A stretch of DNA of 64,000 nt, taken from a virus. The stretch covers positions 1 through 64,000 of the IMG/VR virus record IMGVR_UViG_3300048687_000070. One strand, written 5' to 3'. Numbering within the stretch: the first letter of the stretch is position 1; each line of letters opens with the position of its first letter. A program made the position numbers and the translations under genes. This document shows, one piece after another, positions 1 through 64,000 of this stretch. The notes under the pieces are model-generated. The model made no database searches, was not told the DNA's origin, and worked only from the letters and a program-made list of their open reading frames with translations.

Positions 1-743
1 GCAAAGCCCTCGAGGCGTACATCGCGGACGACAAGTTCACCGAAGCGTGGACCGCGACCGGGACGGTCGTTGGCGCCATCACCGCCCTCATCAAACGGAC
101 CCTCGCGGGCGCCGACGTCATCTCCTACATCACCGACGTCCCCATCGGGAGCAGGGCGTTCGACATTGAGGCCGACCCGTGGGCCGGTGCCCAGGAGATC
201 GCAGCCGCGGCCGGCGCCGAGGTGTTTAGCAATGCGGACGGCGTGTTCGTCATCGCCACACTCCCGGACCTGCTGACCACACCGCCCGTATGGGCGGTCG
301 AGGCGACCGAGGGTGGCGTCTACATTTCCGGCAACCGGGCCATGACCAGCGACAACGTGTTCAACGGTGTGATGGCTCGCGGGGAGAACACGACGGACGA
401 CGCCCCGCCCGTCAGCGCGCTGATCGTCGACAACGATTCAGGCTCACCCACCTATTGGGGCGGCCCGTTCGGCAAGCGGCCCAAGTTCATCTCCTCGTCG
501 ACGCTCACCACGGTGGACGCGTGCGCGGCAGCCGCCTCACTGGAGCTCGCCAAGGCCAAGGCGCCGAATGCGAGCGGCGACATCTCCTCGCTGCCTAATC
601 CAGCGCTGGAGCCGGGCGATGTCATCCGCCTCGCGCACCCCGACGGCGTGCGTGAACTCCATCAGGCTGCGTCGTTCGCCGTCCCGCTCGACGAGGGCGG
701 CGACTTCCCCATCACCACGATCAGCGCCAAGGAGGATGCGTGA
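1..743 (+). CDS. Tail-tip/baseplate protein, C-terminal part
   Basis: The reading frame is already open at base 3, so the true start is outside the window; about 246 residues are visible. The sequence resembles the C-terminal part of the DUF5047/baseplate-hub type of minor tail protein found in Streptomyces siphoviruses: beta-rich, with NDSGSPTYWGGPFG followed by a short helical segment and a final barrel-like stretch. It would sit at the tail tip, next to the fibre proteins encoded downstream. The stop overlaps the next gene's GTG by four bases, which implies translational coupling. The family assignment is by visual resemblance only. Confidence 0.6.
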   Translation, partial: KALEAYIADDKFTEAWTATGTVVGAITALIKRTLAGADVISYITDVPIGSRAFDIEADPWAGAQEIAAAAGAEVFSNADGVFVIATLPDLLTTPPVWAVEATEGGVYISGNRAMTSDNVFNGVMARGENTTDDAPPVSALIVDNDSGSPTYWGGPFGKRPKFISSSTLTTVDACAAAASLELAKAKAPNASGDISSLPNPALEPGDVIRLAHPDGVRELHQAASFAVPLDEGGDFPITTISAKEDA

Positions 744-1399
744 AATCCGGGCACGCCTCAACGCGCGACCTCGCCGCAGCCCTCAAGCAGTCGGCGCAAC
801 GGACAGGGGAGACCAGCCCATCCGTGCGCGGCGCGGACTGGCGGACCGCCGTCGTCACCGCAGTCGGCGACGGAACAGTTACCGCGGACGGCATTGTGTG
901 GCGCTGCCTGGAGACGTACTCGATGCCGCTCGTTGGTGATGTCGCGGTCGTCTCCCAGTCCGGGGCAGGGAGTTGCGTCGCCTTCGGTCGCCTCTCCTCC
1001 GGCGACCCGGGATGGGTACAGCCGTCCCTCGGCACCGGCTACACGCAGGGCAACACCACGTCCCAGGGCAACCTCAACGGCCCGATCCGCTACCGGCGCA
1101 TCTGGCAAGGCGGCTGGTGGATGGAATGGGACGGCGGCGCCACCCGCACCAGCGGCGCCCAGACCGACAACATCCTCTCCAGCGCACTCGCCACCACATA
1201 CCGGCCTACTGCCCGCGCGTCGATGGTGGTCGCCCGAAACGCGACCGCGATCACCGGCGTAGCCGCATCCACGTCCGTCTTCCACTCCTGCAAGGCCGAC
1301 TTCCAGCAGGACGGAACTGTCTCCCTCGTCTCCGCCACAGGAGGCGACACGGAGACCGCCTGGTTCTCCCTCAAAGGGGTCCGCTACCCACTCAGCTAG
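740..1399 (+). CDS. Tail protein with C-terminal beta domain
   Basis: This 219-residue protein starts with GTG in a GTGA overlap with the tail-tip gene. Residues about 20-95 look like a small OB-type barrel (repeated V-x-G-D-x-V and GDVAVVSQSG turns), which suits a tail-tip or baseplate protein. From about residue 95 a second domain begins (LGTGYTQGN...SQGNLNGPIRYR) that is recognisably related to the second half of the next gene product (positions 1669-2040). Position between the hub and the lysis genes supports a virion role in the distal tail. No enzymatic motif is visible. Confidence 0.55.
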   Translation: MKSGHASTRDLAAALKQSAQRTGETSPSVRGADWRTAVVTAVGDGTVTADGIVWRCLETYSMPLVGDVAVVSQSGAGSCVAFGRLSSGDPGWVQPSLGTGYTQGNTTSQGNLNGPIRYRRIWQGGWWMEWDGGATRTSGAQTDNILSSALATTYRPTARASMVVARNATAITGVAASTSVFHSCKADFQQDGTVSLVSATGGDTETAWFSLKGVRYPLS

Positions 1400-1407
1400 G
1401 AGGCCCT

Positions 1408-2043
1408 GTGCCCACCACAGACGCATACGGGCAGGGCATCCAACTTGCCTCGCTCACCGACGCCCCCGACCTCCCCAAAGCGATCTCGGATGTTGCGAAC
1501 GGTGTCATTCCCCGCGGGGTGATGCGGTTCGCGTCCGCGTCCGCCCGCGGCGCCACCCTCAGTTCCCCAGTGGCCGGGATGCTTGCCTGGCTTGCAGACT
1601 CCCGCTATCTCACCCTGTACGACGGTTCGGCCTGGGTCGTTATCTCGGCAGGAACGCAGGCATGGACTGCGGTGAGCCTCGCGACGGGATTCTCGAACAA
1701 CGACAACAACTCTCAAGGCAACTTGATGTACCGGGTAGTGAACCTGTTCGGCGAGCCCACCCTCATGTTCAAGGGTGGCCTGCACGTCGCGTACAGCGGC
1801 TCCCCATCGGTCATCGCCAACGGCGGCTACGTGACGTCGACACCGCTGCCCGCGACCGCGCGCCCGACCAACCTGCGCAGCCTCACCGGAGCCTGCTCCA
1901 CCGTCTCCTCCGACGTCCTCTCCGTGAAGATCGACGTTGGCACGGACGGCCGCATCCAGATCGTCGGCACCACCACCGCCACCGCCAACCCGAAGATCCA
2001 GCCCCCGTGGGTCAGCTTCAACAGCATCTTCTGCAGCCTCTGA
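1408..2043 (+). CDS. Minor tail protein
   Basis: GTG start preceded by a perfect AGGAGG at 1398-1403, four bases away; 211 residues. A longer open frame extends upstream to 973 but lies across the previous gene, so 1408 is preferred. The first 80 residues are a typical tail/fibre N-terminus with the phrase MLAWLADSRYLTLYDGSAW, also seen in phage fibre trimerisation regions. The last 110 residues are a paralogue of the C-terminal domain of the preceding gene (ATGF...NSQGNLMYRV). It is probably a distal tail protein exposed to the host surface. Confidence 0.55.
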   Translation: MPTTDAYGQGIQLASLTDAPDLPKAISDVANGVIPRGVMRFASASARGATLSSPVAGMLAWLADSRYLTLYDGSAWVVISAGTQAWTAVSLATGFSNNDNNSQGNLMYRVVNLFGEPTLMFKGGLHVAYSGSPSVIANGGYVTSTPLPATARPTNLRSLTGACSTVSSDVLSVKIDVGTDGRIQIVGTTTATANPKIQPPWVSFNSIFCSL

Positions 2044-2053
2044 GGAGCGCGTC

Positions 2054-2485
2054 ATGGCCACCGTCTGCAAGCTGTACCGCGGCGAAAAACCGCAGCTCAT
2101 CCCGCCCAACGTGTGGACGCTCGTCACCTACGAGAAGACCCTCTCCAACGACCGGTCGATGATGCGCGACCGGGCGCTGATCATGCCGCCGTTCGACGGC
2201 GACTTCATCTGGGCGCGCAACCTCCGCTGGGCGGCCATCGACATCCCAGACGGCGACACCCGCGTCCGCCAGATCATGTCCCGGTTCATCCGCGACCCGC
2301 ACGGCATCCGCGACGACACCGGGGCCGACGACCGGGTCGCCACACCCGGCCGCTCCTGGCAGACCGTGTGCTGGCCCTTCGCCGGCCAGGCCAATCAGGC
2401 CGTGGGCGTCGAGGTCTGGCACGACCACCACGAGGCGTGGCCCCTCGAGCACGCCCAATTCGTCGGCACAACCAGCGACTACTAG
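2054..2485 (+). CDS. Conserved tail-region protein
   Basis: 143 residues, ATG with GAGGAG at 2042-2047 overlapping the previous stop. It is rich in W and D and has no membrane segment or recognisable motif. Lying between fibre-type genes and the endolysin in a continuous operon, it is most likely a small virion or tail-tip accessory protein. I do not recognise the family. Confidence 0.5.
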   Translation: MATVCKLYRGEKPQLIPPNVWTLVTYEKTLSNDRSMMRDRALIMPPFDGDFIWARNLRWAAIDIPDGDTRVRQIMSRFIRDPHGIRDDTGADDRVATPGRSWQTVCWPFAGQANQAVGVEVWHDHHEAWPLEHAQFVGTTSDY

Positions 2486-2495
2486 AAGAGGCACC

Positions 2496-3347
2496 ATGGC
2501 CAAGACCGGTCCACAGCGCTACCCCGGCGCCAGCACGTCGTACTGGTACGGCTCGAAGTACCCCGGCTCCGCGATGGAGTCCAACGTGGTCGTCTGGCAC
2601 ACCACGGAGGGCACTTCGCTCCCCGGCTACAGCGGGGGAGCGGAGGCGCCCAACTTCACCGCCAAGCCGGACTTCAAGGCCAAGCGGCTCGTCTGGTACC
2701 AGCACTTCGACTTCGACGTCTCCTCCCGAGCCCTCGTCAACCAGAGCGGCGGCGTCGAGACCAACACGCTCAACGCGTGCCAGGTCGAGATCGTCGGCAC
2801 CTGCGACCCGACCACCCACGCGAAGTGGACGAAGGCCGGCTACGCGCACCTGTACGCACCCGACCTGCCTGACTGGGCGATCCGGGACCTGGGCGCCTTC
2901 GCGAAGTGGGCCAACGAGCAGCACGGTGTCCCGCTGTCCTCCGGACTGACGTTCAAGGCGTACCCGTCCAGCTATGGCAACAGCTCCGTGCGCATGAGCG
3001 CAGCCCGCTGGAACTCGTTCAAGGGCCACTGCGGACACCAGCACGTACCTGAGAACGACCACGGCGACCCGGGCGCGCTGCCCATGGCCGCCATCCTCGC
3101 CGCCGCCAAGGGCGGCACCACCCCTTCGACGAGCGGAGACCTCGACATGGAAGCCAAGGCCGTCAGCGCCGCGGTGTGGGACCGGGACGAAATCCCCGCC
3201 CCGCCGTCCGCCAGCACGTTCAAGACCAACCCGACCTGGAAGGCCGGTTCGTACCTGAAGGAGCTGTACGAGCGGCAGCTCGACGTCCTCGAGCAGGTCG
3301 CCACCCTCGCCAAGAAGGTCGACGAACTCAGCAAGAAGGTGAGCTGA
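2496..3347 (+). CDS. Endolysin, N-acetylmuramoyl-L-alanine amidase
   Basis: 283 residues. Residues 25-205 form an amidase_2/PGRP-type domain that cleaves the amide bond between muramic acid and the peptide stem of peptidoglycan. The zinc ligands are readable: His35 in VVWHTTEG, then GHQHVPENDHGDPG with His181 or His183 and Asp191. No signal peptide is present, so export would depend on the holin next door. The C-terminus (about 248-283) is a lysine-rich heptad coiled coil (LKELYERQLDVLEQVATLAKKV) rather than a known wall-binding repeat; it may drive oligomerisation. RBS AGAGG just upstream. Confidence 0.88.
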   Translation: MAKTGPQRYPGASTSYWYGSKYPGSAMESNVVVWHTTEGTSLPGYSGGAEAPNFTAKPDFKAKRLVWYQHFDFDVSSRALVNQSGGVETNTLNACQVEIVGTCDPTTHAKWTKAGYAHLYAPDLPDWAIRDLGAFAKWANEQHGVPLSSGLTFKAYPSSYGNSSVRMSAARWNSFKGHCGHQHVPENDHGDPGALPMAAILAAAKGGTTPSTSGDLDMEAKAVSAAVWDRDEIPAPPSASTFKTNPTWKAGSYLKELYERQLDVLEQVATLAKKVDELSKKVS

Positions 3348-3348
3348 C

Positions 3349-3711
3349 ATGCGCATATTCGGCCGTGAACCTGCTGTCATCCTGGGCATCGTCTCCGGCG
3401 CCCTGTCCCTGCTCGTCACGTTCGGCATCGGCCTGTCCTCCGAACAGGCCGGCGCCATCGTCGCCGTCATCTCCGCCGTGTTCGCTGCGATCACCGCGTG
3501 GATGACCCGCCCGATCGTGCCGTCCGCGTTCACCGGCCTCGTCGCCGCGGTCGTCGCACTGCTGGCCGCCTTCCACTACGAGGTCGCCCCCGAAACCGTC
3601 GGCTCCCTCAACGCGCTCGTGCTCGCCGTCCTGGTGTTCATCACCCGCGGGCAGGTCACCCCGTCCTCACCGCCGGCCCCCGCCGCGGCGAACGGCCCGA
3701 CCAGCGTCTAG
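3349..3711 (+). CDS. Holin
   Basis: 120 residues with hydrophobic segments at about 9-31, 33-51, 60-77 and 84-100, short polar turns, and a proline/alanine-rich cytoplasmic tail. Size, topology and location immediately after the endolysin fit a phage holin that forms lesions in the membrane to release the amidase. The start is one base after the endolysin stop, so the two are translationally coupled. Confidence 0.75.
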   Translation: MRIFGREPAVILGIVSGALSLLVTFGIGLSSEQAGAIVAVISAVFAAITAWMTRPIVPSAFTGLVAAVVALLAAFHYEVAPETVGSLNALVLAVLVFITRGQVTPSSPPAPAAANGPTSV

Positions 3712-3720
3712 GAGCAGCAC

Positions 3721-4017
3721 GTGCCCGATGAGCCGATCACCCTCGGCGAGCTCAGCCGACGCGTCGAGGATCGGCTCACCGACGTCCGCGACGACATCAA
3801 GCAACTCGGCGAACGCATCGACACCAAGGTCTCCCAAGAGGTCTACGACCTGCGGCACGAAGCACTCGCCGCCCGCGTCACCACCCTGGAAACCCTGCGG
3901 GAGAAAGACGCCGAACGCATCGTCGCCACACGACGATGGCTGATCGGAGCCGTCATTGTCCCCCTCGTCGGGATCCTCCTGCCCGTCATCATTCTGCTGC
4001 TGGGAGCGGGCTCATGA
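3721..4017 (+). CDS. Coiled-coil membrane protein, second lysis factor candidate
   Basis: 98 residues from GTG. Residues 8-65 are a charged amphipathic helix (LSRRVEDRLTDVRDDIKQLGERID), followed by one strongly hydrophobic C-terminal segment at about 73-95. This N-in coiled coil plus single tail anchor is common beside actinophage holins and may regulate the lysis pore. The stop overlaps the next ATG. A holin-like role is inferred from position and topology only. Confidence 0.55.
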   Translation: MPDEPITLGELSRRVEDRLTDVRDDIKQLGERIDTKVSQEVYDLRHEALAARVTTLETLREKDAERIVATRRWLIGAVIVPLVGILLPVIILLLGAGS

Positions 4018-4682
4018 CGCGATCAGCGATCCGCAAGGAAGAGAGCCGCTGGCGGCGAGGCGACTTCCTCGTCATCACATCCGCGATCCTGTTCGGCATC
4101 GCCATGGCATGGATCGTGCTGCGCGTCCAAGACCTCACCAGCGACCTCCAAACCCAGTACACCGCCCGCGACGCCCTCGCCCGCCAGGTCGAACGCCTCG
4201 GCGGGCAACCCGTCGCAGGACCACCCGGCTCCCGCGGCGAACCCGGCAAAACCGTGAAGGGGCCCCGCGGGCAGAACGGCGAGAAGGGGGAGACCGGCAA
4301 GCCCGGCAGCCCCGGACCGTCAGGCTCACCCGGCAAGAACGGCGGCGACGGGGACCAGGGCGACGAGGGAAGTACTGGCGAGCCCGGCCCTTCGGGATCG
4401 CCGGGCGCCGTAGGGGAGCAGGGAGCCGAAGGCTCTCAGGGCGAGCCCGGACCCGCAGGCCCTCAAGGGGAGCCGGGGCCGGCCGGAGCCGACGGCGAAG
4501 ACGGAGCGGACGGCCGCGACGGCAAGGACGGGCAGACCTGCCCCGACGGCTACTCCCTTCAGACGCCGGCCGCCGACCCCGACGCGCTCGTCTGCCGCCG
4601 CGACGCTGCACCCAACGACGGCGGTGACGAACCCGCGCCGCAGGCTGCCGGGTTGGACCCGACCCGCCGCCAGTACATCTAG
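4014..4682 (+). CDS. Collagen-like repeat membrane protein
   Basis: 222 residues starting in an ATGA overlap. Residues 17-38 form a single membrane segment, then a short coiled coil (about 38-62), then about 95 residues of uninterrupted Gly-X-Y triplets (GEPGK, GPRGQNGEKGETGKPG and so on), ending in a small Cys-containing domain with CPDGYSLQ and VCRRD. Collagen triplets form trimeric rods in phage fibres, but the transmembrane anchor and the lysis-cassette position point to a protein displayed on the infected or lysogenic cell, or to a spanin-like structure. Function unknown. Confidence 0.7.
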   Translation: MTRSAIRKEESRWRRGDFLVITSAILFGIAMAWIVLRVQDLTSDLQTQYTARDALARQVERLGGQPVAGPPGSRGEPGKTVKGPRGQNGEKGETGKPGSPGPSGSPGKNGGDGDQGDEGSTGEPGPSGSPGAVGEQGAEGSQGEPGPAGPQGEPGPAGADGEDGADGRDGKDGQTCPDGYSLQTPAADPDALVCRRDAAPNDGGDEPAPQAAGLDPTRRQYI

Positions 4683-4690
4683 GAGCCCGT

Positions 4691-4876
4691 GTGCCTGACC
4701 CGATCCCTGTCACACCGCGCGTCGACGAGTCTGCCGCCGATATGAGCAGCCTCGTACAACTCGGCCTGGCCGAACCACAGCCCGTACCCGAACCACCGCC
4801 GCCCGCCACGGACCCGTTCCAGGAGCCCGTATACCCGGGCCTCCCCGGCGGGTACGTGCCCGATGAGCCCGCATGA
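4691..4876 (+). CDS. Small proline-rich protein
   Basis: 61 residues from GTG with AGGAG at 4681-4685. More than a fifth of the residues are proline, with motifs PQPVPEPPPP and PGLPGGYVPDEP. It has no membrane span or Cys. It is the last gene before a strong terminator, so it closes the late operon. No family recognised. Confidence 0.45.
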   Translation: MPDPIPVTPRVDESAADMSSLVQLGLAEPQPVPEPPPPATDPFQEPVYPGLPGGYVPDEPA

Positions 4877-4880
4877 CAGT

Positions 4881-4914
4881 GCCCCGCCCTCCTGCTTCGG
4901 CAGGGGTGCGGGGC
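4881..4914 (+). terminator. Strong hairpin terminator closing the late operon
   Basis: GCCCCGC plus CCTCCTGC pair with GCAGGGGT plus GCGGGGC around a TTCG tetraloop. It lies between convergent genes (4691-4876 rightward, 4933-5583 leftward), so it probably works in both directions. No U-tract follows, as usual in Streptomyces. Confidence 0.8.
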
Positions 4915-4932
4915 GCTTCGTCGTGTTCGGGG

Positions 4933-5583
4933 CTAGTTCCAGCCGCCTGTGAAGTTGCTGTTCACCTGCGCCGAGCAGATGTTGTAACTCCCCGACGCGT
5001 GCCCCTTCTTCGTGTGGCCGTCGACCGTGACCGAGCAGTTGATGTCGCCGCCGCCCTGCAGCTGCGCCGACACGTGGAAGTACATGGCGTCATCGTTCAA
5101 CGTCAGCGTCTTCGTCATGGGCATTCCAGCGCCTTGCCGACTATCGCTGTCGCTGCCATACGTCGTGTCGACGCCCGCGGGCGCGGACCCCCACACCTTG
5201 AACACAACCTTCCCCGACGGCGCTTCGTCTTCGGCGGGCTTCGCCGCGGGCTTCTTGGCGGGGGTCGCAGCCTTCGGCTTGGCCGTCTTCGTGACCGTCA
5301 CGGTCGGCGCCGGCTTCGCCTTGCTGTCCTTGGCTGCGGGGGTCTTCGTCACCGTGACCGCAGGAGCGGGCTTCGAGCTTGCGACGGCCTTCTCGTCGCC
5401 GCCACCGGATGCGCCGATACCGACACCGATGAACAGGATCACGAACGCGGCGGGGATCACGAACCGCTTCTTCGCCCACTTCGGGCCGGACGGCGGCGGG
5501 AAGCCCGGCCCCGGCATTGCGGGCCCGGGCGGCACAGGCCCATTGAACGGCGGCTGGTGCGGCGGCGGTTGGTTGTACGACAT
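4933..5583 (-). CDS. MmpS-like secreted/membrane protein (moron candidate)
   Basis: 216 residues. A proline-rich cytoplasmic N-terminus (1-37) leads to one membrane segment (about 41-60: FVIPAAFVILFIGVGIG), then an Ala/Lys/Pro linker with three AVTVTKT-type repeats, then a C-terminal beta domain (about 125-216: VVFKVWGSAPAG...DINCSVTVDGHTKKGHASGSYNICSAQV) with paired cysteines. This matches the MmpS-family architecture known from mycobacterial transport accessory proteins and many Streptomyces proteins. Start chosen at 5583, with GGGGGG eight bases upstream. Single gene, antisense to the late operon, bounded by terminators: typical of a lysogenic-conversion gene. Confidence 0.7.
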   Translation of the reverse strand: MSYNQPPPHQPPFNGPVPPGPAMPGPGFPPPSGPKWAKKRFVIPAAFVILFIGVGIGASGGGDEKAVASSKPAPAVTVTKTPAAKDSKAKPAPTVTVTKTAKPKAATPAKKPAAKPAEDEAPSGKVVFKVWGSAPAGVDTTYGSDSDSRQGAGMPMTKTLTLNDDAMYFHVSAQLQGGGDINCSVTVDGHTKKGHASGSYNICSAQVNSNFTGGWN

Positions 5584-5697
5584 GAGTCCCCCCAAGTGAT
5601 GTGCGATGGCACATGACGGTAAGGGCGGATGTAGCGGCCATGAAAGACCAGTGATGGAGTTGTGACGAAAGCGTGAAGCTTCAACCGATCGGCGACA

Positions 5698-5729
5698 GGA
5701 GGGCCGGAGCCGACGGGCGCCGGCCCTCC
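5698..5729 (-). terminator. Terminator of the 5733-6197 gene
   Basis: Perfect ten-base arms GGAGGGCCGG and CCGGCCCTCC with a twelve-base loop, starting four bases past the stop of the leftward gene. Confidence 0.75.
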
Positions 5730-5732
5730 GCC

Positions 5733-6197
5733 CTAGACGGGCTGCGTCAGCTTCATAAACCGGCCGGACGCCACAGTGTGCACGGTCGCCGTGAGGAACG
5801 TCAGAGCGGTCTTGCCGTCTGGTGTCGTTCGGGGAGTGACTGCGAAGTCGACGGGGCTCATGCGCGGCAACTCGGCCCGGTTGTACGGCGACCCGGGGAT
5901 GGTGATGGCGGCTTCGATGCCAAAGTAGGGCAACGGAGACAGGAACGCATGCAGGCGCCGAATCTCCGCCTCGGCCGAGAACGTCGACCTGTGGTCCGGG
6001 AGGACCAGCCCCAGGGTCGCCAGCGCCGACTGGGCGACAGGGCGCCGAGCGCCGAAATCGAACGGGGCGTAGTCGGGCTCCTCGCGGTCGATGCTCAGAT
6101 CGAGCTGCCACAGTTCCCCAGAGTTCGACGTGATGTTCTCGCCGAGAGGCGTATCGAAGCGGATCCACTCGACGGTTGCAGGCGCCGTAGTCGTCAT
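5733..6197 (-). CDS. Hypothetical protein
   Basis: 154 residues, predicted mostly beta with phrases VEWIRFDTPLGENITSNSG and LDLSIDREEPDYAPFDFGARR. No membrane span or catalytic motif is visible. The open frame extends to 6335, but the start at 6197 is preferred because the -10-like hexamer TACCCT (complement of 6204-6209) lies at -12 to -7 of that ATG, which predicts a leaderless mRNA. Divergent from 6342. Confidence 0.55.
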   Translation of the reverse strand: MTTTAPATVEWIRFDTPLGENITSNSGELWQLDLSIDREEPDYAPFDFGARRPVAQSALATLGLVLPDHRSTFSAEAEIRRLHAFLSPLPYFGIEAAITIPGSPYNRAELPRMSPVDFAVTPRTTPDGKTALTFLTATVHTVASGRFMKLTQPV

Positions 6198-6341
6198 GCC
6201 GCGAGGGTAGCGGGCGGCAGGGGGACGGGCGGGCCGCCGCAGTCGAGGTAGCGCATAACGTTCCCTGAAGCGCTGCGAGTTGACCATGAAGGACTCTCGA
6301 TAACATGCCATATCGCGAGCGACAGAACGGTACAATTAGCT
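6198..6341. promoter_or_regulatory. Divergent leaderless promoter region
   Basis: Rightward, TACAAT at 6331-6336 sits six bases before the ATG at 6342; leftward, TACCCT (6209-6204) sits seven bases before the ATG at 6197. Neither start codon has a Shine-Dalgarno sequence. The -35 elements are weak. Confidence 0.6.
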
Positions 6342-6728
6342 ATGGCTGACGACCTGACACTCGGAGAGATCCGCCGCGAACTTCAGCGCCTCACATCCAT
6401 GGCTGGCAGTGCCGAGCGCCCCAAGCCGACCCGCATCAACCCGCCCGATCACCAATGGCCCGGCCACGAGTGGGATCTGCGCGAGATGACGCCGCAGGGC
6501 GGCACCAAAGAGAAGGTGTGGGTGATCCGCACCGTCGACGAGCAGGACACCGCCGACGGCTTGGTGTACGTCTCCACCCCCGAGTCGATGTACCCCGGCA
6601 TCGACTTCGTCCCCCTCTACGCCTCCGATGCGCGACAGCTCGCGATGGCACTGCTCGCGGCAGCAGACCGGGCGGACCACCAAGCGCTCGACATACCGCG
6701 TCTCGAAGACCGACGGAAGGTGAGCTGA
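6342..6728 (+). CDS. Hypothetical protein
   Basis: 128 residues, soluble, starting with a basic helix (LGEIRRELQRL) and a W-rich middle (HQWPGHEWDLREM). It has no RBS but a -10 TACAAT directly upstream, so translation is probably leaderless. It begins a short rightward operon that includes the recombinase at 7306. Function unknown. Confidence 0.5.
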   Translation: MADDLTLGEIRRELQRLTSMAGSAERPKPTRINPPDHQWPGHEWDLREMTPQGGTKEKVWVIRTVDEQDTADGLVYVSTPESMYPGIDFVPLYASDARQLAMALLAAADRADHQALDIPRLEDRRKVS

Positions 6729-6730
6729 CG

Positions 6731-7309
6731 ATGAGCGTTAACGTCCGCCTCGGTGATGAACAGGGCCTCGACCGGAGTCGTCGCTATCTGCGACCCGTCG
6801 CCCGCCTCCCCCTTGAAGGGCAGCCCGACGACACACACTGGGCCGTGTACCAGTGGCTGCCCCAGTTCGAGGCATGGGCCACCGGAACCGCGCTGTGCGG
6901 CTACTCGACTCAGCAGGGCTCGCTCCCAGAAGACACCACAGTGACGTGCGTGAACTGCGAGGAGTACCGGCCAACCTACGAGCGGATGTTGGACCCCACG
7001 CACGTCCCCGGCAGCGACGTCCCGATGACCGCCGAGGAGCTGCGCGACACCCTCGCCGAGATCATTCACGGACACAGCCGCAAGGACTCCAGCGACTGGG
7101 ACATAAACCAGGCTATGAACGCCGTGGAAGCCCACGTCGCCTACCGCATCGAGCACTTCCTCGCCGAACAGACGCAGGAACAGGTCCCACCGACTGAAGG
7201 TGATCAGCGGCCCTGCGGCTACACGAAGCGGCACCCCTCGCACACGTTCATGCGTCTGGAAGTCCCCTTCCAGTGCCCCGGTGAGCACGAGGCGGGGGGC
7301 GAGCGATGA
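6731..7309 (+). CDS. Putative zinc-binding protein
   Basis: 192 residues from ATG 6731, two bases after the previous stop. A Cys at about 53 (ALCGY) and CVNC at about 72-75 could form a zinc site; a second Cys pair, CGYTKRHPSH and FQCPGEH, closes the protein. The middle (100-150) is helical and charged. The stop overlaps the recombinase start, so it is co-translated with it and could be an accessory factor. Confidence 0.5.
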   Translation: MSVNVRLGDEQGLDRSRRYLRPVARLPLEGQPDDTHWAVYQWLPQFEAWATGTALCGYSTQQGSLPEDTTVTCVNCEEYRPTYERMLDPTHVPGSDVPMTAEELRDTLAEIIHGHSRKDSSDWDINQAMNAVEAHVAYRIEHFLAEQTQEQVPPTEGDQRPCGYTKRHPSHTFMRLEVPFQCPGEHEAGGER

Positions 7310-8325
7310 GCGGCGGCATCATCCCCCGCCAGCCAGACGCCGCCCCCGCCGTCCGTGACGCTGCGACGCTCGCCGTCCTCGCCGCGATGGAGCAGGCAGC
7401 CGAACAGCACCTCGACGCCATCCGCCCCAACAACACGAAACGCGGCTACGCCAACGACTGGAACCTCTGGACCGAGTTCCACGACTGGCTCGCCCAACAG
7501 ACCGGCCACCGGCTAGCGTTGACCGACGTCACGAAGGGCACGCTCGTCGGCTTCGTCGTCTGGCTCGACACCATCAAGCTCGCCGCGCCCACGTCGATCG
7601 ACCGGCGGATCACCGGGGTCACCGTCACCCTTCGGCGGGAGCACGGCATCGAGATCCCGAAGGAAGTCACCGTCGCCGCACGGCAAGCGCTGAAGCCGCT
7701 GAAGGCTGACGAGGAACGCCTCGCACGCGGCCGAGGAGCAGCCAAAGCTGCAACCCCTGACCAGCTCAGGCAGATGGCCGCCGCGGTACCGGACGGGCTC
7801 ACCGGCCTGCGCGACCGCGCCCTCTGGCTCATGGCCTTCTTCATCGCAGGGCGTTCCGCCGAAGTCGCCGCCCTCAAAGCCGAAGGCATCACCCTCCACA
7901 GCCAGGGCCTCAAAGTCCGAGTTCCCGGCGTCAAGGGAAAGCCTGCACGTGAAGTCGTCGTCGCCTACGACAGCAACCCTGACACCTGCCCCGTCCGGTC
8001 CTGGCTCACCTGGAAGGCAGCCAGCGGCATCACCACCGGAGCAGCCTTCCGCGCCATCGACGTCTGGGGTCACCTCGGCGACGGCCACCTCAGCGCCGAA
8101 GCCGTCCGCGAGATCATCGCCCGCAACGCCGAACGCGCAGGCGTCACCGTCCGCCTAACCGGCCACAGCATGCGCGCCGGATTCATCACCGCCTCACGCA
8201 TCGCAGGCAAGCGCGAAGAAAAGATCCGCGAACAGTCCGGCCACGCAGAAGGTAGCCCCATCTTCTGGCGCTACATCCGCGAAGCCGACAAGTGGGTCGA
8301 CGCGGCCAGCGAGGGCATCCTCTGA
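7306..8325 (+). CDS. Tyrosine recombinase (first of two)
   Basis: 339 residues. An N-terminal SAM-like core-binding domain (about 25-130) precedes the catalytic domain with Arg183 (FIAGRSAEV), His287 and Arg290 (LTGHSMRAGF), His313 (SGHAEG) and nucleophile Tyr323 (FWRYIRE). All five residues of the family are present, so it should be active. It performs strand exchange for integration, excision or dimer resolution. No excisionase-like gene or clear att repeat adjoins it. Its ATGA overlap with the 6731 gene and distance from the other integrase suggest a separate acquisition. Confidence 0.85.
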   Translation: MSGGIIPRQPDAAPAVRDAATLAVLAAMEQAAEQHLDAIRPNNTKRGYANDWNLWTEFHDWLAQQTGHRLALTDVTKGTLVGFVVWLDTIKLAAPTSIDRRITGVTVTLRREHGIEIPKEVTVAARQALKPLKADEERLARGRGAAKAATPDQLRQMAAAVPDGLTGLRDRALWLMAFFIAGRSAEVAALKAEGITLHSQGLKVRVPGVKGKPAREVVVAYDSNPDTCPVRSWLTWKAASGITTGAAFRAIDVWGHLGDGHLSAEAVREIIARNAERAGVTVRLTGHSMRAGFITASRIAGKREEKIREQSGHAEGSPIFWRYIREADKWVDAASEGIL

Positions 8326-8350
8326 CCATCTGCGCGAAGGGAGCGCCTGC

Positions 8351-8668
8351 ATGAACGCAGAGATCCACCCCACGGCGGACCCGCACCGTTTCACGATCCA
8401 CGACGGAGACGAGTGGATCGGGGAGATCGTCAAGGATGAGGACATCGAGAACGGCGTCCTCATGAGCGACGAGCACCTCTGGCTAGTCGAGATCTGGAGC
8501 CAGATGGGCACCGGGAAGAAGTGGGAGAAGAGCTGCGAGACCTGGGAAGAGACTGAGGAGTTCGTGCGCCAGGCGCATCGGGAGATGGTGGGCGAGCGGC
8601 GTGAACTGACCAAGGGCTCGCGTCCGCCGACCATCAGTACACCGACGGGCGGCCAGCGGCGTCGATAG
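8351..8668 (+). CDS. Hypothetical protein
   Basis: 105 residues, acidic N-terminal two thirds (HDGDEWIGEIVKDEDIENG, SDEHLWLVEIWSQMG) and a basic C-terminal tail. GAAGGGAG lies about eleven bases before the ATG. It is the last gene of the 6342 operon before a terminator. No family recognised. Confidence 0.5.
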   Translation: MNAEIHPTADPHRFTIHDGDEWIGEIVKDEDIENGVLMSDEHLWLVEIWSQMGTGKKWEKSCETWEETEEFVRQAHREMVGERRELTKGSRPPTISTPTGGQRRR

Positions 8669-8686
8669 CTGTGCCACACTGCCGGT

Positions 8687-8722
8687 GCGCCCCGCCTCTC
8701 ATCCCCCGTGGAGGCGGGGCGC
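8687..8722 (+). terminator. Hairpin terminator between convergent genes
   Basis: Twelve-base perfect arms GCGCCCCGCCTC and GAGGCGGGGCGC around a twelve-base loop. It serves the 8351 gene rightward and the 8730-8915 gene leftward. Confidence 0.8.
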
Positions 8723-8729
8723 TCGTGCG

Positions 8730-8915
8730 TCAGCTCTTCGCCTGGAGCACCTGCCCGACCTTCACCGACACGACCTCCACCGCGGTGCAGCCGGCGGCTT
8801 CTAGTTCGGCTTTGCGGTCTTCGGCGCTCTTCTTGTCGTAGTGGCAGACGGCGGCGTGATGCTTGCCGTTGCCGTCTGTCCAGGTCAGCCCGTAGTCATC
8901 CATGGTGATCGCCAT
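8730..8915 (-). CDS. Small hypothetical protein
   Basis: 61 residues: MAITMDDYGLTWTDGNGKHH, then a helix (KKSAEDRKAELEAAG) and a final beta hairpin. The frame continues upstream to 9011, but 8915 is preferred because CACAAT (complement of 8922-8927) sits at -12 to -7, predicting a leaderless transcript. Small proteins of this kind are common in Streptomyces chromosomes; function unknown. Confidence 0.5.
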   Translation of the reverse strand: MAITMDDYGLTWTDGNGKHHAAVCHYDKKSAEDRKAELEAAGCTAVEVVSVKVGQVLQAKS

Positions 8916-9009
8916 GCCGACATTGTGGATCACGGCACTGACAATGGCGGCGCGCGGCGTCGGCGCGCGAGGCGCATCCTGGAAGCAGGCCCTCGGAAGC
9001 AGGTGCGTC

Positions 9010-9429
9010 ATGGGCTTTCAGCCGACGAGCGTAACCACGCCCTTCTTCGGGATCGCCGGGCAGTGGACGCGCTCCGACCGCGAGGTCGCTGCCCTGGTGA
9101 TGAACTTCCTGCGGGGGCGGCGAGTGATTCGCGACTACGGCCCCCGGGAGCCCATCGAGGTCGCCCACTGCCTCGCGTCGGCGCGACGGTGCCGCGAAAC
9201 GCTCAGTGAGTACCTGGACATGGCCAGGCCCGGCCGCGCCCTGGCGGAGTGGATTGTCGCCCTGCGGGAGGCGTTCATGGACTTCGAGCAGGCCGCAGGC
9301 CCGGATGGGGTTCGGTTCGTCGAGGATCCCGCCGCGTTCATGGACGCCCTCGATGAGCTCCGCGCGACGGTCCGAGAGGCCAGCCGGTTCGTGGCGAAGA
9401 AGGCGAACGTCGCTGACCTCCCGTCGTGA
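9010..9429 (+). CDS. DUF6650-like protein
   Basis: 139 residues from ATG 9010. The opening VTTPFFGIAGQW followed by ALVMNFLRGRRVI and a long helical C-terminus resembles the DUF6650 family, whose function is not established. No strong RBS is seen. It stands alone between a leftward microgene and Ku. The family assignment is from memory of the sequence pattern. Confidence 0.5.
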   Translation: MGFQPTSVTTPFFGIAGQWTRSDREVAALVMNFLRGRRVIRDYGPREPIEVAHCLASARRCRETLSEYLDMARPGRALAEWIVALREAFMDFEQAAGPDGVRFVEDPAAFMDALDELRATVREASRFVAKKANVADLPS

Positions 9430-9558
9430 TCAGCGGGGTCTCGCGCCATTTGATCGTCGTGGGCTGTGGAGGCGGCGCTGCTGCCGGTCGTCCGATGTGC
9501 CTCGGCTGCTATGCCGTCCTAGCCTGGAAATCTCTCGGGGCTGTCTCGGAGGTTCGTC

Positions 9559-10479
9559 ATGCCCCATACGGTCTGGTCGGGGGCGATCAGCTTCGGCCTG
9601 GTCACGATCCCGATCCGCGTGTCGTCAGCAACGGAAGATCACTCGATCCGTTTCCACCAGTACCACCTGGAGGACATGGCCCGGGTCCGCACCCGGAAGG
9701 TCTGCGAGATCGAGGACCGAGAGGTCACCCAGGACGAGATCGGCAAGGGCTACGAGATCTCCAAGGATCAGATCGTGCCGATCTCTGACGACGAGCTCGA
9801 CGACATGCCTCTGCCGACGGCGAAGGCCATCGAGATCGCCGCGTTTATCCCGTACTCGGATATTGATCCGATCCAGATCGGCGACGGCTACTACCTTGAG
9901 GCCGACGGCCAGGTCGCCAACAAGCCCTACGTCCTGCTGCGGCGGGCGCTCGAGAGGAGCGATAAAGCGGCGATCGCCAAGTTCGCCTGGCACGGCAGGG
10001 AGCGCCTCGGCCTCCTCCGCGTGAAGGGCGAGACGATCGCCTTGCACGCCCTGAAGTGGCCCGACGAGGTCCGCTCGCCCGCCGGGATCGCCCCCAAGCC
10101 CGTCGACCTCGCCGAGAAGGAGATAGACGAGGCCCTGCTGCTCGTCGACTCGATGACCCGCGAGGAGGGCATCGACGGGGCGGACTGGGCCACCGACCGG
10201 TACACAGCCGCCCTCGAGGACGTCATCCACGCGAAGGCAGACGGCAAGGCTCCGCCCAAGGCCGAGGGAGACAAGGAGCCGACCGGGGATGTCGTCGACC
10301 TCATGTCGGCGCTGGAGCAGTCCGTGCGCCGCGCGAAGGAAGGCCGCGGCGACGGCAGGGATGCGGACGTGCACGAGCTGAAGCCGAAGAAGAAGACCGC
10401 GGCCAAGAAGATGACGGCGAAGAGTACGGCGAAGAAGACGACCAAGAAGGCTGCCTCAAAGAAGACGCGATCGGCCTGA
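9559..10479 (+). CDS. ku: Ku-type DNA end-binding protein
   Basis: 306 residues. It opens with the bacterial Ku signature MPHTVWSGAISFGLVTIPIRV and keeps the core beta-barrel through VDSMTREEGIDGADWATDRYTAALEDVI (about residue 230). The C-terminal tail, about 275-306, is almost pure Lys/Ala (KPKKKTAAKK...), typical of actinobacterial Ku and able to bind DNA. Bacterial Ku encircles double-strand ends and recruits the ligase LigD for non-homologous end joining; no ligD is in the window, so the host would supply it. GGAGG lies eight bases before the ATG. Mycobacteriophages Omega and Corndog also carry ku. Confidence 0.93.
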   Translation: MPHTVWSGAISFGLVTIPIRVSSATEDHSIRFHQYHLEDMARVRTRKVCEIEDREVTQDEIGKGYEISKDQIVPISDDELDDMPLPTAKAIEIAAFIPYSDIDPIQIGDGYYLEADGQVANKPYVLLRRALERSDKAAIAKFAWHGRERLGLLRVKGETIALHALKWPDEVRSPAGIAPKPVDLAEKEIDEALLLVDSMTREEGIDGADWATDRYTAALEDVIHAKADGKAPPKAEGDKEPTGDVVDLMSALEQSVRRAKEGRGDGRDADVHELKPKKKTAAKKMTAKSTAKKTTKKAASKKTRSA

Positions 10480-10492
10480 CCAGGGTCGACGC

Positions 10493-10858
10493 TCAGGCCC
10501 AGTCGTCGGACATCCACGTCTTCCGGCCGCGCAGCCCCGGCAGCGGATTGCACAGCGAGCAGGCGTCCATCCGCCGTTGCCCCACCTCGGCCAGCAGCTC
10601 TTCCGGCAGGTAGAAGTCGACGGGCGGCGGCTGCTTACGGCAGTTGCCGCGGTGGATGCAGTCGAGCGCGTCCTCGGTGCGGGACGGTTCGATGGTGAAG
10701 CGGCGCTCCCGGTACGAGGCCTCTTTCATGCGTTCCCAGTTGGCTGCCTGCTTCTCCAGCTCGGCGATCGTCTGCCGGGTCTGCTGCAGCTGGTACTCCA
10801 GCCACGCCGCTACGGCCCTGTGCTTAGCGAGGCGCTCCTCCGGATCTAGGTCGTGCAT
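10493..10858 (-). CDS. Coiled-coil/zinc protein, DUF6233-like
   Basis: 121 residues: an N-terminal helix-rich coiled coil (about 8-55) followed by two possible zinc half-sites, CIHRGNC at about 67-73 and CSLC at about 100-103, and an ending RGRKTWMSDDW. The layout recalls the Streptomyces DUF6233 family of unknown function. Its convergent neighbour is ku. A -10 TAGAAT on this strand predicts a leaderless mRNA. Confidence 0.55.
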   Translation of the reverse strand: MHDLDPEERLAKHRAVAAWLEYQLQQTRQTIAELEKQAANWERMKEASYRERRFTIEPSRTEDALDCIHRGNCRKQPPPVDFYLPEELLAEVGQRRMDACSLCNPLPGLRGRKTWMSDDWA

Positions 10859-10881
10859 GCGTTCGATTCTATGCTTGCGTC
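10859..10881. promoter_or_regulatory. Overlapping divergent leaderless promoters in 23 bp
   Basis: The leftward -10 TAGAAT is the complement of ATTCTA at 10866-10871; the rightward -10 TATGCT is 10870-10875. They share two bases, and each lies seven or eight bases before its start codon (ATG at 10858 and GTG at 10882). Confidence 0.55.
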
Positions 10882-11106
10882 GTGCACGCGACGATCAGGG
10901 GAGACGATGGCCGCATGGACCCCGCAGGCAGATACCGGCTCACGTTCGCGATCGACGGGAGCACAGTCATGGCCGGCTGGTGGGAGAAGGTGGGGAACGC
11001 GGAGGGCAAGTTCGCGGCTTGGAAGCGAGACCACGATGGCATTGCTGGCGCCCGCATCACCCTCGTCGACACCGAGACCGGCGAGACACTGACGTCCTGG
11101 CCGTAA
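10882..11106 (+). CDS. Small hypothetical protein
   Basis: 74 residues from GTG 10882; an alternative ATG is at 10915. Sequence RYRLTFAIDGSTVMAGWWEKVGNAEGKF then ITLVDTETGETLTSW suggests a compact beta fold. TATGCT at -12 to -7 favours the GTG. No family recognised. Confidence 0.5.
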   Translation: MHATIRGDDGRMDPAGRYRLTFAIDGSTVMAGWWEKVGNAEGKFAAWKRDHDGIAGARITLVDTETGETLTSWP

Positions 11107-11210
11107 CCCCGGCGTTGTCGGTGCCTGCCGATATCCTGGCGTCTGTCAGTGCTTGCTGCGCTCGAGCCCTGCTTCCCTGTACAGCGACGGGGGAGCAGGG
11201 CACGCTGCTG

Positions 11211-11405
11211 TCAGAAGGGCCGGTTGCTCGGGCAGAGAGGCGTTGAGCACCGATAGCTGACCACGCCGAGCGGATCGACGCTGTCCTCCAATGTGCCCGT
11301 GGCCTGGCGCCAGCTTGGTCGTATCGGCTTCTGGCAATCCTCGCAGAGCGGGCGAGGGAGTAGGCGCTTCTCGGATTGGCGGCATGACCGCGGCAGGTTG
11401 TCCAT
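11211..11405 (-). CDS. Possible small zinc-ribbon protein
   Basis: 64 residues with CEDCQKP at about 21-27 and YRCSTPLC at about 51-58, which could be two halves of a zinc ribbon. There is no good RBS. It lies in a 350-base stretch (11107-11453) that otherwise shows nothing definite, so it may be real or spurious. Confidence 0.35.
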   Translation of the reverse strand: MDNLPRSCRQSEKRLLPRPLCEDCQKPIRPSWRQATGTLEDSVDPLGVVSYRCSTPLCPSNRPF

Positions 11406-11453
11406 GCCGGGACCGTCCCACGGAAAACCGGGTTTGTCCGAGGCGCCTTCCCC

Positions 11454-11666
11454 CTATGCCGCGTCGGCTTCGGGCTCGGGATGCCGGACGAGCCGCTTGA
11501 GCTTCATCTCGACCTGGAGGCGGGGCAGCTCGGCCTCGGCGGCGAATGTGCCGATCCGCTCCTGTACCGCGAGCGCGGTCTCCACGGTCAGTGTCCCTTC
11601 CTGGATCTGCGTCCAGGCGGAACGTTCCAGCTCAACAAGGTCCGAGGGAAAGTCGATGTCGCTCAC
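11454..11666 (-). CDS. Small helical protein
   Basis: 70 residues from GTG, starting SDIDFPSDLVELERSAWTQIQEG and continuing as two amphipathic helices. Very similar small proteins recur in Streptomyces genomes; function unknown. The -10 hexamer TATGAT (complement of 11673-11678) lies exactly at -12 to -7, indicating leaderless translation. Confidence 0.6.
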   Translation of the reverse strand: MSDIDFPSDLVELERSAWTQIQEGTLTVETALAVQERIGTFAAEAELPRLQVEMKLKRLVRHPEPEADAA

Positions 11667-11700
11667 GGCGAGATCATAGATCGTTCACCGGTCATCCACG

Positions 11701-11719
11701 GCGACAGGTCGCCTGTCGC
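11701..11719. repeat. Perfect inverted repeat upstream of the 11666 gene
   Basis: GCGACAGG, spacer TCG, CCTGTCGC. It lies 35 bases upstream of the leftward start at 11666 and 27 bases before the -35 of the 11780 promoter. It could be an operator between the two divergent genes. Confidence 0.45.
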
Positions 11720-11745
11720 GGCGTGCGTATCTTTTCTAGTTCTTC

Positions 11746-11773
11746 TTGATTGCCAATCTAGATTGGCTAGCTT
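11746..11773 (+). promoter_or_regulatory. Promoter whose 16-bp spacer is a perfect palindrome
   Basis: -35 TTGATT (11746-11751) and -10 TAGCTT (11768-11773) are separated by exactly GCCAATCTAGATTGGC (11752-11767). The ATG at 11780 is the predicted +1. A dimeric repressor on the palindrome would block RNA polymerase. Confidence 0.65.
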
Positions 11774-11779
11774 GGTCTC

Positions 11780-12097
11780 ATGACGAGTGAGACTCCACAG
11801 CGCCTCATTCCCACCGGCTTCTGCTGGTGCGGTTGCGGCACTGAGACCGGCCTCGGCAGCTTCTTCACCCGAGGCCACGACAAGATCGCCGAAGCCGCCT
11901 TCATCGCCGCGCAACACGGCGGCTCCGTCGCCCGCCTCCTCGCGGACAACGACTTCGGCCCCGACGCCGAGCAATCTGTACGCGAGGCAGCCCTGGAGAG
12001 GGGCGGCTGGATCCACTGCTCAGTCGCCGGATGCAAATACGTCGGAGCCGAAGCCAGCGTCCGCAACCACGAAGCCAAACCCCACAAGGAGAAGTGA
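11780..12097 (+). CDS. Zinc-finger-like protein, Streptomyces type
   Basis: 105 residues. The opening GFCWCGCGTETGLGSFFTRGHDKIAE is a recurrent Streptomyces motif (Cys triplet with a downstream HD), and the C-terminus has a C2H2-like CSVAGCKYVGAEASVRNHEAKPH. It probably binds zinc and possibly nucleic acid. First gene of a three-gene rightward operon, driven by the palindrome promoter, apparently without a leader. Confidence 0.65.
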   Translation: MTSETPQRLIPTGFCWCGCGTETGLGSFFTRGHDKIAEAAFIAAQHGGSVARLLADNDFGPDAEQSVREAALERGGWIHCSVAGCKYVGAEASVRNHEAKPHKEK

Positions 12098-12382
12098 GTG
12101 AGCTACGAGATCAACCTGAATTTCCCGCACTTCGACTGGACCGTGCAGATGCCTGCGGTCCCGGCCAAGGGCGACGTCGTCGACTGGAGCGACTCCGAGA
12201 TCGGCGACACAAAGTGGCTTGTCACGGAGGTGATCTACACCGCCTCTCCCGACAGGGAAGGCTCCATCTACCTCGCCCTAGACCCGGGCGATGACTACAC
12301 AAAGGAACGGTCGGAACGCTTCAAGGCCGACCGGGTCGCCGCACTCAAGGCCAGCGCCGATGAAGAGGAGGCAGCTCAGTGA
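12098..12382 (+). CDS. Hypothetical protein
   Basis: 94 residues from GTG directly after the previous stop. Acidic and beta-rich at first (FPHFDWTVQMPAVPAKGDVVDW), with a charged helical tail. The GTG/stop arrangement implies coupling with both neighbours. No family recognised. Confidence 0.5.
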   Translation: MSYEINLNFPHFDWTVQMPAVPAKGDVVDWSDSEIGDTKWLVTEVIYTASPDREGSIYLALDPGDDYTKERSERFKADRVAALKASADEEEAAQ

Positions 12383-12795
12383 TCAGCAAGACGGGCCGCT
12401 ACTGGTCCACCGGAATCACTGTGGTGTGGAGCGAGCGCGCCCACACAATCAACGGCGTGCCTCACGGAGGATGGCGCGCCTCGCTCGACTTCTGTGACGA
12501 CGGCTTCGTCACCAACAGGACCGACGACGGACACGTCTCTACCGAGGGTGCGTTGCACACCCGCTACTTCATCCGGGACGACGGCGGCGAGAACGGTCTG
12601 ACCGTCGCGATCAACAGCCTGATCGAAGACGCCGCACGCCTCGACATCGACTTCCAGTCCTGGGACGCCGAGGCGCCGATGCTCTATTACAAGGGTGACG
12701 GCGAAGACCCCAACTCCGTACCCCCGCCCGGCTGGCGCGAGACGCTTCGAGCCGAAGCCGAACGCATCGGATGGCGCACTTACACAACCGTCTGA
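12379..12795 (+). CDS. Hypothetical protein
   Basis: 138 residues from GTG in a GTGA overlap. Alternating beta strands, with WRASLDFCDDGFVTNRTDDGHVSTEGALHTRYFIRDD as the clearest segment. The last gene of the 11780 operon, followed by a terminator. No family recognised. Confidence 0.5.
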   Translation: MISKTGRYWSTGITVVWSERAHTINGVPHGGWRASLDFCDDGFVTNRTDDGHVSTEGALHTRYFIRDDGGENGLTVAINSLIEDAARLDIDFQSWDAEAPMLYYKGDGEDPNSVPPPGWRETLRAEAERIGWRTYTTV

Positions 12796-12808
12796 GCCAG
12801 CACGATAC

Positions 12809-12841
12809 GAAGCCCCGGCCAGGACAAGTGGCCGGGGCTTC
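12809..12841 (+). terminator. Hairpin terminator
   Basis: Twelve-base arms GAAGCCCCGGCC and GGCCGGGGCTTC with a nine-base loop, 14 bases after the stop at 12795. It also separates the convergent gene at 12852. Confidence 0.8.
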
Positions 12842-12851
12842 GCCATGCAGA

Positions 12852-13031
12852 TTACGCCGCCTCCACGATCTCCCCACGCGCCGCCGCCGCCCACTCCACG
12901 ACGAGGAGCTCGTAGCGGGCCCGCTGCTCGGGGGTGAGCCGCACGGCAGGGTGCGGCCACAGCTCGCGGATCTCTTCATTCACGACCGCGGCCGAGCGCG
13001 CACGGCCCGAGGCCGGGGGAGTGGAGGGCAT
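12852..13031 (-). CDS. Small helical protein
   Basis: 59 residues: MPSTPPASGRARSAAVVNEE then LTPEQRARYELLVVEWAAAARGEI, a two-helix protein of a type repeated in Streptomyces genomes. A -10 TAGCGT (complement of 13038-13043) is at -12 to -7 of the ATG, so it should be leaderless. Function unknown. Confidence 0.55.
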   Translation of the reverse strand: MPSTPPASGRARSAAVVNEEIRELWPHPAVRLTPEQRARYELLVVEWAAAARGEIVEAA

Positions 13032-13095
13032 GCGTCCACGCTAGTCCGTGGCACTGACAGTGATCCATAGGGCAGCAGAACCGGCATATACCGAT

Positions 13096-13332
13096 CTACG
13101 GCTGCGGCAACTCCGTCACGAACGTGCCGATGCCCGGCTGCATCTCCGCGAGGCCTTCCTGGCGAAGCTCCTTCAACACCCGCCGCGCAGTCATCTGGGA
13201 GATGCCGAACTCGCCGCACATGTCCACGACGCTGGGCAGCCGCTCGCCGGGCGGGTACGTACCGTCGGCGATCCGCTCCGCCATCACGTCGTACACCTGT
13301 CGCCACCTGGGTACATCCGGCTCCCACTTCAT
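13096..13332 (-). CDS. GntR-type winged-helix regulator, minimal
   Basis: 78 residues, consisting almost only of a GntR DNA-binding domain: VYDVMAERIADGTYPPGERLPSVVDMCGEFGISQMTARRVLKELRQEGL then the wing IGTFV. The usual ligand-binding C-terminal domain is absent, as in many Streptomyces mobile-element regulators. Start 13332 chosen because TAGCGT (complement of 13340-13345) sits eight bases upstream and the frame upstream is low quality. It may bind the CGCCTATCG repeats 54 bases upstream. Confidence 0.75.
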   Translation of the reverse strand: MKWEPDVPRWRQVYDVMAERIADGTYPPGERLPSVVDMCGEFGISQMTARRVLKELRQEGLAEMQPGIGTFVTELPQP

Positions 13333-13385
13333 GATCCCGACGCTAAGACCGCCATGCCGGACAGGCGAGACGAGATCGCTCAGTC

Positions 13386-13403
13386 CGCCTATCGCGCCTA
13401 TCG
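13386..13403. repeat. Tandem CGCCTATCG pair between divergent genes
   Basis: Two perfect abutting copies of the nonamer CGCCTATCG (13386-13394 and 13395-13403), between the GntR gene and the 13491 gene. They are candidate operator half-sites. Confidence 0.4.
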
Positions 13404-13490
13404 CACCGGAGTATCGTTCAAAACCCAAGAACCCCCGCATCCGAGGCAACGGACCGGGGGCAGGCCGACGGCAACCAGCGGAGCGTCGAC

Positions 13491-13823
13491 ATGACCCAGC
13501 CTAGCCAGCACACGGCAACCGGCGAAGCTACTCGCGCGGCGCTCATCGACGAGGCCACCGCAGCGACCGGGATCCTCCCGCCCCACGACCGTCTCGTCGA
13601 CCTCGCCGCCCAGCTACGCACTGAACTGCGTGACCTGCTTCCTGTTGTGCAGGCTCGCGCCGACGGTATGAACCGGGGAACCACCGACTGGTACTCGTGC
13701 GACCGGGCCCTCGCCGGCGCCCGCGAAACCCTTGAGGGCGATCTGGGGGTCGGGCTGCGGTCCGCCGCTTTGCGTGTCGCCAGTCTCGGCCGGCTCCTTC
13801 GGGCGCTCGACGCCTACCGGTGA
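13491..13823 (+). CDS. DUF6415-like protein
   Basis: 110 residues, helical: LPPHDRLVDLAAQLRTELRDLLPVV then DWYSCDRALAGARETLEGDLGVG and a final helix. This pattern matches the Streptomyces DUF6415 family of unknown function, which often accompanies GntR and XRE regulators in mobile DNA. GGAG lies eight bases before the ATG. Confidence 0.55.
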   Translation: MTQPSQHTATGEATRAALIDEATAATGILPPHDRLVDLAAQLRTELRDLLPVVQARADGMNRGTTDWYSCDRALAGARETLEGDLGVGLRSAALRVASLGRLLRALDAYR

Positions 13824-13978
13824 CCTGCGGTTCACCCCAGAGCGTGACCGGTCGTCACACACGGGTGTGAAAAGAGTGCAGCAACCCTTGCACTGTGCAC
13901 CCTTTCCGGCATATGACATTGAACGCGAAAGTAAGTAGCGAGGAGGCCGCGCCCAGACCCCGCCCGGCCTACCGCCCG

Positions 13979-14212
13979 CTAGCGGAGTAGTTCGGAGATG
14001 TGCACTCGCAGCACGCGGGCGATCTTGAGGAGGGTCGTAATGGTCGGATTACCCTGACCGGATTCAATGCCCTGGTAGACGCTGCGGCTCACGGGGACAG
14101 CCAGGAGGACTTCTTCCTGGGTGAGATTGCGGTCCAGGCGTGCGGCGCGGATGCGGTTGCCGATGGCGCGGCGCTCGCTGAGCAGCCAGGCGTCGTCATC
14201 GGGGTGGTCCAC
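13979..14212 (-). CDS. XRE-family regulator
   Basis: 77 residues from GTG. The helix-turn-helix (IGNRIRAARLDRNLTQEEVLLAVPVSRSVYQGIESGQGNPTITTLLKIARVL) fills residues 17-68. It is a stand-alone repressor-type protein. The nested inverted repeat at 14232-14276, just upstream, is a natural autoregulatory site. Confidence 0.8.
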   Translation of the reverse strand: MDHPDDDAWLLSERRAIGNRIRAARLDRNLTQEEVLLAVPVSRSVYQGIESGQGNPTITTLLKIARVLRVHISELLR

Positions 14213-14231
14213 CCGTAAACGCTCTGCCGTT

Positions 14232-14276
14232 CATGATCACAAGTCAGCCCGGTATATCGGGCATTTTTTGATCATG
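14232..14276. promoter_or_regulatory. Nested inverted repeat with T-run
   Basis: Outer arms CATGATCA (14232-14239) and TGATCATG (14269-14276) enclose a GCCCG/CGGGC hairpin (14247-14262) followed by six Ts (14264-14269). Rightward it looks like an intrinsic terminator; leftward it is upstream of the XRE gene and could hold its operator. Confidence 0.5.
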
Positions 14277-14478
14277 GTTGGCCGGTGTCCGGCGTGTACC
14301 CATCGCGAGGAGATCGAACAGCCCTGCGGCATATGCAGCAGGGCTACAGGTAGTGTGAGTAATTCGTACACACGTTCGCTCGAAGGGGTGAACATCCGTG
14401 GCCCTGTGGATGCCGTTAGACAGAGAGGGAACCATGCGCACCGCCCCGCATTGGCAGGCCACACACAGGAGAACCGAC

Positions 14479-14724
14479 ATGGAGCGCCAGCAGATCCTCG
14501 ACCTCTATACATGGGAGGCCGGTGTCTGCTTCCGCCATCCCGCCAAGGGGGAGCAGCCGACGGCACTCGTGCAGGAGGTTCATCCGCGGACGGGGCCCAG
14601 TGAGGAAGTCCGCGCATGCGCGGACTGTGTGGTCGACCTCGAGCAGCAGCGCTGGCTTGCCGCCTGCGAAAGCGGTCACGCCTACCGCCCGGGACATGCT
14701 GGTGAGGCGCCTGATCAGGCGTAG
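14479..14724 (+). CDS. Small putative zinc-binding protein
   Basis: 81 residues from ATG 14479 with AGGAGA eight bases upstream. Cys at CFRHP, ACADC and AACESGH could bind a metal. The longer frame from 14398 lacks an RBS. It is the last rightward gene before the integrase. No family recognised. Confidence 0.55.
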   Translation: MERQQILDLYTWEAGVCFRHPAKGEQPTALVQEVHPRTGPSEEVRACADCVVDLEQQRWLAACESGHAYRPGHAGEAPDQA

Positions 14725-14999
14725 TCGCCGGGGAGGGCCTGGGGAGCAGAGTCCCACTGGGGGGCGCATGGAGAGGGTGGCGGAGTCTAGTCACTACTCC
14801 TCAGGTCAACTCAGGCCTACTCGATACCAGCAGGTCAGGCCGTAAGCGGACCCCTCGCCGAGCAAACGCCCAGCGTCCACGCCGAAGGGTCATCAGAACC
14901 ACCAGTAGAGCCAACCTCCCCATCCCACCTAGATCTCTGCCGGTGGGGCGGGTGCCTCTCGTTGGGCTCTGAACTGCACATACGCCGGTCGGGGGCTGG
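14725..14999. other. Gene-free segment beside the integrase, candidate attP
   Basis: 275 bases without a credible gene, directly downstream of the integrase, where phage attP sites often lie. It contains repeats that could be integrase arm sites: CTCAGGTCAA (14800-14809), CTCAGGCC (14810-14817) and GTCAGGCC nearby. No tRNA 3' end is visible. An attP role is inference. Confidence 0.35.
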
Positions 15000-16397
15000 T
15001 CACTCCTCGCCATCAACCGAAAGATCATTTTCGCTGGGGAGGATCTGGGGAGATCCAAGTTCAAGCGGATCATCAGGAGCCGCAGGCGACTCCACGGCCC
15101 CCGCCGACATGAAGCGACCAATCGCCTCACGCCCACGGCTGCCAGACTTCGGCATGAAGTGCACGTAAGTCCTCAGGGTAAACCCGGGATCCGAGTGCCC
15201 CAGCCAGTCGGCCAACTTCCCGATGTCCTCACCCTCCGAGAGCACCACACTCGCGAACGTGTGCCGCAACACGTGAAAGCCGTAATGCCGGGGCATGCTC
15301 CACGCCACCTTGTCCCACCCCCGCCGGCCGCCCTTCGGCTCCACGGGAGTCACCACCGGAGGGTCAATGAGGCCGGCCTTCACCAGAGCAGGCTTCCATG
15401 TGCGGTTGTTGAAGCTGTCCCTGTTGACCGCCCCACCCCGCTTGGTGTTCGAGTACCGCGATGTCACCAGCAACCTGACGGTCACCTTCGGCCGGTCCTC
15501 CCAGGCCAGGTTCGGACGGTCCGGATCCACCCACGGCAGCGTCACCTCCTGCGTCGGGAAAAGGTTCTGGTACTCCTTGACCGCCGCCGCCAGCTCCGGC
15601 GGGCACGGCGCCACACGCTCCTTGTTGCCCTTCGGGGGACCGAAGCCGAACTGCCCATTGGCCTTGATCACTTGCCGCACCACGTGGATGTCCTCGCCGT
15701 CGATGTCGTCCGGCGAGAAGCCGAACGCCTCCCCTTGCCGCAGGCCGGCGCCGAGCCCGAGCAGAAGCAGCACGGCGTACCGCTCCGGAAGGGCGTCGCG
15801 GACCGCGGCCACGGTCTCCTGAGGCCAGGCGATGGCCTTGGACTTCGGGATCCTGGGGGGCTTGAGGTCCGGATCGCGAAACGGGTTCGCGGGGATCCTC
15901 TTGGCCTTATGGGCGGCCTGCAGGATGGATGAGAAGTGGGCCCACGTGACAACCAGTGTGCCGACGTCGACACTCCGGTTCACCTTCGCCTGCCATGCGC
16001 GGATCTCGTCGAAGCCGATCCGGTTCAGGGGGAGGCTGCCAACGTGCGGCACGATGTGCCTGAACACCCGCGACCGAACGTTGAACTTGGAGCTTGGCGG
16101 GTAGCGGGTGGTGGGCCACCAGTAGTCATTGATGTAGTCGGCCAGGGCCATGGTGCCGTCGCGCGGGTCGTACCAGTCGCCGCGCCCACTGTCCGTCTGG
16201 GCGTTGGCCAGCCAGTCCTTCGCCGCCCCCAGCTGCTTGTCGGGGAACGACCGGGAACGCACACCGGGAATGCCGGTGACCTTGTACCGCATGCCCTGGC
16301 CGTGGCGTTTGGTGGGAACTCGGGTCGGCTTCTTCTTCGGGTCGTCCGGATCGGGCGGGCCCTGCTTGTACCACCGGTCCTCGATGTAGCCGGGCAT
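15000..16397 (-). CDS. int: Phage tyrosine integrase
   Basis: 465 residues, the full length of an actinophage tyrosine integrase. An N-terminal arm-binding segment (about 35-95) and a core-binding SAM-like domain (about 100-175) precede the catalytic domain with Arg220 (GAGLRQGE), His375 and Arg378 (FHVLRHTFAS), His401 (WLGHSDPG) and nucleophile Tyr411 (LRTYVHF). It would integrate the phage at attB and, with an excisionase, reverse the reaction. It is the second gene of a leftward unit with 16420-16863, transcribed toward the candidate attP. Confidence 0.93.
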   Translation of the reverse strand: MPGYIEDRWYKQGPPDPDDPKKKPTRVPTKRHGQGMRYKVTGIPGVRSRSFPDKQLGAAKDWLANAQTDSGRGDWYDPRDGTMALADYINDYWWPTTRYPPSSKFNVRSRVFRHIVPHVGSLPLNRIGFDEIRAWQAKVNRSVDVGTLVVTWAHFSSILQAAHKAKRIPANPFRDPDLKPPRIPKSKAIAWPQETVAAVRDALPERYAVLLLLGLGAGLRQGEAFGFSPDDIDGEDIHVVRQVIKANGQFGFGPPKGNKERVAPCPPELAAAVKEYQNLFPTQEVTLPWVDPDRPNLAWEDRPKVTVRLLVTSRYSNTKRGGAVNRDSFNNRTWKPALVKAGLIDPPVVTPVEPKGGRRGWDKVAWSMPRHYGFHVLRHTFASVVLSEGEDIGKLADWLGHSDPGFTLRTYVHFMPKSGSRGREAIGRFMSAGAVESPAAPDDPLELGSPQILPSENDLSVDGEE

Positions 16398-16419
16398 CCG
16401 TGCTCCCTGGTCCGTGAGT

Positions 16420-16863
16420 TCAGGCCGCGGCAGATCCGGGTGAGTCCATGGTGACGATCTCCCCGCGCCACAGCTGGAACCACTGTCCTCCGTCGAGGAA
16501 CTCCTCGATGGAGGGATTCAGGGTGTGCACGAACTCCTCCACGGATGCGGTAGGGGAGACGTAGAGGATGACGTCGCCCTTGTCCTCGCGTATGTACACG
16601 GGAGGCGTCGGCACGAGACGGGAGGGCTTGAACGTGACGCGGAGGGGGCTCTGCGGGTGGTCGGCCGAAAGGAACTCGCCCTCCCACAGCTGGAACCACT
16701 CGGCGTTCGCGAGGAAGTCACGGAGGGTTCCGTTGAGGGAGGGGATGAAGTCGCGCGGCTTGGCCTCTTGGGCGACGCGGATCTCGACGAGCCCGCGTTC
16801 CTCGCGCCAGTCGGATACGACTCCCGGCGGCAGGTCGTCGGCCTTGTAGACAACGCGCAGCAT
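16420..16863 (-). CDS. Duplicated-domain protein upstream of int
   Basis: 147 residues from ATG 16863 with GGGAGGG eight bases upstream. Two tandem copies of one module are clear: SLNGTLRDFLANAEWFQLWEGEFLS (about 54-78) and TLNPSIEEFLDGGQWFQLWRGEIVT (about 115-139). WFQLW(E/R)GE is identical except for one residue. It ends 22 bases before int and is probably co-transcribed with it, so it could be a recombination or lysogeny accessory. I do not recognise the family. Confidence 0.6.
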   Translation of the reverse strand: MLRVVYKADDLPPGVVSDWREERGLVEIRVAQEAKPRDFIPSLNGTLRDFLANAEWFQLWEGEFLSADHPQSPLRVTFKPSRLVPTPPVYIREDKGDVILYVSPTASVEEFVHTLNPSIEEFLDGGQWFQLWRGEIVTMDSPGSAAA

Positions 16864-16926
16864 GTGGCGCCCTCCCCTGTTGACGGTGCGCCTGTGACGG
16901 ATCGGTCGAAAGCGCACGGTTGTGGA

Positions 16927-16956
16927 AGGGTACGACCAGCGAACAGTTGGCCACAA
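16927..16956 (-). promoter_or_regulatory. Promoter for the int operon
   Basis: On the minus strand, -35 TTGTGG (complement of 16951-16956) and -10 TACCCT (complement of 16927-16932) are 18 bases apart. The leader to the ATG at 16863 is about 57 bases. Confidence 0.5.
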
Positions 16957-17023
16957 TGCGTTGCAGAAATATCTACTTGGGGACTTTTCCGATCACCGGG
17001 GTGCGAGTTGCGGGTGGGACGTG

Positions 17024-17452
17024 CTACTCCTCGCGACGCGCCCGCTCATCGGCTTCGATCATCGCGAGCCAGCGCTTCTGGTCCTGCTCCGACATGGCGC
17101 CGAGGTGGCCCATGATGATGCGCGCGGTGTTGCCGTAGCCGCGAAGTTCGGTCGCCTGGTAGTCGAGCCACTGATCCGCTGCGGCTTCCTTGACTCGCCG
17201 CTCGGACTTGCCCAGGGCGGCGGCGATCGCGCGGACGGTGACGACGTTGGGTGCGCTGGCCGGCGGGTTCTTGATGAGCTTCTGGAAGTACTGCCAGGAG
17301 ATGGATTCCCCGGTTACGGGGTCGGTGGCCGCCTTGCCGAGGTCGCGCAGGCTCCTGCCGTTGTCGAGCGCGTCCTGGATGAGCTGGGAGAGCGGTCCGA
17401 TGGGGGAGGGGTGGTCTGCGGGGGTGTCGGGAGCGGGTGCCGCTGCCGTCAT
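17024..17452 (-). CDS. Helix-turn-helix regulator, immunity repressor candidate
   Basis: 142 residues. An XRE-like domain spans about 20-95 (LSQLIQDALDNGRSLRDLGKAATDPVTGESISWQYFQKLIKN, then VVTVRAIAAALGKSERRVKEAAA), with a C-terminal helical part for dimerisation. The ATG at 17452 follows GGACGACGAGGAC; the frame runs back to 17545 but that extension is charged and low-complexity. It is divergent from a Cro-like gene across operator-like repeats, the classic arrangement of a lysogeny switch. Confidence 0.7.
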   Translation of the reverse strand: MTAAAPAPDTPADHPSPIGPLSQLIQDALDNGRSLRDLGKAATDPVTGESISWQYFQKLIKNPPASAPNVVTVRAIAAALGKSERRVKEAAADQWLDYQATELRGYGNTARIIMGHLGAMSEQDQKRWLAMIEADERARREE

Positions 17453-17553
17453 GTCCTCGTCGTCCTCTCGGTTCACTCTTCCACCGACTGTATCTAGGGA
17501 ACGTGGCGTGCGCGGGAAAACTACCAGCTCAGTGCGTACAACCATCCTCGTTC

Positions 17554-17659
17554 GTAGACGAATCGTCTACAGATCAATGTTAGCCAGCTACAGGCCCCGC
17601 GGATAGCCGACATTCGGGCGACCCAATCTGTAGACGGGGCGACACTATTTGTGGTCTAC
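17554..17659. promoter_or_regulatory. Operator-like sites of the lysogeny switch
   Basis: A perfect palindrome GTAGACG-AAT-CGTCTAC occupies 17554-17570. A second, spread pair is GTAGACG at 17630-17636 and GGTCTAC at 17653-17659. All lie in the 247-base gap between the repressor (17452) and the Cro-like gene (17700). Confidence 0.65.
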
Positions 17660-17699
17660 TCAGGTCAAGCCAAGGCCACTCCGAACCGCTGGAGAACCG

Positions 17700-17984
17700 T
17701 TGAGCTCTACCCGCTACACGCTCAAATCGCCCGCCGCGTTCAGGTGGGCCATGGAAAACCCTGGTCGCGGAGTTCCGTACTCGATCCGCACCCTCGCGGA
17801 AGCGAGCGGATGCAGCCCGGCGCTCATCCAGAAACTGGCCAACGGCAAGCAGACAACCGCAAACGTCCTCGACGCCCACTCCCTCGTGGAGTCCCTCGGC
17901 GTCGCCGTACTCGTCCTTTTCGCGCCCCCAGTGACACCAAAAAGTGTCACAGCGACTACGGACCATAGCTCTGAAGAGGAGTGA
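17700..17984 (+). CDS. Cro-like helix-turn-helix protein
   Basis: 94 residues from TTG 17700 with GGAG six bases upstream; an internal ATG is also possible. The HTH reads YSIRTLAEASGCSPALIQKLANGKQTTANVLDAHSLVESLGV. First gene of the rightward early operon and divergent from the repressor, it fits a Cro-type antagonist. A longer frame back to 17649 would run through the operator and is not preferred. Confidence 0.65.
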   Translation: MSSTRYTLKSPAAFRWAMENPGRGVPYSIRTLAEASGCSPALIQKLANGKQTTANVLDAHSLVESLGVAVLVLFAPPVTPKSVTATTDHSSEEE

Positions 17985-17986
17985 AA

Positions 17987-18274
17987 GTGGCCCGCAGTAC
18001 CCCCCAGCACAAGCAGGCCGCCCCACCCGGCTACTGCTGGATCAACGAAGCCGCCGTCCGCACAGGCCGAAGCATCGAAACCCTGTACAAGGACCGCAAG
18101 ATCCAGCGCAAGGGCGGCCACCTCCACGGCCCCCGGTCCACGACCATCAACCGCAACGCGGCCTGGCGCATCGCCGACATCGACGCCTGGCTCGCCAGCG
18201 CCAAGGACCTCGGCCCCGACGCAGACCAGCTCCACAACAGCCGGCCCGCCGAACCCGCCCGCGCCGCCGCCTAG
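17987..18274 (+). CDS. Excisionase-like winged-helix protein
   Basis: 95 residues; GTG 17987 chosen because AGAGGAG ends five bases before it (GTG 17981 is an alternative). GYCWINEAAVRTGRSIETLYKDRKIQRKGG...WRIADIDAWLAS is a MerR/Xis-type HTH_17 fold. In this position it could be the recombination directionality factor for the integrase at 15000. Confidence 0.6.
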   Translation: MARSTPQHKQAAPPGYCWINEAAVRTGRSIETLYKDRKIQRKGGHLHGPRSTTINRNAAWRIADIDAWLASAKDLGPDADQLHNSRPAEPARAAA

Positions 18275-18365
18275 AGCGGCAAACGGCCCCGACCGCCGGG
18301 CTCTCACACACCGGCAATCAGGGCCTCCGAGATCCACCTTCACCACTGAGAAGAAAGGGGACCCC

Positions 18366-19322
18366 GTGTCTCCGATGATCGCAGATCAGCCGAACGAGTT
18401 GATCCTCACCGAGTCCCGCACCATGCGGGCCCAGACCGCCGGCCGCGTCGACGTCCTCGACAAGGTCAAGGCGCTGGCACTGCTGCCCGACGGCATGCAC
18501 GCCACCACCGAAGGCATCGCGGCCTACTACGAGGTTGGCCAGGACGCCATCGAGAGCATCGTCCGACGGCACCGCGAAGAGCTGACCGAGAACGGCATGG
18601 AGACACTCCGCGGCGAGGCTCTGCGCGTCTTCAATGAGACTGTCAGCCTGACAGTCTCATCCCGGCGGAGCTCCCTGCGCGTCTTCTCCCGCCGAGCGAT
18701 CCTGAACGTCGGCCAGCTTCTGACCGACTCGGACGTCGCCCGCCAGGTCCGCACGTATCTGCTCGACGCCGAGGCCGAGACGGCTGACCAGTTCATGGTG
18801 CCGACGACGTTCGCCGGCGCGCTGGAGCTTGCCGCGCGACAGGCCCGCGAGTTGGAGGACGCCCGAGCCGAAAACTCGGAGCTGGTCGCGACGAACGCCC
18901 GCCTGTCGCCCAAGGCTCGCGTCGCGGACGACTACGAGGCCAACCCCGGGATCACTCCGACGGTGTTCCACAAGACGCACTTCCCCGAAGTCGGGGAGCG
19001 GGACTTCTTCGACCACCTGTACCGCAAGGACTACCTGATCGACCAGCGGAACACCCGCTGGGACGAGCGCAACAAGGAGTGGAAGGACGGCCCGGAGCAC
19101 GCACATCCGACTGCCAAGGGCAAGCGCTACTTCTACCTGGCGCCGAAGCTCGACCGGAACCGGGTGCGCCGCCAGCAGACCCTCGTGATTCCGGGCGAGG
19201 CGGAGCTGGACCTGGTCGCGGCGCTGGAGCGGGATGGGCTGCCGTCACGGAACCGGCCGGCTCTTCCGGGTGCTCAGGTCGTTCGCATGCCGCGGCAGCG
19301 GCGGAGTGGCGGTGCGGCATGA
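18366..19322 (+). CDS. Antirepressor-like DNA-binding protein
   Basis: 318 residues from GTG. The N-terminal 130 residues contain a helical DNA-binding module (LPDGMHATTEGIAAYYEVGQDAIESIVRRH...SSRRSSLRVFSRRAILNVGQLL), followed by a coiled coil (about 145-185). The C-terminus (VADDYEANPGITPTVFHKTHF...FYLAPK) resembles a KilAC-type domain. Such two-part proteins commonly act as phage antirepressors or early regulators. Family call is by architecture; the exact N-terminal family is uncertain. Confidence 0.6.
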   Translation: MSPMIADQPNELILTESRTMRAQTAGRVDVLDKVKALALLPDGMHATTEGIAAYYEVGQDAIESIVRRHREELTENGMETLRGEALRVFNETVSLTVSSRRSSLRVFSRRAILNVGQLLTDSDVARQVRTYLLDAEAETADQFMVPTTFAGALELAARQARELEDARAENSELVATNARLSPKARVADDYEANPGITPTVFHKTHFPEVGERDFFDHLYRKDYLIDQRNTRWDERNKEWKDGPEHAHPTAKGKRYFYLAPKLDRNRVRRQQTLVIPGEAELDLVAALERDGLPSRNRPALPGAQVVRMPRQRRSGGAA

Positions 19323-19795
19323 CGGACCGCCTGTCGCCGCAGCGCGAATCCGAGATCCGCGAGCGTGCCGAGGCTGCGACGCCCGGCCCGTGGACGGTGG
19401 AAGCGGACCGCCAGAGGCTGCACCGCTACGTGTTGGACGCGGACGGGCTCGTCTACATCGACTTCGGGTACGTCGGGAACCGCACCCAGGACGACGCCGA
19501 GTTCACCGCCCACGCCCGCGCCGACGTGCCTGCGCTCCTCGCCGAGTTGGCTGCGGTCCGCGCCGAACGCGACGAGCTACAGGCCCGCTCCCGCAGGCTG
19601 ATCGAGCAGTGGAACAAGCGGGCCGAGACGTGGGCGCCGCTGTCCAGTCCGGAGAAGAACCCGGAGACGTTCGATCACTACCGAGCCCTGTGCAGCGCTT
19701 ACTGCGAGACCGCCGACAACCTGCACAACGTCCTCAACGGCCTCGACCCGGACGTTCCGTGGCACCTCCGCAAGTCCGAGGAGACGACGTCATGA
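19319..19795 (+). CDS. Early phage protein, Ead/Ea22-like
   Basis: 158 residues from an ATGA overlap. The N-terminal ATPGPWTV and DAEFTAHARADVPALLAELAAVRAERDEL motifs recur in many phage early proteins of the Ead/Ea22 type, whose function is unknown. The remainder is helical with two Cys near residue 122. Confidence 0.55.
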   Translation: MTDRLSPQRESEIRERAEAATPGPWTVEADRQRLHRYVLDADGLVYIDFGYVGNRTQDDAEFTAHARADVPALLAELAAVRAERDELQARSRRLIEQWNKRAETWAPLSSPEKNPETFDHYRALCSAYCETADNLHNVLNGLDPDVPWHLRKSEETTS

Positions 19796-20031
19796 GCGCT
19801 CTCGCCTTCCTCACCCACCTGTCCGGCGGCGACCTGCCCGCCACCGCGGTCCGCGAGTCGCGCTGTCTGAAGGCGCCGATTGGCTGCGGTCAGCCGCTGG
19901 TCTCCCCGGAGGCCACCGCCCGCGTCTTCCGCCGCGCTTCCGAGGCGGCCCGCTACCACGCCGAATGGCAGATCACGGGCTTGTGCCCGGACTGCCAGGA
20001 CGCCCTCGACGTCGAGGAGGCAGACCTGTGA
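19792..20031 (+). CDS. Small zinc-ribbon protein
   Basis: 79 residues. CLKAPIGC (about 25-32) and CPDC (about 65-68) form a probable four-Cys zinc site around a short helix. Overlaps both neighbours by four bases. No function can be assigned. Confidence 0.6.
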   Translation: MSALAFLTHLSGGDLPATAVRESRCLKAPIGCGQPLVSPEATARVFRRASEAARYHAEWQITGLCPDCQDALDVEEADL

Positions 20032-20468
20032 GCACCGACATCGCCGCCCTGGACACGTCGCTGGCCCGTGTGGAGCCGGCCGCGATCCTCCTGGAGGCCG
20101 CCTATAAGGCGCACTCCCGTTCCGACCGGATCGGTGACGCGAACGCCGCATGGCTGGTGACTCACCCGTCCGTCAACTACCCGAGCAGCACGCCCGATGG
20201 CTGGGATCACCACATCGCCCAGCTCACCAAGTTGAACGAGCTGCACCGCAAGGTCGCGGAGTTCAACCGGCTCCATCCGGTCGGCACACCGGTCAGCGCC
20301 TACCCCGGCTGCCGCCCCGAGTTCGACAGCAACTGCACCCGCCTGCACACCGTGACCCGCAGCCGCGCCGAAGTTCTGAGCGGCCACACCGCCGTCGTCT
20401 GGGTCAAAGGCGAAAGCTCCTGCATCCAGCTCTCTCACATCGACATCCGCACCGGAGGCGCCAAGTGA
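20028..20468 (+). CDS. Hypothetical early protein
   Basis: 146 residues from GTG in a GTGA overlap. Helical N-terminus (VEPAAILLEAAYKAHSRSD) then a mixed domain with HTVTRSRAEVLSGHTAVVWVKG. No recognised family. Confidence 0.5.
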   Translation: MSTDIAALDTSLARVEPAAILLEAAYKAHSRSDRIGDANAAWLVTHPSVNYPSSTPDGWDHHIAQLTKLNELHRKVAEFNRLHPVGTPVSAYPGCRPEFDSNCTRLHTVTRSRAEVLSGHTAVVWVKGESSCIQLSHIDIRTGGAK

Positions 20469-20716
20469 CTGCCCACATCATCGGCGGCCTGGTCTACGAC
20501 CTCGCTGACGGCCCGGTCGGCGCCGAGTTCAACCGCAGCGCCTTCGACGGCAGCCCGCAGCAGCGCCTCGTGCTCGGCGAGGGCAACGGCAAGCTCTCCG
20601 TCTCCCTCACCACCACGACGGTCGAGGGCGTCGACGACCTGATCGAAGCCCTGCACCGCATCCGCGACGACAAGATCCGCCAGACCGTGATCGAGCAGCT
20701 GCCGGAGGTGGCGTAG
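20465..20716 (+). CDS. Small hypothetical early protein
   Basis: 83 residues from GTG overlapping the previous stop. Beta-rich centre (LSVSLTTTTVEGVDDLIEALHRI) and C-terminal helix. No recognised family. Confidence 0.45.
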   Translation: MTAHIIGGLVYDLADGPVGAEFNRSAFDGSPQQRLVLGEGNGKLSVSLTTTTVEGVDDLIEALHRIRDDKIRQTVIEQLPEVA

Positions 20717-21124
20717 ATGGACAGCGCCACGAGCGTCGTGCCTGCGCGGTTTGCGGGACAGGTCACGCGTACCGGTGATTGCTGGACCTGGACCGGAACC
20801 CTTCGCGACGACGGCTACGGAAAGTTCAGTGGCCGACAGGCTCATCGCGTGGTCTACGAGCACATGGTTGGCCCGATAGCAGCCGGCCTGGAACTAGATC
20901 ACCTGTGCCGGAACAAGGCCTGCGTCAATCCCACTCACCTGGATCCGGTGTCCCGGCTGGAGAACATCCGCCGTCGCTACTCGACCTACACACACTGCAA
21001 GTGGGGGCACGAGTTCACGCTCGACAACACGTACACGATGCCCAACGGGCGCCGAGCGTGCCGACGATGCCGTACCGCCGCGAGTGACCGTTATCGGGCA
21101 CGCCGGAAGGCGAGGAAGTCATGA
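20717..21124 (+). CDS. HNH endonuclease
   Basis: 135 residues, free-standing HNH_3 type: AHRVVYEHMVG (His43), then LELDHLCRNKACVNPTHLDPVSRLENIRR with Asp61/His62, Asn71 and His74 as the beta-beta-alpha-metal core. A zinc ribbon follows (C94, C115, C118). Such enzymes nick or cut DNA and are often homing elements inserted between phage early genes. Confidence 0.85.
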   Translation: MDSATSVVPARFAGQVTRTGDCWTWTGTLRDDGYGKFSGRQAHRVVYEHMVGPIAAGLELDHLCRNKACVNPTHLDPVSRLENIRRRYSTYTHCKWGHEFTLDNTYTMPNGRRACRRCRTAASDRYRARRKARKS

Positions 21125-21291
21125 TCCCTCGTCTCGCTGACGAAGAGGTCACGGAGCTCGCGAAGGTCGACCAGGCCGCCCACGAGGACTTCGGCCGCGA
21201 CGAGGGCAGTTGGACGCCGCCCCAGTGGCGCCGCTACTTCGCCGACATCGACGCCGTCCACGCCCAATTCCCGCACGGGGAGGCCGCATGA
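21121..21291 (+). CDS. Small acidic protein
   Basis: 56 residues: MIPRLADEEVTELAKVDQAAHEDFGRDE then WTPPQWRRYFADIDAVHAQF. Start in ATGA overlap with the HNH gene and stop in ATGA overlap with the next gene, which strongly supports it as real. Function unknown. Confidence 0.6.
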   Translation: MIPRLADEEVTELAKVDQAAHEDFGRDEGSWTPPQWRRYFADIDAVHAQFPHGEAA

Positions 21292-21650
21292 CCGCCGTCG
21301 TCCTAGAGCAGCCCGTCGCTGACGTCGTAGCGGTCCTCGAGCAGGCCGCCGCGGTTATCGAGGCCAATGGGTTCACCAAGCGCTACCTGTACGACCGCCG
21401 CCAGGCGGGGGCAGGGAAGTCGCTCCGGTTCTGCCGAGTCGACGTCATCGGCGCCCTGAATATCGCCGCCCACGGAACCCCGGTCTACGCCGGATCCCCG
21501 GCTGTGGCCTCCGCGGAAGCGGCACTGCTGGCGCGCATCACGGAGGCAGCAATCGTCACGTGGAACGACGCGACCGGGCGCACAGCGGCCGACGCCGTGG
21601 CCCTCCTGCGCAACACCGCAACAGAACTACAGGCGGAGGAGGCCAAGTGA
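21288..21650 (+). CDS. DUF6197-like protein
   Basis: 120 residues, helical, with RFCRVDVIGALNIAAHGTP and ITEAAIVTWNDATGRTAADAVALLRNTA. This is the pattern of DUF6197, widespread in actinophages and Streptomyces, without known function. Confidence 0.6.
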   Translation: MTAVVLEQPVADVVAVLEQAAAVIEANGFTKRYLYDRRQAGAGKSLRFCRVDVIGALNIAAHGTPVYAGSPAVASAEAALLARITEAAIVTWNDATGRTAADAVALLRNTATELQAEEAK

Positions 21651-21844
21651 CCGCCATCGTCCCGGAGCCGGCGACCGCGCTGGAGGCCATCGTCGGCGCA
21701 CCCCGCCTCGCCGTCCCCGGCCTCAACGCCTGGCTCGGCAAGTCCGACTTCCAGCAGTCCCTCGACGACGGATTCACCGAGTCCTACGAGGACTTCTGCA
21801 CCCGCATCAGCAACACCGACACCACCACCGGGGGAACCGCATGA
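21647..21844 (+). CDS. Small hypothetical protein
   Basis: 65 residues from GTG in GTGA overlap. A central AWLGKSDFQQSLDDGFTESYEDFCTRI helix pair; no motif. Confidence 0.45.
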   Translation: MTAIVPEPATALEAIVGAPRLAVPGLNAWLGKSDFQQSLDDGFTESYEDFCTRISNTDTTTGGTA

Positions 21845-22311
21845 CCATCCACCTTCCGCAGGACGCCTACATCAATGCGGTCGTCGAGGCGCTCACCGCC
21901 GCCGGGTTCGAGCCGGCCGAGGAATTCACCGACGACACCGACACCCGCGGCACCTACCAGTTCCTCCGCGCCGTCATCACCCTCGACGCCGACACCTCCG
22001 GTCTCGACCCGAAGCGGTTCCGGCACGGCCTGATCCTCATCTGGGAGTGGCACACCGGCATCGAAGCGGCCGAGGGTGAGCCCGAGCGCGGCCCGTCGTG
22101 GGAGTGGGCCCGCCTCGTCGACGAGCACGGGCAGTCCGGCGAACGCGAGGGCTTCACCGCGCTCGGCTACCCGTCGCCCGCCTACATCGTCGAAAGCCTC
22201 CGCGCGCTCATCGCCCACCGCAACCAGTCCACGCCCGCCGCCGCGTGGGAGCACGCCGACGAGCTGGACGCCGCCTGCCAGACGTGGGGTGCGAAGGAGG
22301 CAGGCCAGTGA
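21841..22311 (+). CDS. Hypothetical early protein
   Basis: 156 residues, alpha/beta, with YQFLRAVITLDADTSGL and LILIWEWHTGIEAAEG, then a C-terminal helix. The central strands suggest a small enzyme-like or binding fold, but no family is recognised. ATGA overlap with the previous gene. Confidence 0.5.
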   Translation: MTIHLPQDAYINAVVEALTAAGFEPAEEFTDDTDTRGTYQFLRAVITLDADTSGLDPKRFRHGLILIWEWHTGIEAAEGEPERGPSWEWARLVDEHGQSGEREGFTALGYPSPAYIVESLRALIAHRNQSTPAAAWEHADELDAACQTWGAKEAGQ

Positions 22312-22493
22312 ACGCCGGAGACGCCTACCGCACCGCACAGTTCCTCGCCGACGACGGCCACACCGACTCGGACGCGCTCACCCACGCCGACATCGACGTC
22401 GCCGCAGACCTCGCCGGCGCCAACCGGCCCGAGACAAGCAACGACCGGCACACCGTCCGCCTCGCCCTCGACACCATCGGAGGCCAGCAATGA
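22308..22493 (+). CDS. Small hypothetical protein
   Basis: 61 residues from GTG overlapping the previous stop: NAGDAYRTAQFLADDGHTDSD, two short helices. No function visible. Confidence 0.45.
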   Translation: MNAGDAYRTAQFLADDGHTDSDALTHADIDVAADLAGANRPETSNDRHTVRLALDTIGGQQ

Positions 22494-22981
22494 ACCTCGC
22501 CCAGGATCTCCGCACCCGCGCCAAGCACCGCGGCATGAAGCCGTGGGAGCTCATCCAGAAGATCGGACGTCTCGAGCGGGAGAGCGCCGCCAAGGACCGG
22601 GAAGCCGACGCCCTCACCTGCACGCTGGTCCAACTCGCCACCGAAGTCGACGGACTGAAGCGGGAGCGCAACGACCTGAAGGACAGCCTCGACGCCGCCG
22701 CCGTCGACTACGCGGGCCTCAACCAGGATCTCGAAGCGGCGAACGCCGAGGTGGCCCGGCTCCGCGACGAACTCGCCCCGCACCGAGCGGCCGAGGCCAA
22801 CGTGAACGCGGTCGACGTCCCGCCGATGGAACGCGACACCAGCGCCGTCGAGGACCAGGCGACCGCGCCGATCGAAGTCCTCACCCTGCCGCAGGCGTTC
22901 GGCACCGACCCGGCGCACGTCCCGTCGTGGGCCCGCGACACCGACACCCAGCCGATCCCGCGCGCCAACCCGGCCGCCTGA
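22490..22981 (+). CDS. Coiled-coil protein
   Basis: 163 residues. Residues about 20-105 are a continuous charged coiled coil (LERESAAKDREADALTCT...LKRERNDLKDSLDAA); the last 50 are flexible and Pro-rich. It is the end of the first early sub-operon, before a hairpin at 23037. Confidence 0.5.
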   Translation: MNLAQDLRTRAKHRGMKPWELIQKIGRLERESAAKDREADALTCTLVQLATEVDGLKRERNDLKDSLDAAAVDYAGLNQDLEAANAEVARLRDELAPHRAAEANVNAVDVPPMERDTSAVEDQATAPIEVLTLPQAFGTDPAHVPSWARDTDTQPIPRANPAA

Positions 22982-23036
22982 CTCGCCGGGCCGCCGGATG
23001 ACACCGGCCGGCCAGGCCCGGCGCCCAAACGAAAAG

Positions 23037-23061
23037 CCCCGGATGCTTCCGACACCCGGGG
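23037..23061 (+). terminator. Weak hairpin in the leader of the clamp-like gene
   Basis: CCCCGG and CCGGGG pair around a 13-base loop between two early genes; it may attenuate read-through. Confidence 0.35.
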
Positions 23062-23089
23062 GACCACCAGCATCCCACAGGGAGATCCC

Positions 23090-24133
23090 GTGACCACGAT
23101 CAACGCCCATCAGCTCGGTCGACTCATCGACAAGACGGTCGACCACATGGGCTCCGCGTATGTCGAAACGCTCAACGGCATCCGTCTCGACGTCGACGCC
23201 CAGTACCTGTACGCGGTCGCCTCCGACCGGTACACGATCGCCGTCGCCCGCTACCAGCTGAACGCCGACGAGCAGCAGGAGCCGTGGGCGCGCACCATCC
23301 CCGCCACCTACCTGCGCTCCATCCGCGAGTGGCTCCAGCAGATCGAAGGCGCCGGACTCGTCACGATCAGCACCAACGAGGACCGGCTCACCTTCAAGAG
23401 CCCGCACAGCGAACTGACGATCTCCGTCAGCCCCGGCATCGAATTCCCCGACTGGCGCGGCATCCTCCGCCTGCAGATCGAGCAGGCAGCCGACGGCAGC
23501 GAGACCTTCCCTGCTCTCAACCCCGGCTTCCTGGCCCGCTTCAACAACGGCGACACCGTGCGTCTCCGGATCACGGGAGACGACAAGCCGGTGCTGTTCT
23601 TCGCCGAAGACTTCCTCGGCGCACAGATGCCCACCAAGCACGCCGGCATCTACCCGGTCGGCAAGGAGGACTTCAACGGCGCCCACCAGGCGTGGCTGTG
23701 GACGCTCGCCGCCGGCGCCAAGGACTCCAGCATGGACGGCCCCGCCTTCGAGGAAGACCGGCCCCGCTACGAGGCCACCACCGACATCCGTAAGACCGGC
23801 GAGGCACTGCTGCAGCAGACGCTCGGCTCGGGCTGGGACATGAGCGGCAAGTCGACCCGCCTCCCCGACGAGTTCCTCGCCCACGTCATCGGCGCAGTCA
23901 ACGGCTGGTCTGCCTTCCGATACCTCAACGCCCTGTACAACGCCGACCCGCGAGCCGCCGCCGCGATCGTCGCCGAGGTAGCCGACGAACTCGACTCCGG
24001 AGAGATCGGCGAGTTCGCATGGGACGCCGCCAAGAAGGCCGGCTTCGACCCGCAGCAGTGGCACGACGACTACGAGGCCCACCGCAAGGAGCGCGCCGAG
24101 AAGGACGCCGCCAAGACCGAGACCGCCGCCTGA
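23090..24133 (+). CDS. Sliding-clamp-like protein (DnaN-related)
   Basis: 347 residues from GTG. Two clamp-type modules are suggested: LIDKTVDHM...IRLDVDAQYLYAVASDRYTIAVARY (about 8-65) and, ending near 180, PVLFFAEDFLGAQMPTK, which resembles the end of a DnaN domain. Residues about 185-347 are a different, helical, charged extension. A phage clamp would tether the host polymerase to phage DNA or recruit the exonuclease/annealase encoded next. The host DnaN has three domains in about 375 residues, so this is a divergent version. GGGAGA precedes the start. Confidence 0.6.
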   Translation: MTTINAHQLGRLIDKTVDHMGSAYVETLNGIRLDVDAQYLYAVASDRYTIAVARYQLNADEQQEPWARTIPATYLRSIREWLQQIEGAGLVTISTNEDRLTFKSPHSELTISVSPGIEFPDWRGILRLQIEQAADGSETFPALNPGFLARFNNGDTVRLRITGDDKPVLFFAEDFLGAQMPTKHAGIYPVGKEDFNGAHQAWLWTLAAGAKDSSMDGPAFEEDRPRYEATTDIRKTGEALLQQTLGSGWDMSGKSTRLPDEFLAHVIGAVNGWSAFRYLNALYNADPRAAAAIVAEVADELDSGEIGEFAWDAAKKAGFDPQQWHDDYEAHRKERAEKDAAKTETAA

Positions 24134-24185
24134 CCAACAACCACAGACCGCCGTGTCGAGCCCGCCCCCAGGGCTCCACGGCACC

Positions 24186-24227
24186 AGGCCCGCCGGGGCG
24201 ACCCCCCCCCGGAGCCCCGGCGGGCCT
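24186..24227 (+). terminator. Strong hairpin with nine-C loop tract
   Basis: AGGCCCGCCGGGGC pairs with GCCCCGGCGGGCCT around a loop with a run of nine Cs (24202-24210). It separates the clamp-like gene from the recombination genes. Confidence 0.75.
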
Positions 24228-24255
24228 CCCTTCGCACACCCTTTTGGAGCTCGAA

Positions 24256-24546
24256 ATGCAGAACATGAGCCGCGAGGAACTCATCAGCCTCCTCGACAAC
24301 ATCAAGGACCGCGTTGCCTCCGGTGACAGCCTCGAAGGCAATCTCCAGTACCTGCTCGCCGATGTTGATGCCGAACATCCCTACGACGTAGCCGCCACCT
24401 TCCGAGTCGGCAACCGGACGGGGCAGGGCGGCTGCATCCTGATCGGCGCCGACTCCGGCCCTCTCGGCTGCAAGTGCGGCGACACGGTCGGCCCGTTCGA
24501 CGCGAAGACCGGCCGCTGCGAGACCTGCACCGAGGCCGCCGCATGA
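24256..24546 (+). CDS. Small zinc-ribbon protein
   Basis: 96 residues from ATG 24256 with GGAG upstream. A helical first third, then a C-terminal zinc ribbon CKCGDTVGPFDAKTGRCETC (about 72-91). Precedes and overlaps the exonuclease gene. Confidence 0.6.
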   Translation: MQNMSREELISLLDNIKDRVASGDSLEGNLQYLLADVDAEHPYDVAATFRVGNRTGQGGCILIGADSGPLGCKCGDTVGPFDAKTGRCETCTEAAA

Positions 24547-25418
24547 CCACGATCGCCGAGCCGACGACCACCGAGGCGCCCGCCCTGGGCCTGCACACGG
24601 ACCTCTCCAACGAGGCCTACCACGCGGACAAGACGAGCCTGTCGTCGTCCGGCGCCCGCAAGCTCCTGCCGCCGTCCTGCCCCGCCAAGTTCCGCTGGGA
24701 GCAGGACAACCCGCAGCCGGCCAGCAAGACGTTCGACTACGGCAACGCCGCCCACAAACTCGTGCTCGGCAACGGCCCGCAGCTCGTCGTCATCGACCAC
24801 GACACCTGGAACACCAAGGCCGCCAAGGCCGCGGTCGCCGAGGCCCGCGCCATGGGCGCCATCCCCCTCAAGCGGCACGAGATGCAGATGGTCGCCGACA
24901 TGGCCACCGCCATCCGACGCCACCCGCTCGCCGCCGCGCTCCTCGACCCCGCCTACGGGGCGCCCGAACAGTCCGGGTTCTGGATCGACGGCCCGTCCGG
25001 GATCCGGCGCCGAGTCCGCTTCGACTGGCTGCCCTCCATGCAGGGAGGCCGACTGATCGTCCCCGACTACAAGACAGCCGCCGACGCCAGCGACGACGCC
25101 TTCCAGAAGGCCATCGACAAGTACGGCTACAACCAGCAAGCCGCCTGGTACGAGGAAGCCGCCCAAGCCCTCGACTTCGGAGACGAGACCACCGAACTCC
25201 TCTTCGTGGTCCAGGAGAAGACGGCCCCCTACCTGGTCAACGTCATCGGCCTCGACTACTTCGCCCGCGAGATCGGCCGCGCCAAGAACCGGGCCGCCAT
25301 CGAGACCTTCGCCGAGTGCACCGAGAGCGGCAACTGGCCCGGCTACGCCGACGAAAACCCCAACTACGTGCCTCTGCCCGGCTGGGCCGAGAACCGCGAC
25401 AAGGAGATCTACCTGTGA
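24543..25418 (+). CDS. PD-(D/E)XK exonuclease, RecE/DUF3799-like
   Basis: 291 residues. The nuclease core is visible: FDYGNAAHKLVLG with His71, Glu142, RFDWLP with Asp161, VPDYKTA with Asp175 and Lys177, and KYGYNQQAAWYEE with Gln198. This matches the YqaJ/RecE-like group that degrades one strand of linear duplex DNA. It is followed, with a four-base overlap, by a candidate annealing protein, as in lambda Red and Rac RecET pairs. Confidence 0.8.
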   Translation: MTTIAEPTTTEAPALGLHTDLSNEAYHADKTSLSSSGARKLLPPSCPAKFRWEQDNPQPASKTFDYGNAAHKLVLGNGPQLVVIDHDTWNTKAAKAAVAEARAMGAIPLKRHEMQMVADMATAIRRHPLAAALLDPAYGAPEQSGFWIDGPSGIRRRVRFDWLPSMQGGRLIVPDYKTAADASDDAFQKAIDKYGYNQQAAWYEEAAQALDFGDETTELLFVVQEKTAPYLVNVIGLDYFAREIGRAKNRAAIETFAECTESGNWPGYADENPNYVPLPGWAENRDKEIYL

Positions 25419-26287
25419 GCTTCCCCGCCCCCACCCAGCCGGCCACCCAGATCGGGCAGGCCACCGCGATCGAGCTCTCGCGTGCCGAGGCCGAGGTCAA
25501 GGCCGCCGTGTTCGTCGCCAAGCAGAACCCGCGCAACATCCAGACCGCGCAGGCCGAAATGCGCTTCGTGTGCAGCCAGCTCGCCGTCGCCGAGAAGGCG
25601 TTCTTCTCGTACCCGAAGGCGAAGCAGATCATCAAGGGCCCGTCCATCCACCTCGCCCGCGAACTCGCCCTGATCTGGGGCAACCTCCAGCACGGAACCA
25701 TGGAACTGTCCCGCGACACCGCGGCCGGCCAGTCCGAGATCCTCGCCTACGCCTGGGACCTGGAGCGCAACTCCCGCAGCTCCCAGATCTTCATCGCCCC
25801 GCACGTCACGGACACCAAGCAGGGCAAGAAGAACCTCACCGATCTTCGCGACATCTACGAGAACAACAGCAACCTCGGCGCCCGCCGCCTCCGAGAAGCG
25901 ATCTTCGCGGTCCTGCCGGCCTGGTTCGTCGCCGAAGCCGTGACGCTCTGCCAGCAGACGATCGACAACGGCAACGGAACCCCGCTCGCAGAGCGGATCG
26001 AAACGGCCGTCCGCGAGTACAAGGCCGTCGGCGTCACGCTCCAGCAGCTGGAGAAGAAGCTCGGCCGACCGCAGGCCGAGTGGACCGACAAGGACGCAGG
26101 CGAACTCCAGGTCATCTACCAGTCCGTGTACCGCGGCGAGATCACCCGCGACCAGGCCTTCCCGCCCGAGCACATCACCGGCGCCGAGATCACCAAGAAG
26201 CGCGAGACGCCGACGGCGAACGACCACGCGCAGGAACCCAAGCCCGAGCCGGCCGACTGGCCCGAGACCGTACAGCCCCCGCAGTAG
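25415..26287 (+). CDS. RecT-like single-strand annealing protein (candidate)
   Basis: 290 residues from GTG overlapping the exonuclease stop. A conserved-looking core runs from NIQTAQAEMRFVCSQLAVAEKAFFSY through KGPSIHLARELALIWGNLQHG and LRDIYENNSNLGARRLREAIFAVLPAWFVAEAV, then a Pro/Glu-rich tail. Pairing with a RecE-like nuclease is the main argument for an annealase; I recognise the gene from actinophage operons but cannot confirm the RecT fold by eye. Confidence 0.6.
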   Translation: MSFPAPTQPATQIGQATAIELSRAEAEVKAAVFVAKQNPRNIQTAQAEMRFVCSQLAVAEKAFFSYPKAKQIIKGPSIHLARELALIWGNLQHGTMELSRDTAAGQSEILAYAWDLERNSRSSQIFIAPHVTDTKQGKKNLTDLRDIYENNSNLGARRLREAIFAVLPAWFVAEAVTLCQQTIDNGNGTPLAERIETAVREYKAVGVTLQQLEKKLGRPQAEWTDKDAGELQVIYQSVYRGEITRDQAFPPEHITGAEITKKRETPTANDHAQEPKPEPADWPETVQPPQ

Positions 26288-26301
26288 CCCGCACACGCCT
26301 G

Positions 26302-26328
26302 ACCCGGCTGCGGGCAATGCAGCCGGGT
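26302..26328 (+). terminator. Hairpin after the recombination genes
   Basis: Ten-base perfect arms ACCCGGCTGC and GCAGCCGGGT, seven-base loop, 14 bases after the stop at 26287. A terminator or attenuator within the early operon. Confidence 0.65.
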
Positions 26329-26347
26329 CCCCAACAGGAGACCACAC

Positions 26348-26623
26348 ATGACCAACCAGACGTCCGACTTCCGCTCCACCTCCGCGCAGGAGTGGGCTGA
26401 CGCCCTCCAGACGAGCAAGCTCCAGCCCGGCCCGACCTTCGGCTACCAGATGGTCGACGGCACCTGGACCTGCGCCCTGCACCTCGCCATCAGCAGCGAG
26501 CTCACGGCCGACGCGCAGCGCCTCCTCGCCGCCGAACTCCAGCAGGCCATCAGCGACACCGTGAACCGCGTCCTCTACCTGGACCCCGTCAGCGTCCGCG
26601 TCCGCGAGGAGGCGGCCCGATGA
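26348..26623 (+). CDS. Small hypothetical early protein
   Basis: 91 residues, with AGGAG nine bases before ATG. An N-terminal helix (TSAQEWADALQTSK) then a strand and long helix (SELTADAQRLLAAELQQAISDTVNRVLY). No family. Confidence 0.5.
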   Translation: MTNQTSDFRSTSAQEWADALQTSKLQPGPTFGYQMVDGTWTCALHLAISSELTADAQRLLAAELQQAISDTVNRVLYLDPVSVRVREEAAR

Positions 26624-27015
26624 AGGCACTGACCATCAAACAGCCCTGGGCGGACGCGATCGCCCACAGCACGAAGCGGACCGAGAACCGCACCTGGACC
26701 ACTCGCTACCGCGGCCCGATCCTCATCCACGCCGGCGTCAGCTACGACCGCCACGCCGACCTGCCCGACGGCACCGTCGTACTCGACTGGCCCGACTACC
26801 GGGGCGCGATCATCGCGACCGCCGAACTCGCCGACGTCCACTTCTCTGCTGGTTGCTGCACGCCGTGGGGCGAACCGGACGTCTACCACTGGCAGCTCAC
26901 CGAGGTGTACGCCCTGCCGGAGCCCGTACTCACCAAGGGACGCCTGCAGCTGTGGACGCCAGCGCCCGCCATCATCCGCGCCGCCCTCGACCAGGTCGAG
27001 GAGGACGCGTCATGA
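26620..27015 (+). CDS. ASCH-domain protein
   Basis: 131 residues: MKALTIKQPWADAIAHSTKRTENRTW, RGPILIHAG, GAIIATAELADVH and YHWQLTEVYALPEPV are the strand and loop signatures of the ASCH/PUA-like beta-barrel. These proteins bind RNA or modified nucleobases; some hydrolyse N4-acetylcytidine. Phages often carry them; the substrate here is not predictable. Confidence 0.75.
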   Translation: MKALTIKQPWADAIAHSTKRTENRTWTTRYRGPILIHAGVSYDRHADLPDGTVVLDWPDYRGAIIATAELADVHFSAGCCTPWGEPDVYHWQLTEVYALPEPVLTKGRLQLWTPAPAIIRAALDQVEEDAS

Positions 27016-27377
27016 GCGCCCAACTTCAGTTCCCCGAGCCGGTCCACGGCGCCATCAGCCCCGCCGCGGCCGAGCAGGCGAAGGCCAACGGCATAGCCCG
27101 CGCCACCGAGAACACGAACCCCGACTGGGCGACGGCCTGCCGCAACGCGATCACCGTCATGGCCCGCCGCGGCATCCCGTTCCAGGCCGCCGACCTCATC
27201 GCCGAACGCCTCGTCGACGAGCCGGACTCCACCGCCCGCTGGGGCGCCGCCTTCAACGGCGCCGCCCGCGCAGGCCTCATCGAGGAAGCCGGCTTCGTCA
27301 AGTCCAAGCGCGCCACCGTCCACGGCTCCATCTGCAAGCAGTGGACCGGCACCGCGCAGGGGAGGGCCGCCGCGTGA
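27012..27377 (+). CDS. Winged-helix-like early protein
   Basis: 121 residues. A helical domain with RNAITVMARRGIPFQAADLIAERLVDEPDSTARWGAAFNGAARAGLIEEAGF and a C-terminal hairpin resembles a compact winged helix that may bind DNA. ATGA overlap with the ASCH gene. This family is common beside actinophage replication genes. Confidence 0.5.
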   Translation: MSAQLQFPEPVHGAISPAAAEQAKANGIARATENTNPDWATACRNAITVMARRGIPFQAADLIAERLVDEPDSTARWGAAFNGAARAGLIEEAGFVKSKRATVHGSICKQWTGTAQGRAAA

Positions 27378-27637
27378 AAGAGGACGTCCTCGCCGCGATC
27401 GCCACGTTCGCGACGCTCACCGAGCTCATCACCTGGCTCCTCATCGCCGCCGCCGCCATCGGCTACACGGTCATCGGCTGGCTCACCTACCGGATCGTCC
27501 ACCTCACCGCCGCCGCCATCGCCGACCGGCACCGCCTCCGCCGCGACCTCCGCCGCCTGGAGAGCTACATCAACCACCCCAGCGTCCGCCGCTACCACGA
27601 CAGCGTCCAACCCGCCCGGAAGGAGGAGACGCCATGA
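27374..27637 (+). CDS. Single-span membrane protein
   Basis: 87 residues from GTG. One or two hydrophobic helices at about 14-48 (LTELITWLLIAAAAIGYTVIGWLTY), then an arginine-rich cytoplasmic tail. In the early operon, so a superinfection or membrane-anchoring role is possible but unproven. Confidence 0.5.
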   Translation: MKEDVLAAIATFATLTELITWLLIAAAAIGYTVIGWLTYRIVHLTAAAIADRHRLRRDLRRLESYINHPSVRRYHDSVQPARKEETP

Positions 27638-28485
27638 CCAGCACCAAGACCCTCCCGCCGCACGGAACCTACGCCCGCGCCAACGGCAGCCCCGGAAGGC
27701 GCCCCGCATGCCACTGCGAGCCGTGCCGGACCACACGTAACCGCATCAAGAAGCGCAACAAGGTCAACCGAGAGCTCGGCCGCGCAGCCATGGTCAACGC
27801 CACCTCCGCGCGAGCCCACTTGGCATTACTGCGGCAGACCATGACCTGGCCGCAGATCGCGGACCGCACCTCCTGCGAAGAAGGGCACCTCCGGGAGATC
27901 GCTGTCGGCAAGGTTCCGACCATCCGGCGCACCACGCTCAACAAAGTGCTCGCAACGAAGCCCGAGCCGCCAGCCCCCGGCAAGTTCGTCGACGCCACCG
28001 GCACCATCCGCCGGGTACGTGCCCTCCGAGCCGTCGGCTACTCGGCGACGAACATCGCCACATCGTTCGGGTTCGCCGAGACCCACGTCCGCCAGATCTC
28101 CCGCGGCACCCAGCCGACCGTGCGGCAGCGCATCGCCGACAAGATCGCCGCCGTCTACGCGGAAATCAGCAACCTGCCTGTACCCATCGGTGCGGGCGCG
28201 ACCATGTCCCGCAACTACGCGGCAGCCCAAGGATGGGCGCCACCCGGAGCCTGGGACGACATCGACGACCCAAACTCCACGCCGGATACGACGGTCATCG
28301 AGCTCAACTTCCACGAGCGTGCCGAACTCCGCCGCGAAGAGATCATCCACTTCGCCTGGTGCGGCCACACCCCCGAGCAGATCCTCGACCGCCTCAACGG
28401 CGAAGTGTCCATCTCCACCGTCCGCGCCGTCGTGCACGAGTGGCGCACCGGGGAGAAGCGCGACCGGAAGCAGGTGGCCGCGTGA
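27634..28485 (+). CDS. Multi-HTH early regulator
   Basis: 283 residues. An N-terminal basic zinc-like motif (HGTYARANGSPGRRPACHCEPCRTTRN) is followed by two helix-turn-helix units: MTWPQIADRTSCEEGHLREIAVGKVPTIRRTTLNKVL (about 70-105) and GYSATNIATSFGFAETHVRQISRGTQPTVRQRIADKI (about 133-170), then a C-terminal helical domain with a third HTH-like stretch. It probably binds DNA; the same scaffold recurs in the next gene. Confidence 0.6.
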   Translation: MTSTKTLPPHGTYARANGSPGRRPACHCEPCRTTRNRIKKRNKVNRELGRAAMVNATSARAHLALLRQTMTWPQIADRTSCEEGHLREIAVGKVPTIRRTTLNKVLATKPEPPAPGKFVDATGTIRRVRALRAVGYSATNIATSFGFAETHVRQISRGTQPTVRQRIADKIAAVYAEISNLPVPIGAGATMSRNYAAAQGWAPPGAWDDIDDPNSTPDTTVIELNFHERAELRREEIIHFAWCGHTPEQILDRLNGEVSISTVRAVVHEWRTGEKRDRKQVAA

Positions 28486-28913
28486 ACGCCAACCGTGTCG
28501 GCGCCGGCCAGCGCGAACGCCTCTACGCCTCCACCACCGTCACCTTCGACGGCGACCTCGACCTCATCGCCATCGACCGTGCCCTCAACGGTGAACACGT
28601 GAAACTCACCGCCGATGAGAAGCGGTACGCGGCACGGATCCTCGACGCCCGCGGATATGACTTGACTGCCATCGGGAAGCGCATCGGCTCCGACCGCACC
28701 ACCGTCGAGGGCTGGAAGAGGAACGACTGGAAGCCCGGCCCTTCGTCCATACCGCCGACGTACAGCCTCCCCGCCGAGCCGAAGTGCGGCGAGCCCCGCA
28801 TGTACCGCCGACACCTCAAGAACGGCGAGAAGCCGTGCGACGCCTGCCGCGCCGCCAACGCTGCCGCCGACCGCCGATACCGGCTCACCGGCAGCCGCGC
28901 ACCAGCCGCGTGA
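28482..28913 (+). CDS. HTH and zinc-motif protein
   Basis: 143 residues from GTG overlapping the previous stop. A central HTH (GYDLTAIGKRIGSDRTTVEGWKRNDW) and a C-terminal zinc-like motif CGEPRMYRRHLKNGEKPCDACRAANAAADRRYRLTG, similar to the N-terminal motif of the 27634 product. The pair may act on the same DNA. Confidence 0.6.
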   Translation: MNANRVGAGQRERLYASTTVTFDGDLDLIAIDRALNGEHVKLTADEKRYAARILDARGYDLTAIGKRIGSDRTTVEGWKRNDWKPGPSSIPPTYSLPAEPKCGEPRMYRRHLKNGEKPCDACRAANAAADRRYRLTGSRAPAA

Positions 28914-28974
28914 CCGGCCGCCGCGCCGGGACCTGACCAACCCGCCTCACCCGCTCCGCCAGAGAGAAGTTCTC

Positions 28975-30000
28975 ATGCCCTGGGTCCGTTTGGACGATCG
29001 CTTCCCCTCGCACCGCAAGGTGGCGCTGCTGTCCGATCGCGCCTTCAGGCTGTACATCTCGGGCCTCTGCTGGTGCTCGGAGAACCTCACCGAAGGCAAG
29101 ATCCTCGACCGTGAACTCGCCGTCGTGTCCCGAGTCCGAGGCCTCAAGGCCGCCGCGAAAGAGCTCGAAGAAGCCCACCTGTGGGATCGGGTTAGCGGCG
29201 GCTGGCAGATCCACGACTACCTCGAATACAACCCCGAGCGCGCCAAGATCCAGGCCGATCGTCAGGCCAATGCCGCCCGGCAGCAGTCATTCCGCGACCG
29301 GAAGAAAGCGGAGCGCGCAGCCAAGAAGGTCGCCGAAGAAGCAGCCCGTAACGCCATGCGTAACGGCGTTACGGACCCTGCCGAGAACGGCGAAAACGAT
29401 ACGACGGCGACAGGAACGCGACACGACGACGACACGACGACGCGAGAAAGCCACGCGCAAAATCAGCGATCGTCGCAGGTCAGCGAGATTCGTAACGCCG
29501 TTAATAACGGCACCCCCGTCCCACTCCCCGTAGTTCCTCCTACGGAGGAACTACAACAACAGAAAGCTAGCTACGAAGAGCCCGCCCGCATCGGCGATCG
29601 CCCCCGCATCCCCGATGCCTCGCGCCCCCTCGTCGACAAGATCACCGCCCAAGGCATGGTCGTCGGCTGGGACCTGCAGCCCAACGAGTGGTTCCTCATC
29701 GACGCCCTCATCCGTCGCTGCGGCGTGGACGCCCTCGTCGTCTCCGCGGTCGGCAGCTGGCAGGGCGCCCGCAGACAGCCCCGTTCCGCCCGCTACTTCA
29801 TCCCGGCATGGCGAGACGTGCCCGACGCGATCACCCCAGAAGCGCCCCACGAACACTCCCTGCCCATCGCGGTCGGACAGGTCGTTCCGATCAACGGCCA
29901 GCAGCGCCCCGCCACTTCAGACCTCCGCACCCAACAGGCGATCGAGACCGGTCGCCGCCTGCAAGCCCTCGCCGACGCCAAGAACCAGGAGAACCGATGA
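28975..30000 (+). CDS. Replication initiator-like winged-helix protein
   Basis: 341 residues. The first 95 residues form a winged helix (MPWVRLDDRFPSHRKVALLSDRAFRLYISGLCWCSENLTEGKI...LEEAHLWDRVSGGWQIHDY), like lambda-O/DnaD-type phage initiators. A Thr/Asp/Arg-rich linker (about 110-205) is encoded by DNA full of repeats, and a C-terminal helical domain (about 205-320) could contact a helicase loader. The ATG follows AGAGAGAAG. The origin-like repeats inside the gene support an initiator role. Confidence 0.65.
   Translation: MPWVRLDDRFPSHRKVALLSDRAFRLYISGLCWCSENLTEGKILDRELAVVSRVRGLKAAAKELEEAHLWDRVSGGWQIHDYLEYNPERAKIQADRQANAARQQSFRDRKKAERAAKKVAEEAARNAMRNGVTDPAENGENDTTATGTRHDDDTTTRESHAQNQRSSQVSEIRNAVNNGTPVPLPVVPPTEELQQQKASYEEPARIGDRPRIPDASRPLVDKITAQGMVVGWDLQPNEWFLIDALIRRCGVDALVVSAVGSWQGARRQPRSARYFIPAWRDVPDAITPEAPHEHSLPIAVGQVVPINGQQRPATSDLRTQQAIETGRRLQALADAKNQENR
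29347..29554. other. Candidate replication origin inside the replication gene
   Basis: Within the linker-coding part of 28975-30000: CGTAACGCC (29347-29355), palindrome CGTAACG-G-CGTTACG (29359-29373), CGTAACGCCGTTA plus AATAACGG (29491-29510), and a perfect inverted repeat with arms GTAGTTCCTCC (29530-29540) and GGAGGAACTAC (29544-29554). The segment is more A/T- and ACGA-rich than its surroundings. The layout parallels the lambda origin, which lies inside gene O. Confidence 0.6.
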
Positions 30001-30683
30001 TCAGCTACGAAGAGGCCGGACAGCTCCTAGGTCTCGCCGCCGCCCGAGACCAGCGCACCGTCGGAGACGCCGACGTCCTCGCCTGGCACGCAGACCTCAA
30101 CACGGCGGGCGTCTCCTACGCCGACGCCAGCGCCGCCCTCACCCGCTTCTACGCCGTCGACATGGCCGGCCTCGAACCCGAGAAGCGCCGCCGCGTCACC
30201 ACCCCCGACGTCATCGGCATCGCCCGCAAGATCCGCAACGAGCGCCTCGCCAACTTCACCTACGAACCGCCACCCGGTGACTCCGACCCGGACTATGTCC
30301 GGCGCCTCCGCGGCCAGATCGAAGCCACCGCCAGCGGGCAGGTACCGCCACCGCGGGAGCGCCCCGCCCTGGAGGGCGAGCCCAGCGCGCAGATGCGAGC
30401 CCTCGTTGCCGGGATCGGGCGCCCCGTCGCCGACACCGACGAGGAAGCCGCCGCGGAGGCCGAGCGCGACACCGTCCGCCGCTCCGGACCGCTCGGCCGG
30501 GAGTGCCCCAAGTGCGCGGCTGCCATCGGCCGGCCGTGTCGCACACCCCGCGGCAAGGAGCGTGCACCGCATCCGGCCCGCAAGGGCGAGACAGCGAACC
30601 CCGAGGAAGAGCGCGCCGAGATGGACCGGCGCCGCGCCGCCTCCGCCGCCTCCCTGCAACGCCGCCAAGAGGAGATCGCCTGA
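29997..30683 (+). CDS. Replication-accessory protein with zinc motif
   Basis: 228 residues, ATGA overlap with the initiator-like gene. The N-terminal 95 residues are helical (ADVLAWHADLNTAGVSYADASAALTRFY...VTTPDVIGIARKIRNERLANF), typical of proteins paired with actinophage initiators and possibly a helicase-loader analogue. About 168-192 is a zinc mini-domain, CPKCAAAIGRPCRTPRGKERAPHPAR. The rest is charged and flexible. Confidence 0.55.
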   Translation: MISYEEAGQLLGLAAARDQRTVGDADVLAWHADLNTAGVSYADASAALTRFYAVDMAGLEPEKRRRVTTPDVIGIARKIRNERLANFTYEPPPGDSDPDYVRRLRGQIEATASGQVPPPRERPALEGEPSAQMRALVAGIGRPVADTDEEAAAEAERDTVRRSGPLGRECPKCAAAIGRPCRTPRGKERAPHPARKGETANPEEERAEMDRRRAASAASLQRRQEEIA

Positions 30684-30976
30684 TGGACGCCAACGACCCG
30701 CGCATGGACCTCGTCGACTGCGAGCTCGCCCGCATGCGCTACGAGGCCGGCGACACCGGCATCCAGATCGCAGAAGGCTGGGCGGCCGCCGCGGTGTACG
30801 CGATCCTCGCCGTCCACGAAGGCCGGGCCAAAGACCCGCGATCCTTCCCGGGCTTCGGTGACGGCACTCCGGAGGAGACAGCCCGCCGCATCGTCGCCCG
30901 GCTCCTCGACGCCGGATGGCGACCACCGGACGCCGAATGCCTCGACGTGCCGGAGATCCCGGAGTCTGCGTCGTGA
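30683..30976 (+). CDS. Hypothetical early protein
   Basis: 97 residues starting at the last base of the preceding stop. Helical, with MDLVDCELARMRYEAGDTGIQIAEGWAAAAVYAIL. No motif. Confidence 0.5.
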   Translation: MDANDPRMDLVDCELARMRYEAGDTGIQIAEGWAAAAVYAILAVHEGRAKDPRSFPGFGDGTPEETARRIVARLLDAGWRPPDAECLDVPEIPESAS

Positions 30977-31290
30977 GCGACTTCGAGCCGGAGATCGACG
31001 ACATCCGGGCGATGCGCCGCGAGAACGGCGGCGCCGACCTGAAGGCGTTCCTCCGCCAGCAGATCGCGAACGGCCGCACCCGCCGTGAACAGCCCGCCGC
31101 AGGGCCGGTGTTGAAGCCGCCCGGCCACCGCCCCGGCGCCTGGCCGCCCGGTTGTAGCCCGCCCGGCCCACCGCCGGAACGCCAGATACCCGACCACGTG
31201 TGGCGGGCCGCAGCCCGCCACACCAGCAACGAGACCAACCGACCCGACGAGCCGTGCGACTGCGGCAACTGCCCTGAGGAGACCCGATGA
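30973..31290 (+). CDS. Hypothetical early protein
   Basis: 105 residues from GTG in overlap. A charged helix first, a Pro-rich centre (GHRPGAWPPGCSPPGPPPE), then CDCGNC at the C-terminus as a possible metal half-site. Confidence 0.5.
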   Translation: MSDFEPEIDDIRAMRRENGGADLKAFLRQQIANGRTRREQPAAGPVLKPPGHRPGAWPPGCSPPGPPPERQIPDHVWRAAARHTSNETNRPDEPCDCGNCPEETR

Positions 31291-31592
31291 CCCTGCATTC
31301 CGGCGCCCCGATGCCCGACAGCCTGCGGCACTTCATGCGCGCCAAGCAGCACCCGGCCCGCTCCGTGCCGTGCCCGCACTGCGGGGCGCACGCCCACCAG
31401 CCGTGCCATCTCCGCACTGCCAACCGGCAGTTGGTTCAGCCGCACCCGCAGCGGGTCTCGGACTGGGCGCAGACGACGGCCTGCTGCCCCGAGTGCCAGG
31501 TCGAGCCGGCCATCCAGTGCCACGACGACGGCCGCGCCCGCAACACCGTTCACGCCCGCCGCTACCAGGAAGCCGAGGAAGTCGCCGCATGA
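31287..31592 (+). CDS. Double zinc-motif protein
   Basis: 101 residues with CPHCGAHAHQPCHL (about 29-42) and CCPECQVEPAIQCHDDGRARNTVHARRY (about 67-94). Both match the short CxxC...C...H pattern also present at the end of the 29997 product, so these may be related mini-domains. Confidence 0.6.
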   Translation: MTLHSGAPMPDSLRHFMRAKQHPARSVPCPHCGAHAHQPCHLRTANRQLVQPHPQRVSDWAQTTACCPECQVEPAIQCHDDGRARNTVHARRYQEAEEVAA

Positions 31593-31933
31593 CCGCCAAC
31601 CGCAAGGCTCGCACTGAGGGCGACACGGCGATCTCCCGGGTCGTGGGGCAGAACCTCAAGCGCCTGCGGGCCGCCCGTGGGCTGTCCCAGCGCCGACTGG
31701 TGGCACTGGCGCAGGAGAAGGGTTTCCGCCTCAATCACGCCTCGTACTCCCGAATCGAGCTGGGCCGCAATGCGAAGGGCGGGCTGCGCGCGGTCACCGT
31801 TGACGAACTGGTGGCCTACGCCACGGTTCTCGAGGTCCGGCCCGAGCGCTTGCTTGAGGAGCCGACGTGTCTCGCCTGCTGCGGCGCGCCGCCTGCAGGG
31901 TTCGCATGCCGCGAGTGCGGAGCCGAGTCGTGA
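31589..31933 (+). CDS. XRE-family protein with Cys-rich tail
   Basis: 114 residues. The HTH is VVGQNLKRLRAARGLSQRRLVALAQEKGFRLNHASYSRIELGRNAKGG; the last 20 residues hold CLACCGAPPAGFACREC, a four-to-five Cys zinc ribbon. A regulator inside the early operon, possibly redox- or metal-responsive. Confidence 0.7.
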   Translation: MTANRKARTEGDTAISRVVGQNLKRLRAARGLSQRRLVALAQEKGFRLNHASYSRIELGRNAKGGLRAVTVDELVAYATVLEVRPERLLEEPTCLACCGAPPAGFACRECGAES

Positions 31934-32145
31934 CTGCGCTCGACCGCCTGATGGCGGAGTCTCTGCCGACAGGCACGTTCGGTCACGCCGTCCCCGAGAG
32001 GCCGCGCGTCCTCGAGCGGCGGTCCCTCTGGACGGCGACCGAGCAGGCCGCCCATGTGGCAGCGCTGGAAGCCGAGTTGGACCGCCTCGAAGGCCGTGGC
32101 ACCGGCAAGCCGGCGCTGCGGGTGATTGACGGCGAGGCCGCGTGA
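31930..32145 (+). CDS. Small helical protein
   Basis: 71 residues from GTG in overlap with the XRE gene: RRSLWTATEQAAHVAALEAELDRLEG is the main helix. No motif. Confidence 0.45.
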   Translation: MTALDRLMAESLPTGTFGHAVPERPRVLERRSLWTATEQAAHVAALEAELDRLEGRGTGKPALRVIDGEAA

Positions 32146-32351
32146 TGCCGCGCGTCGTGTCCCGCCTGGGTGACCGGTGGCCGCCCGGGTCGCGCCCGCG
32201 GGGCCTGTGCGGCGGTCTGGAGCACCGCTGGACGCCTCAACCCGGCCCCGGCGGCCCTCGCGTCGTCCGGGAGGCTCCTGGGCGCTCTCAGAGCCGCACA
32301 GGGCGTCGCGGCGCCACTGGCCTCAACCCCGGGCCGTGGGGCCGCGGATGA
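32142..32351 (+). CDS. Arg/Pro/Gly-rich small protein (tentative)
   Basis: 69 residues of low-complexity composition. The evidence for reality is structural: it starts in a GTGA overlap with the preceding stop and ends in an ATGA overlap with the next start. Composition resembles a shadow frame, so confidence is low. Confidence 0.35.
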   Translation: MMPRVVSRLGDRWPPGSRPRGLCGGLEHRWTPQPGPGGPRVVREAPGRSQSRTGRRGATGLNPGPWGRG

Positions 32352-32551
32352 CCACCCCGCCCGCCCCGCGCTGCGCCGCCTGCCGTCGCCGCCTGAGGCG
32401 CCCCACCACATCGGGTCTCGGCCCGGTCTGCGAGAAGCGCCTCCAGCCCATCCACACCCCGACCGCCGCGAGCAGCGGGCCAGTGCCCGTGACCGACGGC
32501 CAGGTCGAACTGCCGCTGACCGAACACCAACCAACCCTCTGGAGCCTGTAA
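32348..32551 (+). CDS. DUF6011-like zinc protein
   Basis: 67 residues: CAACRRRLRRPTTSGLGPVCEKRL is the typical treble-clef-like Cys motif with GLGPVC of the DUF6011 type. The C-terminus is flexible. Function unknown. Confidence 0.55.
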   Translation: MTTPPAPRCAACRRRLRRPTTSGLGPVCEKRLQPIHTPTAASSGPVPVTDGQVELPLTEHQPTLWSL

Positions 32552-32988
32552 TGACCACACGAGTTCGCACCCATACGCCGGACCGCGAGAACCCGGACGG
32601 CTCGACGACGATCCACCTGAAGCGCGCCTGCAACGGCTGCGGTCTGAAGCTCGGTGACGTCGAGGACTGGGACGTCGACGACCGCGGTGAACTGACCGAC
32701 GTGCGTGACGAGTGCGCGCACTGCCAGCCGGTCGTCGAAGCGGAGCTCGCCGGCTGCCGTACCTGGGAGTTGCTGCCGCGGAACATCGCCCGCGTCGACA
32801 ACGACATCGACCAGTACGGGGTGTTCGCGAAGGGCCACTGGCAGGAGGTCGACGGCAAGCTGCAGGTTGTCGGGCTGCGCATCGGCGCGGGCGAGGACCG
32901 GGTGGTGGCCCGATTCGGCGACTGGATCATCCGCCGCCCGGACGGGACGTGGGCCGTGCACGCCGCGCCGAAGGAGGCGCAGCGATGA
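32551..32988 (+). CDS. Zinc-binding phage early protein
   Basis: 145 residues. CNGCGLKLGDVEDWDVDDRGELTDVRDECAHC (about 27-58) is a zinc ribbon; the C-terminal part (YGVFAKGHWQEVDGKLQVVGLRIG...FGDWIIRRPDGTW) shares the GDWIIR beta motif with the 36131 product. Confidence 0.6.
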   Translation: MTTRVRTHTPDRENPDGSTTIHLKRACNGCGLKLGDVEDWDVDDRGELTDVRDECAHCQPVVEAELAGCRTWELLPRNIARVDNDIDQYGVFAKGHWQEVDGKLQVVGLRIGAGEDRVVARFGDWIIRRPDGTWAVHAAPKEAQR

Positions 32989-33194
32989 CCGATCCCCGTG
33001 TCCGCGCTCTCGCCGAGGCCTACCACCGCACCGTCCAGCCGAAGACCACGGAGCCCCGGGCGTGGAACGACCTGACCGGTGCCGAGCAGAACCGGCTCCT
33101 GTGGGACGCCGAGCGCTGGCTCACCGCAGCCGTCGAGGCCGGTATCGCACCCGCCCAAGAGATCAGCAGCCCGACCCGAAGGAGCAGCAAGTGA
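32985..33194 (+). CDS. Small helical early protein
   Basis: 69 residues; ATGA overlap. RAWNDLTGAEQNRLLWDAERWLTAAVEAG recurs in actinophage small proteins. Unknown function. Confidence 0.5.
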   Translation: MTDPRVRALAEAYHRTVQPKTTEPRAWNDLTGAEQNRLLWDAERWLTAAVEAGIAPAQEISSPTRRSSK

Positions 33195-33469
33195 CCACCT
33201 ACCGAATCGAGTTCGGCCCGGCCTGGCCCGTCCCGCCGATCACCGTCGACTTCAGTGACCGCACTCAGGCTGCCCGCACTGTCGCCGAGCACGCCATCCC
33301 TCACCTGCGTCCCGTCCTCGCCGAGAAGGGGCGGTCGGAGCTGGCGGACTGCTTCTTCCAGACCAACCGGGAGCTGACGGCGGGCCAGTTCATGTGGCTC
33401 GACCTGGCGGGCGAGAAGGCCGCCCAGTTCTGCCCGGCCCGGCTGACCGTCGTGGAGGCGCAGCGATGA
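33191..33469 (+). CDS. Hypothetical early protein
   Basis: 92 residues from GTG overlapping the previous stop. Beta strand opening (YRIEFGPAWPVPPITVDFSD) and helical middle. No family. Confidence 0.5.
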   Translation: MTTYRIEFGPAWPVPPITVDFSDRTQAARTVAEHAIPHLRPVLAEKGRSELADCFFQTNRELTAGQFMWLDLAGEKAAQFCPARLTVVEAQR

Positions 33470-33858
33470 GTGCCCCGACTCGTATCCAGCGCCGCCGTAC
33501 CGCCGGGTGGCGCGCCCCGGAGGGTGCCGTGTATGTCGGTCGCCCGACCCGCTTCGGGAACCCGGCTCGCCTGATCCGTGTCGACCACGGCCAGTTGATC
33601 GTCCGCTGGGATCTGAACGGCATCCCTGTCGGCACTTGGCCGGCCGACGGAGTGGATGCCCGCCGCTACGCCACCGAGCTGTACGCATCGTGGATCAACC
33701 AGCCCGAGCAGGAGAGCGCCCGGAAGCTTTTCCGCGCCCTGCTGTATGGCCGCGATCTCCTGTGCTGGTGCCCGCTCCCGGAGCCCGGCCAGCCCGACCA
33801 CTGCCACGGTGCGGTGCTGCTGCGGCTCAGCAACTCGACGGCCGGGGTGCAGCGATGA
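33466..33858 (+). CDS. DUF4326 protein
   Basis: 130 residues: RIQRRRTAGWRAPEGAVYVGRPTRFGNP, then a central strand pair, then FRALLYGRDLLCWCPLPEPGQPDHCHGAVLLRL. Both blocks are diagnostic for DUF4326, a phage and bacterial family with conserved Cys/His that may bind nucleotide or metal. Biochemical role unknown. Confidence 0.85.
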   Translation: MSAPTRIQRRRTAGWRAPEGAVYVGRPTRFGNPARLIRVDHGQLIVRWDLNGIPVGTWPADGVDARRYATELYASWINQPEQESARKLFRALLYGRDLLCWCPLPEPGQPDHCHGAVLLRLSNSTAGVQR

Positions 33859-34277
33859 CCGGCCAGCCCGCCGTGATCGAGTGCCTGTACGGCATTGAGG
33901 CCGGTCACTACGACGGCAACGACGAGTGGCAGCCGCAGCGTGTCGTCGCCTTCCGGATCACGAAGAAGACCGCTCGGCGGATCTACTACGACGCCAACCT
34001 GACCGGCAACCGGGCGGCGCAGATCCGCTTTGTGCCACGGCAGTTGATCGAGGCCGAGGGCACGGTCTGCCGCAAGTCCGCTGGTTGGTGGGAGTCCGAC
34101 CTTCAGCTGTGGCTGGAGCCGCCGCAGACATGGCCGCCCAAGCAGCAGCCGGACTTGAACCAGCTGAAGTCCGAGATGGCCGCAGCGCACCCCGACCGCG
34201 GCGGCACAGATGAGGCGTTCATCGCGGCCAGGCGCCGATACGAGGACGCAAAGGCCGCCAGCACCCCCGCCCCGTGA
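33855..34277 (+). CDS. Phage protein ending in a J-domain-like fragment
   Basis: 140 residues. The first 100 form a beta-rich domain (VIECLYGIEAGHYDG...VVAFRITKKTARRIYYDANL). The C-terminus LNQLKSEMAAAHPDRGGTDEAFIAARRRYEDAKA carries the HPD tripeptide and surrounding helices of a J-domain, which stimulates Hsp70 ATPase. The first J-domain helix is missing or degenerate. A DnaK-recruiting role is possible, as phage replication systems use host DnaJ/DnaK. Confidence 0.6.
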   Translation: MTGQPAVIECLYGIEAGHYDGNDEWQPQRVVAFRITKKTARRIYYDANLTGNRAAQIRFVPRQLIEAEGTVCRKSAGWWESDLQLWLEPPQTWPPKQQPDLNQLKSEMAAAHPDRGGTDEAFIAARRRYEDAKAASTPAP

Positions 34278-34287
34278 TCACAGCAGC

Positions 34288-34316
34288 GCACCGCCCGGCG
34301 CGTATCCGGGCGGTGC
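34288..34316 (+). terminator. Hairpin between early sub-operons
   Basis: Eleven-base perfect arms GCACCGCCCGG and CCGGGCGGTGC, loop CGCGTAT. It lies 10 bases after the stop at 34277. Confidence 0.7.
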
Positions 34317-34351
34317 TCCGCCGATCGTCCCACAGCCCACAGGAGAACCCC

Positions 34352-35353
34352 ATGACTGAGAAGCCCGAGACCTGCCCGAACTGCCATCACTCGCACCACC
34401 TGCCCGGCACTGAGTGCGCGACCCCGGTCAACCACGGCCCGAACCGATTCCACCTCTGCCTCTGCCTGGCCCGACCGGGCGCGGCGGCTGCTTGCCCGCC
34501 CCAGATGACCTGCCAGGGCGGGACGCTCGGATACAGCGACATCTGGTATCTCCAGCGCGGGCACACCGTGTCGACACCAGACGGAGAGATCTCGCCGGAA
34601 GTCCTGACCGCCGCCCCGTCTGCGCCCGCCGACCAGAACCTCCGCGACCGCATCCGCCGCGCGATTTGCGAGGCTGAGGGCTTCGCTTGGGACACCGACA
34701 TGCTGGAGCCCGACGAGTACGGCGAAGTCGCCGACGCCGTCCTGGCCGTCCTCCCCGCGGGGGCCACGGCTGACATCCGGAAGCTCGTCAAGCGCCTTGT
34801 CGCCCACGCGAAGGGCTTTCAGGACGTGCTCGACGAGGGCGATAGCGGGGCGTGGGGGAGGACGGTCGGCGCGGACATCGAGGAGCTGCGTGCCGCTGTG
34901 GTCGACCGTCCCGCGCCCGCCGACCGGGCCGCCGTGGCAGACGTCGCAGCGGCCATCGTCGCGGCGCTCCAGGAGCGGGCCGGTGAACTGTCCGATCTGG
35001 CCGAGGAGCAGATGCGCCCGAGCCTGGAAGAGCGAGCGCAGGAGTGGCGCGAGGCAGCGTCCGTCGCGCGCCGCATGGTCGACGAGGCGCAGCAGGCTCC
35101 GCCCGCCGTCGATCGCCGCGACGTGCAGGCCGTCCTCACCGAAACCGTCGCCGTGTACGCCGCCGACCGGCTCGGCGTGAGCGTGGCCGATGTCCTGGAC
35201 GCCGCCGCCGACGCTTCGGCCGCCAAGCGCGCCCCGACACGGCCTGCCGGGTGGGCGCAGGGCCGGGAGTGGAAAGCCGACCTGCTCCACCAGCAGGCCG
35301 ACGCGATGCGGGCCGCCGACGAGGCGCAGCAGGCGGGGGAGGGTCGTGGCTGA
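34352..35353 (+). CDS. Large hypothetical early protein
   Basis: 333 residues from ATG 34352 with AGGAGA upstream (a GTG at 34274 is less likely, as it would read through the hairpin). A Cys/His-rich N-terminus (CPNCHHSHHLPGTEC...CLCLARPG...CPP) suggests a zinc site. About 100-333 are helical, with two long stretches (RAAVVDRPAPADRAAVADVAAAIVAALQERAGELS and VAVYAADRLGVSVADVLDAAAD). No known function. Confidence 0.55.
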   Translation: MTEKPETCPNCHHSHHLPGTECATPVNHGPNRFHLCLCLARPGAAAACPPQMTCQGGTLGYSDIWYLQRGHTVSTPDGEISPEVLTAAPSAPADQNLRDRIRRAICEAEGFAWDTDMLEPDEYGEVADAVLAVLPAGATADIRKLVKRLVAHAKGFQDVLDEGDSGAWGRTVGADIEELRAAVVDRPAPADRAAVADVAAAIVAALQERAGELSDLAEEQMRPSLEERAQEWREAASVARRMVDEAQQAPPAVDRRDVQAVLTETVAVYAADRLGVSVADVLDAAADASAAKRAPTRPAGWAQGREWKADLLHQQADAMRAADEAQQAGEGRG

Positions 35354-35711
35354 CGACCAGGCGACGTGGGGCCGCTACGGAACGCCGTGCGCCAACGAGC
35401 GCTACCTCGCGCACTTCGGGCTGCAGGTCGATCCGTGGCGGCTCGATGAGTGCCGGGAGTGCGAGTTCTGCGGGAGCTGCCAGATCCACATCTGCTACCG
35501 CGACGACGCGTCCACGCTCCTGCACCGCGACTGGTTCAAGGACTTCGCGAACCCAGACGACACCGTGTGCGGGCATGTGGGCGGACCGGCGCATCTCGTG
35601 CCGAGCCAATACCAGCCCCGGCCCTGCCAGCTCCCGGCCGGCCATGAGGGCAAGCACCGGTCCCGCATGGGCTGGTCCTGGCCCGTCGCCAAGACAGCAC
35701 CCGCCAACTAG
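35346..35711 (+). CDS. Cys-rich zinc protein
   Basis: 121 residues from GTG. CRECEFCGSCQIHIC (about 36-50) is a dense Cys cluster; CGHVGGPAHLV and CQLPAGHEGKHRSRMGW give further Cys/His. The C-terminal CxLPxGHxGxH phrase is common in actinobacterial mobile-element proteins. Possibly two zinc sites. Confidence 0.6.
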   Translation: MADDQATWGRYGTPCANERYLAHFGLQVDPWRLDECRECEFCGSCQIHICYRDDASTLLHRDWFKDFANPDDTVCGHVGGPAHLVPSQYQPRPCQLPAGHEGKHRSRMGWSWPVAKTAPAN

Positions 35712-35732
35712 CCCACCCACCTGGAGGAATCC

Positions 35733-36131
35733 GTGTCATATCCGCAACTGCTCACCCCCGCCGAGAAGCTCACCGACGCGAAGGAGCGGCTGAGTATCCC
35801 GACGGTCGTCGCCATCTGCGGCTCCACCCGCTTCATGGACGACATGAACGCCGCCGACGCCGAGCTCACGTGGGCCGGCCACATCGTCGTCAAGCCCGGC
35901 TGCAACATGAAGCAGCCCCACGAACTGTGGGCCGACGAGACGGAAGCCGAGGCCGGGAAGCAGCGGCTCGACGATCTCCACCGGGCGAAGGTCAGGCTCG
36001 CCGACCAGGTGCTCGTCGTCGGCAACTACGTGGGCGACTCGACCCGCGCGGAGATCGCCTACGCGCGGGAGTTGGGCAAGCCCGTCACGTTCACCCACCC
36101 CGAGGTGGACCCGGCAGGGGATGCGGCCTGA
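35733..36131 (+). CDS. Nucleoside 2-deoxyribosyltransferase-like protein
   Basis: 132 residues from GTG with CTGGAGG eight bases upstream. VVAICGSTRFMDDM at the N-terminus and ADQVLVVGNYVGDSTRAEIAYARELGKPVTF near the C-terminus are the substrate-binding motifs of the Rossmann-like DUF4406/NDT group, including a glutamate in STRAEIAYA at the usual nucleophile position. It could salvage or edit deoxynucleosides during phage replication. Confidence 0.7.
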   Translation: MSYPQLLTPAEKLTDAKERLSIPTVVAICGSTRFMDDMNAADAELTWAGHIVVKPGCNMKQPHELWADETEAEAGKQRLDDLHRAKVRLADQVLVVGNYVGDSTRAEIAYARELGKPVTFTHPEVDPAGDAA

Positions 36132-36394
36132 TGCCCCGATTCCGTAAGCGGCCTGTCGAGATCGAGGCGCAGCAGTTCACCCGCGAGACGTTCCGCGCCG
36201 GAGTCCGCTTCGTACCGCTCGACCAGTTCGGATCGGCCGGAGAGGCGGACGACGGCACCGTCTTCATGACCATCAAGACGCTCGAAGGCGTCATGCGCGT
36301 CGACGAAGGCGACTGGATCATCCGAGGCGTCGAAGGCGAGCACTACCCCTGCAAGCCCGCGATCTTCGACAAGACCTACGAGCCCGCCAACTAG
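36131..36394 (+). CDS. Conserved phage protein with GDWIIR motif
   Basis: 87 residues. FRKRPVEIEAQQFTRETF, VDEGDWIIRGVEGEHYPCKPAIFDKTYE is a widespread phage family of unknown function. Start is at the last base of the preceding stop. A terminator follows. Confidence 0.7.
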   Translation: MPRFRKRPVEIEAQQFTRETFRAGVRFVPLDQFGSAGEADDGTVFMTIKTLEGVMRVDEGDWIIRGVEGEHYPCKPAIFDKTYEPAN

Positions 36395-36405
36395 CCCACC
36401 CCCTT

Positions 36406-36438
36406 GGGGTGGGGCGGCATCCTCCGCCGCCCCACCCC
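36406..36438 (+). terminator. Strong terminator-like hairpin
   Basis: Thirteen-base perfect arms GGGGTGGGGCGGC and GCCGCCCCACCCC, seven-base loop. Confidence 0.8.
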
Positions 36439-36458
36439 GCACCGACAGGAGACGCACC

Positions 36459-37043
36459 GTGCATGATCCGCTGACCGTCGCGTTCGAGATCCGCCGCCCC
36501 TGGCCACGGACCGAAAACTGGAAGACTGAGCAAGCCGCGCGCACCGGACAGCGCTGGCAGATCGGCGCCGCCTTCTGGGTGCTCGCTGGCCGTGGCCTCT
36601 ACTGGCCCTGCATGATCACCGTCTGGCACCGGGACCCGTCTGGCTATGACGACACCACCTGTCACGGCAAGCGGTGGCGTCTCCACCTTCACCACTGGCG
36701 CATTCAGGTGTCGCTCCTACAGCATCTGCGCCGCCGCCTCCGTACCCGGTGCGCATGGTGCGGCGGGCGTGACCGAAAGGGTGACGCGATCAACGTGTCC
36801 CATGACTGGGACCGCCCGCGAACCCGGTGGTGGCAGGGCGAACGGGGTCTCTACCACCGCGACTGCTCGCTGATCAGGAGCGCTCACTCGACCTGCGTCT
36901 GTGATCAGCCCGTACTCGAACACGACGGGTGGGGGAGGTGCGCGCGCTGCACTCGTCACCGGAGCTACGGCGCGACAGCCGAGTGGATAGACCGGGCCCG
37001 AATGCTGTCTGCCCTCCCGCACGGAGAGCGGAGCCAGTCGTGA
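36459..37043 (+). CDS. Hypothetical early protein with zinc motifs
   Basis: 194 residues from GTG with AGGAG upstream. The first 90 residues contain many Trp (RRPWPRTENWKTE, FWVLAGRGLYWPCMITVW). CAWCGGR, CSLI...CVCDQ and CARCTRH provide six Cys that could form two zinc ribbons. No family recognised. Confidence 0.55.
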   Translation: MHDPLTVAFEIRRPWPRTENWKTEQAARTGQRWQIGAAFWVLAGRGLYWPCMITVWHRDPSGYDDTTCHGKRWRLHLHHWRIQVSLLQHLRRRLRTRCAWCGGRDRKGDAINVSHDWDRPRTRWWQGERGLYHRDCSLIRSAHSTCVCDQPVLEHDGWGRCARCTRHRSYGATAEWIDRARMLSALPHGERSQS

Positions 37044-37237
37044 CCGCCCGCCGACAGCCCGTCATGCCGTCGCTGCGTATGTGGCAGATCCTCACCCGCT
37101 GCTACCGCGGCGAGAACCGCGGCGATGTCCTTGAACGCGCCCTCGTCATGCTCGCCAACGCCGACGGCCACCTGCTGCCCAACGGGCAGATCAAGAACGG
37201 CGTCGGCGGCAGGCCTGTCACCCGGAGGCCGTCATGA
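37040..37237 (+). CDS. Small hypothetical protein
   Basis: 65 residues from GTG in overlap: MPSLRMWQILTRCYRGENRGDVLERALVMLANADG. Basic and helical; no motif. Confidence 0.45.
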   Translation: MTARRQPVMPSLRMWQILTRCYRGENRGDVLERALVMLANADGHLLPNGQIKNGVGGRPVTRRPS

Positions 37238-37398
37238 CCGGCCCGTCGTCCACCCCCCGCGCCGAGCACACGCCCCGCCCCAACGTTTGGTGGATCACCA
37301 CCGTCGGATGGTCCGGCGAGCAGGTCATAGCCGACGACGCTCCCGACCCCAAGCCGAACCGGGCCACCCGACGAGCCGCACGACGGAGGAAGAAGTGA
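37234..37398 (+). CDS. Small basic protein
   Basis: 54 residues: a Trp-containing strand (NVWWITTVGWSGEQVIADD) and a strongly basic tail (RATRRAARRRKK). It starts and ends in four-base overlaps with its neighbours, which supports it. Possibly nucleic-acid binding. Confidence 0.55.
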   Translation: MTGPSSTPRAEHTPRPNVWWITTVGWSGEQVIADDAPDPKPNRATRRAARRRKK

Positions 37399-37601
37399 AC
37401 CGCCACACCGCCAACACGATCACCGACGAAGCCCTCGACGCCCTGTACGACGAGCTCGACGCCCTCCGCGTCCCCGGCGCCGACGGTGCGCCGACCGTGC
37501 CGCTGTACCGGTGGCAGGACGAACGCCGCCGCCGCGTCATAGCCGAACGCGAACTCGCCGGCGTCCGCGCCGAACTCGCCCGGCGCCGCAACCACCGCTG
37601 A
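37395..37601 (+). CDS. Small helical protein
   Basis: 68 residues from GTG in overlap: ITDEALDALYDELDALRVPG then RWQDERRRRVIAERELAGVRAELARR, a coiled coil. Unknown function. Confidence 0.5.
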   Translation: MNRHTANTITDEALDALYDELDALRVPGADGAPTVPLYRWQDERRRRVIAERELAGVRAELARRRNHR

Positions 37602-37642
37602 GCCACAGCCCGCCCCGCACGCCCGCCAAGGAGCACCACGCC

Positions 37643-38281
37643 ATGCACCTCGACGACGCCACTGTCCCCGCCTGCTCGATCTGCCGCAGCGGCCTGTACG
37701 AGTACGAGTTGAACCACCAGGCCTGCCGGCCGTGTGCCGACCGCATTGACCAGCAGCTGCGGGGGCTCGCCGGATCGGACGGCCTGTACGCCCGCCTGCG
37801 CCTTGCTCTCACCCCCGGATCGGGCGGGGGCGGCCCCGCGGTCTCGGGGAGCCGCACAGCCCCGCTCCCGGTCCGCCTGGAGCCGCTGTCGCTGTCGTCC
37901 CGCGGCGGCATCGTCACGATCCTGCAGACCTGGCTCGTCGACTGGCACGAGCAGCTCGCGTACCGGTACCCGCGGTGGGACGGCAACCTGCAGCAGCAGT
38001 GTGACCAGGCCGTCCAACGCCTCCGCGTCCTCCTGCCCTGGGCGGTCGAACAGCACCCCGCCATCGCAGAGTTCGCCCACGAACTGGCCACGATCACGCG
38101 CCAGTGCCGCGGACAGGTCGACGGCGAACGCCCGCCCCGCCGCGTCCACGTCGAATGCGGCTGCGGGCAACGGCTCAGCTTCACGCTCGACACGCTCGGG
38201 CTGCGCTGCCCCACCTGCCAGACCCAGCACGGGCACGGGGAGCTGTTGCGGCTCCCGCTGGCGGAGAGACGGGCGGCGTGA
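37643..38281 (+). CDS. Two-zinc-ribbon early protein
   Basis: 212 residues from ATG 37643 with AAGGAG upstream; the longer frame from 37511 overlaps the previous gene. An N-terminal ribbon CSICRSGLYEYELNHQACRPC, a helical middle (ILQTWLVDWHEQLAYRYP) and a C-terminal ribbon CGCGQRLSF...LRCPTCQ. Proteins of this layout are frequent in Streptomyces phages, often with WhiB-like neighbours, but none is here. End of the early operon. Confidence 0.65.
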   Translation: MHLDDATVPACSICRSGLYEYELNHQACRPCADRIDQQLRGLAGSDGLYARLRLALTPGSGGGGPAVSGSRTAPLPVRLEPLSLSSRGGIVTILQTWLVDWHEQLAYRYPRWDGNLQQQCDQAVQRLRVLLPWAVEQHPAIAEFAHELATITRQCRGQVDGERPPRRVHVECGCGQRLSFTLDTLGLRCPTCQTQHGHGELLRLPLAERRAA

Positions 38282-38322
38282 AGCACTCGACCCGCTAACA
38301 GATCTCCGAATCCACGACGAGT

Positions 38323-38358
38323 AAGGCCCCCGTCAGGCATTGGCCTGGCGGGGGCCTT
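38323..38358 (+). terminator. Terminator ending the early operon
   Basis: AAGGCCCCCGTCAGGC pairs with GCCTGGCGGGGGCCTT (one T-G mismatch) around ATTG. Confidence 0.85.
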
Positions 38359-38380
38359 CTGCATCCCTGAAGGAGTCTCC

Positions 38381-38569
38381 ATGAAAGACATCGCCAATGC
38401 CGACCCTGCCGTCCTCGCCATCCTTGGTGGAACCGCATGCACCATCACCTTGATTATCGTCGTCGGATGGATCGCTAACGGCATCGTCCAGGCAGGTGAC
38501 CGGACTGGCGTCGCCGCGTGCTTCCGGGCCCTCGGCGAACTGGTGAAGTCGTTTCGGCGACGAGCGTGA
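38381..38569 (+). CDS. Small membrane protein
   Basis: 62 residues with GAAGGAG upstream. One membrane helix at about 10-34 (VLAILGGTACTITLIIVVGWIANGI) and a basic C-terminus. It is convergent with 38572-38766. Function unknown. Confidence 0.5.
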   Translation: MKDIANADPAVLAILGGTACTITLIIVVGWIANGIVQAGDRTGVAACFRALGELVKSFRRRA

Positions 38570-38571
38570 CC

Positions 38572-38766
38572 TCAATCCCGGGACGGCACCCGGGCGGCCA
38601 GGTTCCCCAGCAGGTACCGGGCGAACTCCTCGTCGACCCTGTCGCCGTCGAGGACCGCGGCGAGCAGCATCAGCAGCTCCTGCGCCTCCTCCAACGTCAA
38701 CAGGGGGAGGCGCACGGCCGGCGGATCCACGGCCATCGGCACGTCAGGGAAATCGTCCACGAGCAG
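38572..38766 (-). CDS. Small helical protein
   Basis: 64 residues from GTG 38766, chosen because the frame above it runs through a terminator. LPLLTLEEAQELLMLLAAVLDGDRVDEEFARYLLGNLAARVP is amphipathic and looks genuine. Unknown function. Confidence 0.45.
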   Translation of the reverse strand: MLVDDFPDVPMAVDPPAVRLPLLTLEEAQELLMLLAAVLDGDRVDEEFARYLLGNLAARVPSRD

Positions 38767-38777
38767 CACAACGACAC

Positions 38778-38806
38778 GGCCCCCACCTCGACACGAGGTG
38801 GGGGCC
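38778..38806 (-). terminator. Perfect 13-bp hairpin
   Basis: GGCCCCCACCTCG and CGAGGTGGGGGCC around ACA. It lies after the stop of the leftward gene 38842-39138. Confidence 0.8.
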
Positions 38807-38841
38807 GCGGTCGTGCGTGCGGGGTCAGGCGGCAACGGGCC

Positions 38842-39138
38842 TCAGCCCGCGTCAGGCAGCTGCTCATCCGCAGGCAGCGGCGGCACCTCCTTGAGCCCGG
38901 CCGCCTTCGCGGCCTCTCGCCGCGGATCCCTCAACACCGATCGGATCCACGACTTCGTCAACCCCAGCCGTGCAGCCAGCGCATCCATCGGCACCCCACG
39001 CCGGTTAGCCGCACTCAACGCCAAATTCCGGCGCAACTTCAGCCGGCTCACCGCAGCATCCGACGCCAGCCAGCGATGCCATACCGCCGCGAACGCCAAC
39101 AATGCCTGACCGGATAAGTGGTCCCACTTGTCCTTCAC
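38842..39138 (-). CDS. HTH DNA-binding protein
   Basis: 98 residues from GTG 39138 (GGGGGG upstream; an ATG at 39165 is possible). The HTH is GVPMDALAARLGLTKSWIRSVLRDPRR. The N-terminus is a helical domain rich in Ala and Trp. Probably a small regulator of the leftward cassette. Confidence 0.55.
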   Translation of the reverse strand: MKDKWDHLSGQALLAFAAVWHRWLASDAAVSRLKLRRNLALSAANRRGVPMDALAARLGLTKSWIRSVLRDPRREAAKAAGLKEVPPLPADEQLPDAG

Positions 39139-39231
39139 GAGGCCCCCCAGAGGTTGAAGCCACAACCCGTTGAAAGGTCACCGTCAGACGGAATGCGGGC
39201 CTCGACAAGAGCGCAGAACGGCGCACACAAC

Positions 39232-39265
39232 GCCCCCGCAACTGCGACGGCGCAGCAACGGGGGC
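39232..39265 (-). terminator. Hairpin with internal bulge
   Basis: GCCCCCG/CGGGGGC outer stem and CTGCG/CGCAG inner stem; downstream of the leftward microgene at 39293. Confidence 0.6.
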
Positions 39266-39292
39266 GCATGCGGGGCTCGCGGGGGAGCCGTC

Positions 39293-39409
39293 TCAGGCGC
39301 GAGAAACCTCGAGCCCCTCCGGCAGTACCGGTCGCGGCCAGTCGAATACCTCCGCCAGGAGCATCCGCGCCGCGGTGTCGTGCTCGAACTCCGACCGGTT
39401 CGGCGGCAT
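39293..39409 (-). CDS. 38-residue microprotein
   Basis: MPPNRSEFEHDTAARMLLAE then a short FDWPRPVLPEGLEVSRA end. It is too short for most gene callers, but codon usage is high-GC third-position, a terminator follows, and it lies in the same orientation as its neighbours. RBS is weak. Tentative. Confidence 0.4.
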   Translation of the reverse strand: MPPNRSEFEHDTAARMLLAEVFDWPRPVLPEGLEVSRA

Positions 39410-39432
39410 TGCCAGAAGGCGAGGGCTCGGTG

Positions 39433-40026
39433 CTAGGCGCCGGCCACGCTAGTGCTCATGCCAACGATCAGCGCTTTGCCGGTGGAGCGACTCACTAAGC
39501 CTTGGGCGACTAGTAGCTGAAGTCCACGGCGGACGGTGAGTTGACTGACGCCGAACTCGAAGGCCAAGGACACGACTCCAGGAAGCTGCGCCCCCGTGTC
39601 GTAATCTCCGGACGTGATCTGTTGCGAGATCTGCTCGGCGACAAGCTCAGGCATTGAGATCTTCCGCCGCCTGCTCTCCTTGTCCACGGCGAGACCTCGC
39701 AGGAAGAGAGCTTCCTTCGCGGCCTTGGCGCGAGGAGATGCGGCCTGCTTAGGGGGCTGCCAGCCTTGATCCCGATCAGCGACAGTCGGGACGTGTGCCC
39801 GATTGTGGATTGCGCCCTCGGTGCGTATCGCGGCGAGTTCAGCGACTTCCGCCTCCCGTCGAGACTCGAACCACTGGACTCGCTCCCCGCGGACATCTGG
39901 CCACCAGGTCTTGGCGTGTTCCAGGGCGTGCTGCTTCCACCGGCGGTGCGGGTTGCTAGAGATCCCGACGTACAGGAGGCGGTCGTCCGCGTCGTAGAGG
40001 CGGTATAGAGCGGTCCGTTCCGTCAT
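39433..40026 (-). CDS. GIY-YIG nuclease/winged-helix fusion
   Basis: 197 residues. Residues 5-75 are a GIY-YIG-type domain (ALYRLYDADDRLLYVGISSNPHRRWKQHA...VQWFESRREAEVAELAAIR), with the catalytic Tyr pair, Arg and Glu positions present. Residues 120-190 are a GntR winged helix (VAEQISQQITSGDYDTGAQLPGVVSLAFEFGVSQLTVRRGLQLLVAQGLV). This couples a nuclease fold to sequence-specific DNA binding. It overlaps the upstream XRE gene by four bases, so the two are co-expressed. Confidence 0.75.
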   Translation of the reverse strand: MTERTALYRLYDADDRLLYVGISSNPHRRWKQHALEHAKTWWPDVRGERVQWFESRREAEVAELAAIRTEGAIHNRAHVPTVADRDQGWQPPKQAASPRAKAAKEALFLRGLAVDKESRRRKISMPELVAEQISQQITSGDYDTGAQLPGVVSLAFEFGVSQLTVRRGLQLLVAQGLVSRSTGKALIVGMSTSVAGA

Positions 40027-40772
40027 TCTGGCCTCCGGCTATACCGTGCCAGCGCGCCCTGGGTTGTGGACGCTTCCTGAAGTGAGAGCGCCCATGGTCC
40101 GGTGTTGGTGTCCATGTCCTTGCCGAAGCCCACCCACTTGCCGATCATGCGTGTGCCTGTCGGCTCGACGAGCATCTGGATCGCCCCGTGGTAGCGGGCG
40201 CCCCGGTAGTAGCCGTCGGTTGCGGTCTGCTCAACCCAGGTGCCGGTAATGACGCTGCCGTCGACCGTCAGGTCCATGGTCAGCGGGGAGTCCGGGTTCG
40301 TGGACGCGCCAGGGAGGGATCGGACCGTGAGGCGGTTCCCACGCTGGAGCACGAGCACGTAGTGCTGGGCGACGAAGGTCTCGTCGCGCCCACTGGAGTA
40401 GAACTCGTAGCGCGACAGCCAGACACCGTTGTAGCTGCTCCGGGGGGACGCCTGGGGTACCGGGCCCGGGGCCGGCGGGGCGACACCTTCCGGAGATGGC
40501 CGGACGTCGTGACCACCAGAGCCGTCTTCGGAGACGTGAGGGAAGTTGGCCGACGCGGAGAAGCCGAGCTCCTCGACCGCCATTCCGGTTACTGCTTCAA
40601 GGGCGCGAATGTAGGGCGGCTGAGGGCGCCGTGTCTGCCCTGACTCCCATCGTTGGACGAGCCGCTTGTTGGCTGCTGCTGCCCCGTTCTCCTTGAGCGC
40701 GGATGCGAAGCCCTCCTGACTCAGGAGCATGCCCATGCGGACAGCCCGGAGTGTGGCGTTTGGTGTCGTCAT
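40023..40772 (-). CDS. XRE regulator with C-terminal beta domain
   Basis: 249 residues. The HTH spans 8-72 (RMGMLLSQEGFASALKENGAAAANKRLVQRWESGQTRRPQPPYIRALEAVTG). A Pro-rich linker leads to a beta-barrel-like sensor (about 112-235: YNGVWLSRYEFYSSGRDETFVAQHYVLVLQRGNRLTVRSL...MIGKWVGFGKDMD). This design recurs in Streptomyces mobile elements. A -10-like TACCGT lies eight bases before the ATG, so translation is probably leaderless. Confidence 0.75.
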   Translation of the reverse strand: MTTPNATLRAVRMGMLLSQEGFASALKENGAAAANKRLVQRWESGQTRRPQPPYIRALEAVTGMAVEELGFSASANFPHVSEDGSGGHDVRPSPEGVAPPAPGPVPQASPRSSYNGVWLSRYEFYSSGRDETFVAQHYVLVLQRGNRLTVRSLPGASTNPDSPLTMDLTVDGSVITGTWVEQTATDGYYRGARYHGAIQMLVEPTGTRMIGKWVGFGKDMDTNTGPWALSLQEASTTQGALARYSRRPE

Positions 40773-40919
40773 GCAAGTAACGGTAGCCAGCGAAGCTAGG
40801 GAATGACACCGGTTTGACGCCCTAATGACGTCAAAGGGACGTCACGTTTGCCGTCGCGGGAAGCGGAGGTGCGGGGTCACTGTGTGGTCATGACTGATCA
40901 CGGCATGCCCCCGGCTCGG

Positions 40920-41138
40920 CTATTCCTCGGTCCCTGGCGTCTCGCTGGCGCCAGCGGCCAGCACGATCCGCCGCACCTGTTGGCGGGTGTACCCCGTCGC
41001 GTCGCAGATGTCCTTCTGGGTTACGCCGTCGCTGTCGGCGTCCCGAATGGCGACAGCAAGCGCCTGGCGCAGGACTTCAGTCCGCATCTCGGCGTCCCTG
41101 AACTGCTTCGCCACCTGCTCCAGTGATCGCTTGTCCAT
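40920..41138 (-). CDS. Small HTH protein
   Basis: 72 residues from ATG 41138: MDKRSLEQVAKQFRDAEMRTEVLRQALAVAIRDADSDGVTQKDICDATGYTRQQVRRIVLAAG. Helical N-terminus plus a Trp-repressor or sigma-like HTH. Frequent in Streptomyces integrative elements near Spd/Tra modules. The sequence just upstream (CATGCAAGT on the plus strand) is shared with the XRE gene start. Confidence 0.65.
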   Translation of the reverse strand: MDKRSLEQVAKQFRDAEMRTEVLRQALAVAIRDADSDGVTQKDICDATGYTRQQVRRIVLAAGASETPGTEE

Positions 41139-41197
41139 GCAAGTTAGTGTCCCATCCGCTGGCATGTGACATGACGTTACGTGAACAGCTCGAAATT

Positions 41198-41323
41198 GCC
41201 TAGGTCTAACGCTTGACGGAGGGAACATCGTGTTCCTATGGTGGAGCTCGTTGGAAGGCAAGACGCCAACAAAAATGGCCCCGCCCGGTGTTGGAGCACC
41301 GAAGCGAGGCCTAGGTCAGACGC
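41198..41323. repeat. Direct repeat flanking the transfer-module promoter
   Basis: GCCTAGGTCTAACGC (41198-41212) and GCCTAGGTCAGACGC (41309-41323) match at 13 of 15 bases and bracket the promoter and leader of the 41347 operon. Confidence 0.45.
41213..41242 (+). promoter_or_regulatory. Promoter with palindromic spacer for the transfer operon
   Basis: -35 TTGACG (41213-41218), 18-base spacer, -10 TATGGT (41237-41242). The spacer contains the perfect palindrome GGAACA-TCG-TGTTCC (41222-41236). Leader of about 98 bases to the ATG at 41347. Confidence 0.7.
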
Positions 41324-41346
41324 CCTCAGTACAGGGAGACCAACTC

Positions 41347-41790
41347 ATGAGCACAACCGTACAGCCCGCGCCCCTGGCGCTGGAGTCCACTTCCCGTCTC
41401 GTCCCGGCGATGGTTGGCCGGCCGGGCGCCACGCAGACCGTATGGATCACCTGCCCCGCATGGTGCTCCCAGGACCACCTCGCTGACCGTGAGGTCGCGA
41501 TCGAGGACATCGACCACTACTCGACCCCGTCGGGCTGGAGTGTCGGTTCGATCCTCGCCCCTGACGAGGCCGTGCACGACCTGTACGTGCGGGTCCACTC
41601 GGACCCGATGCACGAGCTGCCCGCTCTGCGTGAGGCGCATGTCCTCCTCGGCAACGGCTCGCCGTTCGACTCGTACCTGACGCCGGACATGGCGGAGGCG
41701 ACGGCCGACGAGCTGGTCGCCATGGCCTCCCAGATCCGCCAGGCCGCCACCATCGCCCGCGAGCAGCAGGTCGGGGAGGTGTCGTCATGA
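41347..41790 (+). CDS. DUF6907-like protein
   Basis: 147 residues from ATG 41347 with AGGGAGA upstream. VWITCPAWCSQDHLADREVAIEDIDHYS is the Cys/His motif of Streptomyces DUF6907 proteins, which are common at the start of Spd/Tra modules. ELVAMASQIRQAATIAREQ forms a C-terminal helix. Frames starting further upstream lie in the leader and are not supported. Confidence 0.65.
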   Translation: MSTTVQPAPLALESTSRLVPAMVGRPGATQTVWITCPAWCSQDHLADREVAIEDIDHYSTPSGWSVGSILAPDEAVHDLYVRVHSDPMHELPALREAHVLLGNGSPFDSYLTPDMAEATADELVAMASQIRQAATIAREQQVGEVSS

Positions 41791-42005
41791 CGACCACCCT
41801 GAGCCCCGCCGACGTTGCCGCCCACGAGCTGGCCTCCTATGTCCGTCCCCGCCGGATCCTGCAGCGTTTCCCGGCTGGTGGCCCGCGCGGCTCCTGGCCG
41901 GCGGAGGAGTACGCGAACCAGCGTCGCCTGGAGGGTCAGCCCGCCGAGGTCGTGATGGATCTTCGGTCTGACGCGTTCCTGGTGATCGTCCGGGAGGCGT
42001 CGTGA
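41787..42005 (+). CDS. Small hypothetical protein
   Basis: 72 residues in ATGA overlap: VAAHELASYVRPRRILQRFPAGGPRGSWPAEEYANQRR. Unknown function; part of the transfer operon. Confidence 0.5.
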   Translation: MTTTLSPADVAAHELASYVRPRRILQRFPAGGPRGSWPAEEYANQRRLEGQPAEVVMDLRSDAFLVIVREAS

Positions 42006-42265
42006 GTGGCTCTCGGTTGACGTCCGCGGTGCAGGCGGTGATTGCGGTCGGTCGGGCGATGCGGGCTGCGGATCCGTTGCCGGATGCGTCGCCGTGGCTG
42101 GTGTTTGAGCTGCGGGATCCGGCCGGCGAGCTGCTTTTTGACGGTCATCTGTCGTGGCTGGGTGCGGAGCGGGTGGTGGCGGTGTTGGAGGCGGCTGCGG
42201 CCGTGCAGCACCGTCGGCCGGCCGCTCCGACTCGCCCGCGGTTGCATCTGGTGCGTAACCCCTAG
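42002..42265 (+). CDS. Small hypothetical protein
   Basis: 87 residues from GTG in overlap. Helix-strand-strand-helix pattern with WLVFELRDPAGELLFDGHLSWLGAERVVAVLEAAAAVQ. No family known. Confidence 0.5.
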   Translation: MSGSRLTSAVQAVIAVGRAMRAADPLPDASPWLVFELRDPAGELLFDGHLSWLGAERVVAVLEAAAAVQHRRPAAPTRPRLHLVRNP

Positions 42266-42350
42266 ACCGCCGCGGTCGACGGTCGATCCCCCCATCCCGT
42301 CGGCCGCGGCGCCCACCCACACCCCAACTTCCCGAGAGGGCTTGATCGTG

Positions 42351-42590
42351 ATGTCTCCGTTCCTGTCCGACGCCGATCTGGGCGTCACCGACATCGGCCG
42401 CAAGAAGCGCGCCTCGACGACCGTCGGCGACGTGTCGGACGCCTACGCCGCCCAGCTGATCGACGAGTACCTGGCCGCGCGCGCCGCCCGCAGCTTCGAG
42501 CTCATGGCGTTGATCCGCGACCACGCCGCCGCGATCGACCCGCTCCTCGTCGACGAGCTCGACGGCATCGACTACCCGGCCGCCGCCTGA
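42351..42590 (+). CDS. Small acidic helical protein
   Basis: 79 residues; start at ATG 42351 (GTG 42348 possible). SDAYAAQLIDEYLAARAARSFELMALIRDHAAAIDPLLVDELDG. No motif. The 85 bases before it contain no gene. Confidence 0.5.
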   Translation: MSPFLSDADLGVTDIGRKKRASTTVGDVSDAYAAQLIDEYLAARAARSFELMALIRDHAAAIDPLLVDELDGIDYPAAA

Positions 42591-42733
42591 TGTGGGGCCA
42601 GCTGCTGGTCATCGTCATCGTCGGCGCCCTGTTCCTCGCGACGGGCTGGCTTCGGTGGCGCATCGAGCAGCCGGAGCGGGTCGAGTGTCGTGGCCACGGC
42701 TGCTGCCACACCTGCTGCAAGGGAGCTGCGTGA
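42590..42733 (+). CDS. 47-residue membrane microprotein
   Basis: Membrane helix at about 4-22 (QLLVIVIVGALFLATGWLRW) and a Cys-rich tail, CRGHGCCHTCC. It begins and ends at overlaps with both neighbours, which supports it. Small membrane proteins of this kind are typical of the Spd (spread) functions of Streptomyces plasmids. Confidence 0.6.
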   Translation: MWGQLLVIVIVGALFLATGWLRWRIEQPERVECRGHGCCHTCCKGAA

Positions 42734-43113
42734 TGGCCGCCGTTGACATCACGTCGTTCGGCTACCTGCACGACGGGCCGCCGGCCGCGCACCTGACGGT
42801 CGATCTGCGCCAGCACTTCCGCGACCCGCACGTTAGCCCGGAGCTGCGCCACATGACCGCCGACGACGAGCCGGTCCGTACCGCGGTCCTGAACACGCCC
42901 GGCCTCTCTGCGCTGGTGCAGGCCGTGACCGCGGCGGTCGAGGCGTTCGCGTCCGGCCCGTCCGCCGGTGCCGTCACGGTCGCCGCCGGGTGTGCGGGAG
43001 GCCGGCATCGCGCTCCCACATTTGCCCGCGCTCTTGCCGACCTGCTTTCTGCAGCCGGCCACCAAATCACCGTCCAACACCGCGACATGGACAAGCCCGT
43101 CGTCCAGCGGTGA
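42733..43113 (+). CDS. Stand-alone RapZ C-terminal-domain protein
   Basis: 126 residues: VDITSFGYLHDGPPAAHLTVDLRQHFRDPH, ELRHMTADDEPVRTAVLNTPG and VAAGCAGGRHRAPTFARALADLL...HRDM are the signature blocks of the RapZ C-terminal domain. In enterobacteria this domain binds GlcN6P and small RNA and works with an N-terminal ATPase, which is absent here. The CxGGRHR loop is intact (CAGGRHR), so ligand or RNA binding may be kept. It lies in the transfer operon, with a tRNA-like hairpin immediately after the stop. Confidence 0.8.
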   Translation: MAAVDITSFGYLHDGPPAAHLTVDLRQHFRDPHVSPELRHMTADDEPVRTAVLNTPGLSALVQAVTAAVEAFASGPSAGAVTVAAGCAGGRHRAPTFARALADLLSAAGHQITVQHRDMDKPVVQR

Positions 43114-43120
43114 ACCGGCA

Positions 43121-43162
43121 GCCCCGATGGTCGCAGGCCGGGTTCGACTCCCGGCCGGGGCA
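43121..43162 (+). ncRNA. tRNA-like minihelix (T arm plus acceptor)
   Basis: GCCCCGA (43121-43127), ten-base connector, T-stem CCGGG (43138-43142), loop TTCGACT, CCCGG (43150-43154), then CCGGGGC (43155-43161) and A. Six of seven acceptor pairs form. D and anticodon arms are absent, so it is not a normal tRNA. It could be a tRNA remnant, an old att core from a tRNA-integrating element, or a functional minihelix. Confidence 0.5.
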
Positions 43163-43201
43163 CGCACCACCAACTCGTTCACCGAATCAAAGGAGTACGT
43201 C

Positions 43202-43432
43202 ATGGGCCTGTGGCCGCGCAGCAACCGTTTCGAGGACGCCCGTCAGCAGCCGATCAGCGAGAGCAGCACGCGTGAGGCGGTGTCGAACCTGTCCGCGATG
43301 GCGAAGGCGTCGGAGGCCTCCGGGGACAGCCAGTCGGCGGCGACGGCGCGGGAGGCGTTGGACATGGAGCTGGACACCCTCCACGAGATCAGGAACCTGC
43401 AGGCGCACGGATTCAAGCAGCCGAAGCGCTAA
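43202..43432 (+). CDS. Small transfer-operon protein
   Basis: 76 residues from ATG 43202 with AAAGGAG upstream. Helical: EAVSNLSAMAKASEASGDSQSAATAREALDMELDTLHEIRNLQAHG. It shares the MGL start context and RBS layout with 43576. Unknown function. Confidence 0.5.
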   Translation: MGLWPRSNRFEDARQQPISESSTREAVSNLSAMAKASEASGDSQSAATAREALDMELDTLHEIRNLQAHGFKQPKR

Positions 43433-43442
43433 CCCCCTGGTC

Positions 43443-43486
43443 GCCGCGGGCGGGTGTTCACGGTTCCCCTCCGTCCCGCCCGCGGC
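43443..43486 (+). terminator. Long inverted repeat after 43432
   Basis: Twelve-base perfect arms GCCGCGGGCGGG and CCCGCCCGCGGC with a 20-base loop. Confidence 0.65.
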
Positions 43487-43575
43487 TCCCAGCCTCGGCC
43501 CGAGTTCCCGTCGTATGCCGCAAGGCAGACCGAGGCGCGCACCACCAACCGAACCCAACCCGAGAGGAGCCCTTC

Positions 43576-43725
43576 ATGGGCCTGCGCGACAAGATTTTTG
43601 GCACGCCGGAGCAGCAGGAGCACAACGCCCGCTTCAACAACCGGGACACCGACCCGGACAGCGAGGAGTACCTGGCCTCCCACGACCGGGTCATCGCCGC
43701 GGAGAAGACGGCGAAGAAGGCGTGA
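43576..43725 (+). CDS. 49-residue charged protein
   Basis: MGLRDKIFGTPEQQEHNARF then DTDPDSEEYLASHDRVIAAEKTAKK. GAGAGGAG upstream; stop overlaps the next ATG. Typical of small Spd-region genes. Confidence 0.55.
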   Translation: MGLRDKIFGTPEQQEHNARFNNRDTDPDSEEYLASHDRVIAAEKTAKKA

Positions 43726-43907
43726 TGGCCGCCTACCACTGCAAGCAGGACGAGACGCACGCCGAACTGCACGCCGGCGGGGCGAACCTGCCGTGCACCC
43801 AGTGCAAGGCCCACGCGAACAGCATGCCCATCGCGGGCGGCTGTCTGATCGTGACGCTCGTGTCCACCGCCATTGGCGCACTGCTGTACGGCCGGAAGAA
43901 GACCTGA
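43725..43907 (+). CDS. Small zinc/membrane protein
   Basis: 60 residues. YHCKQDETHAELHAGGANLPCTQCKAH is a metal-binding N-terminus; about 35-55 is a membrane helix (AGGCLIVTLVSTAIGALLYG). Likely a spread-type accessory of the transfer apparatus. Confidence 0.6.
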   Translation: MAAYHCKQDETHAELHAGGANLPCTQCKAHANSMPIAGGCLIVTLVSTAIGALLYGRKKT

Positions 43908-43939
43908 ATCCGAACCAACCGCCTGGAGAGGAGGCCGTC

Positions 43940-44143
43940 ATGCGGCCCCTGAAAGTCCTGCTCGTGACGGCCGTCCTCGCCCTGTTCGGCGCCTGCCCGT
44001 CGCTCGCCACCGCCCTCGGTGACGCGCTCGGCCTCGTGTTCGGCGGCGCCGCACAGATCGTCACCCAGCCCGCGCTGTTGCTCGCCGTGGCCCTCGGTGG
44101 CCTCGTTGCCGTCGTCGCCCGGCGTGGCCGGAGGGCCATCTGA
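43940..44143 (+). CDS. Small two-span membrane protein, Spd-like
   Basis: 67 residues with GAGAGGAGG upstream. Hydrophobic helices at about 5-28 and 43-61, basic C-terminus RRGRRAI. This resembles the small membrane Spd proteins encoded just before traB on Streptomyces plasmids, which help DNA spread through the mycelium. Confidence 0.6.
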   Translation: MRPLKVLLVTAVLALFGACPSLATALGDALGLVFGGAAQIVTQPALLLAVALGGLVAVVARRGRRAI

Positions 44144-44430
44144 TGCCGATCACCCTGCCCGCGTTCCTGACCCGCCATAAGGAGAGCCCGGTGTCCGAGA
44201 CCACCGCCCCTGCCGAGAACGGACCCAATGTCCTGATGCGGTTCCTCACCCTGGGAGGAGCTATCGCGATCGTCACCGGGTCCGGCAGCTACGGGGCCGA
44301 GGACTGCCACTGGAAGTGCCTCGGCTGCGACGACACGGACAACGGCATCCCCCGATGGGGCTGGAACGCGCGGGACGCAGCCAACGCCCACGCGGGGCAG
44401 TGCCGGGCGATGCCGAAGCCGGGGGCGTGA
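44143..44430 (+). CDS. Zinc-motif protein of the transfer operon
   Basis: 95 residues. CHWKCLGCDDTDNG and HAGQC supply four Cys and a His. Stop lies one base before the next GTG. Proteins with this CxxCL(G)C motif occur beside Spd/Tra genes; role unknown. Confidence 0.6.
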   Translation: MPITLPAFLTRHKESPVSETTAPAENGPNVLMRFLTLGGAIAIVTGSGSYGAEDCHWKCLGCDDTDNGIPRWGWNARDAANAHAGQCRAMPKPGA

Positions 44431-44431
44431 C

Positions 44432-45244
44432 GTGAACAGCCCACCTTCCCGCGCCCGGTGGGATCCGCTCGTCGCGGTATCCCTGATCGCCGGTGTCGGC
44501 TTCACTGCGATCGCCGAGTACCAGCTCGCCAGAAAGATCGGCTCCCCGGTACCCGTGGCGGTACTACTGCCCGTGGCATTGGACGTGTACGTGGTCGCCG
44601 CCATCCGCCGCTCTCGCGGCCGGGACATCGCACTCGCACTCCTCCTCATGGGCGTCGCGCAGGTGTCGGCGCACATGCTCGAAGCCGGCGTCGTCGAGAT
44701 TTCAGTACCGCTCGTCGCGGCCGTCTCCGTCCTGGTACCGCTCGTCATCTGGCGGGTGCACGCGCTGGCGGTACTGCCGAAGAAGCAGCCCGCCGGTACC
44801 GGTACCGCCCCGGCCGTGAGCGAGCCGGTTCCGGACGCCACCGTCGAGCGAGTACCGGCATCCGCGCCCGCCCCGGTACCGCCTGCGGTACCGGTACCGC
44901 CCGCGAGCCGCCCGGAACTCGAGGCCGTACCGGAAGCAGTACCGGCCCCGGTACCGGTACGGCCGCGCCGCCCGAACAGCCAGAAGACGCCGCGCAGTAC
45001 CGCCCCGAAGTCCCGGCAGAAGAAGACCGGTACCGGCTCGTTCGACGACCACGTCCGCACCGCCATCGGCTGGCTCGGCGACGAACCGGACCTGTCCGGT
45101 ACCGCCATCGGCGAGCGGCTCGGTACCGGCGACTCCTACGGCCGCCGCGTGCGCCGCGAAGCCCTCGCGAAGGCCGGTACCGAACCGGCTCCTGGCCCCG
45201 AGCACCGGGACCACAACACCGACCAAATCCTCACCGGAAGCTGA
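44432..45244 (+). CDS. SpdB/DUF2637-like membrane protein
   Basis: 270 residues from GTG. Four hydrophobic helices in the first 115 residues (LVAVSLIAGVGFTAIAEYQLARKIG, VAVLLPVALDVYVVAAI, IALALLLMGVAQVSAHML, VPLVAAVSVLVPLVIW) match the DUF2637/SpdB2 type. A Pro/Val/Ala-rich linker (about 118-205) and a C-terminal HTH-like region follow (SFDDHVRTAIGWLGDEPDLSGTAIGERLGTGDSYGRRVRREAL). SpdB proteins cooperate with TraB in intramycelial spread. The gene has a remarkable density of GGTACC sites. Confidence 0.75.
   Translation: MNSPPSRARWDPLVAVSLIAGVGFTAIAEYQLARKIGSPVPVAVLLPVALDVYVVAAIRRSRGRDIALALLLMGVAQVSAHMLEAGVVEISVPLVAAVSVLVPLVIWRVHALAVLPKKQPAGTGTAPAVSEPVPDATVERVPASAPAPVPPAVPVPPASRPELEAVPEAVPAPVPVRPRRPNSQKTPRSTAPKSRQKKTGTGSFDDHVRTAIGWLGDEPDLSGTAIGERLGTGDSYGRRVRREALAKAGTEPAPGPEHRDHNTDQILTGS
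44548..45181 (+). repeat. Cluster of GGTACC palindromes inside the SpdB-like gene
   Basis: Twelve exact GGTACC hexamers begin at 44548, 44734, 44794, 44800, 44875, 44886, 44892, 44949, 45029, 45098, 45122 and 45176; five more GTACC with another first base lie between them. They encode Val-Pro in one frame and Gly-Thr in another, so the repeat is at DNA level. Candidate recognition sites for the adjacent TraB-like translocase. Confidence 0.65.
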
Positions 45245-45247
45245 CCC

Positions 45248-47389
45248 ATGAGCGCCCACCACACCGCGCCGGCCGACCCGAAGCCCGCCCTGAAACTCGT
45301 TCCCTCGACCGACACGGCCGTGCAGGTGTCGACTCGCCCGGAGCGGCGCCGCCTGCGCGCGGACCGACTGCGGCGCATCGTCGTCGCCACCCGCAACAAC
45401 CCGGGGTACCGGCTCGCCGTCCGGCACGGCGCCTACACCCTCGGCGGGACCCGCATCCTGACCCGTCGCGCCTGGGACGCACGGACCGCGGCCCGGTACG
45501 AGCGGATGATGCGCATCGCCGAAGCGTCCGGGAACGAGGAGGCCACACGGGTGTGGGAGCAGCGGGCCCACGCCTACCGGTTCGCCCGGCGCCGCGGACG
45601 CATGGAACTCCTGCAACTGATCCTCAACGCGCCCAAGGCGGTAGCCATGGGCGCGGGCGCAACCGCTGGCGTTCTCCTGCTGCTCGGGATGATGCTGGCC
45701 GCTGCCAGGGAAGACATCAGTGACGTCCTCGTCCCGCTCAACGCCGTGATTCAGCTGGTCAGCTGGGTTGCGTTCATCGCGGGCGTCGTCTGGCGGCCGT
45801 TGCTGGTGTCGCTGCCGTTCCTCGCTCTGGCCGGGGCGTGGGCGGTCGGACGCCACCAGAAGTCCGCACCGGTATGGGCACTGCCCGTCGACCCCGGCGA
45901 GCAGGGCATCGTCCCGGACGAGAACGCCATCATGCGGGCGCTGGGCAAGCTGAGCATCGCGGAGCTCAATGCGGCCATCAAGGAGGGCTGGCAGCCGCGT
46001 TGGGTGCAGGGCACCGTCCGCTCCGGCAACGGCTATCACGCCCAGCTGCAGCTTCCTCTTGGCGCCCCCGTCGAGATGATCATCAAGAAGAAGAATGTTC
46101 TCGCGCACAACCTGCTCCGCAAGCCCGTCGAAGTGTGGCCCACCGAGCCGCCCCGCATGCCTGGCGTCCTCGACCTGTGGGTCGCCGACCAGGGCTCCCT
46201 GTCCGGGAAGATCCCGAGTTGGCCGCTGCTGCACGAGGGCACGACCGACTACTTCGAGGGCGTTCCCCTCGGCGTGTCCCAGCGCGGTGATCCGATCATC
46301 GGGAAACTGATGGCCGCGAACTACATGGTCGGCGGGATCATGGGATCCGGTAAATCGTCGCTGGTCATCTCGCTGCTTCTGGGCGCCGCCCTCGATCCGA
46401 TCGTCGACATCGAGGCCTACGTCATGGCCTACAACGTCGACTACGACCCGCTCAAGCCCCGCATGAGCGTCCTGGTCAAGGGCGACGACGACGAGCAGCT
46501 GAAGACCGCCCTCGACCGGCTGCGCAGCCTGACCAACGAGGTCACCGAACGCGGCAAGCTGCTGGAGGAGCTCGGCGGCGAGACCACCAAGCTGACGCGG
46601 GAGCTTTCGCTGAGGGACCAGCGGATGCGGCCCAAGGTCATCGTTTTCGACGAGTGCCACGAGCTGTTCATGCACAAGGGCTACGGCAAAGAGGCCGCTG
46701 AACTGGCCATTCGCGTCATGAAGAAGGCCCGCAAGGTCGGTATCACCCTCATCTGGGTCACCGTGTCGCCGACCGCCGACAGCATCCCGCGCGACGTCAC
46801 CCGCAACACGAGTCACCGTGTCGCGTTCGCCGTCGGCGACCACGTCGCCAACGACGGACTGCTCGGCTCCGGCCGCCACAAGGCCGGCATCACCGCCACC
46901 ACACTCATCCCCGGCGAGGACGTCGGCACCGCCGTCACCGTCGGCTTCACCAGCAAGCCGTTCGAGGTGGTGCGCGCCCACTACGTGGCCCGCGACCCGG
47001 AAAAGAACATCGACCAGGTCACGCCCGTCGTCGAGCGCTCCTTGACGGCGTACAAGCGCGGCGACGTGTGGGAGGTGCCCGCACCCGAGAGGGTCGACCA
47101 CCTCGTCGACATCGCGAAAGTCCTCGGCCACGAACCCAAGCTGCTCACCCAGGACGTCCTGCACGAACTCCACAACCTGAACCCGGACGTCTACGGCGAG
47201 TGGACGTTCCGGGACCTGCGCAGCGTCCTCGACACGGCCGGCCACGGCGAGTACAAGACCGGCGGGCGCCAGCACGTCAGCCTCGACCGCATCCTCGACG
47301 CCATCGCCGCCCGCGACGAATACGCCTCCGAGGACGCCGTAGAGATCGGCTACAGCGAGGGAGGCGATGAGGGAGGAAGCGATACGTGA
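45248..47389 (+). CDS. TraB/FtsK-like DNA translocase
   Basis: 713 residues. Membrane helices at about 131-153 and 165-200 anchor a cytosolic FtsK/SpoIIIE-type motor with Walker A GIMGSGKS (363-370) and Walker B KVIVFDECH (463-471), followed by the arginine-finger region and a C-terminal winged-helix-like part (about 630-700). This is the architecture of Streptomyces TraB/TraSA proteins, which move double-stranded DNA between cells through a hexameric pore, recognising short clt repeats. Its location after an SpdB-like gene supports a conjugative rather than a cell-division role. Confidence 0.85.
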   Translation: MSAHHTAPADPKPALKLVPSTDTAVQVSTRPERRRLRADRLRRIVVATRNNPGYRLAVRHGAYTLGGTRILTRRAWDARTAARYERMMRIAEASGNEEATRVWEQRAHAYRFARRRGRMELLQLILNAPKAVAMGAGATAGVLLLLGMMLAAAREDISDVLVPLNAVIQLVSWVAFIAGVVWRPLLVSLPFLALAGAWAVGRHQKSAPVWALPVDPGEQGIVPDENAIMRALGKLSIAELNAAIKEGWQPRWVQGTVRSGNGYHAQLQLPLGAPVEMIIKKKNVLAHNLLRKPVEVWPTEPPRMPGVLDLWVADQGSLSGKIPSWPLLHEGTTDYFEGVPLGVSQRGDPIIGKLMAANYMVGGIMGSGKSSLVISLLLGAALDPIVDIEAYVMAYNVDYDPLKPRMSVLVKGDDDEQLKTALDRLRSLTNEVTERGKLLEELGGETTKLTRELSLRDQRMRPKVIVFDECHELFMHKGYGKEAAELAIRVMKKARKVGITLIWVTVSPTADSIPRDVTRNTSHRVAFAVGDHVANDGLLGSGRHKAGITATTLIPGEDVGTAVTVGFTSKPFEVVRAHYVARDPEKNIDQVTPVVERSLTAYKRGDVWEVPAPERVDHLVDIAKVLGHEPKLLTQDVLHELHNLNPDVYGEWTFRDLRSVLDTAGHGEYKTGGRQHVSLDRILDAIAARDEYASEDAVEIGYSEGGDEGGSDT

Positions 47390-47454
47390 GGGAGAAATCC
47401 CTCCGCGCCTCCCCACCTGCCTCCCCACGCCTGACCTGCACAAAGGCCCGGTTG

Positions 47455-47532
47455 GGGAGGCAAGGGAGGCAAGGGAGGCAGCCCTCCCAAGACCCCGGAA
47501 AACGCGCTGCGGCCTCCCCTCGGCTGCCTCCC
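47455..47532. repeat. GGGAGGCAA tandem repeats and inverted repeat after traB
   Basis: Three tandem nonamers at 47455-47463, 47464-47472 and 47473-47481 (the last ending in G). GGGAGGCAGCC (47473-47483) is the perfect complement of GGCTGCCTCCC (47522-47532). Further GGGAGG copies lie in the end of the traB-like gene. The rest of the 173-base gap holds no gene. Possible clt-type locus or terminator. Confidence 0.5.
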
Positions 47533-47562
47533 TCCCCACCCCGACACCGAAGGAGAACCGGC

Positions 47563-48192
47563 ATGAGCGGCACGGTGAAAGTGCAGCAGATGACGGTCGA
47601 CGGGGCACCGTACACGTGCCCCGAGTGCGACTCGCACACGTTCACACTCGACGGCCACCCGGTCTTCGACGCGCTCCCCGCGATAGCCAACTGCGACTTC
47701 TCGCACCACTGGGACGACTCGTTGATCACCGGTGACACGCTCGTGATGATCCGCGGTTCGCGTACCGGCCGCCCCCGCGCCCACGACGAGGACACGTTCG
47801 ACGTCACCCACAACGGCATCCGGTTCGAAGGCACCCTCGTACCCGAACTCGTCTACGACGACCTCCGTCAGGCCGGCCGCATCTACTGGAAGCGGATCAT
47901 CAAGCCCACCGTGCGGAAGAAGAAGCGGGCCGCGCTGCGCACCCTCGCCCGCCCCGGAAAGCAGGCTGCACGCAAGGCCCGCGACGCCGCATCGGCAACC
48001 AAGGCCGCCACCATCGCCGCCGCCTGGACCGCCCAGACCGGCGGCTACCAAGACGACGCCGACTACCAGAGCGAGTCCGTCATCCCCTGCGGAGCGGGCT
48101 GCACCGACGGCTACTTCCCCCTCGACACCCATATCCACGGCGCCGCCCAAGTCCGGTGCTCCGTATGCCACGGAACCGGCGAAACCCTGTAA
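47563..48192 (+). CDS. Zinc-ribbon protein of the transfer module
   Basis: 209 residues from ATG 47563 with AAGGAG upstream. An N-terminal CPECDSHTFTLDGH, a middle strand-rich region, a basic helical stretch (TVRKKKRAALRTLARPGKQAARKARDAA) and a C-terminal CGAGCTDGYFPLDTHIHGAAQVRCSVCHGTG ribbon. It may bind DNA or RNA. Starts upstream of 47563 run through the repeat region. Confidence 0.6.
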   Translation: MSGTVKVQQMTVDGAPYTCPECDSHTFTLDGHPVFDALPAIANCDFSHHWDDSLITGDTLVMIRGSRTGRPRAHDEDTFDVTHNGIRFEGTLVPELVYDDLRQAGRIYWKRIIKPTVRKKKRAALRTLARPGKQAARKARDAASATKAATIAAAWTAQTGGYQDDADYQSESVIPCGAGCTDGYFPLDTHIHGAAQVRCSVCHGTGETL

Positions 48193-48206
48193 GGAGATCC
48201 AACCCC

Positions 48207-48695
48207 ATGACCATGCCGCTGCCCGAGCCGCGCCCGACCATCCAGGCCGGGCAGCGGCAGCTCTCCCCGGAGACCCGGAAGATTCTCGACGAGATCGAGA
48301 CCGTGTACAGCAAGTCCGTACCGACATCGGTGCGCGTTGAGGAAGTGCCGCACCCGGCCCCGCCAGCCGTCCAGCAGCCCGGCCGGCCCCCCATGAGCCC
48401 GCGGGCGACCGGGGTGTCCGTGATGCTCGTCGCCGGCGGCTTCTTCTCCCTGTGCCTCGGCGCGGCGACCTCGATGGTCCTGTACTTCTCGCAGGCCGCC
48501 AACGAGACCGTCGTCATCACCCTGTGCGCGGCGCCCCCCGCCGTGTTCCTGTCGCTCGGCGCCCTCGTCAAGAAGATCCGCAAGGCGATGCCCGACGAGC
48601 ACCACCACCACTACGAGGCGCCAGTGTTCCAGGACCAGCGCACCACCCACACCGAGACCCGCGGCGTGTGGGCGCGCACCAACAACACGCAGTAG
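48207..48695 (+). CDS. Two-span membrane protein, Spd-like
   Basis: 162 residues with AAGGAG upstream. Pro-rich cytoplasmic N-terminus, membrane helices at about 68-92 and 100-124, then a charged His-rich tail (MPDEHHHHYEAPVFQDQ). It closes the transfer operon. Confidence 0.6.
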   Translation: MTMPLPEPRPTIQAGQRQLSPETRKILDEIETVYSKSVPTSVRVEEVPHPAPPAVQQPGRPPMSPRATGVSVMLVAGGFFSLCLGAATSMVLYFSQAANETVVITLCAAPPAVFLSLGALVKKIRKAMPDEHHHHYEAPVFQDQRTTHTETRGVWARTNNTQ

Positions 48696-48748
48696 TTGAC
48701 GCGTTGACGTGGGCGAACGTAACGTGTGATTCGCTGGTCTTAAGTGTC

Positions 48749-48779
48749 AAGAGGGCTACCTGATGCAGGTGGCCCTCTT
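48749..48779 (+). terminator. Terminator of the transfer operon
   Basis: AAGAGGGCTACCTG pairs with CAGGTGGCCCTCTT around ATG, followed by TGCG. Confidence 0.75.
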
Positions 48780-48798
48780 TGCGTTCCCGGAGGTGACC

Positions 48799-49035
48799 AT
48801 GACCGCCTCCACCCGCGGCCTGCTCACGGAGGGCGAGGCCGCCTACTACGCGGGCCGGCCCGGCGCCACGATCCGCCGGTGGGCCCACGAAGGCCGCATC
48901 CACCGGCACGGCTCGGGCCGCGGCAACGTCCGCTACAGCGTGTTCGAGCTCCCCAAAGCCGAACGCGACGAATGGACCCGCGCGCTGCTCGCGCCCGGCG
49001 CAACCCCACCTCTCCCCGCGGTCCGCGCCGCATAG
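48799..49035 (+). CDS. MerR/excisionase-like HTH protein
   Basis: 78 residues from ATG 48799 with GGAGG upstream. LLTEGEAAYYAGRPGATIRRWAHEGRIHRHGSGRGNVRYSVFELP is a winged-helix HTH_17 domain. It may regulate the following fibre genes or serve as a second recombination directionality factor. Confidence 0.7.
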   Translation: MTASTRGLLTEGEAAYYAGRPGATIRRWAHEGRIHRHGSGRGNVRYSVFELPKAERDEWTRALLAPGATPPLPAVRAA

Positions 49036-49037
49036 AC

Positions 49038-49103
49038 CGGGGCGGCTGCTCACCGCCCCGACGTCCCGCCGCCCCACTACCCCCCAGGTACAGGCGGCGG
49101 GAC
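49038..49103 (+). terminator. Two tandem hairpins
   Basis: CGGGGCGG/CCGCCCCG (49038-49060) and GTCCCGCCGCC/GGCGGCGGGAC (49063-49103), between the HTH gene and the first fibre gene. Confidence 0.65.
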
Positions 49104-49146
49104 ACCCCCACCCCGCGCCACGCGGCGCCCAGTTGAAGGAGGCCGC

Positions 49147-49533
49147 GTGGCCGACAACCTCAGCGCGACAGCCGAGAACCTCGCCCTGGACTGGCTCACA
49201 GGCGTCGGCGCACCGACCCGGCCCAGCGCGCCGCTCAAGGTCGCACTCGTCACCGCCAACGGCTCTGACACCACCGCAGGCACCGAAGTCACCGGCGGCT
49301 CCTACACGCGGCAGACGCTCACCGTCGCCGCAGCCGCAACCGGCGCCACCGCCAACGCGGCCGACATCGTGTTCACCGGCATGCCCGCCACAACCATCGT
49401 CGGAGTCGAAGTCTGGGACAGCGCCAGCACCCCGATACGCCTCTGGTACGGGGCGCTCGCCACCCCCCGCACGCCAGCCGCCGGAGACGACAGCCGCTTC
49501 ACCGCAGGACAGCTCACTCTGTCCCTGTCCTGA
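49147..49533 (+). CDS. Minor structural/tail fibre protein
   Basis: 128 residues from GTG with AAGGAGG upstream. The opening ADNLSATAENLALDWLTGVGAPTRP and the beta-sandwich that follows are typical of small virion proteins encoded with fibres in Streptomyces siphoviruses. Confidence 0.65.
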   Translation: MADNLSATAENLALDWLTGVGAPTRPSAPLKVALVTANGSDTTAGTEVTGGSYTRQTLTVAAAATGATANAADIVFTGMPATTIVGVEVWDSASTPIRLWYGALATPRTPAAGDDSRFTAGQLTLSLS

Positions 49534-49545
49534 CAGGGAGGCGCC

Positions 49546-50655
49546 ATGCCGTCGCTCTCCCTCCTCGTGGACAACTTCAACGACAACGACATGGGCCCCG
49601 AATGGGGCGACTCCTACGCCGGCGCCACCGAGACCGGAGGCCGGGCCCGCGTCCCCGTCGTAGCAGGAACCTACGCCGGCTACCAGACCGGCCGAGCCTG
49701 GACCTTCGCCGGCGCCACCGTCTACCTCAAGCTCGCCACCAGGCCCGCCGCATCCACAGGCACCGACGTGTCCGCGAACTTCCTCGTAACCAGCAGCGTC
49801 GACGGCACGTCGATCGGCTTCAAGTACAACGCGGTCACCGCCATGCTGCGCATGCAGTCGAACGTCGACTACTACGACACGGACGGCGTCGAGATCGCCT
49901 ACTCGGCGACCGATCACCTGTGGCTGAGACTCCGCGAAGACGGCACCAACGTCTACTGGGACACCTCGCCGAACGGCAGCACGTGGACCAACCGGCGGAC
50001 GCTCGCCACCCCCTCCTGGATTACAGCGGCCGTCGACACGTGCGCGCTCGACCTGTACGCCTACCGCAACGCAGGCGTCAGCGACTACGCCGAGTTCGAC
50101 AACGTCAACACGATGTCCGACGGGGCTGTGTGGGACCTGGTGGCAGCCCTGTCGGGCCAGTCGGCCCTCACGGCAGCAGTCAAGTCGACGACAGTCCTGA
50201 CAGCCGCACTGAGCGCGGAAAGCAGCCTCACCGCATCCGCCACACAGGCCCTGAACGTGTCGGCCGACCTCGCTGTAACAGGCACGCTGACCGCCGACCT
50301 GAACAACACCGAGATTCCGGAGGTGGCAGCAATGGCCGCCGGAGACCTCGACCTGTACATCGAGCAAGGCGCCACGTTCGTCCAGACGTACACGGTCACC
50401 GACCTCGACTTCACATGGGCCGGCTGGGCGGCGCGAGGCCAGATCCGGTCCGCCGCCAACAGCGCGGGCGAACTCCTCCTCGACCTCACCGCACACCTGA
50501 CCGTCGATGGGCCCGCCGTGCGCCTCGCCATTCCCGCCACCGTCACCCAGACCCTCACCCGCAACGGGCGCTGGGACCTGGAGATGGTCAACGGGCCGAC
50601 CGTCGTCCGCATCCTCAACGGGCGCGTCCACATCAGCCCGGAGGTGACCCGGTGA
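49546..50655 (+). CDS. Fibre protein: lectin-like and LtfC-like domains
   Basis: 369 residues. Residues 8-200 form a concanavalin-like jelly-roll (DNFNDNDMGPEWGDSYAGATETGG...LWLRLREDGTNVYWDTSPNGSTW), a carbohydrate-binding fold. About 200-255 is an Ala/Ser/Thr repeat linker. About 262-369 matches the LtfC/p132/Gp6 beta-sandwich of actinophage fibres (LDLYIEQGATFVQTYTV...WDLEMVNGPTVVRILNGRVHI). It probably binds host surface polysaccharide. Confidence 0.7.
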   Translation: MPSLSLLVDNFNDNDMGPEWGDSYAGATETGGRARVPVVAGTYAGYQTGRAWTFAGATVYLKLATRPAASTGTDVSANFLVTSSVDGTSIGFKYNAVTAMLRMQSNVDYYDTDGVEIAYSATDHLWLRLREDGTNVYWDTSPNGSTWTNRRTLATPSWITAAVDTCALDLYAYRNAGVSDYAEFDNVNTMSDGAVWDLVAALSGQSALTAAVKSTTVLTAALSAESSLTASATQALNVSADLAVTGTLTADLNNTEIPEVAAMAAGDLDLYIEQGATFVQTYTVTDLDFTWAGWAARGQIRSAANSAGELLLDLTAHLTVDGPAVRLAIPATVTQTLTRNGRWDLEMVNGPTVVRILNGRVHISPEVTR

Positions 50656-52577
50656 AAATCCAGGTCACCGGCGAAACCACCGCCGACGAGATCACCGTCA
50701 ACGGCGGCAAGCCCTCCACCGTCATCGAAGTCGCCGCCGGGCTCGTCTCCTCCGTCAACGGGCGCACCGGCGGAGTCGACGGCCTCGCCGAAACCGCCGC
50801 CATCCCCGGCATCGCCGCCGACGTCGCCACCGGCATCAGCGACGCCGCGGTCGGCGCCCACAACGGGCAGACCGCAGGCGTGCATGGCATCCCCGACACG
50901 ACGGCGCTCCTCACCGCCGTCCCGTTCGACGACGACGCCATCCGCGACATCACCGCCAACTCGCAGGCGGGCACCAGTAGTCATGCGGCCCGCGCCGACC
51001 ACACACATGGCGGAGGCGGCGGGAGCGGCCTCACCGGCGTCTACGACGTCACCCGCGGGCCGTACAACGCTGTCGGCAACGGCAGCCACGACGACCTCGA
51101 TGCGATCCAGGACGCGCTCGACGACGCGTATGCAGCCGGCGGCGGCATCGTCTACCTGCCGCCCGGACGCACCTACGCGATCAGCGACTACCTGCACATC
51201 CTCACCGGGACGACGGTCCTAGCGCACGGGGCCACCATCAAGGGCATCGCCAACCGCGGCCTCGTGAAGCTGTTCCGGGACTCGGAGACGACGACGACCG
51301 GCTACAACGGGCACTCCCGGATCCGGATCCGTGGCGGTATCTGGGACGTCAACGCCGCCAACGCGGGCGTCGGCACGGTCACGGCGATCGTCGACGGATT
51401 CCTGATGGGCCACAACAACGACGTGCTCTTCGACGGCGTCACCGTGCGAAACGTGTCCGGCGCGCACGGCATCGACATGACTGCCTCGCAGAACGTGCGG
51501 ATCATCGGCTGCCGCTTCGAAGGGTTCAAAGACAACACCAGCGACCAGTCCTCCAGCTTCCGTGAGGCGATCCAGCTCGACTACGCGATGACCGGCTCTG
51601 GTATCAACGGCGCCTTCGACAACACGCCTTCGCGGAACGTGTACATCGAGGGCTGCTACTTCGGGCCGTCCTCCCGCCTCGGCGGCTTCGGGCGTGCGGT
51701 CGGCTCCCACACCAGCGTCAGCGCGACCGTCTGGTGCGAGAACATCCACATCCGTGGCTGCCGCATCGAAGCCACCACGCAAGAGGGCATCCGTGCCTAC
51801 GCGTGGCGCAACGCCGTCATCGCCGACAACATCATCTCCGGAACCGGCCTCTCCGGAATCATGGTCACCGGGCCCGACCCGGCCGTCGCCGGATACGCCA
51901 ACCTGTGCCAGAACATCAGCGTCGACAACAACACCGTCGCCGCACCCGGCTCCGCCAGCGGCAGCCCCATCCGCGTCACCGGATACGCCACCGCCCGGCC
52001 CACCGGCATCACCATCACCCGCAACACCGTGACCGGATCCCTGTCGACCGGCATCTACGTGTCCCAGGCCGACACCCCGCAGATCGCCACCAACCGAATC
52101 CTGGCCTGCACCAGCAGCAGCATCTACGCGATCAACAGCGCCGCTCCGCACATCGCGACCAACCATGTCAACGGAGCTGGCGGTGCCAGCATCGGCGTCG
52201 ACACCTGCACCGGCGGACACGTCACCGGCAACGACGTCGAAGGCGCCGGAGGCCACGGCATCCTCATCGCCGGCGCCTCCAACGTCAGCGTCGCCACCAA
52301 CCGCGTCGTCGGCGCCATCGGATCAGGCATCCGGGCTGCAGGCACCGGCACGGTCCGGCCCCGGATCATCGGCAACACCATCCTCCGGAACGGCGTCGCC
52401 GCCACCTTCGGGCTCGACGTCGCCGCCTCGGCCACCGACGCCCTGGTCATCAACAACGACCTCACCGGCTCGACATGGCCCGGCAGCACCGCCTACAACC
52501 TGGTCGGCACCCGGCAAATCCTCGACTGGACAGGCGCCGTAGGCGTCACCGCCCCCGGCCAGAACCTCGCCAGCTAG
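50652..52577 (+). CDS. Beta-helix tailspike (pectin-lyase fold)
   Basis: 641 residues from GTG in overlap. An N-terminal virion-attachment region (1-110) ends in the trimeric HTHGGGGG motif. A right-handed parallel beta helix follows (about 125-600), starting YNAVGNGSHDDLDAIQDALDDAYAAGGGIVYLPPGRTY and continuing as repeated N-x-x-I/V rungs (NVRIIGCRFEGF, NIHIRGCRIEATTQEGI, GITITRNTVTGSLSTGI). Such spikes bind or cut host capsule or teichoic polymers. No specific catalytic triad can be named from sequence. Confidence 0.8.
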   Translation: MKIQVTGETTADEITVNGGKPSTVIEVAAGLVSSVNGRTGGVDGLAETAAIPGIAADVATGISDAAVGAHNGQTAGVHGIPDTTALLTAVPFDDDAIRDITANSQAGTSSHAARADHTHGGGGGSGLTGVYDVTRGPYNAVGNGSHDDLDAIQDALDDAYAAGGGIVYLPPGRTYAISDYLHILTGTTVLAHGATIKGIANRGLVKLFRDSETTTTGYNGHSRIRIRGGIWDVNAANAGVGTVTAIVDGFLMGHNNDVLFDGVTVRNVSGAHGIDMTASQNVRIIGCRFEGFKDNTSDQSSSFREAIQLDYAMTGSGINGAFDNTPSRNVYIEGCYFGPSSRLGGFGRAVGSHTSVSATVWCENIHIRGCRIEATTQEGIRAYAWRNAVIADNIISGTGLSGIMVTGPDPAVAGYANLCQNISVDNNTVAAPGSASGSPIRVTGYATARPTGITITRNTVTGSLSTGIYVSQADTPQIATNRILACTSSSIYAINSAAPHIATNHVNGAGGASIGVDTCTGGHVTGNDVEGAGGHGILIAGASNVSVATNRVVGAIGSGIRAAGTGTVRPRIIGNTILRNGVAATFGLDVAASATDALVINNDLTGSTWPGSTAYNLVGTRQILDWTGAVGVTAPGQNLAS

Positions 52578-52587
52578 GAGACCCGTC

Positions 52588-52920
52588 ATGCCCCGCACCA
52601 CACTCACCGCCGTCCAGGCTTCGCGCGCGGGCACGACGCTCCCGACCGCGACCGCGGGCGATGCTGTCAACGGCAATCAGATCAACAACGACGGCCGCGT
52701 CGTCCTCATCGTCAAGAACACCAACGCGGCCACGACCGCACGCACGATCACCTTTGCGACCACGGTGAAGGTCGACGGGCTCACCGCACCCACCCGCAGC
52801 GAGACCATCCCCGCAGGCGAGACCCAGGCGTTCGGGCTGTTCCCGCCCAACGACTACGGCACCGTGCTCCAGATCAACGTCGACAACGCCGAGCTCACCA
52901 TCAGCGCCATCCACGTGTGA
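52588..52920 (+). CDS. Small structural protein
   Basis: 110 residues, all-beta (VVLIVKNTNAATTARTITFATTVKVDG...SETIPAGETQAFGLF). Immunoglobulin-like virion decoration or fibre cap is likely from fold and position. AGGAG is upstream. Confidence 0.6.
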   Translation: MPRTTLTAVQASRAGTTLPTATAGDAVNGNQINNDGRVVLIVKNTNAATTARTITFATTVKVDGLTAPTRSETIPAGETQAFGLFPPNDYGTVLQINVDNAELTISAIHV

Positions 52921-53011
52921 GCGACAGGAACGTTACGACCCTGCCACAGGCGTACCCGCGTGTGCGCGATGCCTCTACTCTCCCTATGTCAACAGGACAT
53001 TGGGGGGATTC

Positions 53012-53188
53012 ATGGCAAAGATCAGAACACGGCAGAAGATGGGATGGATCGCGATCACGTTCCACTGGACGATGATCGTATGCACTGTGGGGCTCTGGAC
53101 GCCCATCTACCTGGCTGCACGCAGAAGGCGCGTCACCATCACACAGATCCCCAACGGATACCAAGGGCCCGTACCGCCCATGCGCTAG
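53012..53188 (+). CDS. Small membrane protein
   Basis: 58 residues from ATG 53012 with GGGGG upstream. One hydrophobic helix (about 10-34: MGWIAITFHWTMIVCTVGLW) and a basic tail. Located just before the HNH/terminase genes; function unknown. Confidence 0.5.
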   Translation: MAKIRTRQKMGWIAITFHWTMIVCTVGLWTPIYLAARRRRVTITQIPNGYQGPVPPMR

Positions 53189-53211
53189 GCGACGTACAGG
53201 TGGGGTGACTG

Positions 53212-53595
53212 ATGCCCGTTGCCCCGCCTACACGATGTTGCATCGCTGCATGCCATGAGCTGGCCATCAAGCGTGGTCGATGTGAGGAGCATCAGCCTGA
53301 GCCATGGGCTGATCGCCCCTCGCCTCAAGAGCGTTACGGCATGAGCAGTGGCACGATGCGCGCACTCAAGGCCAGGGTCATGCAGCGTGATCACGGATGC
53401 TGCTATGTGTGCGGCGGCGAGGACGCCGACGAGCTGGAACACAAGATCCCCGTGAGCCAGGGCGGAGCCGCACGTGACCTCGACAACCTCGGACTGATCC
53501 ACTCCGAGCCCTGCCACCGCGAGAAGACCGCGCGCGAAGCCCTCGAAGGCAGCCGGCGCGCCCGCGCCAAGCGCGCGACCCGATCCCGGGGGTAG
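53212..53595 (+). CDS. HNH endonuclease of the packaging module
   Basis: 127 residues. The core is RDHGCCYVCGGEDADELEHKIPVSQGGAARDLDNLGLIHSEPCHREKT with His77, Asn92 and His102 plus the Cys pair 64/67 and Cys101. HNH proteins next to terminase genes are required for cos cleavage in several HK97-like phages, so this probably works with TerL at the adjacent cos. Confidence 0.85.
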   Translation: MPVAPPTRCCIAACHELAIKRGRCEEHQPEPWADRPSPQERYGMSSGTMRALKARVMQRDHGCCYVCGGEDADELEHKIPVSQGGAARDLDNLGLIHSEPCHREKTAREALEGSRRARAKRATRSRG

Positions 53596-53717
53596 GGGAG
53601 TCAAAATCACGGCGCAAGATCACTGGGGGACCGACGCGGCCAGTCAGGATGGCGCGCGCTCACTACGTACATAAGGGGCAGGCCTCCGACCTGCGGCGAT
53701 GCCGAGGGGAGACGATC
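53596..53717. other. Candidate cos region
   Basis: 122 bases without a gene between HNH and the small terminase. It includes TCAAAATCAC and AAGATCAC, imperfect repeats in an otherwise GC-rich stretch. A cos role is inferred from HNH-TerS position; no end sequence is visible. Confidence 0.35.
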
Positions 53718-54182
53718 ATGCCTCGTACCGCCAAGCCGGCGACCCTGAAGTTGATCGAGGGCCGGGCGGTCGGCCGGGACTCCGGGGGCCGCAAGGTCGA
53801 GAAGGGGCCGGCCTTCAAGCGGGTCCCGCCGGAGGCCCCGGAGTGGCTGTCCGAGGAGGCGGCCGCGGAGTGGGAGCGGGTGATGCCGGAGCTGTCCCGC
53901 CTGGATCTGGTGAAGGAGTCGGACCGGGCGGCCCTGGCGTCCTACTGCGAGGCGTGGGCGACGTTCCGCGAGGCGACGGAGACGGTTCAACGCGACGGTC
54001 TGACGATCGAGGCGCGGCAGGGAACGCTCGCGCACCCTGCGGTGGCGATCGCCCGCGCGGCGGGCCGCGAAGTGCGGTCGTGGGCGGCGCACTTCGGGCT
54101 GACTCCGTCGACGGAGCAGGCTCTGGCGCGAAGCGGGGGCGACGATGGCGACGAAGCGAACCCGTTCGCCGGCTCCGGCTGA
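53718..54182 (+). CDS. terS: Terminase small subunit (P27 type)
   Basis: 154 residues from ATG 53718 with GGGGAGA upstream. LKLIEGRAVGRDSGGRKVEKGPAFKRVPPEAPEWLSEEAAAEWERVMPEL and the helical DNA-binding remainder are the P27 family pattern. It recognises the packaging site and loads the large subunit. It overlaps terL by 38 bases. Confidence 0.85.
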   Translation: MPRTAKPATLKLIEGRAVGRDSGGRKVEKGPAFKRVPPEAPEWLSEEAAAEWERVMPELSRLDLVKESDRAALASYCEAWATFREATETVQRDGLTIEARQGTLAHPAVAIARAAGREVRSWAAHFGLTPSTEQALARSGGDDGDEANPFAGSG

Positions 54183-55866
54183 GCTGGGGATCAGTGCCGA
54201 GGTCGCCTGGTACATGAAGGAGCGGGGTATCCCGCTGCCGGACTGCCCGCCGAAGGTGCAGACCCCGAATCCGGGCGAGGCGCCGGGTGCGGTGTTCGAT
54301 CCGGCGAAGGTGGACCGGGTACTGACGTCGTTCCATCTGCTGCGGCACACGCAGGGCAAGTGGGCGGGCAAGCCGCTGGATCCGGATCCGTGGCAGGTGG
54401 CCTATGTGCTTGCGCCCGTCTTCGGGTGGGTGCGCTGGGACGACGAGGCCGAGGGCTACGTGCGGATCGTCCGCAAACTGTACGTGGACGTGCCACGGCG
54501 TAACGGTAAGACGACGCTGTCGGGAGGCATCGCCGTCTACCTGATGGCGGCGGACTCCGAGCCGGGCGCCCAGGTGTACGCCGCGGCGACCAGCGAGAAG
54601 CAGGCCCGGTACACGTTCGACCCGATCAAGACGATCGCGGAGCGGGCGCCGGCGTTGAAGGGCAACGTCAAGGCGTACACGAAGAAGATCACGCACCCGG
54701 CGTCGGGCTCATACTTCACGGTGGTCTCGTCGGTGGCGGAGGCCCTGCATGGGGCGAATGTCCACGGTGGCATCATCGACGAGCTGCACGTCCACAAGAG
54801 CCCGGATCTCGTCGAGACGATCGAGACGGGCACCGGCTCCAGGCGTCAGCCTCTCGTGGTGATCATCACGACGGCGGATGAGGGCAAGCAGGAGTCGATC
54901 TACGACCGGAAGCGGCAGTACATCGAGCAGCTGGCCCGCGGCTCCCTGCACGACCTGGACACCTACGGCGTGGTGTGGGGCGCGGACGAGGACGACAATC
55001 CTCACGACGAGGCGACCTGGCGCAAGGCGAACCCCGGCTACGGCGTATCCCCTTCGGCCGCGTACCTGCGCGGCGCGTCCGCCGAGGCCCAGCAGTCGCC
55101 CGCGGACCTGGCGAAGTTTCTGCGCCTGCACTTGGGTATCCGCACCAAGCAGTCGACGCGCTTCCTGATGATGGACTCCTGGGACAACAACGCGGGCCTC
55201 GTCGACGAGGAGGCGCTGCGCGGCCGGGACACCTGGGGCGGCCTCGACCTCGCGTCGACGTCCGACCTGTGCGCGCTGTGCTGGCTGTTCCCGGACGACG
55301 AGACGGGAACGCTGGATGCGCTGTGGCGGTTCTGGACACCGGAGGACAACCTCAAGGCGCTGGACAAGCGCACCGCGGGCGCGGCGACGAAGTGGGTGCG
55401 GCAGGGCTACCTGACGACAACGCCCGGCAACGTCGCCGACTACGACTTCATCGTCGAGCAGATCAAGCGCGACCGGGACGCGTTCACGGTGAAGAGCATC
55501 GGCTACGACCCCTGGAACGCCTCGCAGTTGACGAACACACTGGTCGCGGAGCGGGCGCCGATGGTGAAGGTCCGGCAGGGCTTCGCCACCATGAGCCCGG
55601 TCTTGAAGGAGATTCAACGGCTGGTGCTGCAGGGCACCCCGCGGGCTCCGGCGTTGCGGCACGGCGGCCATCCGGTGGTGCGCTGGTGCGTCGACAACCT
55701 TGCCGTGACCATGGACCCGGCGGGCAATGTGAAGCCCGACAAGGCCAACTCGGGTGACAAGATCGATGGCGTGTCTGCGCTGGCCACCGCCATGGCAGAG
55801 ATCGTGGCCCGGCCCCCGAAGCGGCGTTCCGCATACGAGGACGCCGACGAAATGATGATCGTGTGA
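54145..55866 (+). CDS. terL: Terminase large subunit
   Basis: 573 residues. ATPase domain with Walker A VPRRNGKTT (116-124) and Walker B GIIDEL (209-214, Asp212/Glu213); nuclease domain starting with WGGLDLAST (Asp368) and a late acidic motif DGVSALATAMAE. HK97/phiC31-like TerL that packages DNA into proheads and cuts at cos. Confidence 0.93.
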   Translation: MATKRTRSPAPAELGISAEVAWYMKERGIPLPDCPPKVQTPNPGEAPGAVFDPAKVDRVLTSFHLLRHTQGKWAGKPLDPDPWQVAYVLAPVFGWVRWDDEAEGYVRIVRKLYVDVPRRNGKTTLSGGIAVYLMAADSEPGAQVYAAATSEKQARYTFDPIKTIAERAPALKGNVKAYTKKITHPASGSYFTVVSSVAEALHGANVHGGIIDELHVHKSPDLVETIETGTGSRRQPLVVIITTADEGKQESIYDRKRQYIEQLARGSLHDLDTYGVVWGADEDDNPHDEATWRKANPGYGVSPSAAYLRGASAEAQQSPADLAKFLRLHLGIRTKQSTRFLMMDSWDNNAGLVDEEALRGRDTWGGLDLASTSDLCALCWLFPDDETGTLDALWRFWTPEDNLKALDKRTAGAATKWVRQGYLTTTPGNVADYDFIVEQIKRDRDAFTVKSIGYDPWNASQLTNTLVAERAPMVKVRQGFATMSPVLKEIQRLVLQGTPRAPALRHGGHPVVRWCVDNLAVTMDPAGNVKPDKANSGDKIDGVSALATAMAEIVARPPKRRSAYEDADEMMIV

Positions 55867-55878
55867 CGGGGGTGGGCT

Positions 55879-56097
55879 GTGTTCGCGTGGCGTCGTACCG
55901 CAGTGCGTAAGCGGGTTGTGGTGAACCTGGCGGACAAGGCTTTCTCCGGGGTGCTGTGGGCGCAGCGCGGCCCGCTCCTGGTCCTGCGCGACGTGGAACT
56001 GCTGGAGGCCGGCCGGGAGGCTGCGCGGGTGGATGGCGAGGTCGTCGTGGAGCGGTCCCGCATCGAGTTCACCCAGGTGCTGGCGGGCGGTGGCTGA
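55879..56097 (+). CDS. Small head-module protein
   Basis: 72 residues from GTG. Beta-rich: VVVNLADKAFSGVLWAQRGPLLVLRDVELLEAGREA. A conserved small gene between terL and portal in Streptomyces phages; role unknown. Its stop overlaps the portal ATG. Confidence 0.55.
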   Translation: MFAWRRTAVRKRVVVNLADKAFSGVLWAQRGPLLVLRDVELLEAGREAARVDGEVVVERSRIEFTQVLAGGG

Positions 56098-58031
56098 TGG
56101 CGTTCGTGGTGTCCTCTGGGCAGATGCAGCTGACGGGTGCGGGGTCGCTGCTGTCGTATGGGGCGGCGTCGCCGCTGTCGCAGGCATCGTGGGAATACGC
56201 GGCGATGTGGCGGGCTCAGCCGCAGGTGCGCACGGTGGTCAACTTCCTGGCCAGGAACATTGCGCAGCTCGGCCTGCACACGTACCGCCGGGTGTCGGAC
56301 ACGGACCGGCAGCGCCTGACGGATCATCCTGTGGCGCAGCTCCTCGGCGAGCCGCTGCCACGGGTGACGACATACCGGCTCATTGAGCGCCTGATCTCGG
56401 ATCTGGCGATCTACGACGAGGCGTACTGGATCAAATGGAATCGTGACGGCCGCCGACTGCTGCTCCCGGTCCCGCCCACGCTGATCCGCCCCTCTGAGGG
56501 CAACTGGGTCGCACCCAAGGAGTACGTGACGGCCGGCGGGATCAAGTTCGATCCGGAGCAGGTCGTGCACTTCCACGGCTATTCGCCGGAGGATCTAGTC
56601 GTCGGGGCCTCGCCGTTGGATGCCCTGCGTGCGCTGCTCCTTGAGGAGAGCGAGTCGACGAAGCAGCGGGCCGCGATGTGGCGCAACGGCGCCCGCGCGA
56701 CCGGTGTGCTGGTGCGTCCCGCGGATGCCGAACCGTGGTCGCCGGAGGCGAAGCGGCGGTTCGGTGAGATGTGGCGGACGTTCTCGCAGGGGGGTGGCGC
56801 CGAGGGCGGTACGCCGATCCTTGAGGACGGCATGACGTATGACCAGATCGCGATCGATCCGCAGCGCGCCCAGTACATCGAGTCCCGCAAGCTGTCGCGC
56901 GAGGAGGTCGCTGCGGCCTACCACATTCCTCCGCCGCTGGTCGGGATCCTGGATCACGCGACGTACTCGAACATCACCGAGCAGCACAAGATTCTCTATC
57001 AGGACACGCTCGGCCCTTGGCTGACGATGGTGCAGCAGGAGGTTTCGGCGAACCTGCTCTCCGACCTGCCGGACAGCAAGGACGTCTACGTCGAGTTCAA
57101 CATCGCGGAGAAAATGCGCGGGAGCTTCGAGGAGCAGGCCGCCGCCGCGTCGACGGCGACGGGCGGGCCGTGGATGACCCGCAATGAGCAGCGCGCCCGG
57201 TTCAATCTGCCGCAACTGCCGGACGGCGACGAGCTGATCACGCCGATGAACGTCACCGAGGGCGGGATGGCATCACCTCGGGACACCGCGCCGGAGCCTG
57301 ACGCACTCCCAAAAGCGCGAGCCCGGCAGGTGACCACCAAGGCCGGGCAGCCTTCGGAGGCGTCTCCGCTCGATGACCTGCGCGAGCAGTTCGCGACGGA
57401 GCTCGGTGGTCTCACCGACGCGCAGTTCGCCGACCTTGTCGAGTCGGCGCCGGGTGGCGTGGATACGGTGAGGGCCTGGTGGGAGAGCGGGCGCGCGGTG
57501 CGCCAGGCCCGCTTCCTGAAGGTCATCAACGACTACATGGTCCGCGCTGGCCTGCTTGCAGCGCGCCGCGTCCTGGATGAGTTCAACGCGTCCGGAGATG
57601 GCTGGTCCGCAGAGGTGATGGATCCCTGGCTGGCCGCGGCGGCACTGCACCACGCGGAACTGCATGACGCGGCCGGCCAGCAGGCGGCGGTGGAGGCGGC
57701 CGAAGCCCCGACCGAGGAGGGCGGCATCGCGGGCGCCCTGCTTCTGGCCGGCGGCCTGTGGGCGCTGGCCGCACTGCGGCGCAGCGAGACCGCGGTGACC
57801 GAGGCGGTGTCCTTCGGTGGTCACGATGCCGCGACGGCGTCCGGACTGAGCCACAAGGAGTGGCACACGACGAGCGGTCATCCCCGCTCGCAGCATGCCG
57901 CCTTGAACGGGGAGAAGGTCCCCGTCGACGCCCTGTTCTCCAACGGGCTGCGTTGGCCCGGCGATGCGACGGGCGATGCGGATGAGACAGCGAACTGCCG
58001 CTGCGTATTGACGTATTCACTGACGGAGTAG
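56097..58031 (+). CDS. Portal protein fused to a MuF-type head protein
   Basis: 644 residues. Residues 1-400 are an HK97-type portal (WRAQPQVRTVVNFLARNIAQLGLHTYRR; GYSPEDLVVGASPLDALRALL; REEVAAAYHIPPPLVGILD). After a flexible linker (about 395-430), the C-terminal 200 residues carry MuF-like features ending ALNGEKVPVDALFSNGLRWPGD and ETANCRC. The portal forms the dodecameric DNA gate; MuF domains assist head assembly or enter with DNA. They are usually separate genes. Confidence 0.88.
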   Translation: MAFVVSSGQMQLTGAGSLLSYGAASPLSQASWEYAAMWRAQPQVRTVVNFLARNIAQLGLHTYRRVSDTDRQRLTDHPVAQLLGEPLPRVTTYRLIERLISDLAIYDEAYWIKWNRDGRRLLLPVPPTLIRPSEGNWVAPKEYVTAGGIKFDPEQVVHFHGYSPEDLVVGASPLDALRALLLEESESTKQRAAMWRNGARATGVLVRPADAEPWSPEAKRRFGEMWRTFSQGGGAEGGTPILEDGMTYDQIAIDPQRAQYIESRKLSREEVAAAYHIPPPLVGILDHATYSNITEQHKILYQDTLGPWLTMVQQEVSANLLSDLPDSKDVYVEFNIAEKMRGSFEEQAAAASTATGGPWMTRNEQRARFNLPQLPDGDELITPMNVTEGGMASPRDTAPEPDALPKARARQVTTKAGQPSEASPLDDLREQFATELGGLTDAQFADLVESAPGGVDTVRAWWESGRAVRQARFLKVINDYMVRAGLLAARRVLDEFNASGDGWSAEVMDPWLAAAALHHAELHDAAGQQAAVEAAEAPTEEGGIAGALLLAGGLWALAALRRSETAVTEAVSFGGHDAATASGLSHKEWHTTSGHPRSQHAALNGEKVPVDALFSNGLRWPGDATGDADETANCRCVLTYSLTE

Positions 58032-58033
58032 CC

Positions 58034-58921
58034 ATGCGGATCAAATCCTGCCCGGTGCGGATCAAGGCCGCGGGCACCCATGAAGGCACCGACGAGGGCG
58101 TGTTCGAGGCCATCGTCGCCGCCTACAACCTGGACAGCGTCGGCGACAAGATCGCGCCGGGCGCATTCGCCGAGACCCTCGCCGAGTGGAAGGGGCGCGG
58201 CGACCCGATCCCGGTCCTGTGGTCGCACATGTCCCACGACCCCGAGTACCACATCGGCTACGTCGAGGATGCCGAGGAGCGCCCTGAGGGCCTGTGGGTG
58301 AAGGCCCGCATCGACCTCGACGAGGGCACGAAGGCCGCCCAGGTCTACAAGCTGATGAAGGGCCGCCGGGTCACCCAGTTCTCCTTCGCCTACGACGTGG
58401 AAGAGGGCTCCTGGGTCGACGAGAAGGAAGGCCCCGGCCACTACGAGCTGCGCAAGCTGAAGCTGTACGAGGTGGGCCCGACACTGATCGGAGCCAATCA
58501 GGCCACCGAGCTGCTGGACGTGAAGTCCGCGGCCGGTGCCTCTCTGCGCATCGCCATGGACGGCGCGACCACGCAGTTCGCCGACGAGGCGTGCACGGCC
58601 GTCGAGAAGGCCATGGACGACCACCTCACGCACGTGCGCGAGGCCGTGACCGCGGCCATCGACGCCAAGGCTGGCAGGACGCTGTCGGCCGCCAACGAGG
58701 AACGCGTTCGTGAGATCGCGCGCCTTTCCACGGAGCTGCTGGACTCCCTGCCCTCCAGCACCGAAGACGCCGAGAAGGCCACGCCGACCCCGCCTGAGTC
58801 CGCCTCGCCGCAGGAGCCTGCGGCCAAGGCCGACGAGCAGGCCCGGCCCGGAACCGCCTCGCTCCGTCTGCGCACCGACATCGAGGTTTTCGCCCTCGGT
58901 GCCTCCACGCTCACGGACTGA
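58034..58921 (+). CDS. HK97-type prohead protease
   Basis: 295 residues. The U35 protease domain (1-165) has the catalytic His65 in LWSHMSHDP, Ser117 in TQFSFAYDV and Glu146 in LYEVGPTLIG. The C-terminal 130 residues are helical and acidic, and may act as a scaffold segment. It cleaves scaffold/delta peptides during capsid maturation. Confidence 0.9.
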   Translation: MRIKSCPVRIKAAGTHEGTDEGVFEAIVAAYNLDSVGDKIAPGAFAETLAEWKGRGDPIPVLWSHMSHDPEYHIGYVEDAEERPEGLWVKARIDLDEGTKAAQVYKLMKGRRVTQFSFAYDVEEGSWVDEKEGPGHYELRKLKLYEVGPTLIGANQATELLDVKSAAGASLRIAMDGATTQFADEACTAVEKAMDDHLTHVREAVTAAIDAKAGRTLSAANEERVREIARLSTELLDSLPSSTEDAEKATPTPPESASPQEPAAKADEQARPGTASLRLRTDIEVFALGASTLTD

Positions 58922-58930
58922 GGAGACTCA

Positions 58931-60241
58931 ATGAGCAAGGTCAAGGAGCTCACGGACGAGCTCACGCATCACTTGAAGGCCCTGCAGGACATCTCGGCGA
59001 AGACCGAGGAAGAGAACCGGGACTTCACCGACGAGGAGCGTTCGCTCGTCGTCGAGCACATGGAAAAGGCCAAGGCCGCCAAGGAGTCTCTGACCCAGGC
59101 CAAGGCGGACGGCGACATGCTGAAGGCCATCGCCGAGCTCGGTGACAGCATCGGTGTCACCGAGACCAAGAGCGAGAAGCGCACCCCGTCCGGGCTGATC
59201 GTGCCCGAGCGCAAGAGCGTTGGCGAGCACTACGTCGACTCGCCGGAGTACAAGAGCCTGCTGGCCACCGCCCCCAACGGAGGGTTCGGCGCCAAGCAGC
59301 GCGTGCAGTCCCTGCCGACCGGGTTCAAGAGCCTGGTCACCGGCACCTCGGACACCTCCGGCGGCGCGTTCGTGCAGAACGACTACCTCGGCCTGCAGGT
59401 CGCCGCAGACGCCTTCCAGCGCCCGCTGACCCTGCGCGACGTCGTCACGTCCGGCACGACGACGTCCGACACCGTCGAGTACGTGCGGATGACCAGCTAC
59501 ACCAACAACGCGGCCCCGGTGGCGGAGGCCACGTCGTCGGCAGCCCCGACGGCTCCGGGCGGAGCGGGCGCCCTGGTCAACAACGCGGGGGGCGGCTACA
59601 AGCCGGAGTCGGCGCTGGCCGCGGCGAAGGTCACCACGCCGGTCCGCACGATCGCCCACTGGATCCCGATCACGAAACGGGCCCTGTCGGACGCCGCGCA
59701 GATCCGCACCCTCATCGACGCCTTCCTCCGCTACGGCCTGGAGGAGGAGCTCGAAGACCAGATGATCGGCGGTGACGGCACCGGCGAGAACTTCGAGGGC
59801 CTCGGCAACGTGTCAGGCGTGCAGGCGCAGGCCTGGGACACCAACGCGCTCACCACGCTACGCAAGGCCAAGACGAAGGTCCGCCTCGTCGGCCGCTCGC
59901 TGGCCAACGCCTACCTGCTCAACCCGGCCGACCTGGAGTCCATCGACCTCCTGCAGGACAACGAGGCCCGCTACTACTTCGGCGGCCCTGCCGGCGTCGG
60001 CACTGCAGGCACCCTGTGGGGCCTGCCGGTCATCGAGACCGAGGCCGTCCCCTCAGGCGTCGGCTACGTCGGCGACTTCCGCAAGGCGATCCTGTGGGAC
60101 CGCGAGCAGGCATCGATCAGCGTCACCGACAGCCACGCCGACTTCTTCGTCCGCAACCTCGTCGCGATCCTCGCCGAGATGCGGGCCGCGTTCGGCGTCA
60201 TCCAGCCCAACGCCTTCGTCGAGGTCGACCTCACCGCCTAA
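58931..60241 (+). CDS. Major capsid protein (HK97 fold)
   Basis: 436 residues. An N-terminal coiled-coil delta region (about 1-60) and the HK97 core (about 95-436), with typical strands ALAAAKVTTPVRTIAHWIPITKRALSDAAQI, LEDQMIGGDGTGENFEGLGN and the C-terminal FGVIQPNAFVEVDL. Directly after the protease. AGGAG upstream. Confidence 0.93.
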   Translation: MSKVKELTDELTHHLKALQDISAKTEEENRDFTDEERSLVVEHMEKAKAAKESLTQAKADGDMLKAIAELGDSIGVTETKSEKRTPSGLIVPERKSVGEHYVDSPEYKSLLATAPNGGFGAKQRVQSLPTGFKSLVTGTSDTSGGAFVQNDYLGLQVAADAFQRPLTLRDVVTSGTTTSDTVEYVRMTSYTNNAAPVAEATSSAAPTAPGGAGALVNNAGGGYKPESALAAAKVTTPVRTIAHWIPITKRALSDAAQIRTLIDAFLRYGLEEELEDQMIGGDGTGENFEGLGNVSGVQAQAWDTNALTTLRKAKTKVRLVGRSLANAYLLNPADLESIDLLQDNEARYYFGGPAGVGTAGTLWGLPVIETEAVPSGVGYVGDFRKAILWDREQASISVTDSHADFFVRNLVAILAEMRAAFGVIQPNAFVEVDLTA

Positions 60242-60251
60242 GGAGGCTGAC

Positions 60252-60464
60252 ATGACGTACCTGAATGCAGCCGCCGGCGCGGCCCGGGAGGGCAAGCAGA
60301 CGGCGGCCGTCGCCGACGCAGGCGCGGCGACCTCGGTTGTCGCCGCTGGGGCCAACCCGACGAAGGCCGAGTACGACGCGCTGCGTGCCGACTATCTGGC
60401 GCTGCGCACCAAGGTCAACGCGCTGCTGGCGGCGATGCGCACGTCCGGCCAGCTCGCGCCGTGA
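60252..60464 (+). CDS. Head fibre-like small protein
   Basis: 70 residues with AAGGAGG upstream. Ala-rich start and a coiled-coil end (ADYLALRTKVNALLAAMRTSGQL), the pattern of actinophage head-fibre or decoration proteins. Confidence 0.6.
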   Translation: MTYLNAAAGAAREGKQTAAVADAGAATSVVAAGANPTKAEYDALRADYLALRTKVNALLAAMRTSGQLAP

Positions 60465-60805
60465 CGCTCATCAACTCGCGGATGGTTCGAGGGCGGTGTC
60501 CGTGCGGCGCCGAGCATGCGGCGTGCGGTCCGCCCTCCACCAGTCAGCCGGTCCTCGAACATCTGGAGGTGGCCGCCGTGGGCGGACCGCTGAAGAAGTA
60601 CACCGTCACCTCGGCCAGCGGCGTCGAAACGGTCATGAAGCTCAACCAGGCCGACGCCCGATTCCATGGCGTCCTGGGCGAGCCGGAGCCTGCTCCTGTC
60701 GCAGGCGAGGGCGAAGAGAAGGCCCCCGTGAAGAAGCGCGCCACCAGCAACAAGGCCCGGACCGCGGCCAACAAGGACGGCGGTACGAACGGTGGCGACG
60801 ACTGA
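60461..60805 (+). CDS. Hypothetical head-module protein
   Basis: 114 residues from GTG in overlap. CPCGAEHAACG gives a metal-binding start, then a short beta domain (KKYTVTSASGVETVMKLNQADA) and a Lys/Ala tail. Conserved position in such operons; role unknown. Confidence 0.6.
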   Translation: MTLINSRMVRGRCPCGAEHAACGPPSTSQPVLEHLEVAAVGGPLKKYTVTSASGVETVMKLNQADARFHGVLGEPEPAPVAGEGEEKAPVKKRATSNKARTAANKDGGTNGGDD

Positions 60806-61346
60806 TTATCTGGCCGAACCGGCAGACCTGGCGATCTGGCTGGGCGTACCGGCCACGGACCCGAAGCTGCTACAGGCCCTGGCCGCGGCATCCAGCCGGT
60901 TCCGCGGCCAGGTTCGCCACCACGTCTCACTCGTCACCGACGACCTCCTGACGCTGGACGGCAACGGCTCGCGGTCGGTCCTGTTGCCCGCCGAGCCGGT
61001 CGCTGCCGTCACCTCGCTGCTACTGAACGGCGACCCGCTCGTGGACGGTACGGACTTCGAATGGTCCGAGGACGGCTATGTACGGCGCCTGGGCTGCGGC
61101 CTGTGGCCCAACAAGCTGCGCTGCATCCGGATCACGTACAGCCACGGCTACGCCGAGATTCCGGAGGACATCGCGGAGGCTGTTATCGATCAGGCGCGCG
61201 CCCAGCACGCTGTCCGACCTGGTGTGCAGTCCGTACAGGTGGGCGGCCAGTCGGTGGCGTTCGGCGCCCAGGCGTCGATCGGCGTGACCGCGCAGTGGTC
61301 GGCTGCGGTCGCCAAGTACCGGCTCAACCGGGGTGACCGGACATGA
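60792..61346 (+). CDS. Head-tail connector (gp6-like)
   Basis: 184 residues from GTG. LAEPADLAIWLGVPATDPKLLQALAAASSRFRGQV and the LNGDPL/YVRRLG/ITYSHGY strands match the HK97 gp6/lambda gpW-type adaptor that binds below the portal. Confidence 0.75.
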   Translation: MATTDYLAEPADLAIWLGVPATDPKLLQALAAASSRFRGQVRHHVSLVTDDLLTLDGNGSRSVLLPAEPVAAVTSLLLNGDPLVDGTDFEWSEDGYVRRLGCGLWPNKLRCIRITYSHGYAEIPEDIAEAVIDQARAQHAVRPGVQSVQVGGQSVAFGAQASIGVTAQWSAAVAKYRLNRGDRT

Positions 61347-61696
61347 CGCTGATGTTCGAACAGGCCATCGTCATCGTGAGGGCCCCGCTCGTCGCGGACC
61401 GCTACCAGAACAAGACGCGGGACTGGAGCAACGCTGCCCGTGTTCCCGTCGAGGGCGTCAACGTACAGCCGGCTGGCGCTCCCGTGCGCTCCGAGGAGGA
61501 CACCGTGGACCGGCAGACCACGGTCACCACATGGACCCTGCAGACACGGGAGGGCGTCGACCTCGATCTGATGGCGACGGACCGGGTCGAGTTCGACGGC
61601 ATGACGTTGGAAGTCGACGGCAAGGTCGGGCGCTGGCCCGATCCGTTCACCGGAGCCGTGCACCACGTCGAGGCCCGGCTGAAGGAGATCGACTAA
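61343..61696 (+). CDS. Head closure protein
   Basis: 117 residues. Beta-barrel pattern (VPVEGVNVQPAG, RVEFDGMTLEVDGKVGRWPDP) of the HK97 gp7/SPP1 gp16-like stopper family. Overlaps both neighbours. Confidence 0.65.
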   Translation: MTLMFEQAIVIVRAPLVADRYQNKTRDWSNAARVPVEGVNVQPAGAPVRSEEDTVDRQTTVTTWTLQTREGVDLDLMATDRVEFDGMTLEVDGKVGRWPDPFTGAVHHVEARLKEID

Positions 61697-62064
61697 TGGC
61701 CCGCACCCAGTTCATCCTGGACCGGCGCATGTTCAGTCAGATCGCTTCCAGTCCCGAGATGGCCGCGTACCTGCTCGCCCTGGCCAATCGCGGCAAGGCG
61801 ATCGCGGACGCGCTTGCCCCGTCCTATAGCGGCCCGACCTGGGGCGGCGGGACACGCGCGAACGACTACAAACGATCTCTGGAAGCGAAGTTGGACCGCA
61901 CCAGCTTCGGCTGGCGCAGCGAGATCGCAGCGAACGTCGCCTACGCCGTGCAGGTCGAGTTCGGCACCGGCCGCCCGTACACGTCCCAGGAGCGCCCCCA
62001 GGAAGGCCATTCACCGAAGTGGCGAACGCTGGGCCGCTCCCTGGAAGCCCTGAGGAGCACCTGA
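61696..62064 (+). CDS. Neck protein, HK97 gp10-like
   Basis: 122 residues. MAAYLLALANRGKAIADALAPSYSG then VAYAVQVEFGTGRPYTSQERPQEGHSPKW is typical of HK97 gp10 neck proteins. Start at the last base of the previous stop. Confidence 0.75.
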   Translation: MARTQFILDRRMFSQIASSPEMAAYLLALANRGKAIADALAPSYSGPTWGGGTRANDYKRSLEAKLDRTSFGWRSEIAANVAYAVQVEFGTGRPYTSQERPQEGHSPKWRTLGRSLEALRST

Positions 62065-62267
62065 TGCCCCGTATCAAGCTCGCCCACTGGCTGGGCTCTC
62101 GCAGGCCCGGCGACGAGATCGACGTGAGCGACGGGGAGGCTGCCGCGCTCGCGCGCGACGGCCGTGTCGCAGAGGTCGTCGCACCGCCTGCAGCGCTCAT
62201 GCCAGAGCCCGCCCGGGAGGCGCCGGCCGAGCCCGAGCCTGTTGTGACGGGCCGCAAGCGGCGATGA
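62064..62267 (+). CDS. Small neck-region protein
   Basis: 67 residues. IKLAHWLGSRRPGDEIDVSDGEAAALARDGRVAEVV is a compact beta motif seen in small phage proteins of this locus; a Pro/Glu-rich tail follows. Unknown role. Confidence 0.6.
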   Translation: MPRIKLAHWLGSRRPGDEIDVSDGEAAALARDGRVAEVVAPPAALMPEPAREAPAEPEPVVTGRKRR

Positions 62268-62665
62268 CGCTGCCGGTGGCGCCGATGCCCGACGTCGAGC
62301 AGGTGGCCATCGGCCTGCTGTCCGAGGTCCTCGATCCTGCGGTGACGGTCACGAGCGAGTGGCCGGAGGGGCTCGCACAAACCCTGCCGGTCGTCGCCGT
62401 ATCCCTCGGCCCCGGAGGCGGATCCGGCGTCAAGGCGGTGACCGCCAACCGCGGACTCGACATCGACATCCTCGCCGAGACGAAGGGCGAGGCGTTCGAC
62501 TTGGCGGCGCTCGTCTCCGCTCAGCTTCTGGCAGCGCAGGGCACGGTCCGGCCCGGCGCCCGCATCTACGGCGTTGAGGAGACCAGCCTCATCTGGCTGC
62601 CTGACCAGGTCACGAACATCCCCCGCTATGTGCTGGTGATGTCCCTGGTGGTTCGCCCCGCGTAG
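62264..62665 (+). CDS. Tail terminator-like protein
   Basis: 133 residues, ATGA overlap. PDVEQVAIGLLSEVLDPAVTVTSEWP, VTANRGLDIDILAETKGEAFDLAALV and YVLVMSLVVRPA fit the tail terminator/completion family (lambda gpU-like), between the neck protein and the tail tube. Confidence 0.65.
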   Translation: MTLPVAPMPDVEQVAIGLLSEVLDPAVTVTSEWPEGLAQTLPVVAVSLGPGGGSGVKAVTANRGLDIDILAETKGEAFDLAALVSAQLLAAQGTVRPGARIYGVEETSLIWLPDQVTNIPRYVLVMSLVVRPA

Positions 62666-62746
62666 CTCGACCAACCCGCGCTCCCTCACCCATTTCACCC
62701 GTCGGCGTGTGGCCGTGCGGGTCCTCGCTATGCCTGGAGGCATCCC

Positions 62747-63310
62747 GTGGCAAACGACGCCGACAACGTGCGCGTTGGTCTCAACGGTTCTGTGTACATC
62801 GCCCCGAAGGGCACGACCGCCCCGGTCGATCTGGATGCGGCGTGGGCGGACGGCTGGGTGGATCTCGGCTACCTGTCGGACGACGGCGTGGAGATGTCGT
62901 ACTCGACGGACTCGGAGGACGTGGGCGCCTGGCAGTCCCTCAGCCCGATCCGGAAGATCCTGACGGGTGTCGACATGACGCTGGCGTTCACCGCGCTGGA
63001 GTTGAAGACGTCCACGATGACGCTCTACTTCCCGAGCGCCACGATGGAGGACATCGGCGGCTCGGTCCACAAGCTCAGCATCCCGGCCGCTCCGGCGCCG
63101 GATGAGCGGGCGATCGGTCTGGAGTGGGTCGACGGCGACATCAAGAACAGGCTCGTCATCGCCCGCGGCGAGGTCACCGACCGTGAGTCGATCACGATGG
63201 CCCGCTCCGGTGCGGTCGGTCTCGGCATGACCGTGTCCGCCTATGCCGACACAGCGCCGGAGATCGCCGTGTGGCTGTCCAACGACCCCGCATGGGGTGC
63301 CGCCGCGTAG
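62747..63310 (+). CDS. Major tail protein
   Basis: 187 residues from GTG. ADNVRVGLNGSVYIAPKGTTAPVDLDAAW, VEMSYSTDSEDVGAWQSLSPIRKILTGVDMTLAFTALEL are the tail-tube pattern of actinophages. CTGGAGG is upstream. Confidence 0.88.
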   Translation: MANDADNVRVGLNGSVYIAPKGTTAPVDLDAAWADGWVDLGYLSDDGVEMSYSTDSEDVGAWQSLSPIRKILTGVDMTLAFTALELKTSTMTLYFPSATMEDIGGSVHKLSIPAAPAPDERAIGLEWVDGDIKNRLVIARGEVTDRESITMARSGAVGLGMTVSAYADTAPEIAVWLSNDPAWGAAA

Positions 63311-63321
63311 CTCCCTCTTCT

Positions 63322-63358
63322 CCCCGGCAGGCACGCACGCGGGTCGCGCCTGCCGGGG
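63322..63358 (+). terminator. Hairpin between tail tube and chaperone genes
   Basis: Eleven-base perfect arms CCCCGGCAGGC and GCCTGCCGGGG, 15-base loop. It may set a higher level of tail-tube mRNA. Confidence 0.65.
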
Positions 63359-63388
63359 TCCAACCCGCGAACCCGCAAGGAGAACCGC

Positions 63389-63718
63389 ATGCCCAGCAAG
63401 ACCACCGGTACCGAGGTCGTCGACCTCAACTCGCTTGCCCAGCAGCGCCGCGATGCGCTGCCGGAGCCGACGACGTACAACCTGTTCGATGTCGAGTTCA
63501 CGCTGCCACCCATCAAGGGCCTGCCCTTCTCGCTGCAGGAGCGGGTCGGTGACCTCGACAACACCGTCGAGGTCCTCAAGGAGCTCCTCGGCGCTACGAA
63601 GGTCAAGGAGATGTATGCCGCCGGGTACACGTTCGGCGACCTGGAGCTGATCGCCGAGCAGTGGCAGCAGCGTTCCGGGATGGAGCCGGGGGAATCGGTG
63701 GCCTCCGCCGCTTCCTAG
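63389..63718 (+). CDS. Tail assembly chaperone, G-like
   Basis: 109 residues. Acidic helical protein (TYNLFDVEFTLPPIKGLPFSLQERVGDLDNTVEVLKELLG) in the invariant place between major tail and tape-measure genes. Near its end is the slippery heptamer at 63688. AAGGAGA upstream. Confidence 0.8.
   Translation: MPSKTTGTEVVDLNSLAQQRRDALPEPTTYNLFDVEFTLPPIKGLPFSLQERVGDLDNTVEVLKELLGATKVKEMYAAGYTFGDLELIAEQWQQRSGMEPGESVASAAS
63688..63694 (+). other. Predicted -1 ribosomal frameshift site
   Basis: G GGG GAA read as Gly-Glu in frame; slipping back one base gives GGG GGA. The new frame is open to the window edge and avoids the TAG at 63716. Confidence 0.7.
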
Positions 63719-64000
63719 AGCGGTACGGGGAGGCCGTCGAGTGGGACATCGCCCGGTACTGGCCGGGCCGGTCCCTGCTGGAGCTGTACCGCGGGGACAT
63801 GTCGTGGCGTGAGCTGCGGGTCTTCCTGAAGTTCCTGCCGGCGGATGCGGCGACCGCGCGCGCGGTACGCGGCTCGTCGGCGGAAGAGGACGCCTGGACG
63901 CTCGACCGGCAGCTGCTGGCGTCCGCCGTGGACGCGATCCGCGAGAACACGTTCGCCACGGTCAAGCTCGGCGGCGATCCGAAGAAGACCGGGCGCCTGA
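63688..64000 (+). CDS. Tail assembly chaperone, T-like extension (partial)
   Basis: After -1 slippage the product continues GGIGGLRRFLERYGEAVEW then DIARYWPGRSLLELYRGDMSWRELRVFLKFLPADAATARAVRG, through the end of the window. This is the usual GT fusion that assists tape-measure assembly. It has no own start codon or RBS, and the C-terminus is cut off. Confidence 0.75.

What the first reader, a model, noticed from the sequence alone, without database searches (positions are those of the whole stretch)
44548..45181. Twelve GGTACC palindromes packed into the gene just before the translocase
Twelve exact GGTACC and five more NGTACC hexamers occur in about 0.63 kb; at this GC content well under one GGTACC would be expected. 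They encode Val-Pro in the linker and Gly-Thr in the C-terminal domain, i.e. the same DNA word in two reading frames, so selection acts on DNA. Streptomyces TraB proteins recognise short repeats (GACCCGGA in pSVH1) in a clt locus near tra. This may be the cognate, differently spelled clt embedded in coding DNA.
Basis: partly seen in the sequence, partly recalled or inferred. Interest (0 to 1): 0.75.

Follow-up and report, generated by a model that had tools for sequence, protein, structure and literature searches.

The report
Gene carrying its own DNA-address array
In Streptomyces phages and plasmids, genes for a membrane protein with a DNA-binding end are packed with repeats of one short DNA word, and the word changes when the DNA-binding end changes, so the gene probably doubles as its own protein's docking site.

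Summary
In detail: 12 GGTACC plus 5 further NGTACC lie in 44548-45181, in two reading frames, far above codon-aware nulls. The interpretation changes. The word does not follow the neighbouring translocase. It follows the C-terminal helix-turn-helix (HTH) of the protein that the gene itself encodes (four predicted membrane helices, disordered linker, HTH). Relatives that keep this HTH keep GGTACC even beside a 33%-identical translocase (L016) or with no translocase seen nearby (L017). Translocases 59-60% identical sit beside genes with another HTH and another word (CGTAC[CT]CG: L011, L015). Related prophage genes with Ser instead of Gly in the HTH carry GGAACC arrays: 25 of 25 Ser genes, 6 of 6 Gly genes, although the tree shows this as one switch. 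A Streptomycetaceae plasmid family with coiled coil, membrane domain, linker and HTH has arrays of further words in 13 of 14 genes tested; only 1 of 30 ordinary DUF2637 genes from Streptomyces genomes has one. Best reading: a membrane-anchored DNA tether that recognises an address array written into its own linker-coding sequence, probably to bring phage or plasmid DNA to a membrane transfer or segregation machine. Binding and function are inferred. Closest precedent: SpdA2/sps of pIJ101.

The parts
44432..45244 (+). Array gene: membrane domain, linker, C-terminal HTH (270 aa); carries the word array
   Evidence: ORF; z 13.9 for GTACCG, largest null 4.3; GGTACC frames 6/0/6
44518..45181 (.). 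Array of 22 GTAC cores (12 GGTACC, 16 GTACCG, 14 CGGTAC), core consensus CGGTACCG
44465..44770 (+). Codes for residues 12-113: four long hydrophobic helices, inferred membrane domain
   Evidence: AlphaFold helices 12-36, 40-60, 66-84, 92-113; membrane location inferred
44771..45040 (+). Codes for the disordered Val-Pro/Gly-Thr-rich linker (residues 114-203); densest part of the array in class A genes
   Evidence: pLDDT mostly below 50; class A linker 69.2 core sites per kb
45041..45175 (+). Codes for the C-terminal HTH (residues 204-248, ...LSGTAIGERLGTGDSYGRRVRREAL)
   Evidence: pLDDT 91-96 over residues 201-250 by blocks of ten; alignment A2
45128..45130 (+). Codon of Gly233: Gly in 6 of 6 GGTACC genes, Ser in 25 of 25 GGAACC genes
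   Evidence: one change on the tree
45248..47389 (+).
   Evidence: phrog_1358 E 1.2e-20; PF01580 E 3.6e-5, just under its cut-off

Best explanation
The gene encodes a membrane-anchored DNA tether whose C-terminal HTH recognises the word CGGTACCG, and about 20 copies of that word are written into the gene itself, mostly where it codes for the flexible linker. Many copies of the protein at the membrane would bind the array together and pin the phage DNA molecule that carries the gene, probably to hand it to a membrane machine for movement or segregation (here the FtsK-like translocase encoded next door; in other elements a different membrane gene). Shown here: the array, its selection at DNA level, its confinement to this gene, and its change of word with the HTH across several HTH types. 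Inferred: physical binding by the HTH, membrane location, tethering, and the biological purpose.
For: DNA-level selection in two frames and in codon choice: class A Val-Pro as GTA-CCN 53 of 64, Gly-Thr as GGT-ACC 32 of 40, background genes 43 of 319 and 5 of 379; class B Glu-Pro as GAA-CCN 159 of 183, Gly-Thr as GGA-ACC 117 of 143, background 44 of 214 and 23 of 379. Word goes with own HTH: Gly233 with GGTACC 6 of 6, Ser with GGAACC 25 of 25; natural swaps of HTH, membrane domain and translocase; plasmid family with further HTH types and words, 13 of 14 genes tested. Array confined to the gene. Site number held at 19-22 in five genes while positions turn over. In a scan of 150 called genes the 14 with z>=6 are all membrane-HTH genes; 1 of 30 DUF2637 genes from Streptomyces genomes has an array. 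HTH modelled with confidence. Precedent SpdA2/sps binds a palindrome in its own gene and affects segregational stability (PMC4170104).
Against: No binding data. The Gly/Ser switch is one event on the tree. Word and HTH lie in one gene, so linkage explains part of the correlation. Not all membrane-HTH genes have arrays: L007, L010, L013 beside close translocase relatives, the Kitasatospora plasmid gene L461, L105. The window phage has an integrase, so plasmid-style partition is not obviously needed. Membrane location rests on the sequence and model only; overall pTM is 0.29.
Confidence: 0.6

Rival explanations
1. The array is the clt of the neighbouring translocase: the C-terminal winged helix of the FtsK/TraB-like protein reads GGTACC, as TraB of pSVH1 reads its 8-bp repeats.
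For: The translocase gene is directly downstream; known clt loci are repeats near tra, and one overlaps tra by 16 bp (PMC3583192 passages).
Against: Same word beside a 33%-identical translocase (L016); different word beside 59-60% identical ones (L011, L015); array without such a translocase in L017 and in most GGAACC genes, where another membrane gene follows.
Confidence: 0.07
2. Autoregulation only: the HTH binds its own gene and blocks its transcription by a roadblock of many bound proteins; the membrane part senses or limits this.
For: Sites lie within the gene, as a roadblock would need.
Against: No GTACCG/CGGTAC site in the 300 bp upstream of six class A genes; 10-39 sites are far more than repression needs (inference).
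Confidence: 0.15
3. The array is a replication origin (iterons) and the protein an initiator that binds within its own gene, like RepC of repABC plasmids.
For: Initiators binding inside their own coding sequence are known (RepC, PMC2783167 passage).
Against: The window phage has a separate replication-initiation-like gene at 28975-30000; the protein has an inferred membrane domain and no replication domain was found.
Confidence: 0.08
4. Not functional: the words are a by-product of repeat expansion in a proline-rich linker or of odd codon usage.
For: Linkers are repetitive and some spacings are 6 or 12 bp. Similar-looking GGTACC clusters in L287, L298 and L304 are single-frame protein repeats and L249 is a tandem DNA repeat.
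Against: Two or three frames used; irregular spacing and 32 class A core sites in the conserved membrane part; site count kept while positions turn over; the gene's own codon usage does not give the array; a different word with each HTH.
Confidence: 0.04

Closest known systems
SpdA2/sps of Streptomyces plasmid pIJ101 (PMC4170104; introduction, first part of the results, and discussion read)
   Same: DNA-binding protein of a Streptomyces mobile element whose short palindromic sites lie in its own coding region; affects segregational stability, not transfer.
   Different: Small zinc-finger-like protein of 135 aa without a membrane domain; the 12-bp palindrome is repeated 2-3 times and is one conserved word on many plasmids. 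Here: membrane-HTH protein, about 10-39 copies, and a word that changes with the HTH.
SpdB2 / DUF2637 spread proteins (SpdB2 of pSVH1, as described in PMC4170104)
   Same: Integral membrane protein of a Streptomyces mobile element with DNA binding, encoded near a TraB-type translocase; L017 and L285 match DUF2637.
   Different: SpdB2 is reported to bind DNA non-specifically; pIJ101 spdB has no array. The window protein itself matches no Pfam family.
TraB/TraA with clt (pSVH1, pJV1, pWTY27; PMC3583192, passages read)
   Same: Arrays of short repeats near a translocase gene of Streptomyces elements.
   Different: Those repeats are read by the translocase itself; here the word follows another protein's HTH and lies wholly inside that protein's gene.
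RepC with its origin inside repC (PMC2783167, passages read)
   Same: DNA-binding protein whose sites lie in its own coding sequence.
   Different: Replication initiator, not a membrane-HTH protein with a dense array of a changing short word.

Membership tests
Streptomyces clt (TraB recognition locus) | The repeats are recognised by the C-terminal domain of the cognate translocase | tested here: not met
   Tested by covariation only: word differs beside 59-60% identical translocases and is kept beside a 33% identical one. Binding itself not testable here.
Streptomyces clt (TraB recognition locus) | Required in cis for conjugal transfer | not testable with these tools
   Needs mating experiments.
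SpdA/sps | Homology to SpdA proteins and presence of the 12-bp sps palindrome (CGTCACGTGACG) | tested here: inconclusive
   No direct comparison with SpdA was run; the words found (CGGTACCG, CGGAACC and others) are not sps.
SpdB2 / DUF2637 | Match to PF10935 over its cut-off | tested here: not met
   Window protein: no Pfam family at E<=1. L017: 18.9 bits against 22.8. L285: 25.2 bits, over the cut-off.
Self-arrayed membrane-HTH genes (as described here) | Over-represented word inside the gene against a synonymous null, in more than one frame | tested here: met
   Window z 13.9, largest null 4.3; frames 6/0/6 for GGTACC.
Self-arrayed membrane-HTH genes (as described here) | The protein's own HTH binds the word | not testable with these tools
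   Supported by covariation only.
FtsK/TraB-type translocase (gene 45248-47389) | FtsK_SpoIIIE domain over the Pfam cut-off | tested here: inconclusive
   23.8 bits against a cut-off of 24; phrog_1358 FtsK/SpoIIIE-like at E 1.2e-20.

The most novel reading that the evidence does not exclude
Streptomycetaceae phages and plasmids share a self-addressing design: a membrane-anchored HTH protein and, inside its own gene, a dense array of its private DNA word. The word acts as an element-specific address (a self-centromere or self-transfer site) that keeps co-resident elements apart. The amino-acid make-up of the linker (Val-Pro, Glu-Pro, Gly-Thr, Arg-Thr) is largely a by-product of writing that DNA word, so the coding sequence is shaped by its use as DNA. 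When the HTH changes, the whole array is rewritten.
Probability: 0.5. Interest if true: 0.9.

Novelty: new variant of a known kind. Interest (0 to 1): 0.82.

Why it matters
If right, a hypothetical gene found on many Streptomyces plasmids and prophages gets a testable job, and each copy comes labelled with its own predicted binding site, giving a natural catalogue of HTH-to-word pairs (at least seven words seen). It also shows coding DNA whose protein sequence is bent to serve a second, non-coding use, and suggests how unrelated mobile elements in one hypha could be told apart.

Tried and rejected
Translocase-read clt: rejected by covariation. Promoter operator: no class A GTACCG/CGGTAC site in the 300 bp upstream. 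Strict polarity like KOPS: class B is biased (345 CGGAAC against 68 GTTCCG on the sense strand; background genes 71 and 60), but L021 and L103 use both orientations and the class A word is palindromic, so no polarity claim is made. Synonymous conservation between window and L016 inside sites (21 of 23 same-amino-acid codons unchanged, against 149 of 196 outside) is in the expected direction but weak alone.

A first pass over the DUF2637 loci L040-L069 used wrong frames and was redone; likewise some class C frames (redone). In one search seven of nine class C genes (L011, L015, L074-L080; L074 is close to L015 and L075 to L076) exceed the largest null count clearly; L078 does so by one and L077 only equals it. 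Rows left out of the residue table: L098 (near-copy of L097), L102 (reading frame broken at the 3' end), L105 (weak), L095 (duplicate of L026), L266 (identical to L018 over the 700 bases compared). L029 and L030 are distant or chance HTH matches without an array; L107 was not examined further. The tree used 28 of the 31 table rows plus L105.

The first DNA-only scan used a two-site pattern that was too loose; the three-site pattern was added. Phage-collection searches with the window's translocase and with the array proteins of the window, L034, L015 and L285 gave no match. The HTH fold search gave only weak HTH matches. The literature search for the word itself returned 918 papers, of which I saw the listing of 15, none relevant by title.

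Full report
What is there. The window is the first 64,000 bases of an 88,184-base viral record carrying phage genes: integrase at 15000-16397 (-), a replication-initiation-like protein at 28975-30000, terminase large subunit, portal and major head protein at 54145-60241. The finding lies in gene 44432-45244, whose stop codon is followed three bases later by the start of an FtsK/SpoIIIE-like translocase gene (45248-47389). With the protein held fixed, redrawing codons from background usage gives 0.38 GGTACC on average (largest of 500: 3), and shuffling the gene's own synonymous codons gives 3.80 (largest of 500: 8), against 12 observed; six copies read Gly-Thr and six Val-Pro. So the DNA word itself is selected.

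The protein. It matches no Pfam model at E<=1 and no PHROG at E<=0.1. AlphaFold, with an alignment of 21 sequences, gives four long helices (12-113), a disordered linker, and a confident three-helix HTH (204-248, pLDDT 91-96), overall pTM 0.29. That the first four helices are in the membrane is inferred from their hydrophobic sequence and from the weak DUF2637 match of the related L017 protein. Foldseek against the PDB gave no match at E<=0.001; the best are HTH and winged-helix regulators at E about 0.7.

The word follows the gene's own HTH. Nine relatives of the translocase (59-77% identity in the best segment) were found in viral contigs; none shows a GGTACC cluster (L008 and L012 hold little or nothing upstream). 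In two of them (L011, L015) the membrane-HTH gene upstream carries a different word, CGTAC[CT]CG, and a different HTH. L007, L010 and L013 have membrane-HTH genes without an array. In reverse, L016 has an 82%-identical array gene with 7 GGTACC and 13 GTACCG, beside a translocase only 33% identical to the window's, C-terminal part 39%. L017, on a Streptomyces plasmid with phage-tail-like genes, shares the HTH; its membrane domain is 38% identical to the window's; it carries 9 GGTACC and no such translocase appears in the 12-kb stretch. L018, on a Streptomyces genome contig, is 66% identical and carries 14.

A one-residue, one-base correlate. Searching 392 Streptomyces genomes with a profile of four HTHs gave 12 with a match. 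One is L018's own genome; nine genes (L020-L028) carry GGAACC arrays; two (L029, L030) are distant and have none. A viral-contig scan with the GGAACC family gave 21 loci: 19 have GGAACC/GGTTCC arrays, one (L104) has GGTACC, one (L105) has no clear array. After removing duplicates and broken rows, 6 of 6 genes with Gly at window position 233 carry GGTACC and 25 of 25 with Ser carry GGAACC. On the HTH tree this is one change (97/86 support), so it is one evolutionary event, not 31. L101 and L106 (LGTSDSYGRRVRR) differ little there from class A (LGTGDSYGRRV[RK]R) and carry GGAACC.

Swaps inside the family. L015 and L023 have 67%-identical membrane domains but different HTHs and words; L011 and L015 have no alignable membrane similarity but related HTHs (12 of 32 residues identical) and the same word; L021 and L023 have 31%-identical membrane domains, the same HTH class and the same word. 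The downstream neighbour also varies: FtsK-like genes lie beside GGTACC genes (window, L016, L018), GGAACC genes (L101, L106) and CGTACYCG-class loci (L011, L015, L080); a different membrane gene (phrog_16379) lies beside most GGAACC genes and beside L077 and L078.

Codon evidence. In six class A genes Val-Pro is written GTA-CCN in 53 of 64 cases and Gly-Thr GGT-ACC in 32 of 40; in 185 background genes 43 of 319 and 5 of 379. In 25 class B genes Glu-Pro is GAA-CCN in 159 of 183 and Gly-Thr GGA-ACC in 117 of 143; background 44 of 214 and 23 of 379; class A never writes Gly-Thr as GGA-ACC (0 of 40). Fisher tests give p below 1e-26 for each of these four contrasts, though related genes are not independent. 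In five class A genes the number of sites stays at 19-22 while positions turn over: 41 aligned positions, 9 shared by all, 17 seen once.

Where the sites are. Class A core sites (GTACCG or CGGTAC): 178 in six genes (34.7/kb), 0 within 300 bp upstream, 8 within 300 bp downstream, 0.36/kb at 300-3000 bp; class B (CGGAAC or GTTCCG): 400 in 24 genes, 20.5/kb in the gene against 0.67/kb farther away. By region, class A: linker 69.2/kb, HTH and end 32.2, membrane part 13.1; class B: 38.0, 21.8, 0.8. That class A has sites even in the conserved membrane part speaks against simple co-inheritance of an HTH-plus-linker block.

How far it reaches. An over-representation scan of 150 called genes found 14 at z>=6, all membrane-HTH genes; L015 follows at 5.2 and the next gene, an unrelated one, at 5.1. 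A tblastn with the L015 protein led to Streptomyces plasmid genes of about 600-770 aa that put a long predicted coiled coil before the membrane domain (coiled coil judged from the sequence). The family is in 53 plasmid records, including SAP1 of S. avermitilis; I tested 14 genes of this group. Thirteen carry arrays (z 8.2-19.6; largest null value in any of these scans 6.7), with words that go with the HTH type: CGTACAG with LSVN-type HTHs (the S. rochei variant, LNVN, has GTACGG first), CCGTACGG with the ...GCNRDRAVRLL type (L459, L460, L463), CCGGTA in L457 and L458, CGCTCA in the Embleya gene; the Kitasatospora gene L461 has none. Some of these arrays sit mainly in one frame (L457, L458, L459, L460, L463), so for them codon choice is the evidence. 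Controls: pIJ101 spdB and tra and neighbouring genes z 2.5-4.5; 1 of 30 DUF2637 genes from Streptomyces genomes (L043, GTTTCG, z 7.8).

Reverse test. A DNA-only scan of viral contigs for three GGTACC-type sites gave 116 stretches. Among 225 loci held from this and a looser scan, 13 have at least 9 GGTACC in 700 bp. Five of these 13 are membrane-protein genes with arrays: L275 and L266 (class A; L266 matches L018 over the 700 bases compared), L285 (putative HTH first, DUF2637-like domain last; z 12.3), L320 (hydrophobic N-terminal part, linker and IclR-type HTH; z 6.2) and L297 (39 sites, z 21.5, DNA-binding part not identified). Four are single-frame protein repeats or a tandem DNA repeat (L287, L298, L304, L249), and four are non-coding or unclear (L230, L299, L213, L288). 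So the DNA scan alone does not predict the protein type: the same word also occurs in unrelated clusters.

Mechanism. The simplest account is that the HTH binds its own gene's array and the membrane domain holds that DNA at the membrane. Neighbouring FtsK-like genes, the phage and plasmid distribution, and the published behaviour of SpdA2/sps (stability, not transfer) and SpdB2 (membrane protein, DNA binding, contact with TraB) (PMC4170104; introduction, first part of results and discussion read) make movement or segregation of the element the likeliest purpose. I put about 0.85 on binding by the own HTH and about 0.6 on the whole tether account. A weak Sigma70 region 4 match of the L034 HTH (E 0.074) would fit a reader of GGAAC, the -35 word of some ECF sigma factors (recalled); this is a lead only.

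Novelty. Own-gene binding sites are known (sps; RepC, PMC2783167 passage), so this is filed as a new variant. Searches that found no description of membrane-HTH genes with own arrays: DUF2637: one paper, unrelated by its title and abstract; listings seen; the library holds only open-licence papers, and the TraB/TRS and pZL12 papers were not held.

Noticed in passing
window 15000-16397 (-) and L005 17215-18468 (-) (record 81215-82468): Two different phage integrase genes and two sets of similar late and early genes lie in one 88-kb record (e.g. window 2054-2485 and L005 9447-9878), which looks like two related prophages side by side.
   Followed up: partly
L017:5002-6186: The stretch before the membrane domain weakly matches models of polar-growth proteins Scy (E 0.0021) and DivIVA/Wag31 (E 0.065), probably coiled-coil similarity only, but it would fit a tip-located tether.
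   Followed up: no
L230 6569-7089, L299 1840-2043, L288 3852-3997, L213 3332-3948: Dense GGTACC clusters in viral contigs that are non-coding or not clearly in a membrane-HTH gene.
   Followed up: no
L297:3431-5071: 547-aa membrane protein gene with 39 GGTACC in three frames; no Pfam match and no DNA-binding domain identified.
   Followed up: partly
L043 (DUF2637 gene of an unnamed Streptomyces genome): Seven GTTTCG copies in three frames (z 7.8), the only one of 30 DUF2637 genes with an array; possibly on a mobile element.
   Followed up: no
L034:8323-8835 and homologues: A small multi-helix membrane protein (phrog_16379, unknown function) follows most GGAACC genes in place of the translocase.
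   Followed up: partly
window 41410-43113, L034:6533-7383: DUF6907 genes lie a little upstream of the array gene in GGAACC prophages; the window's genes at 41410 and 42730 look similar by eye.
   Followed up: no
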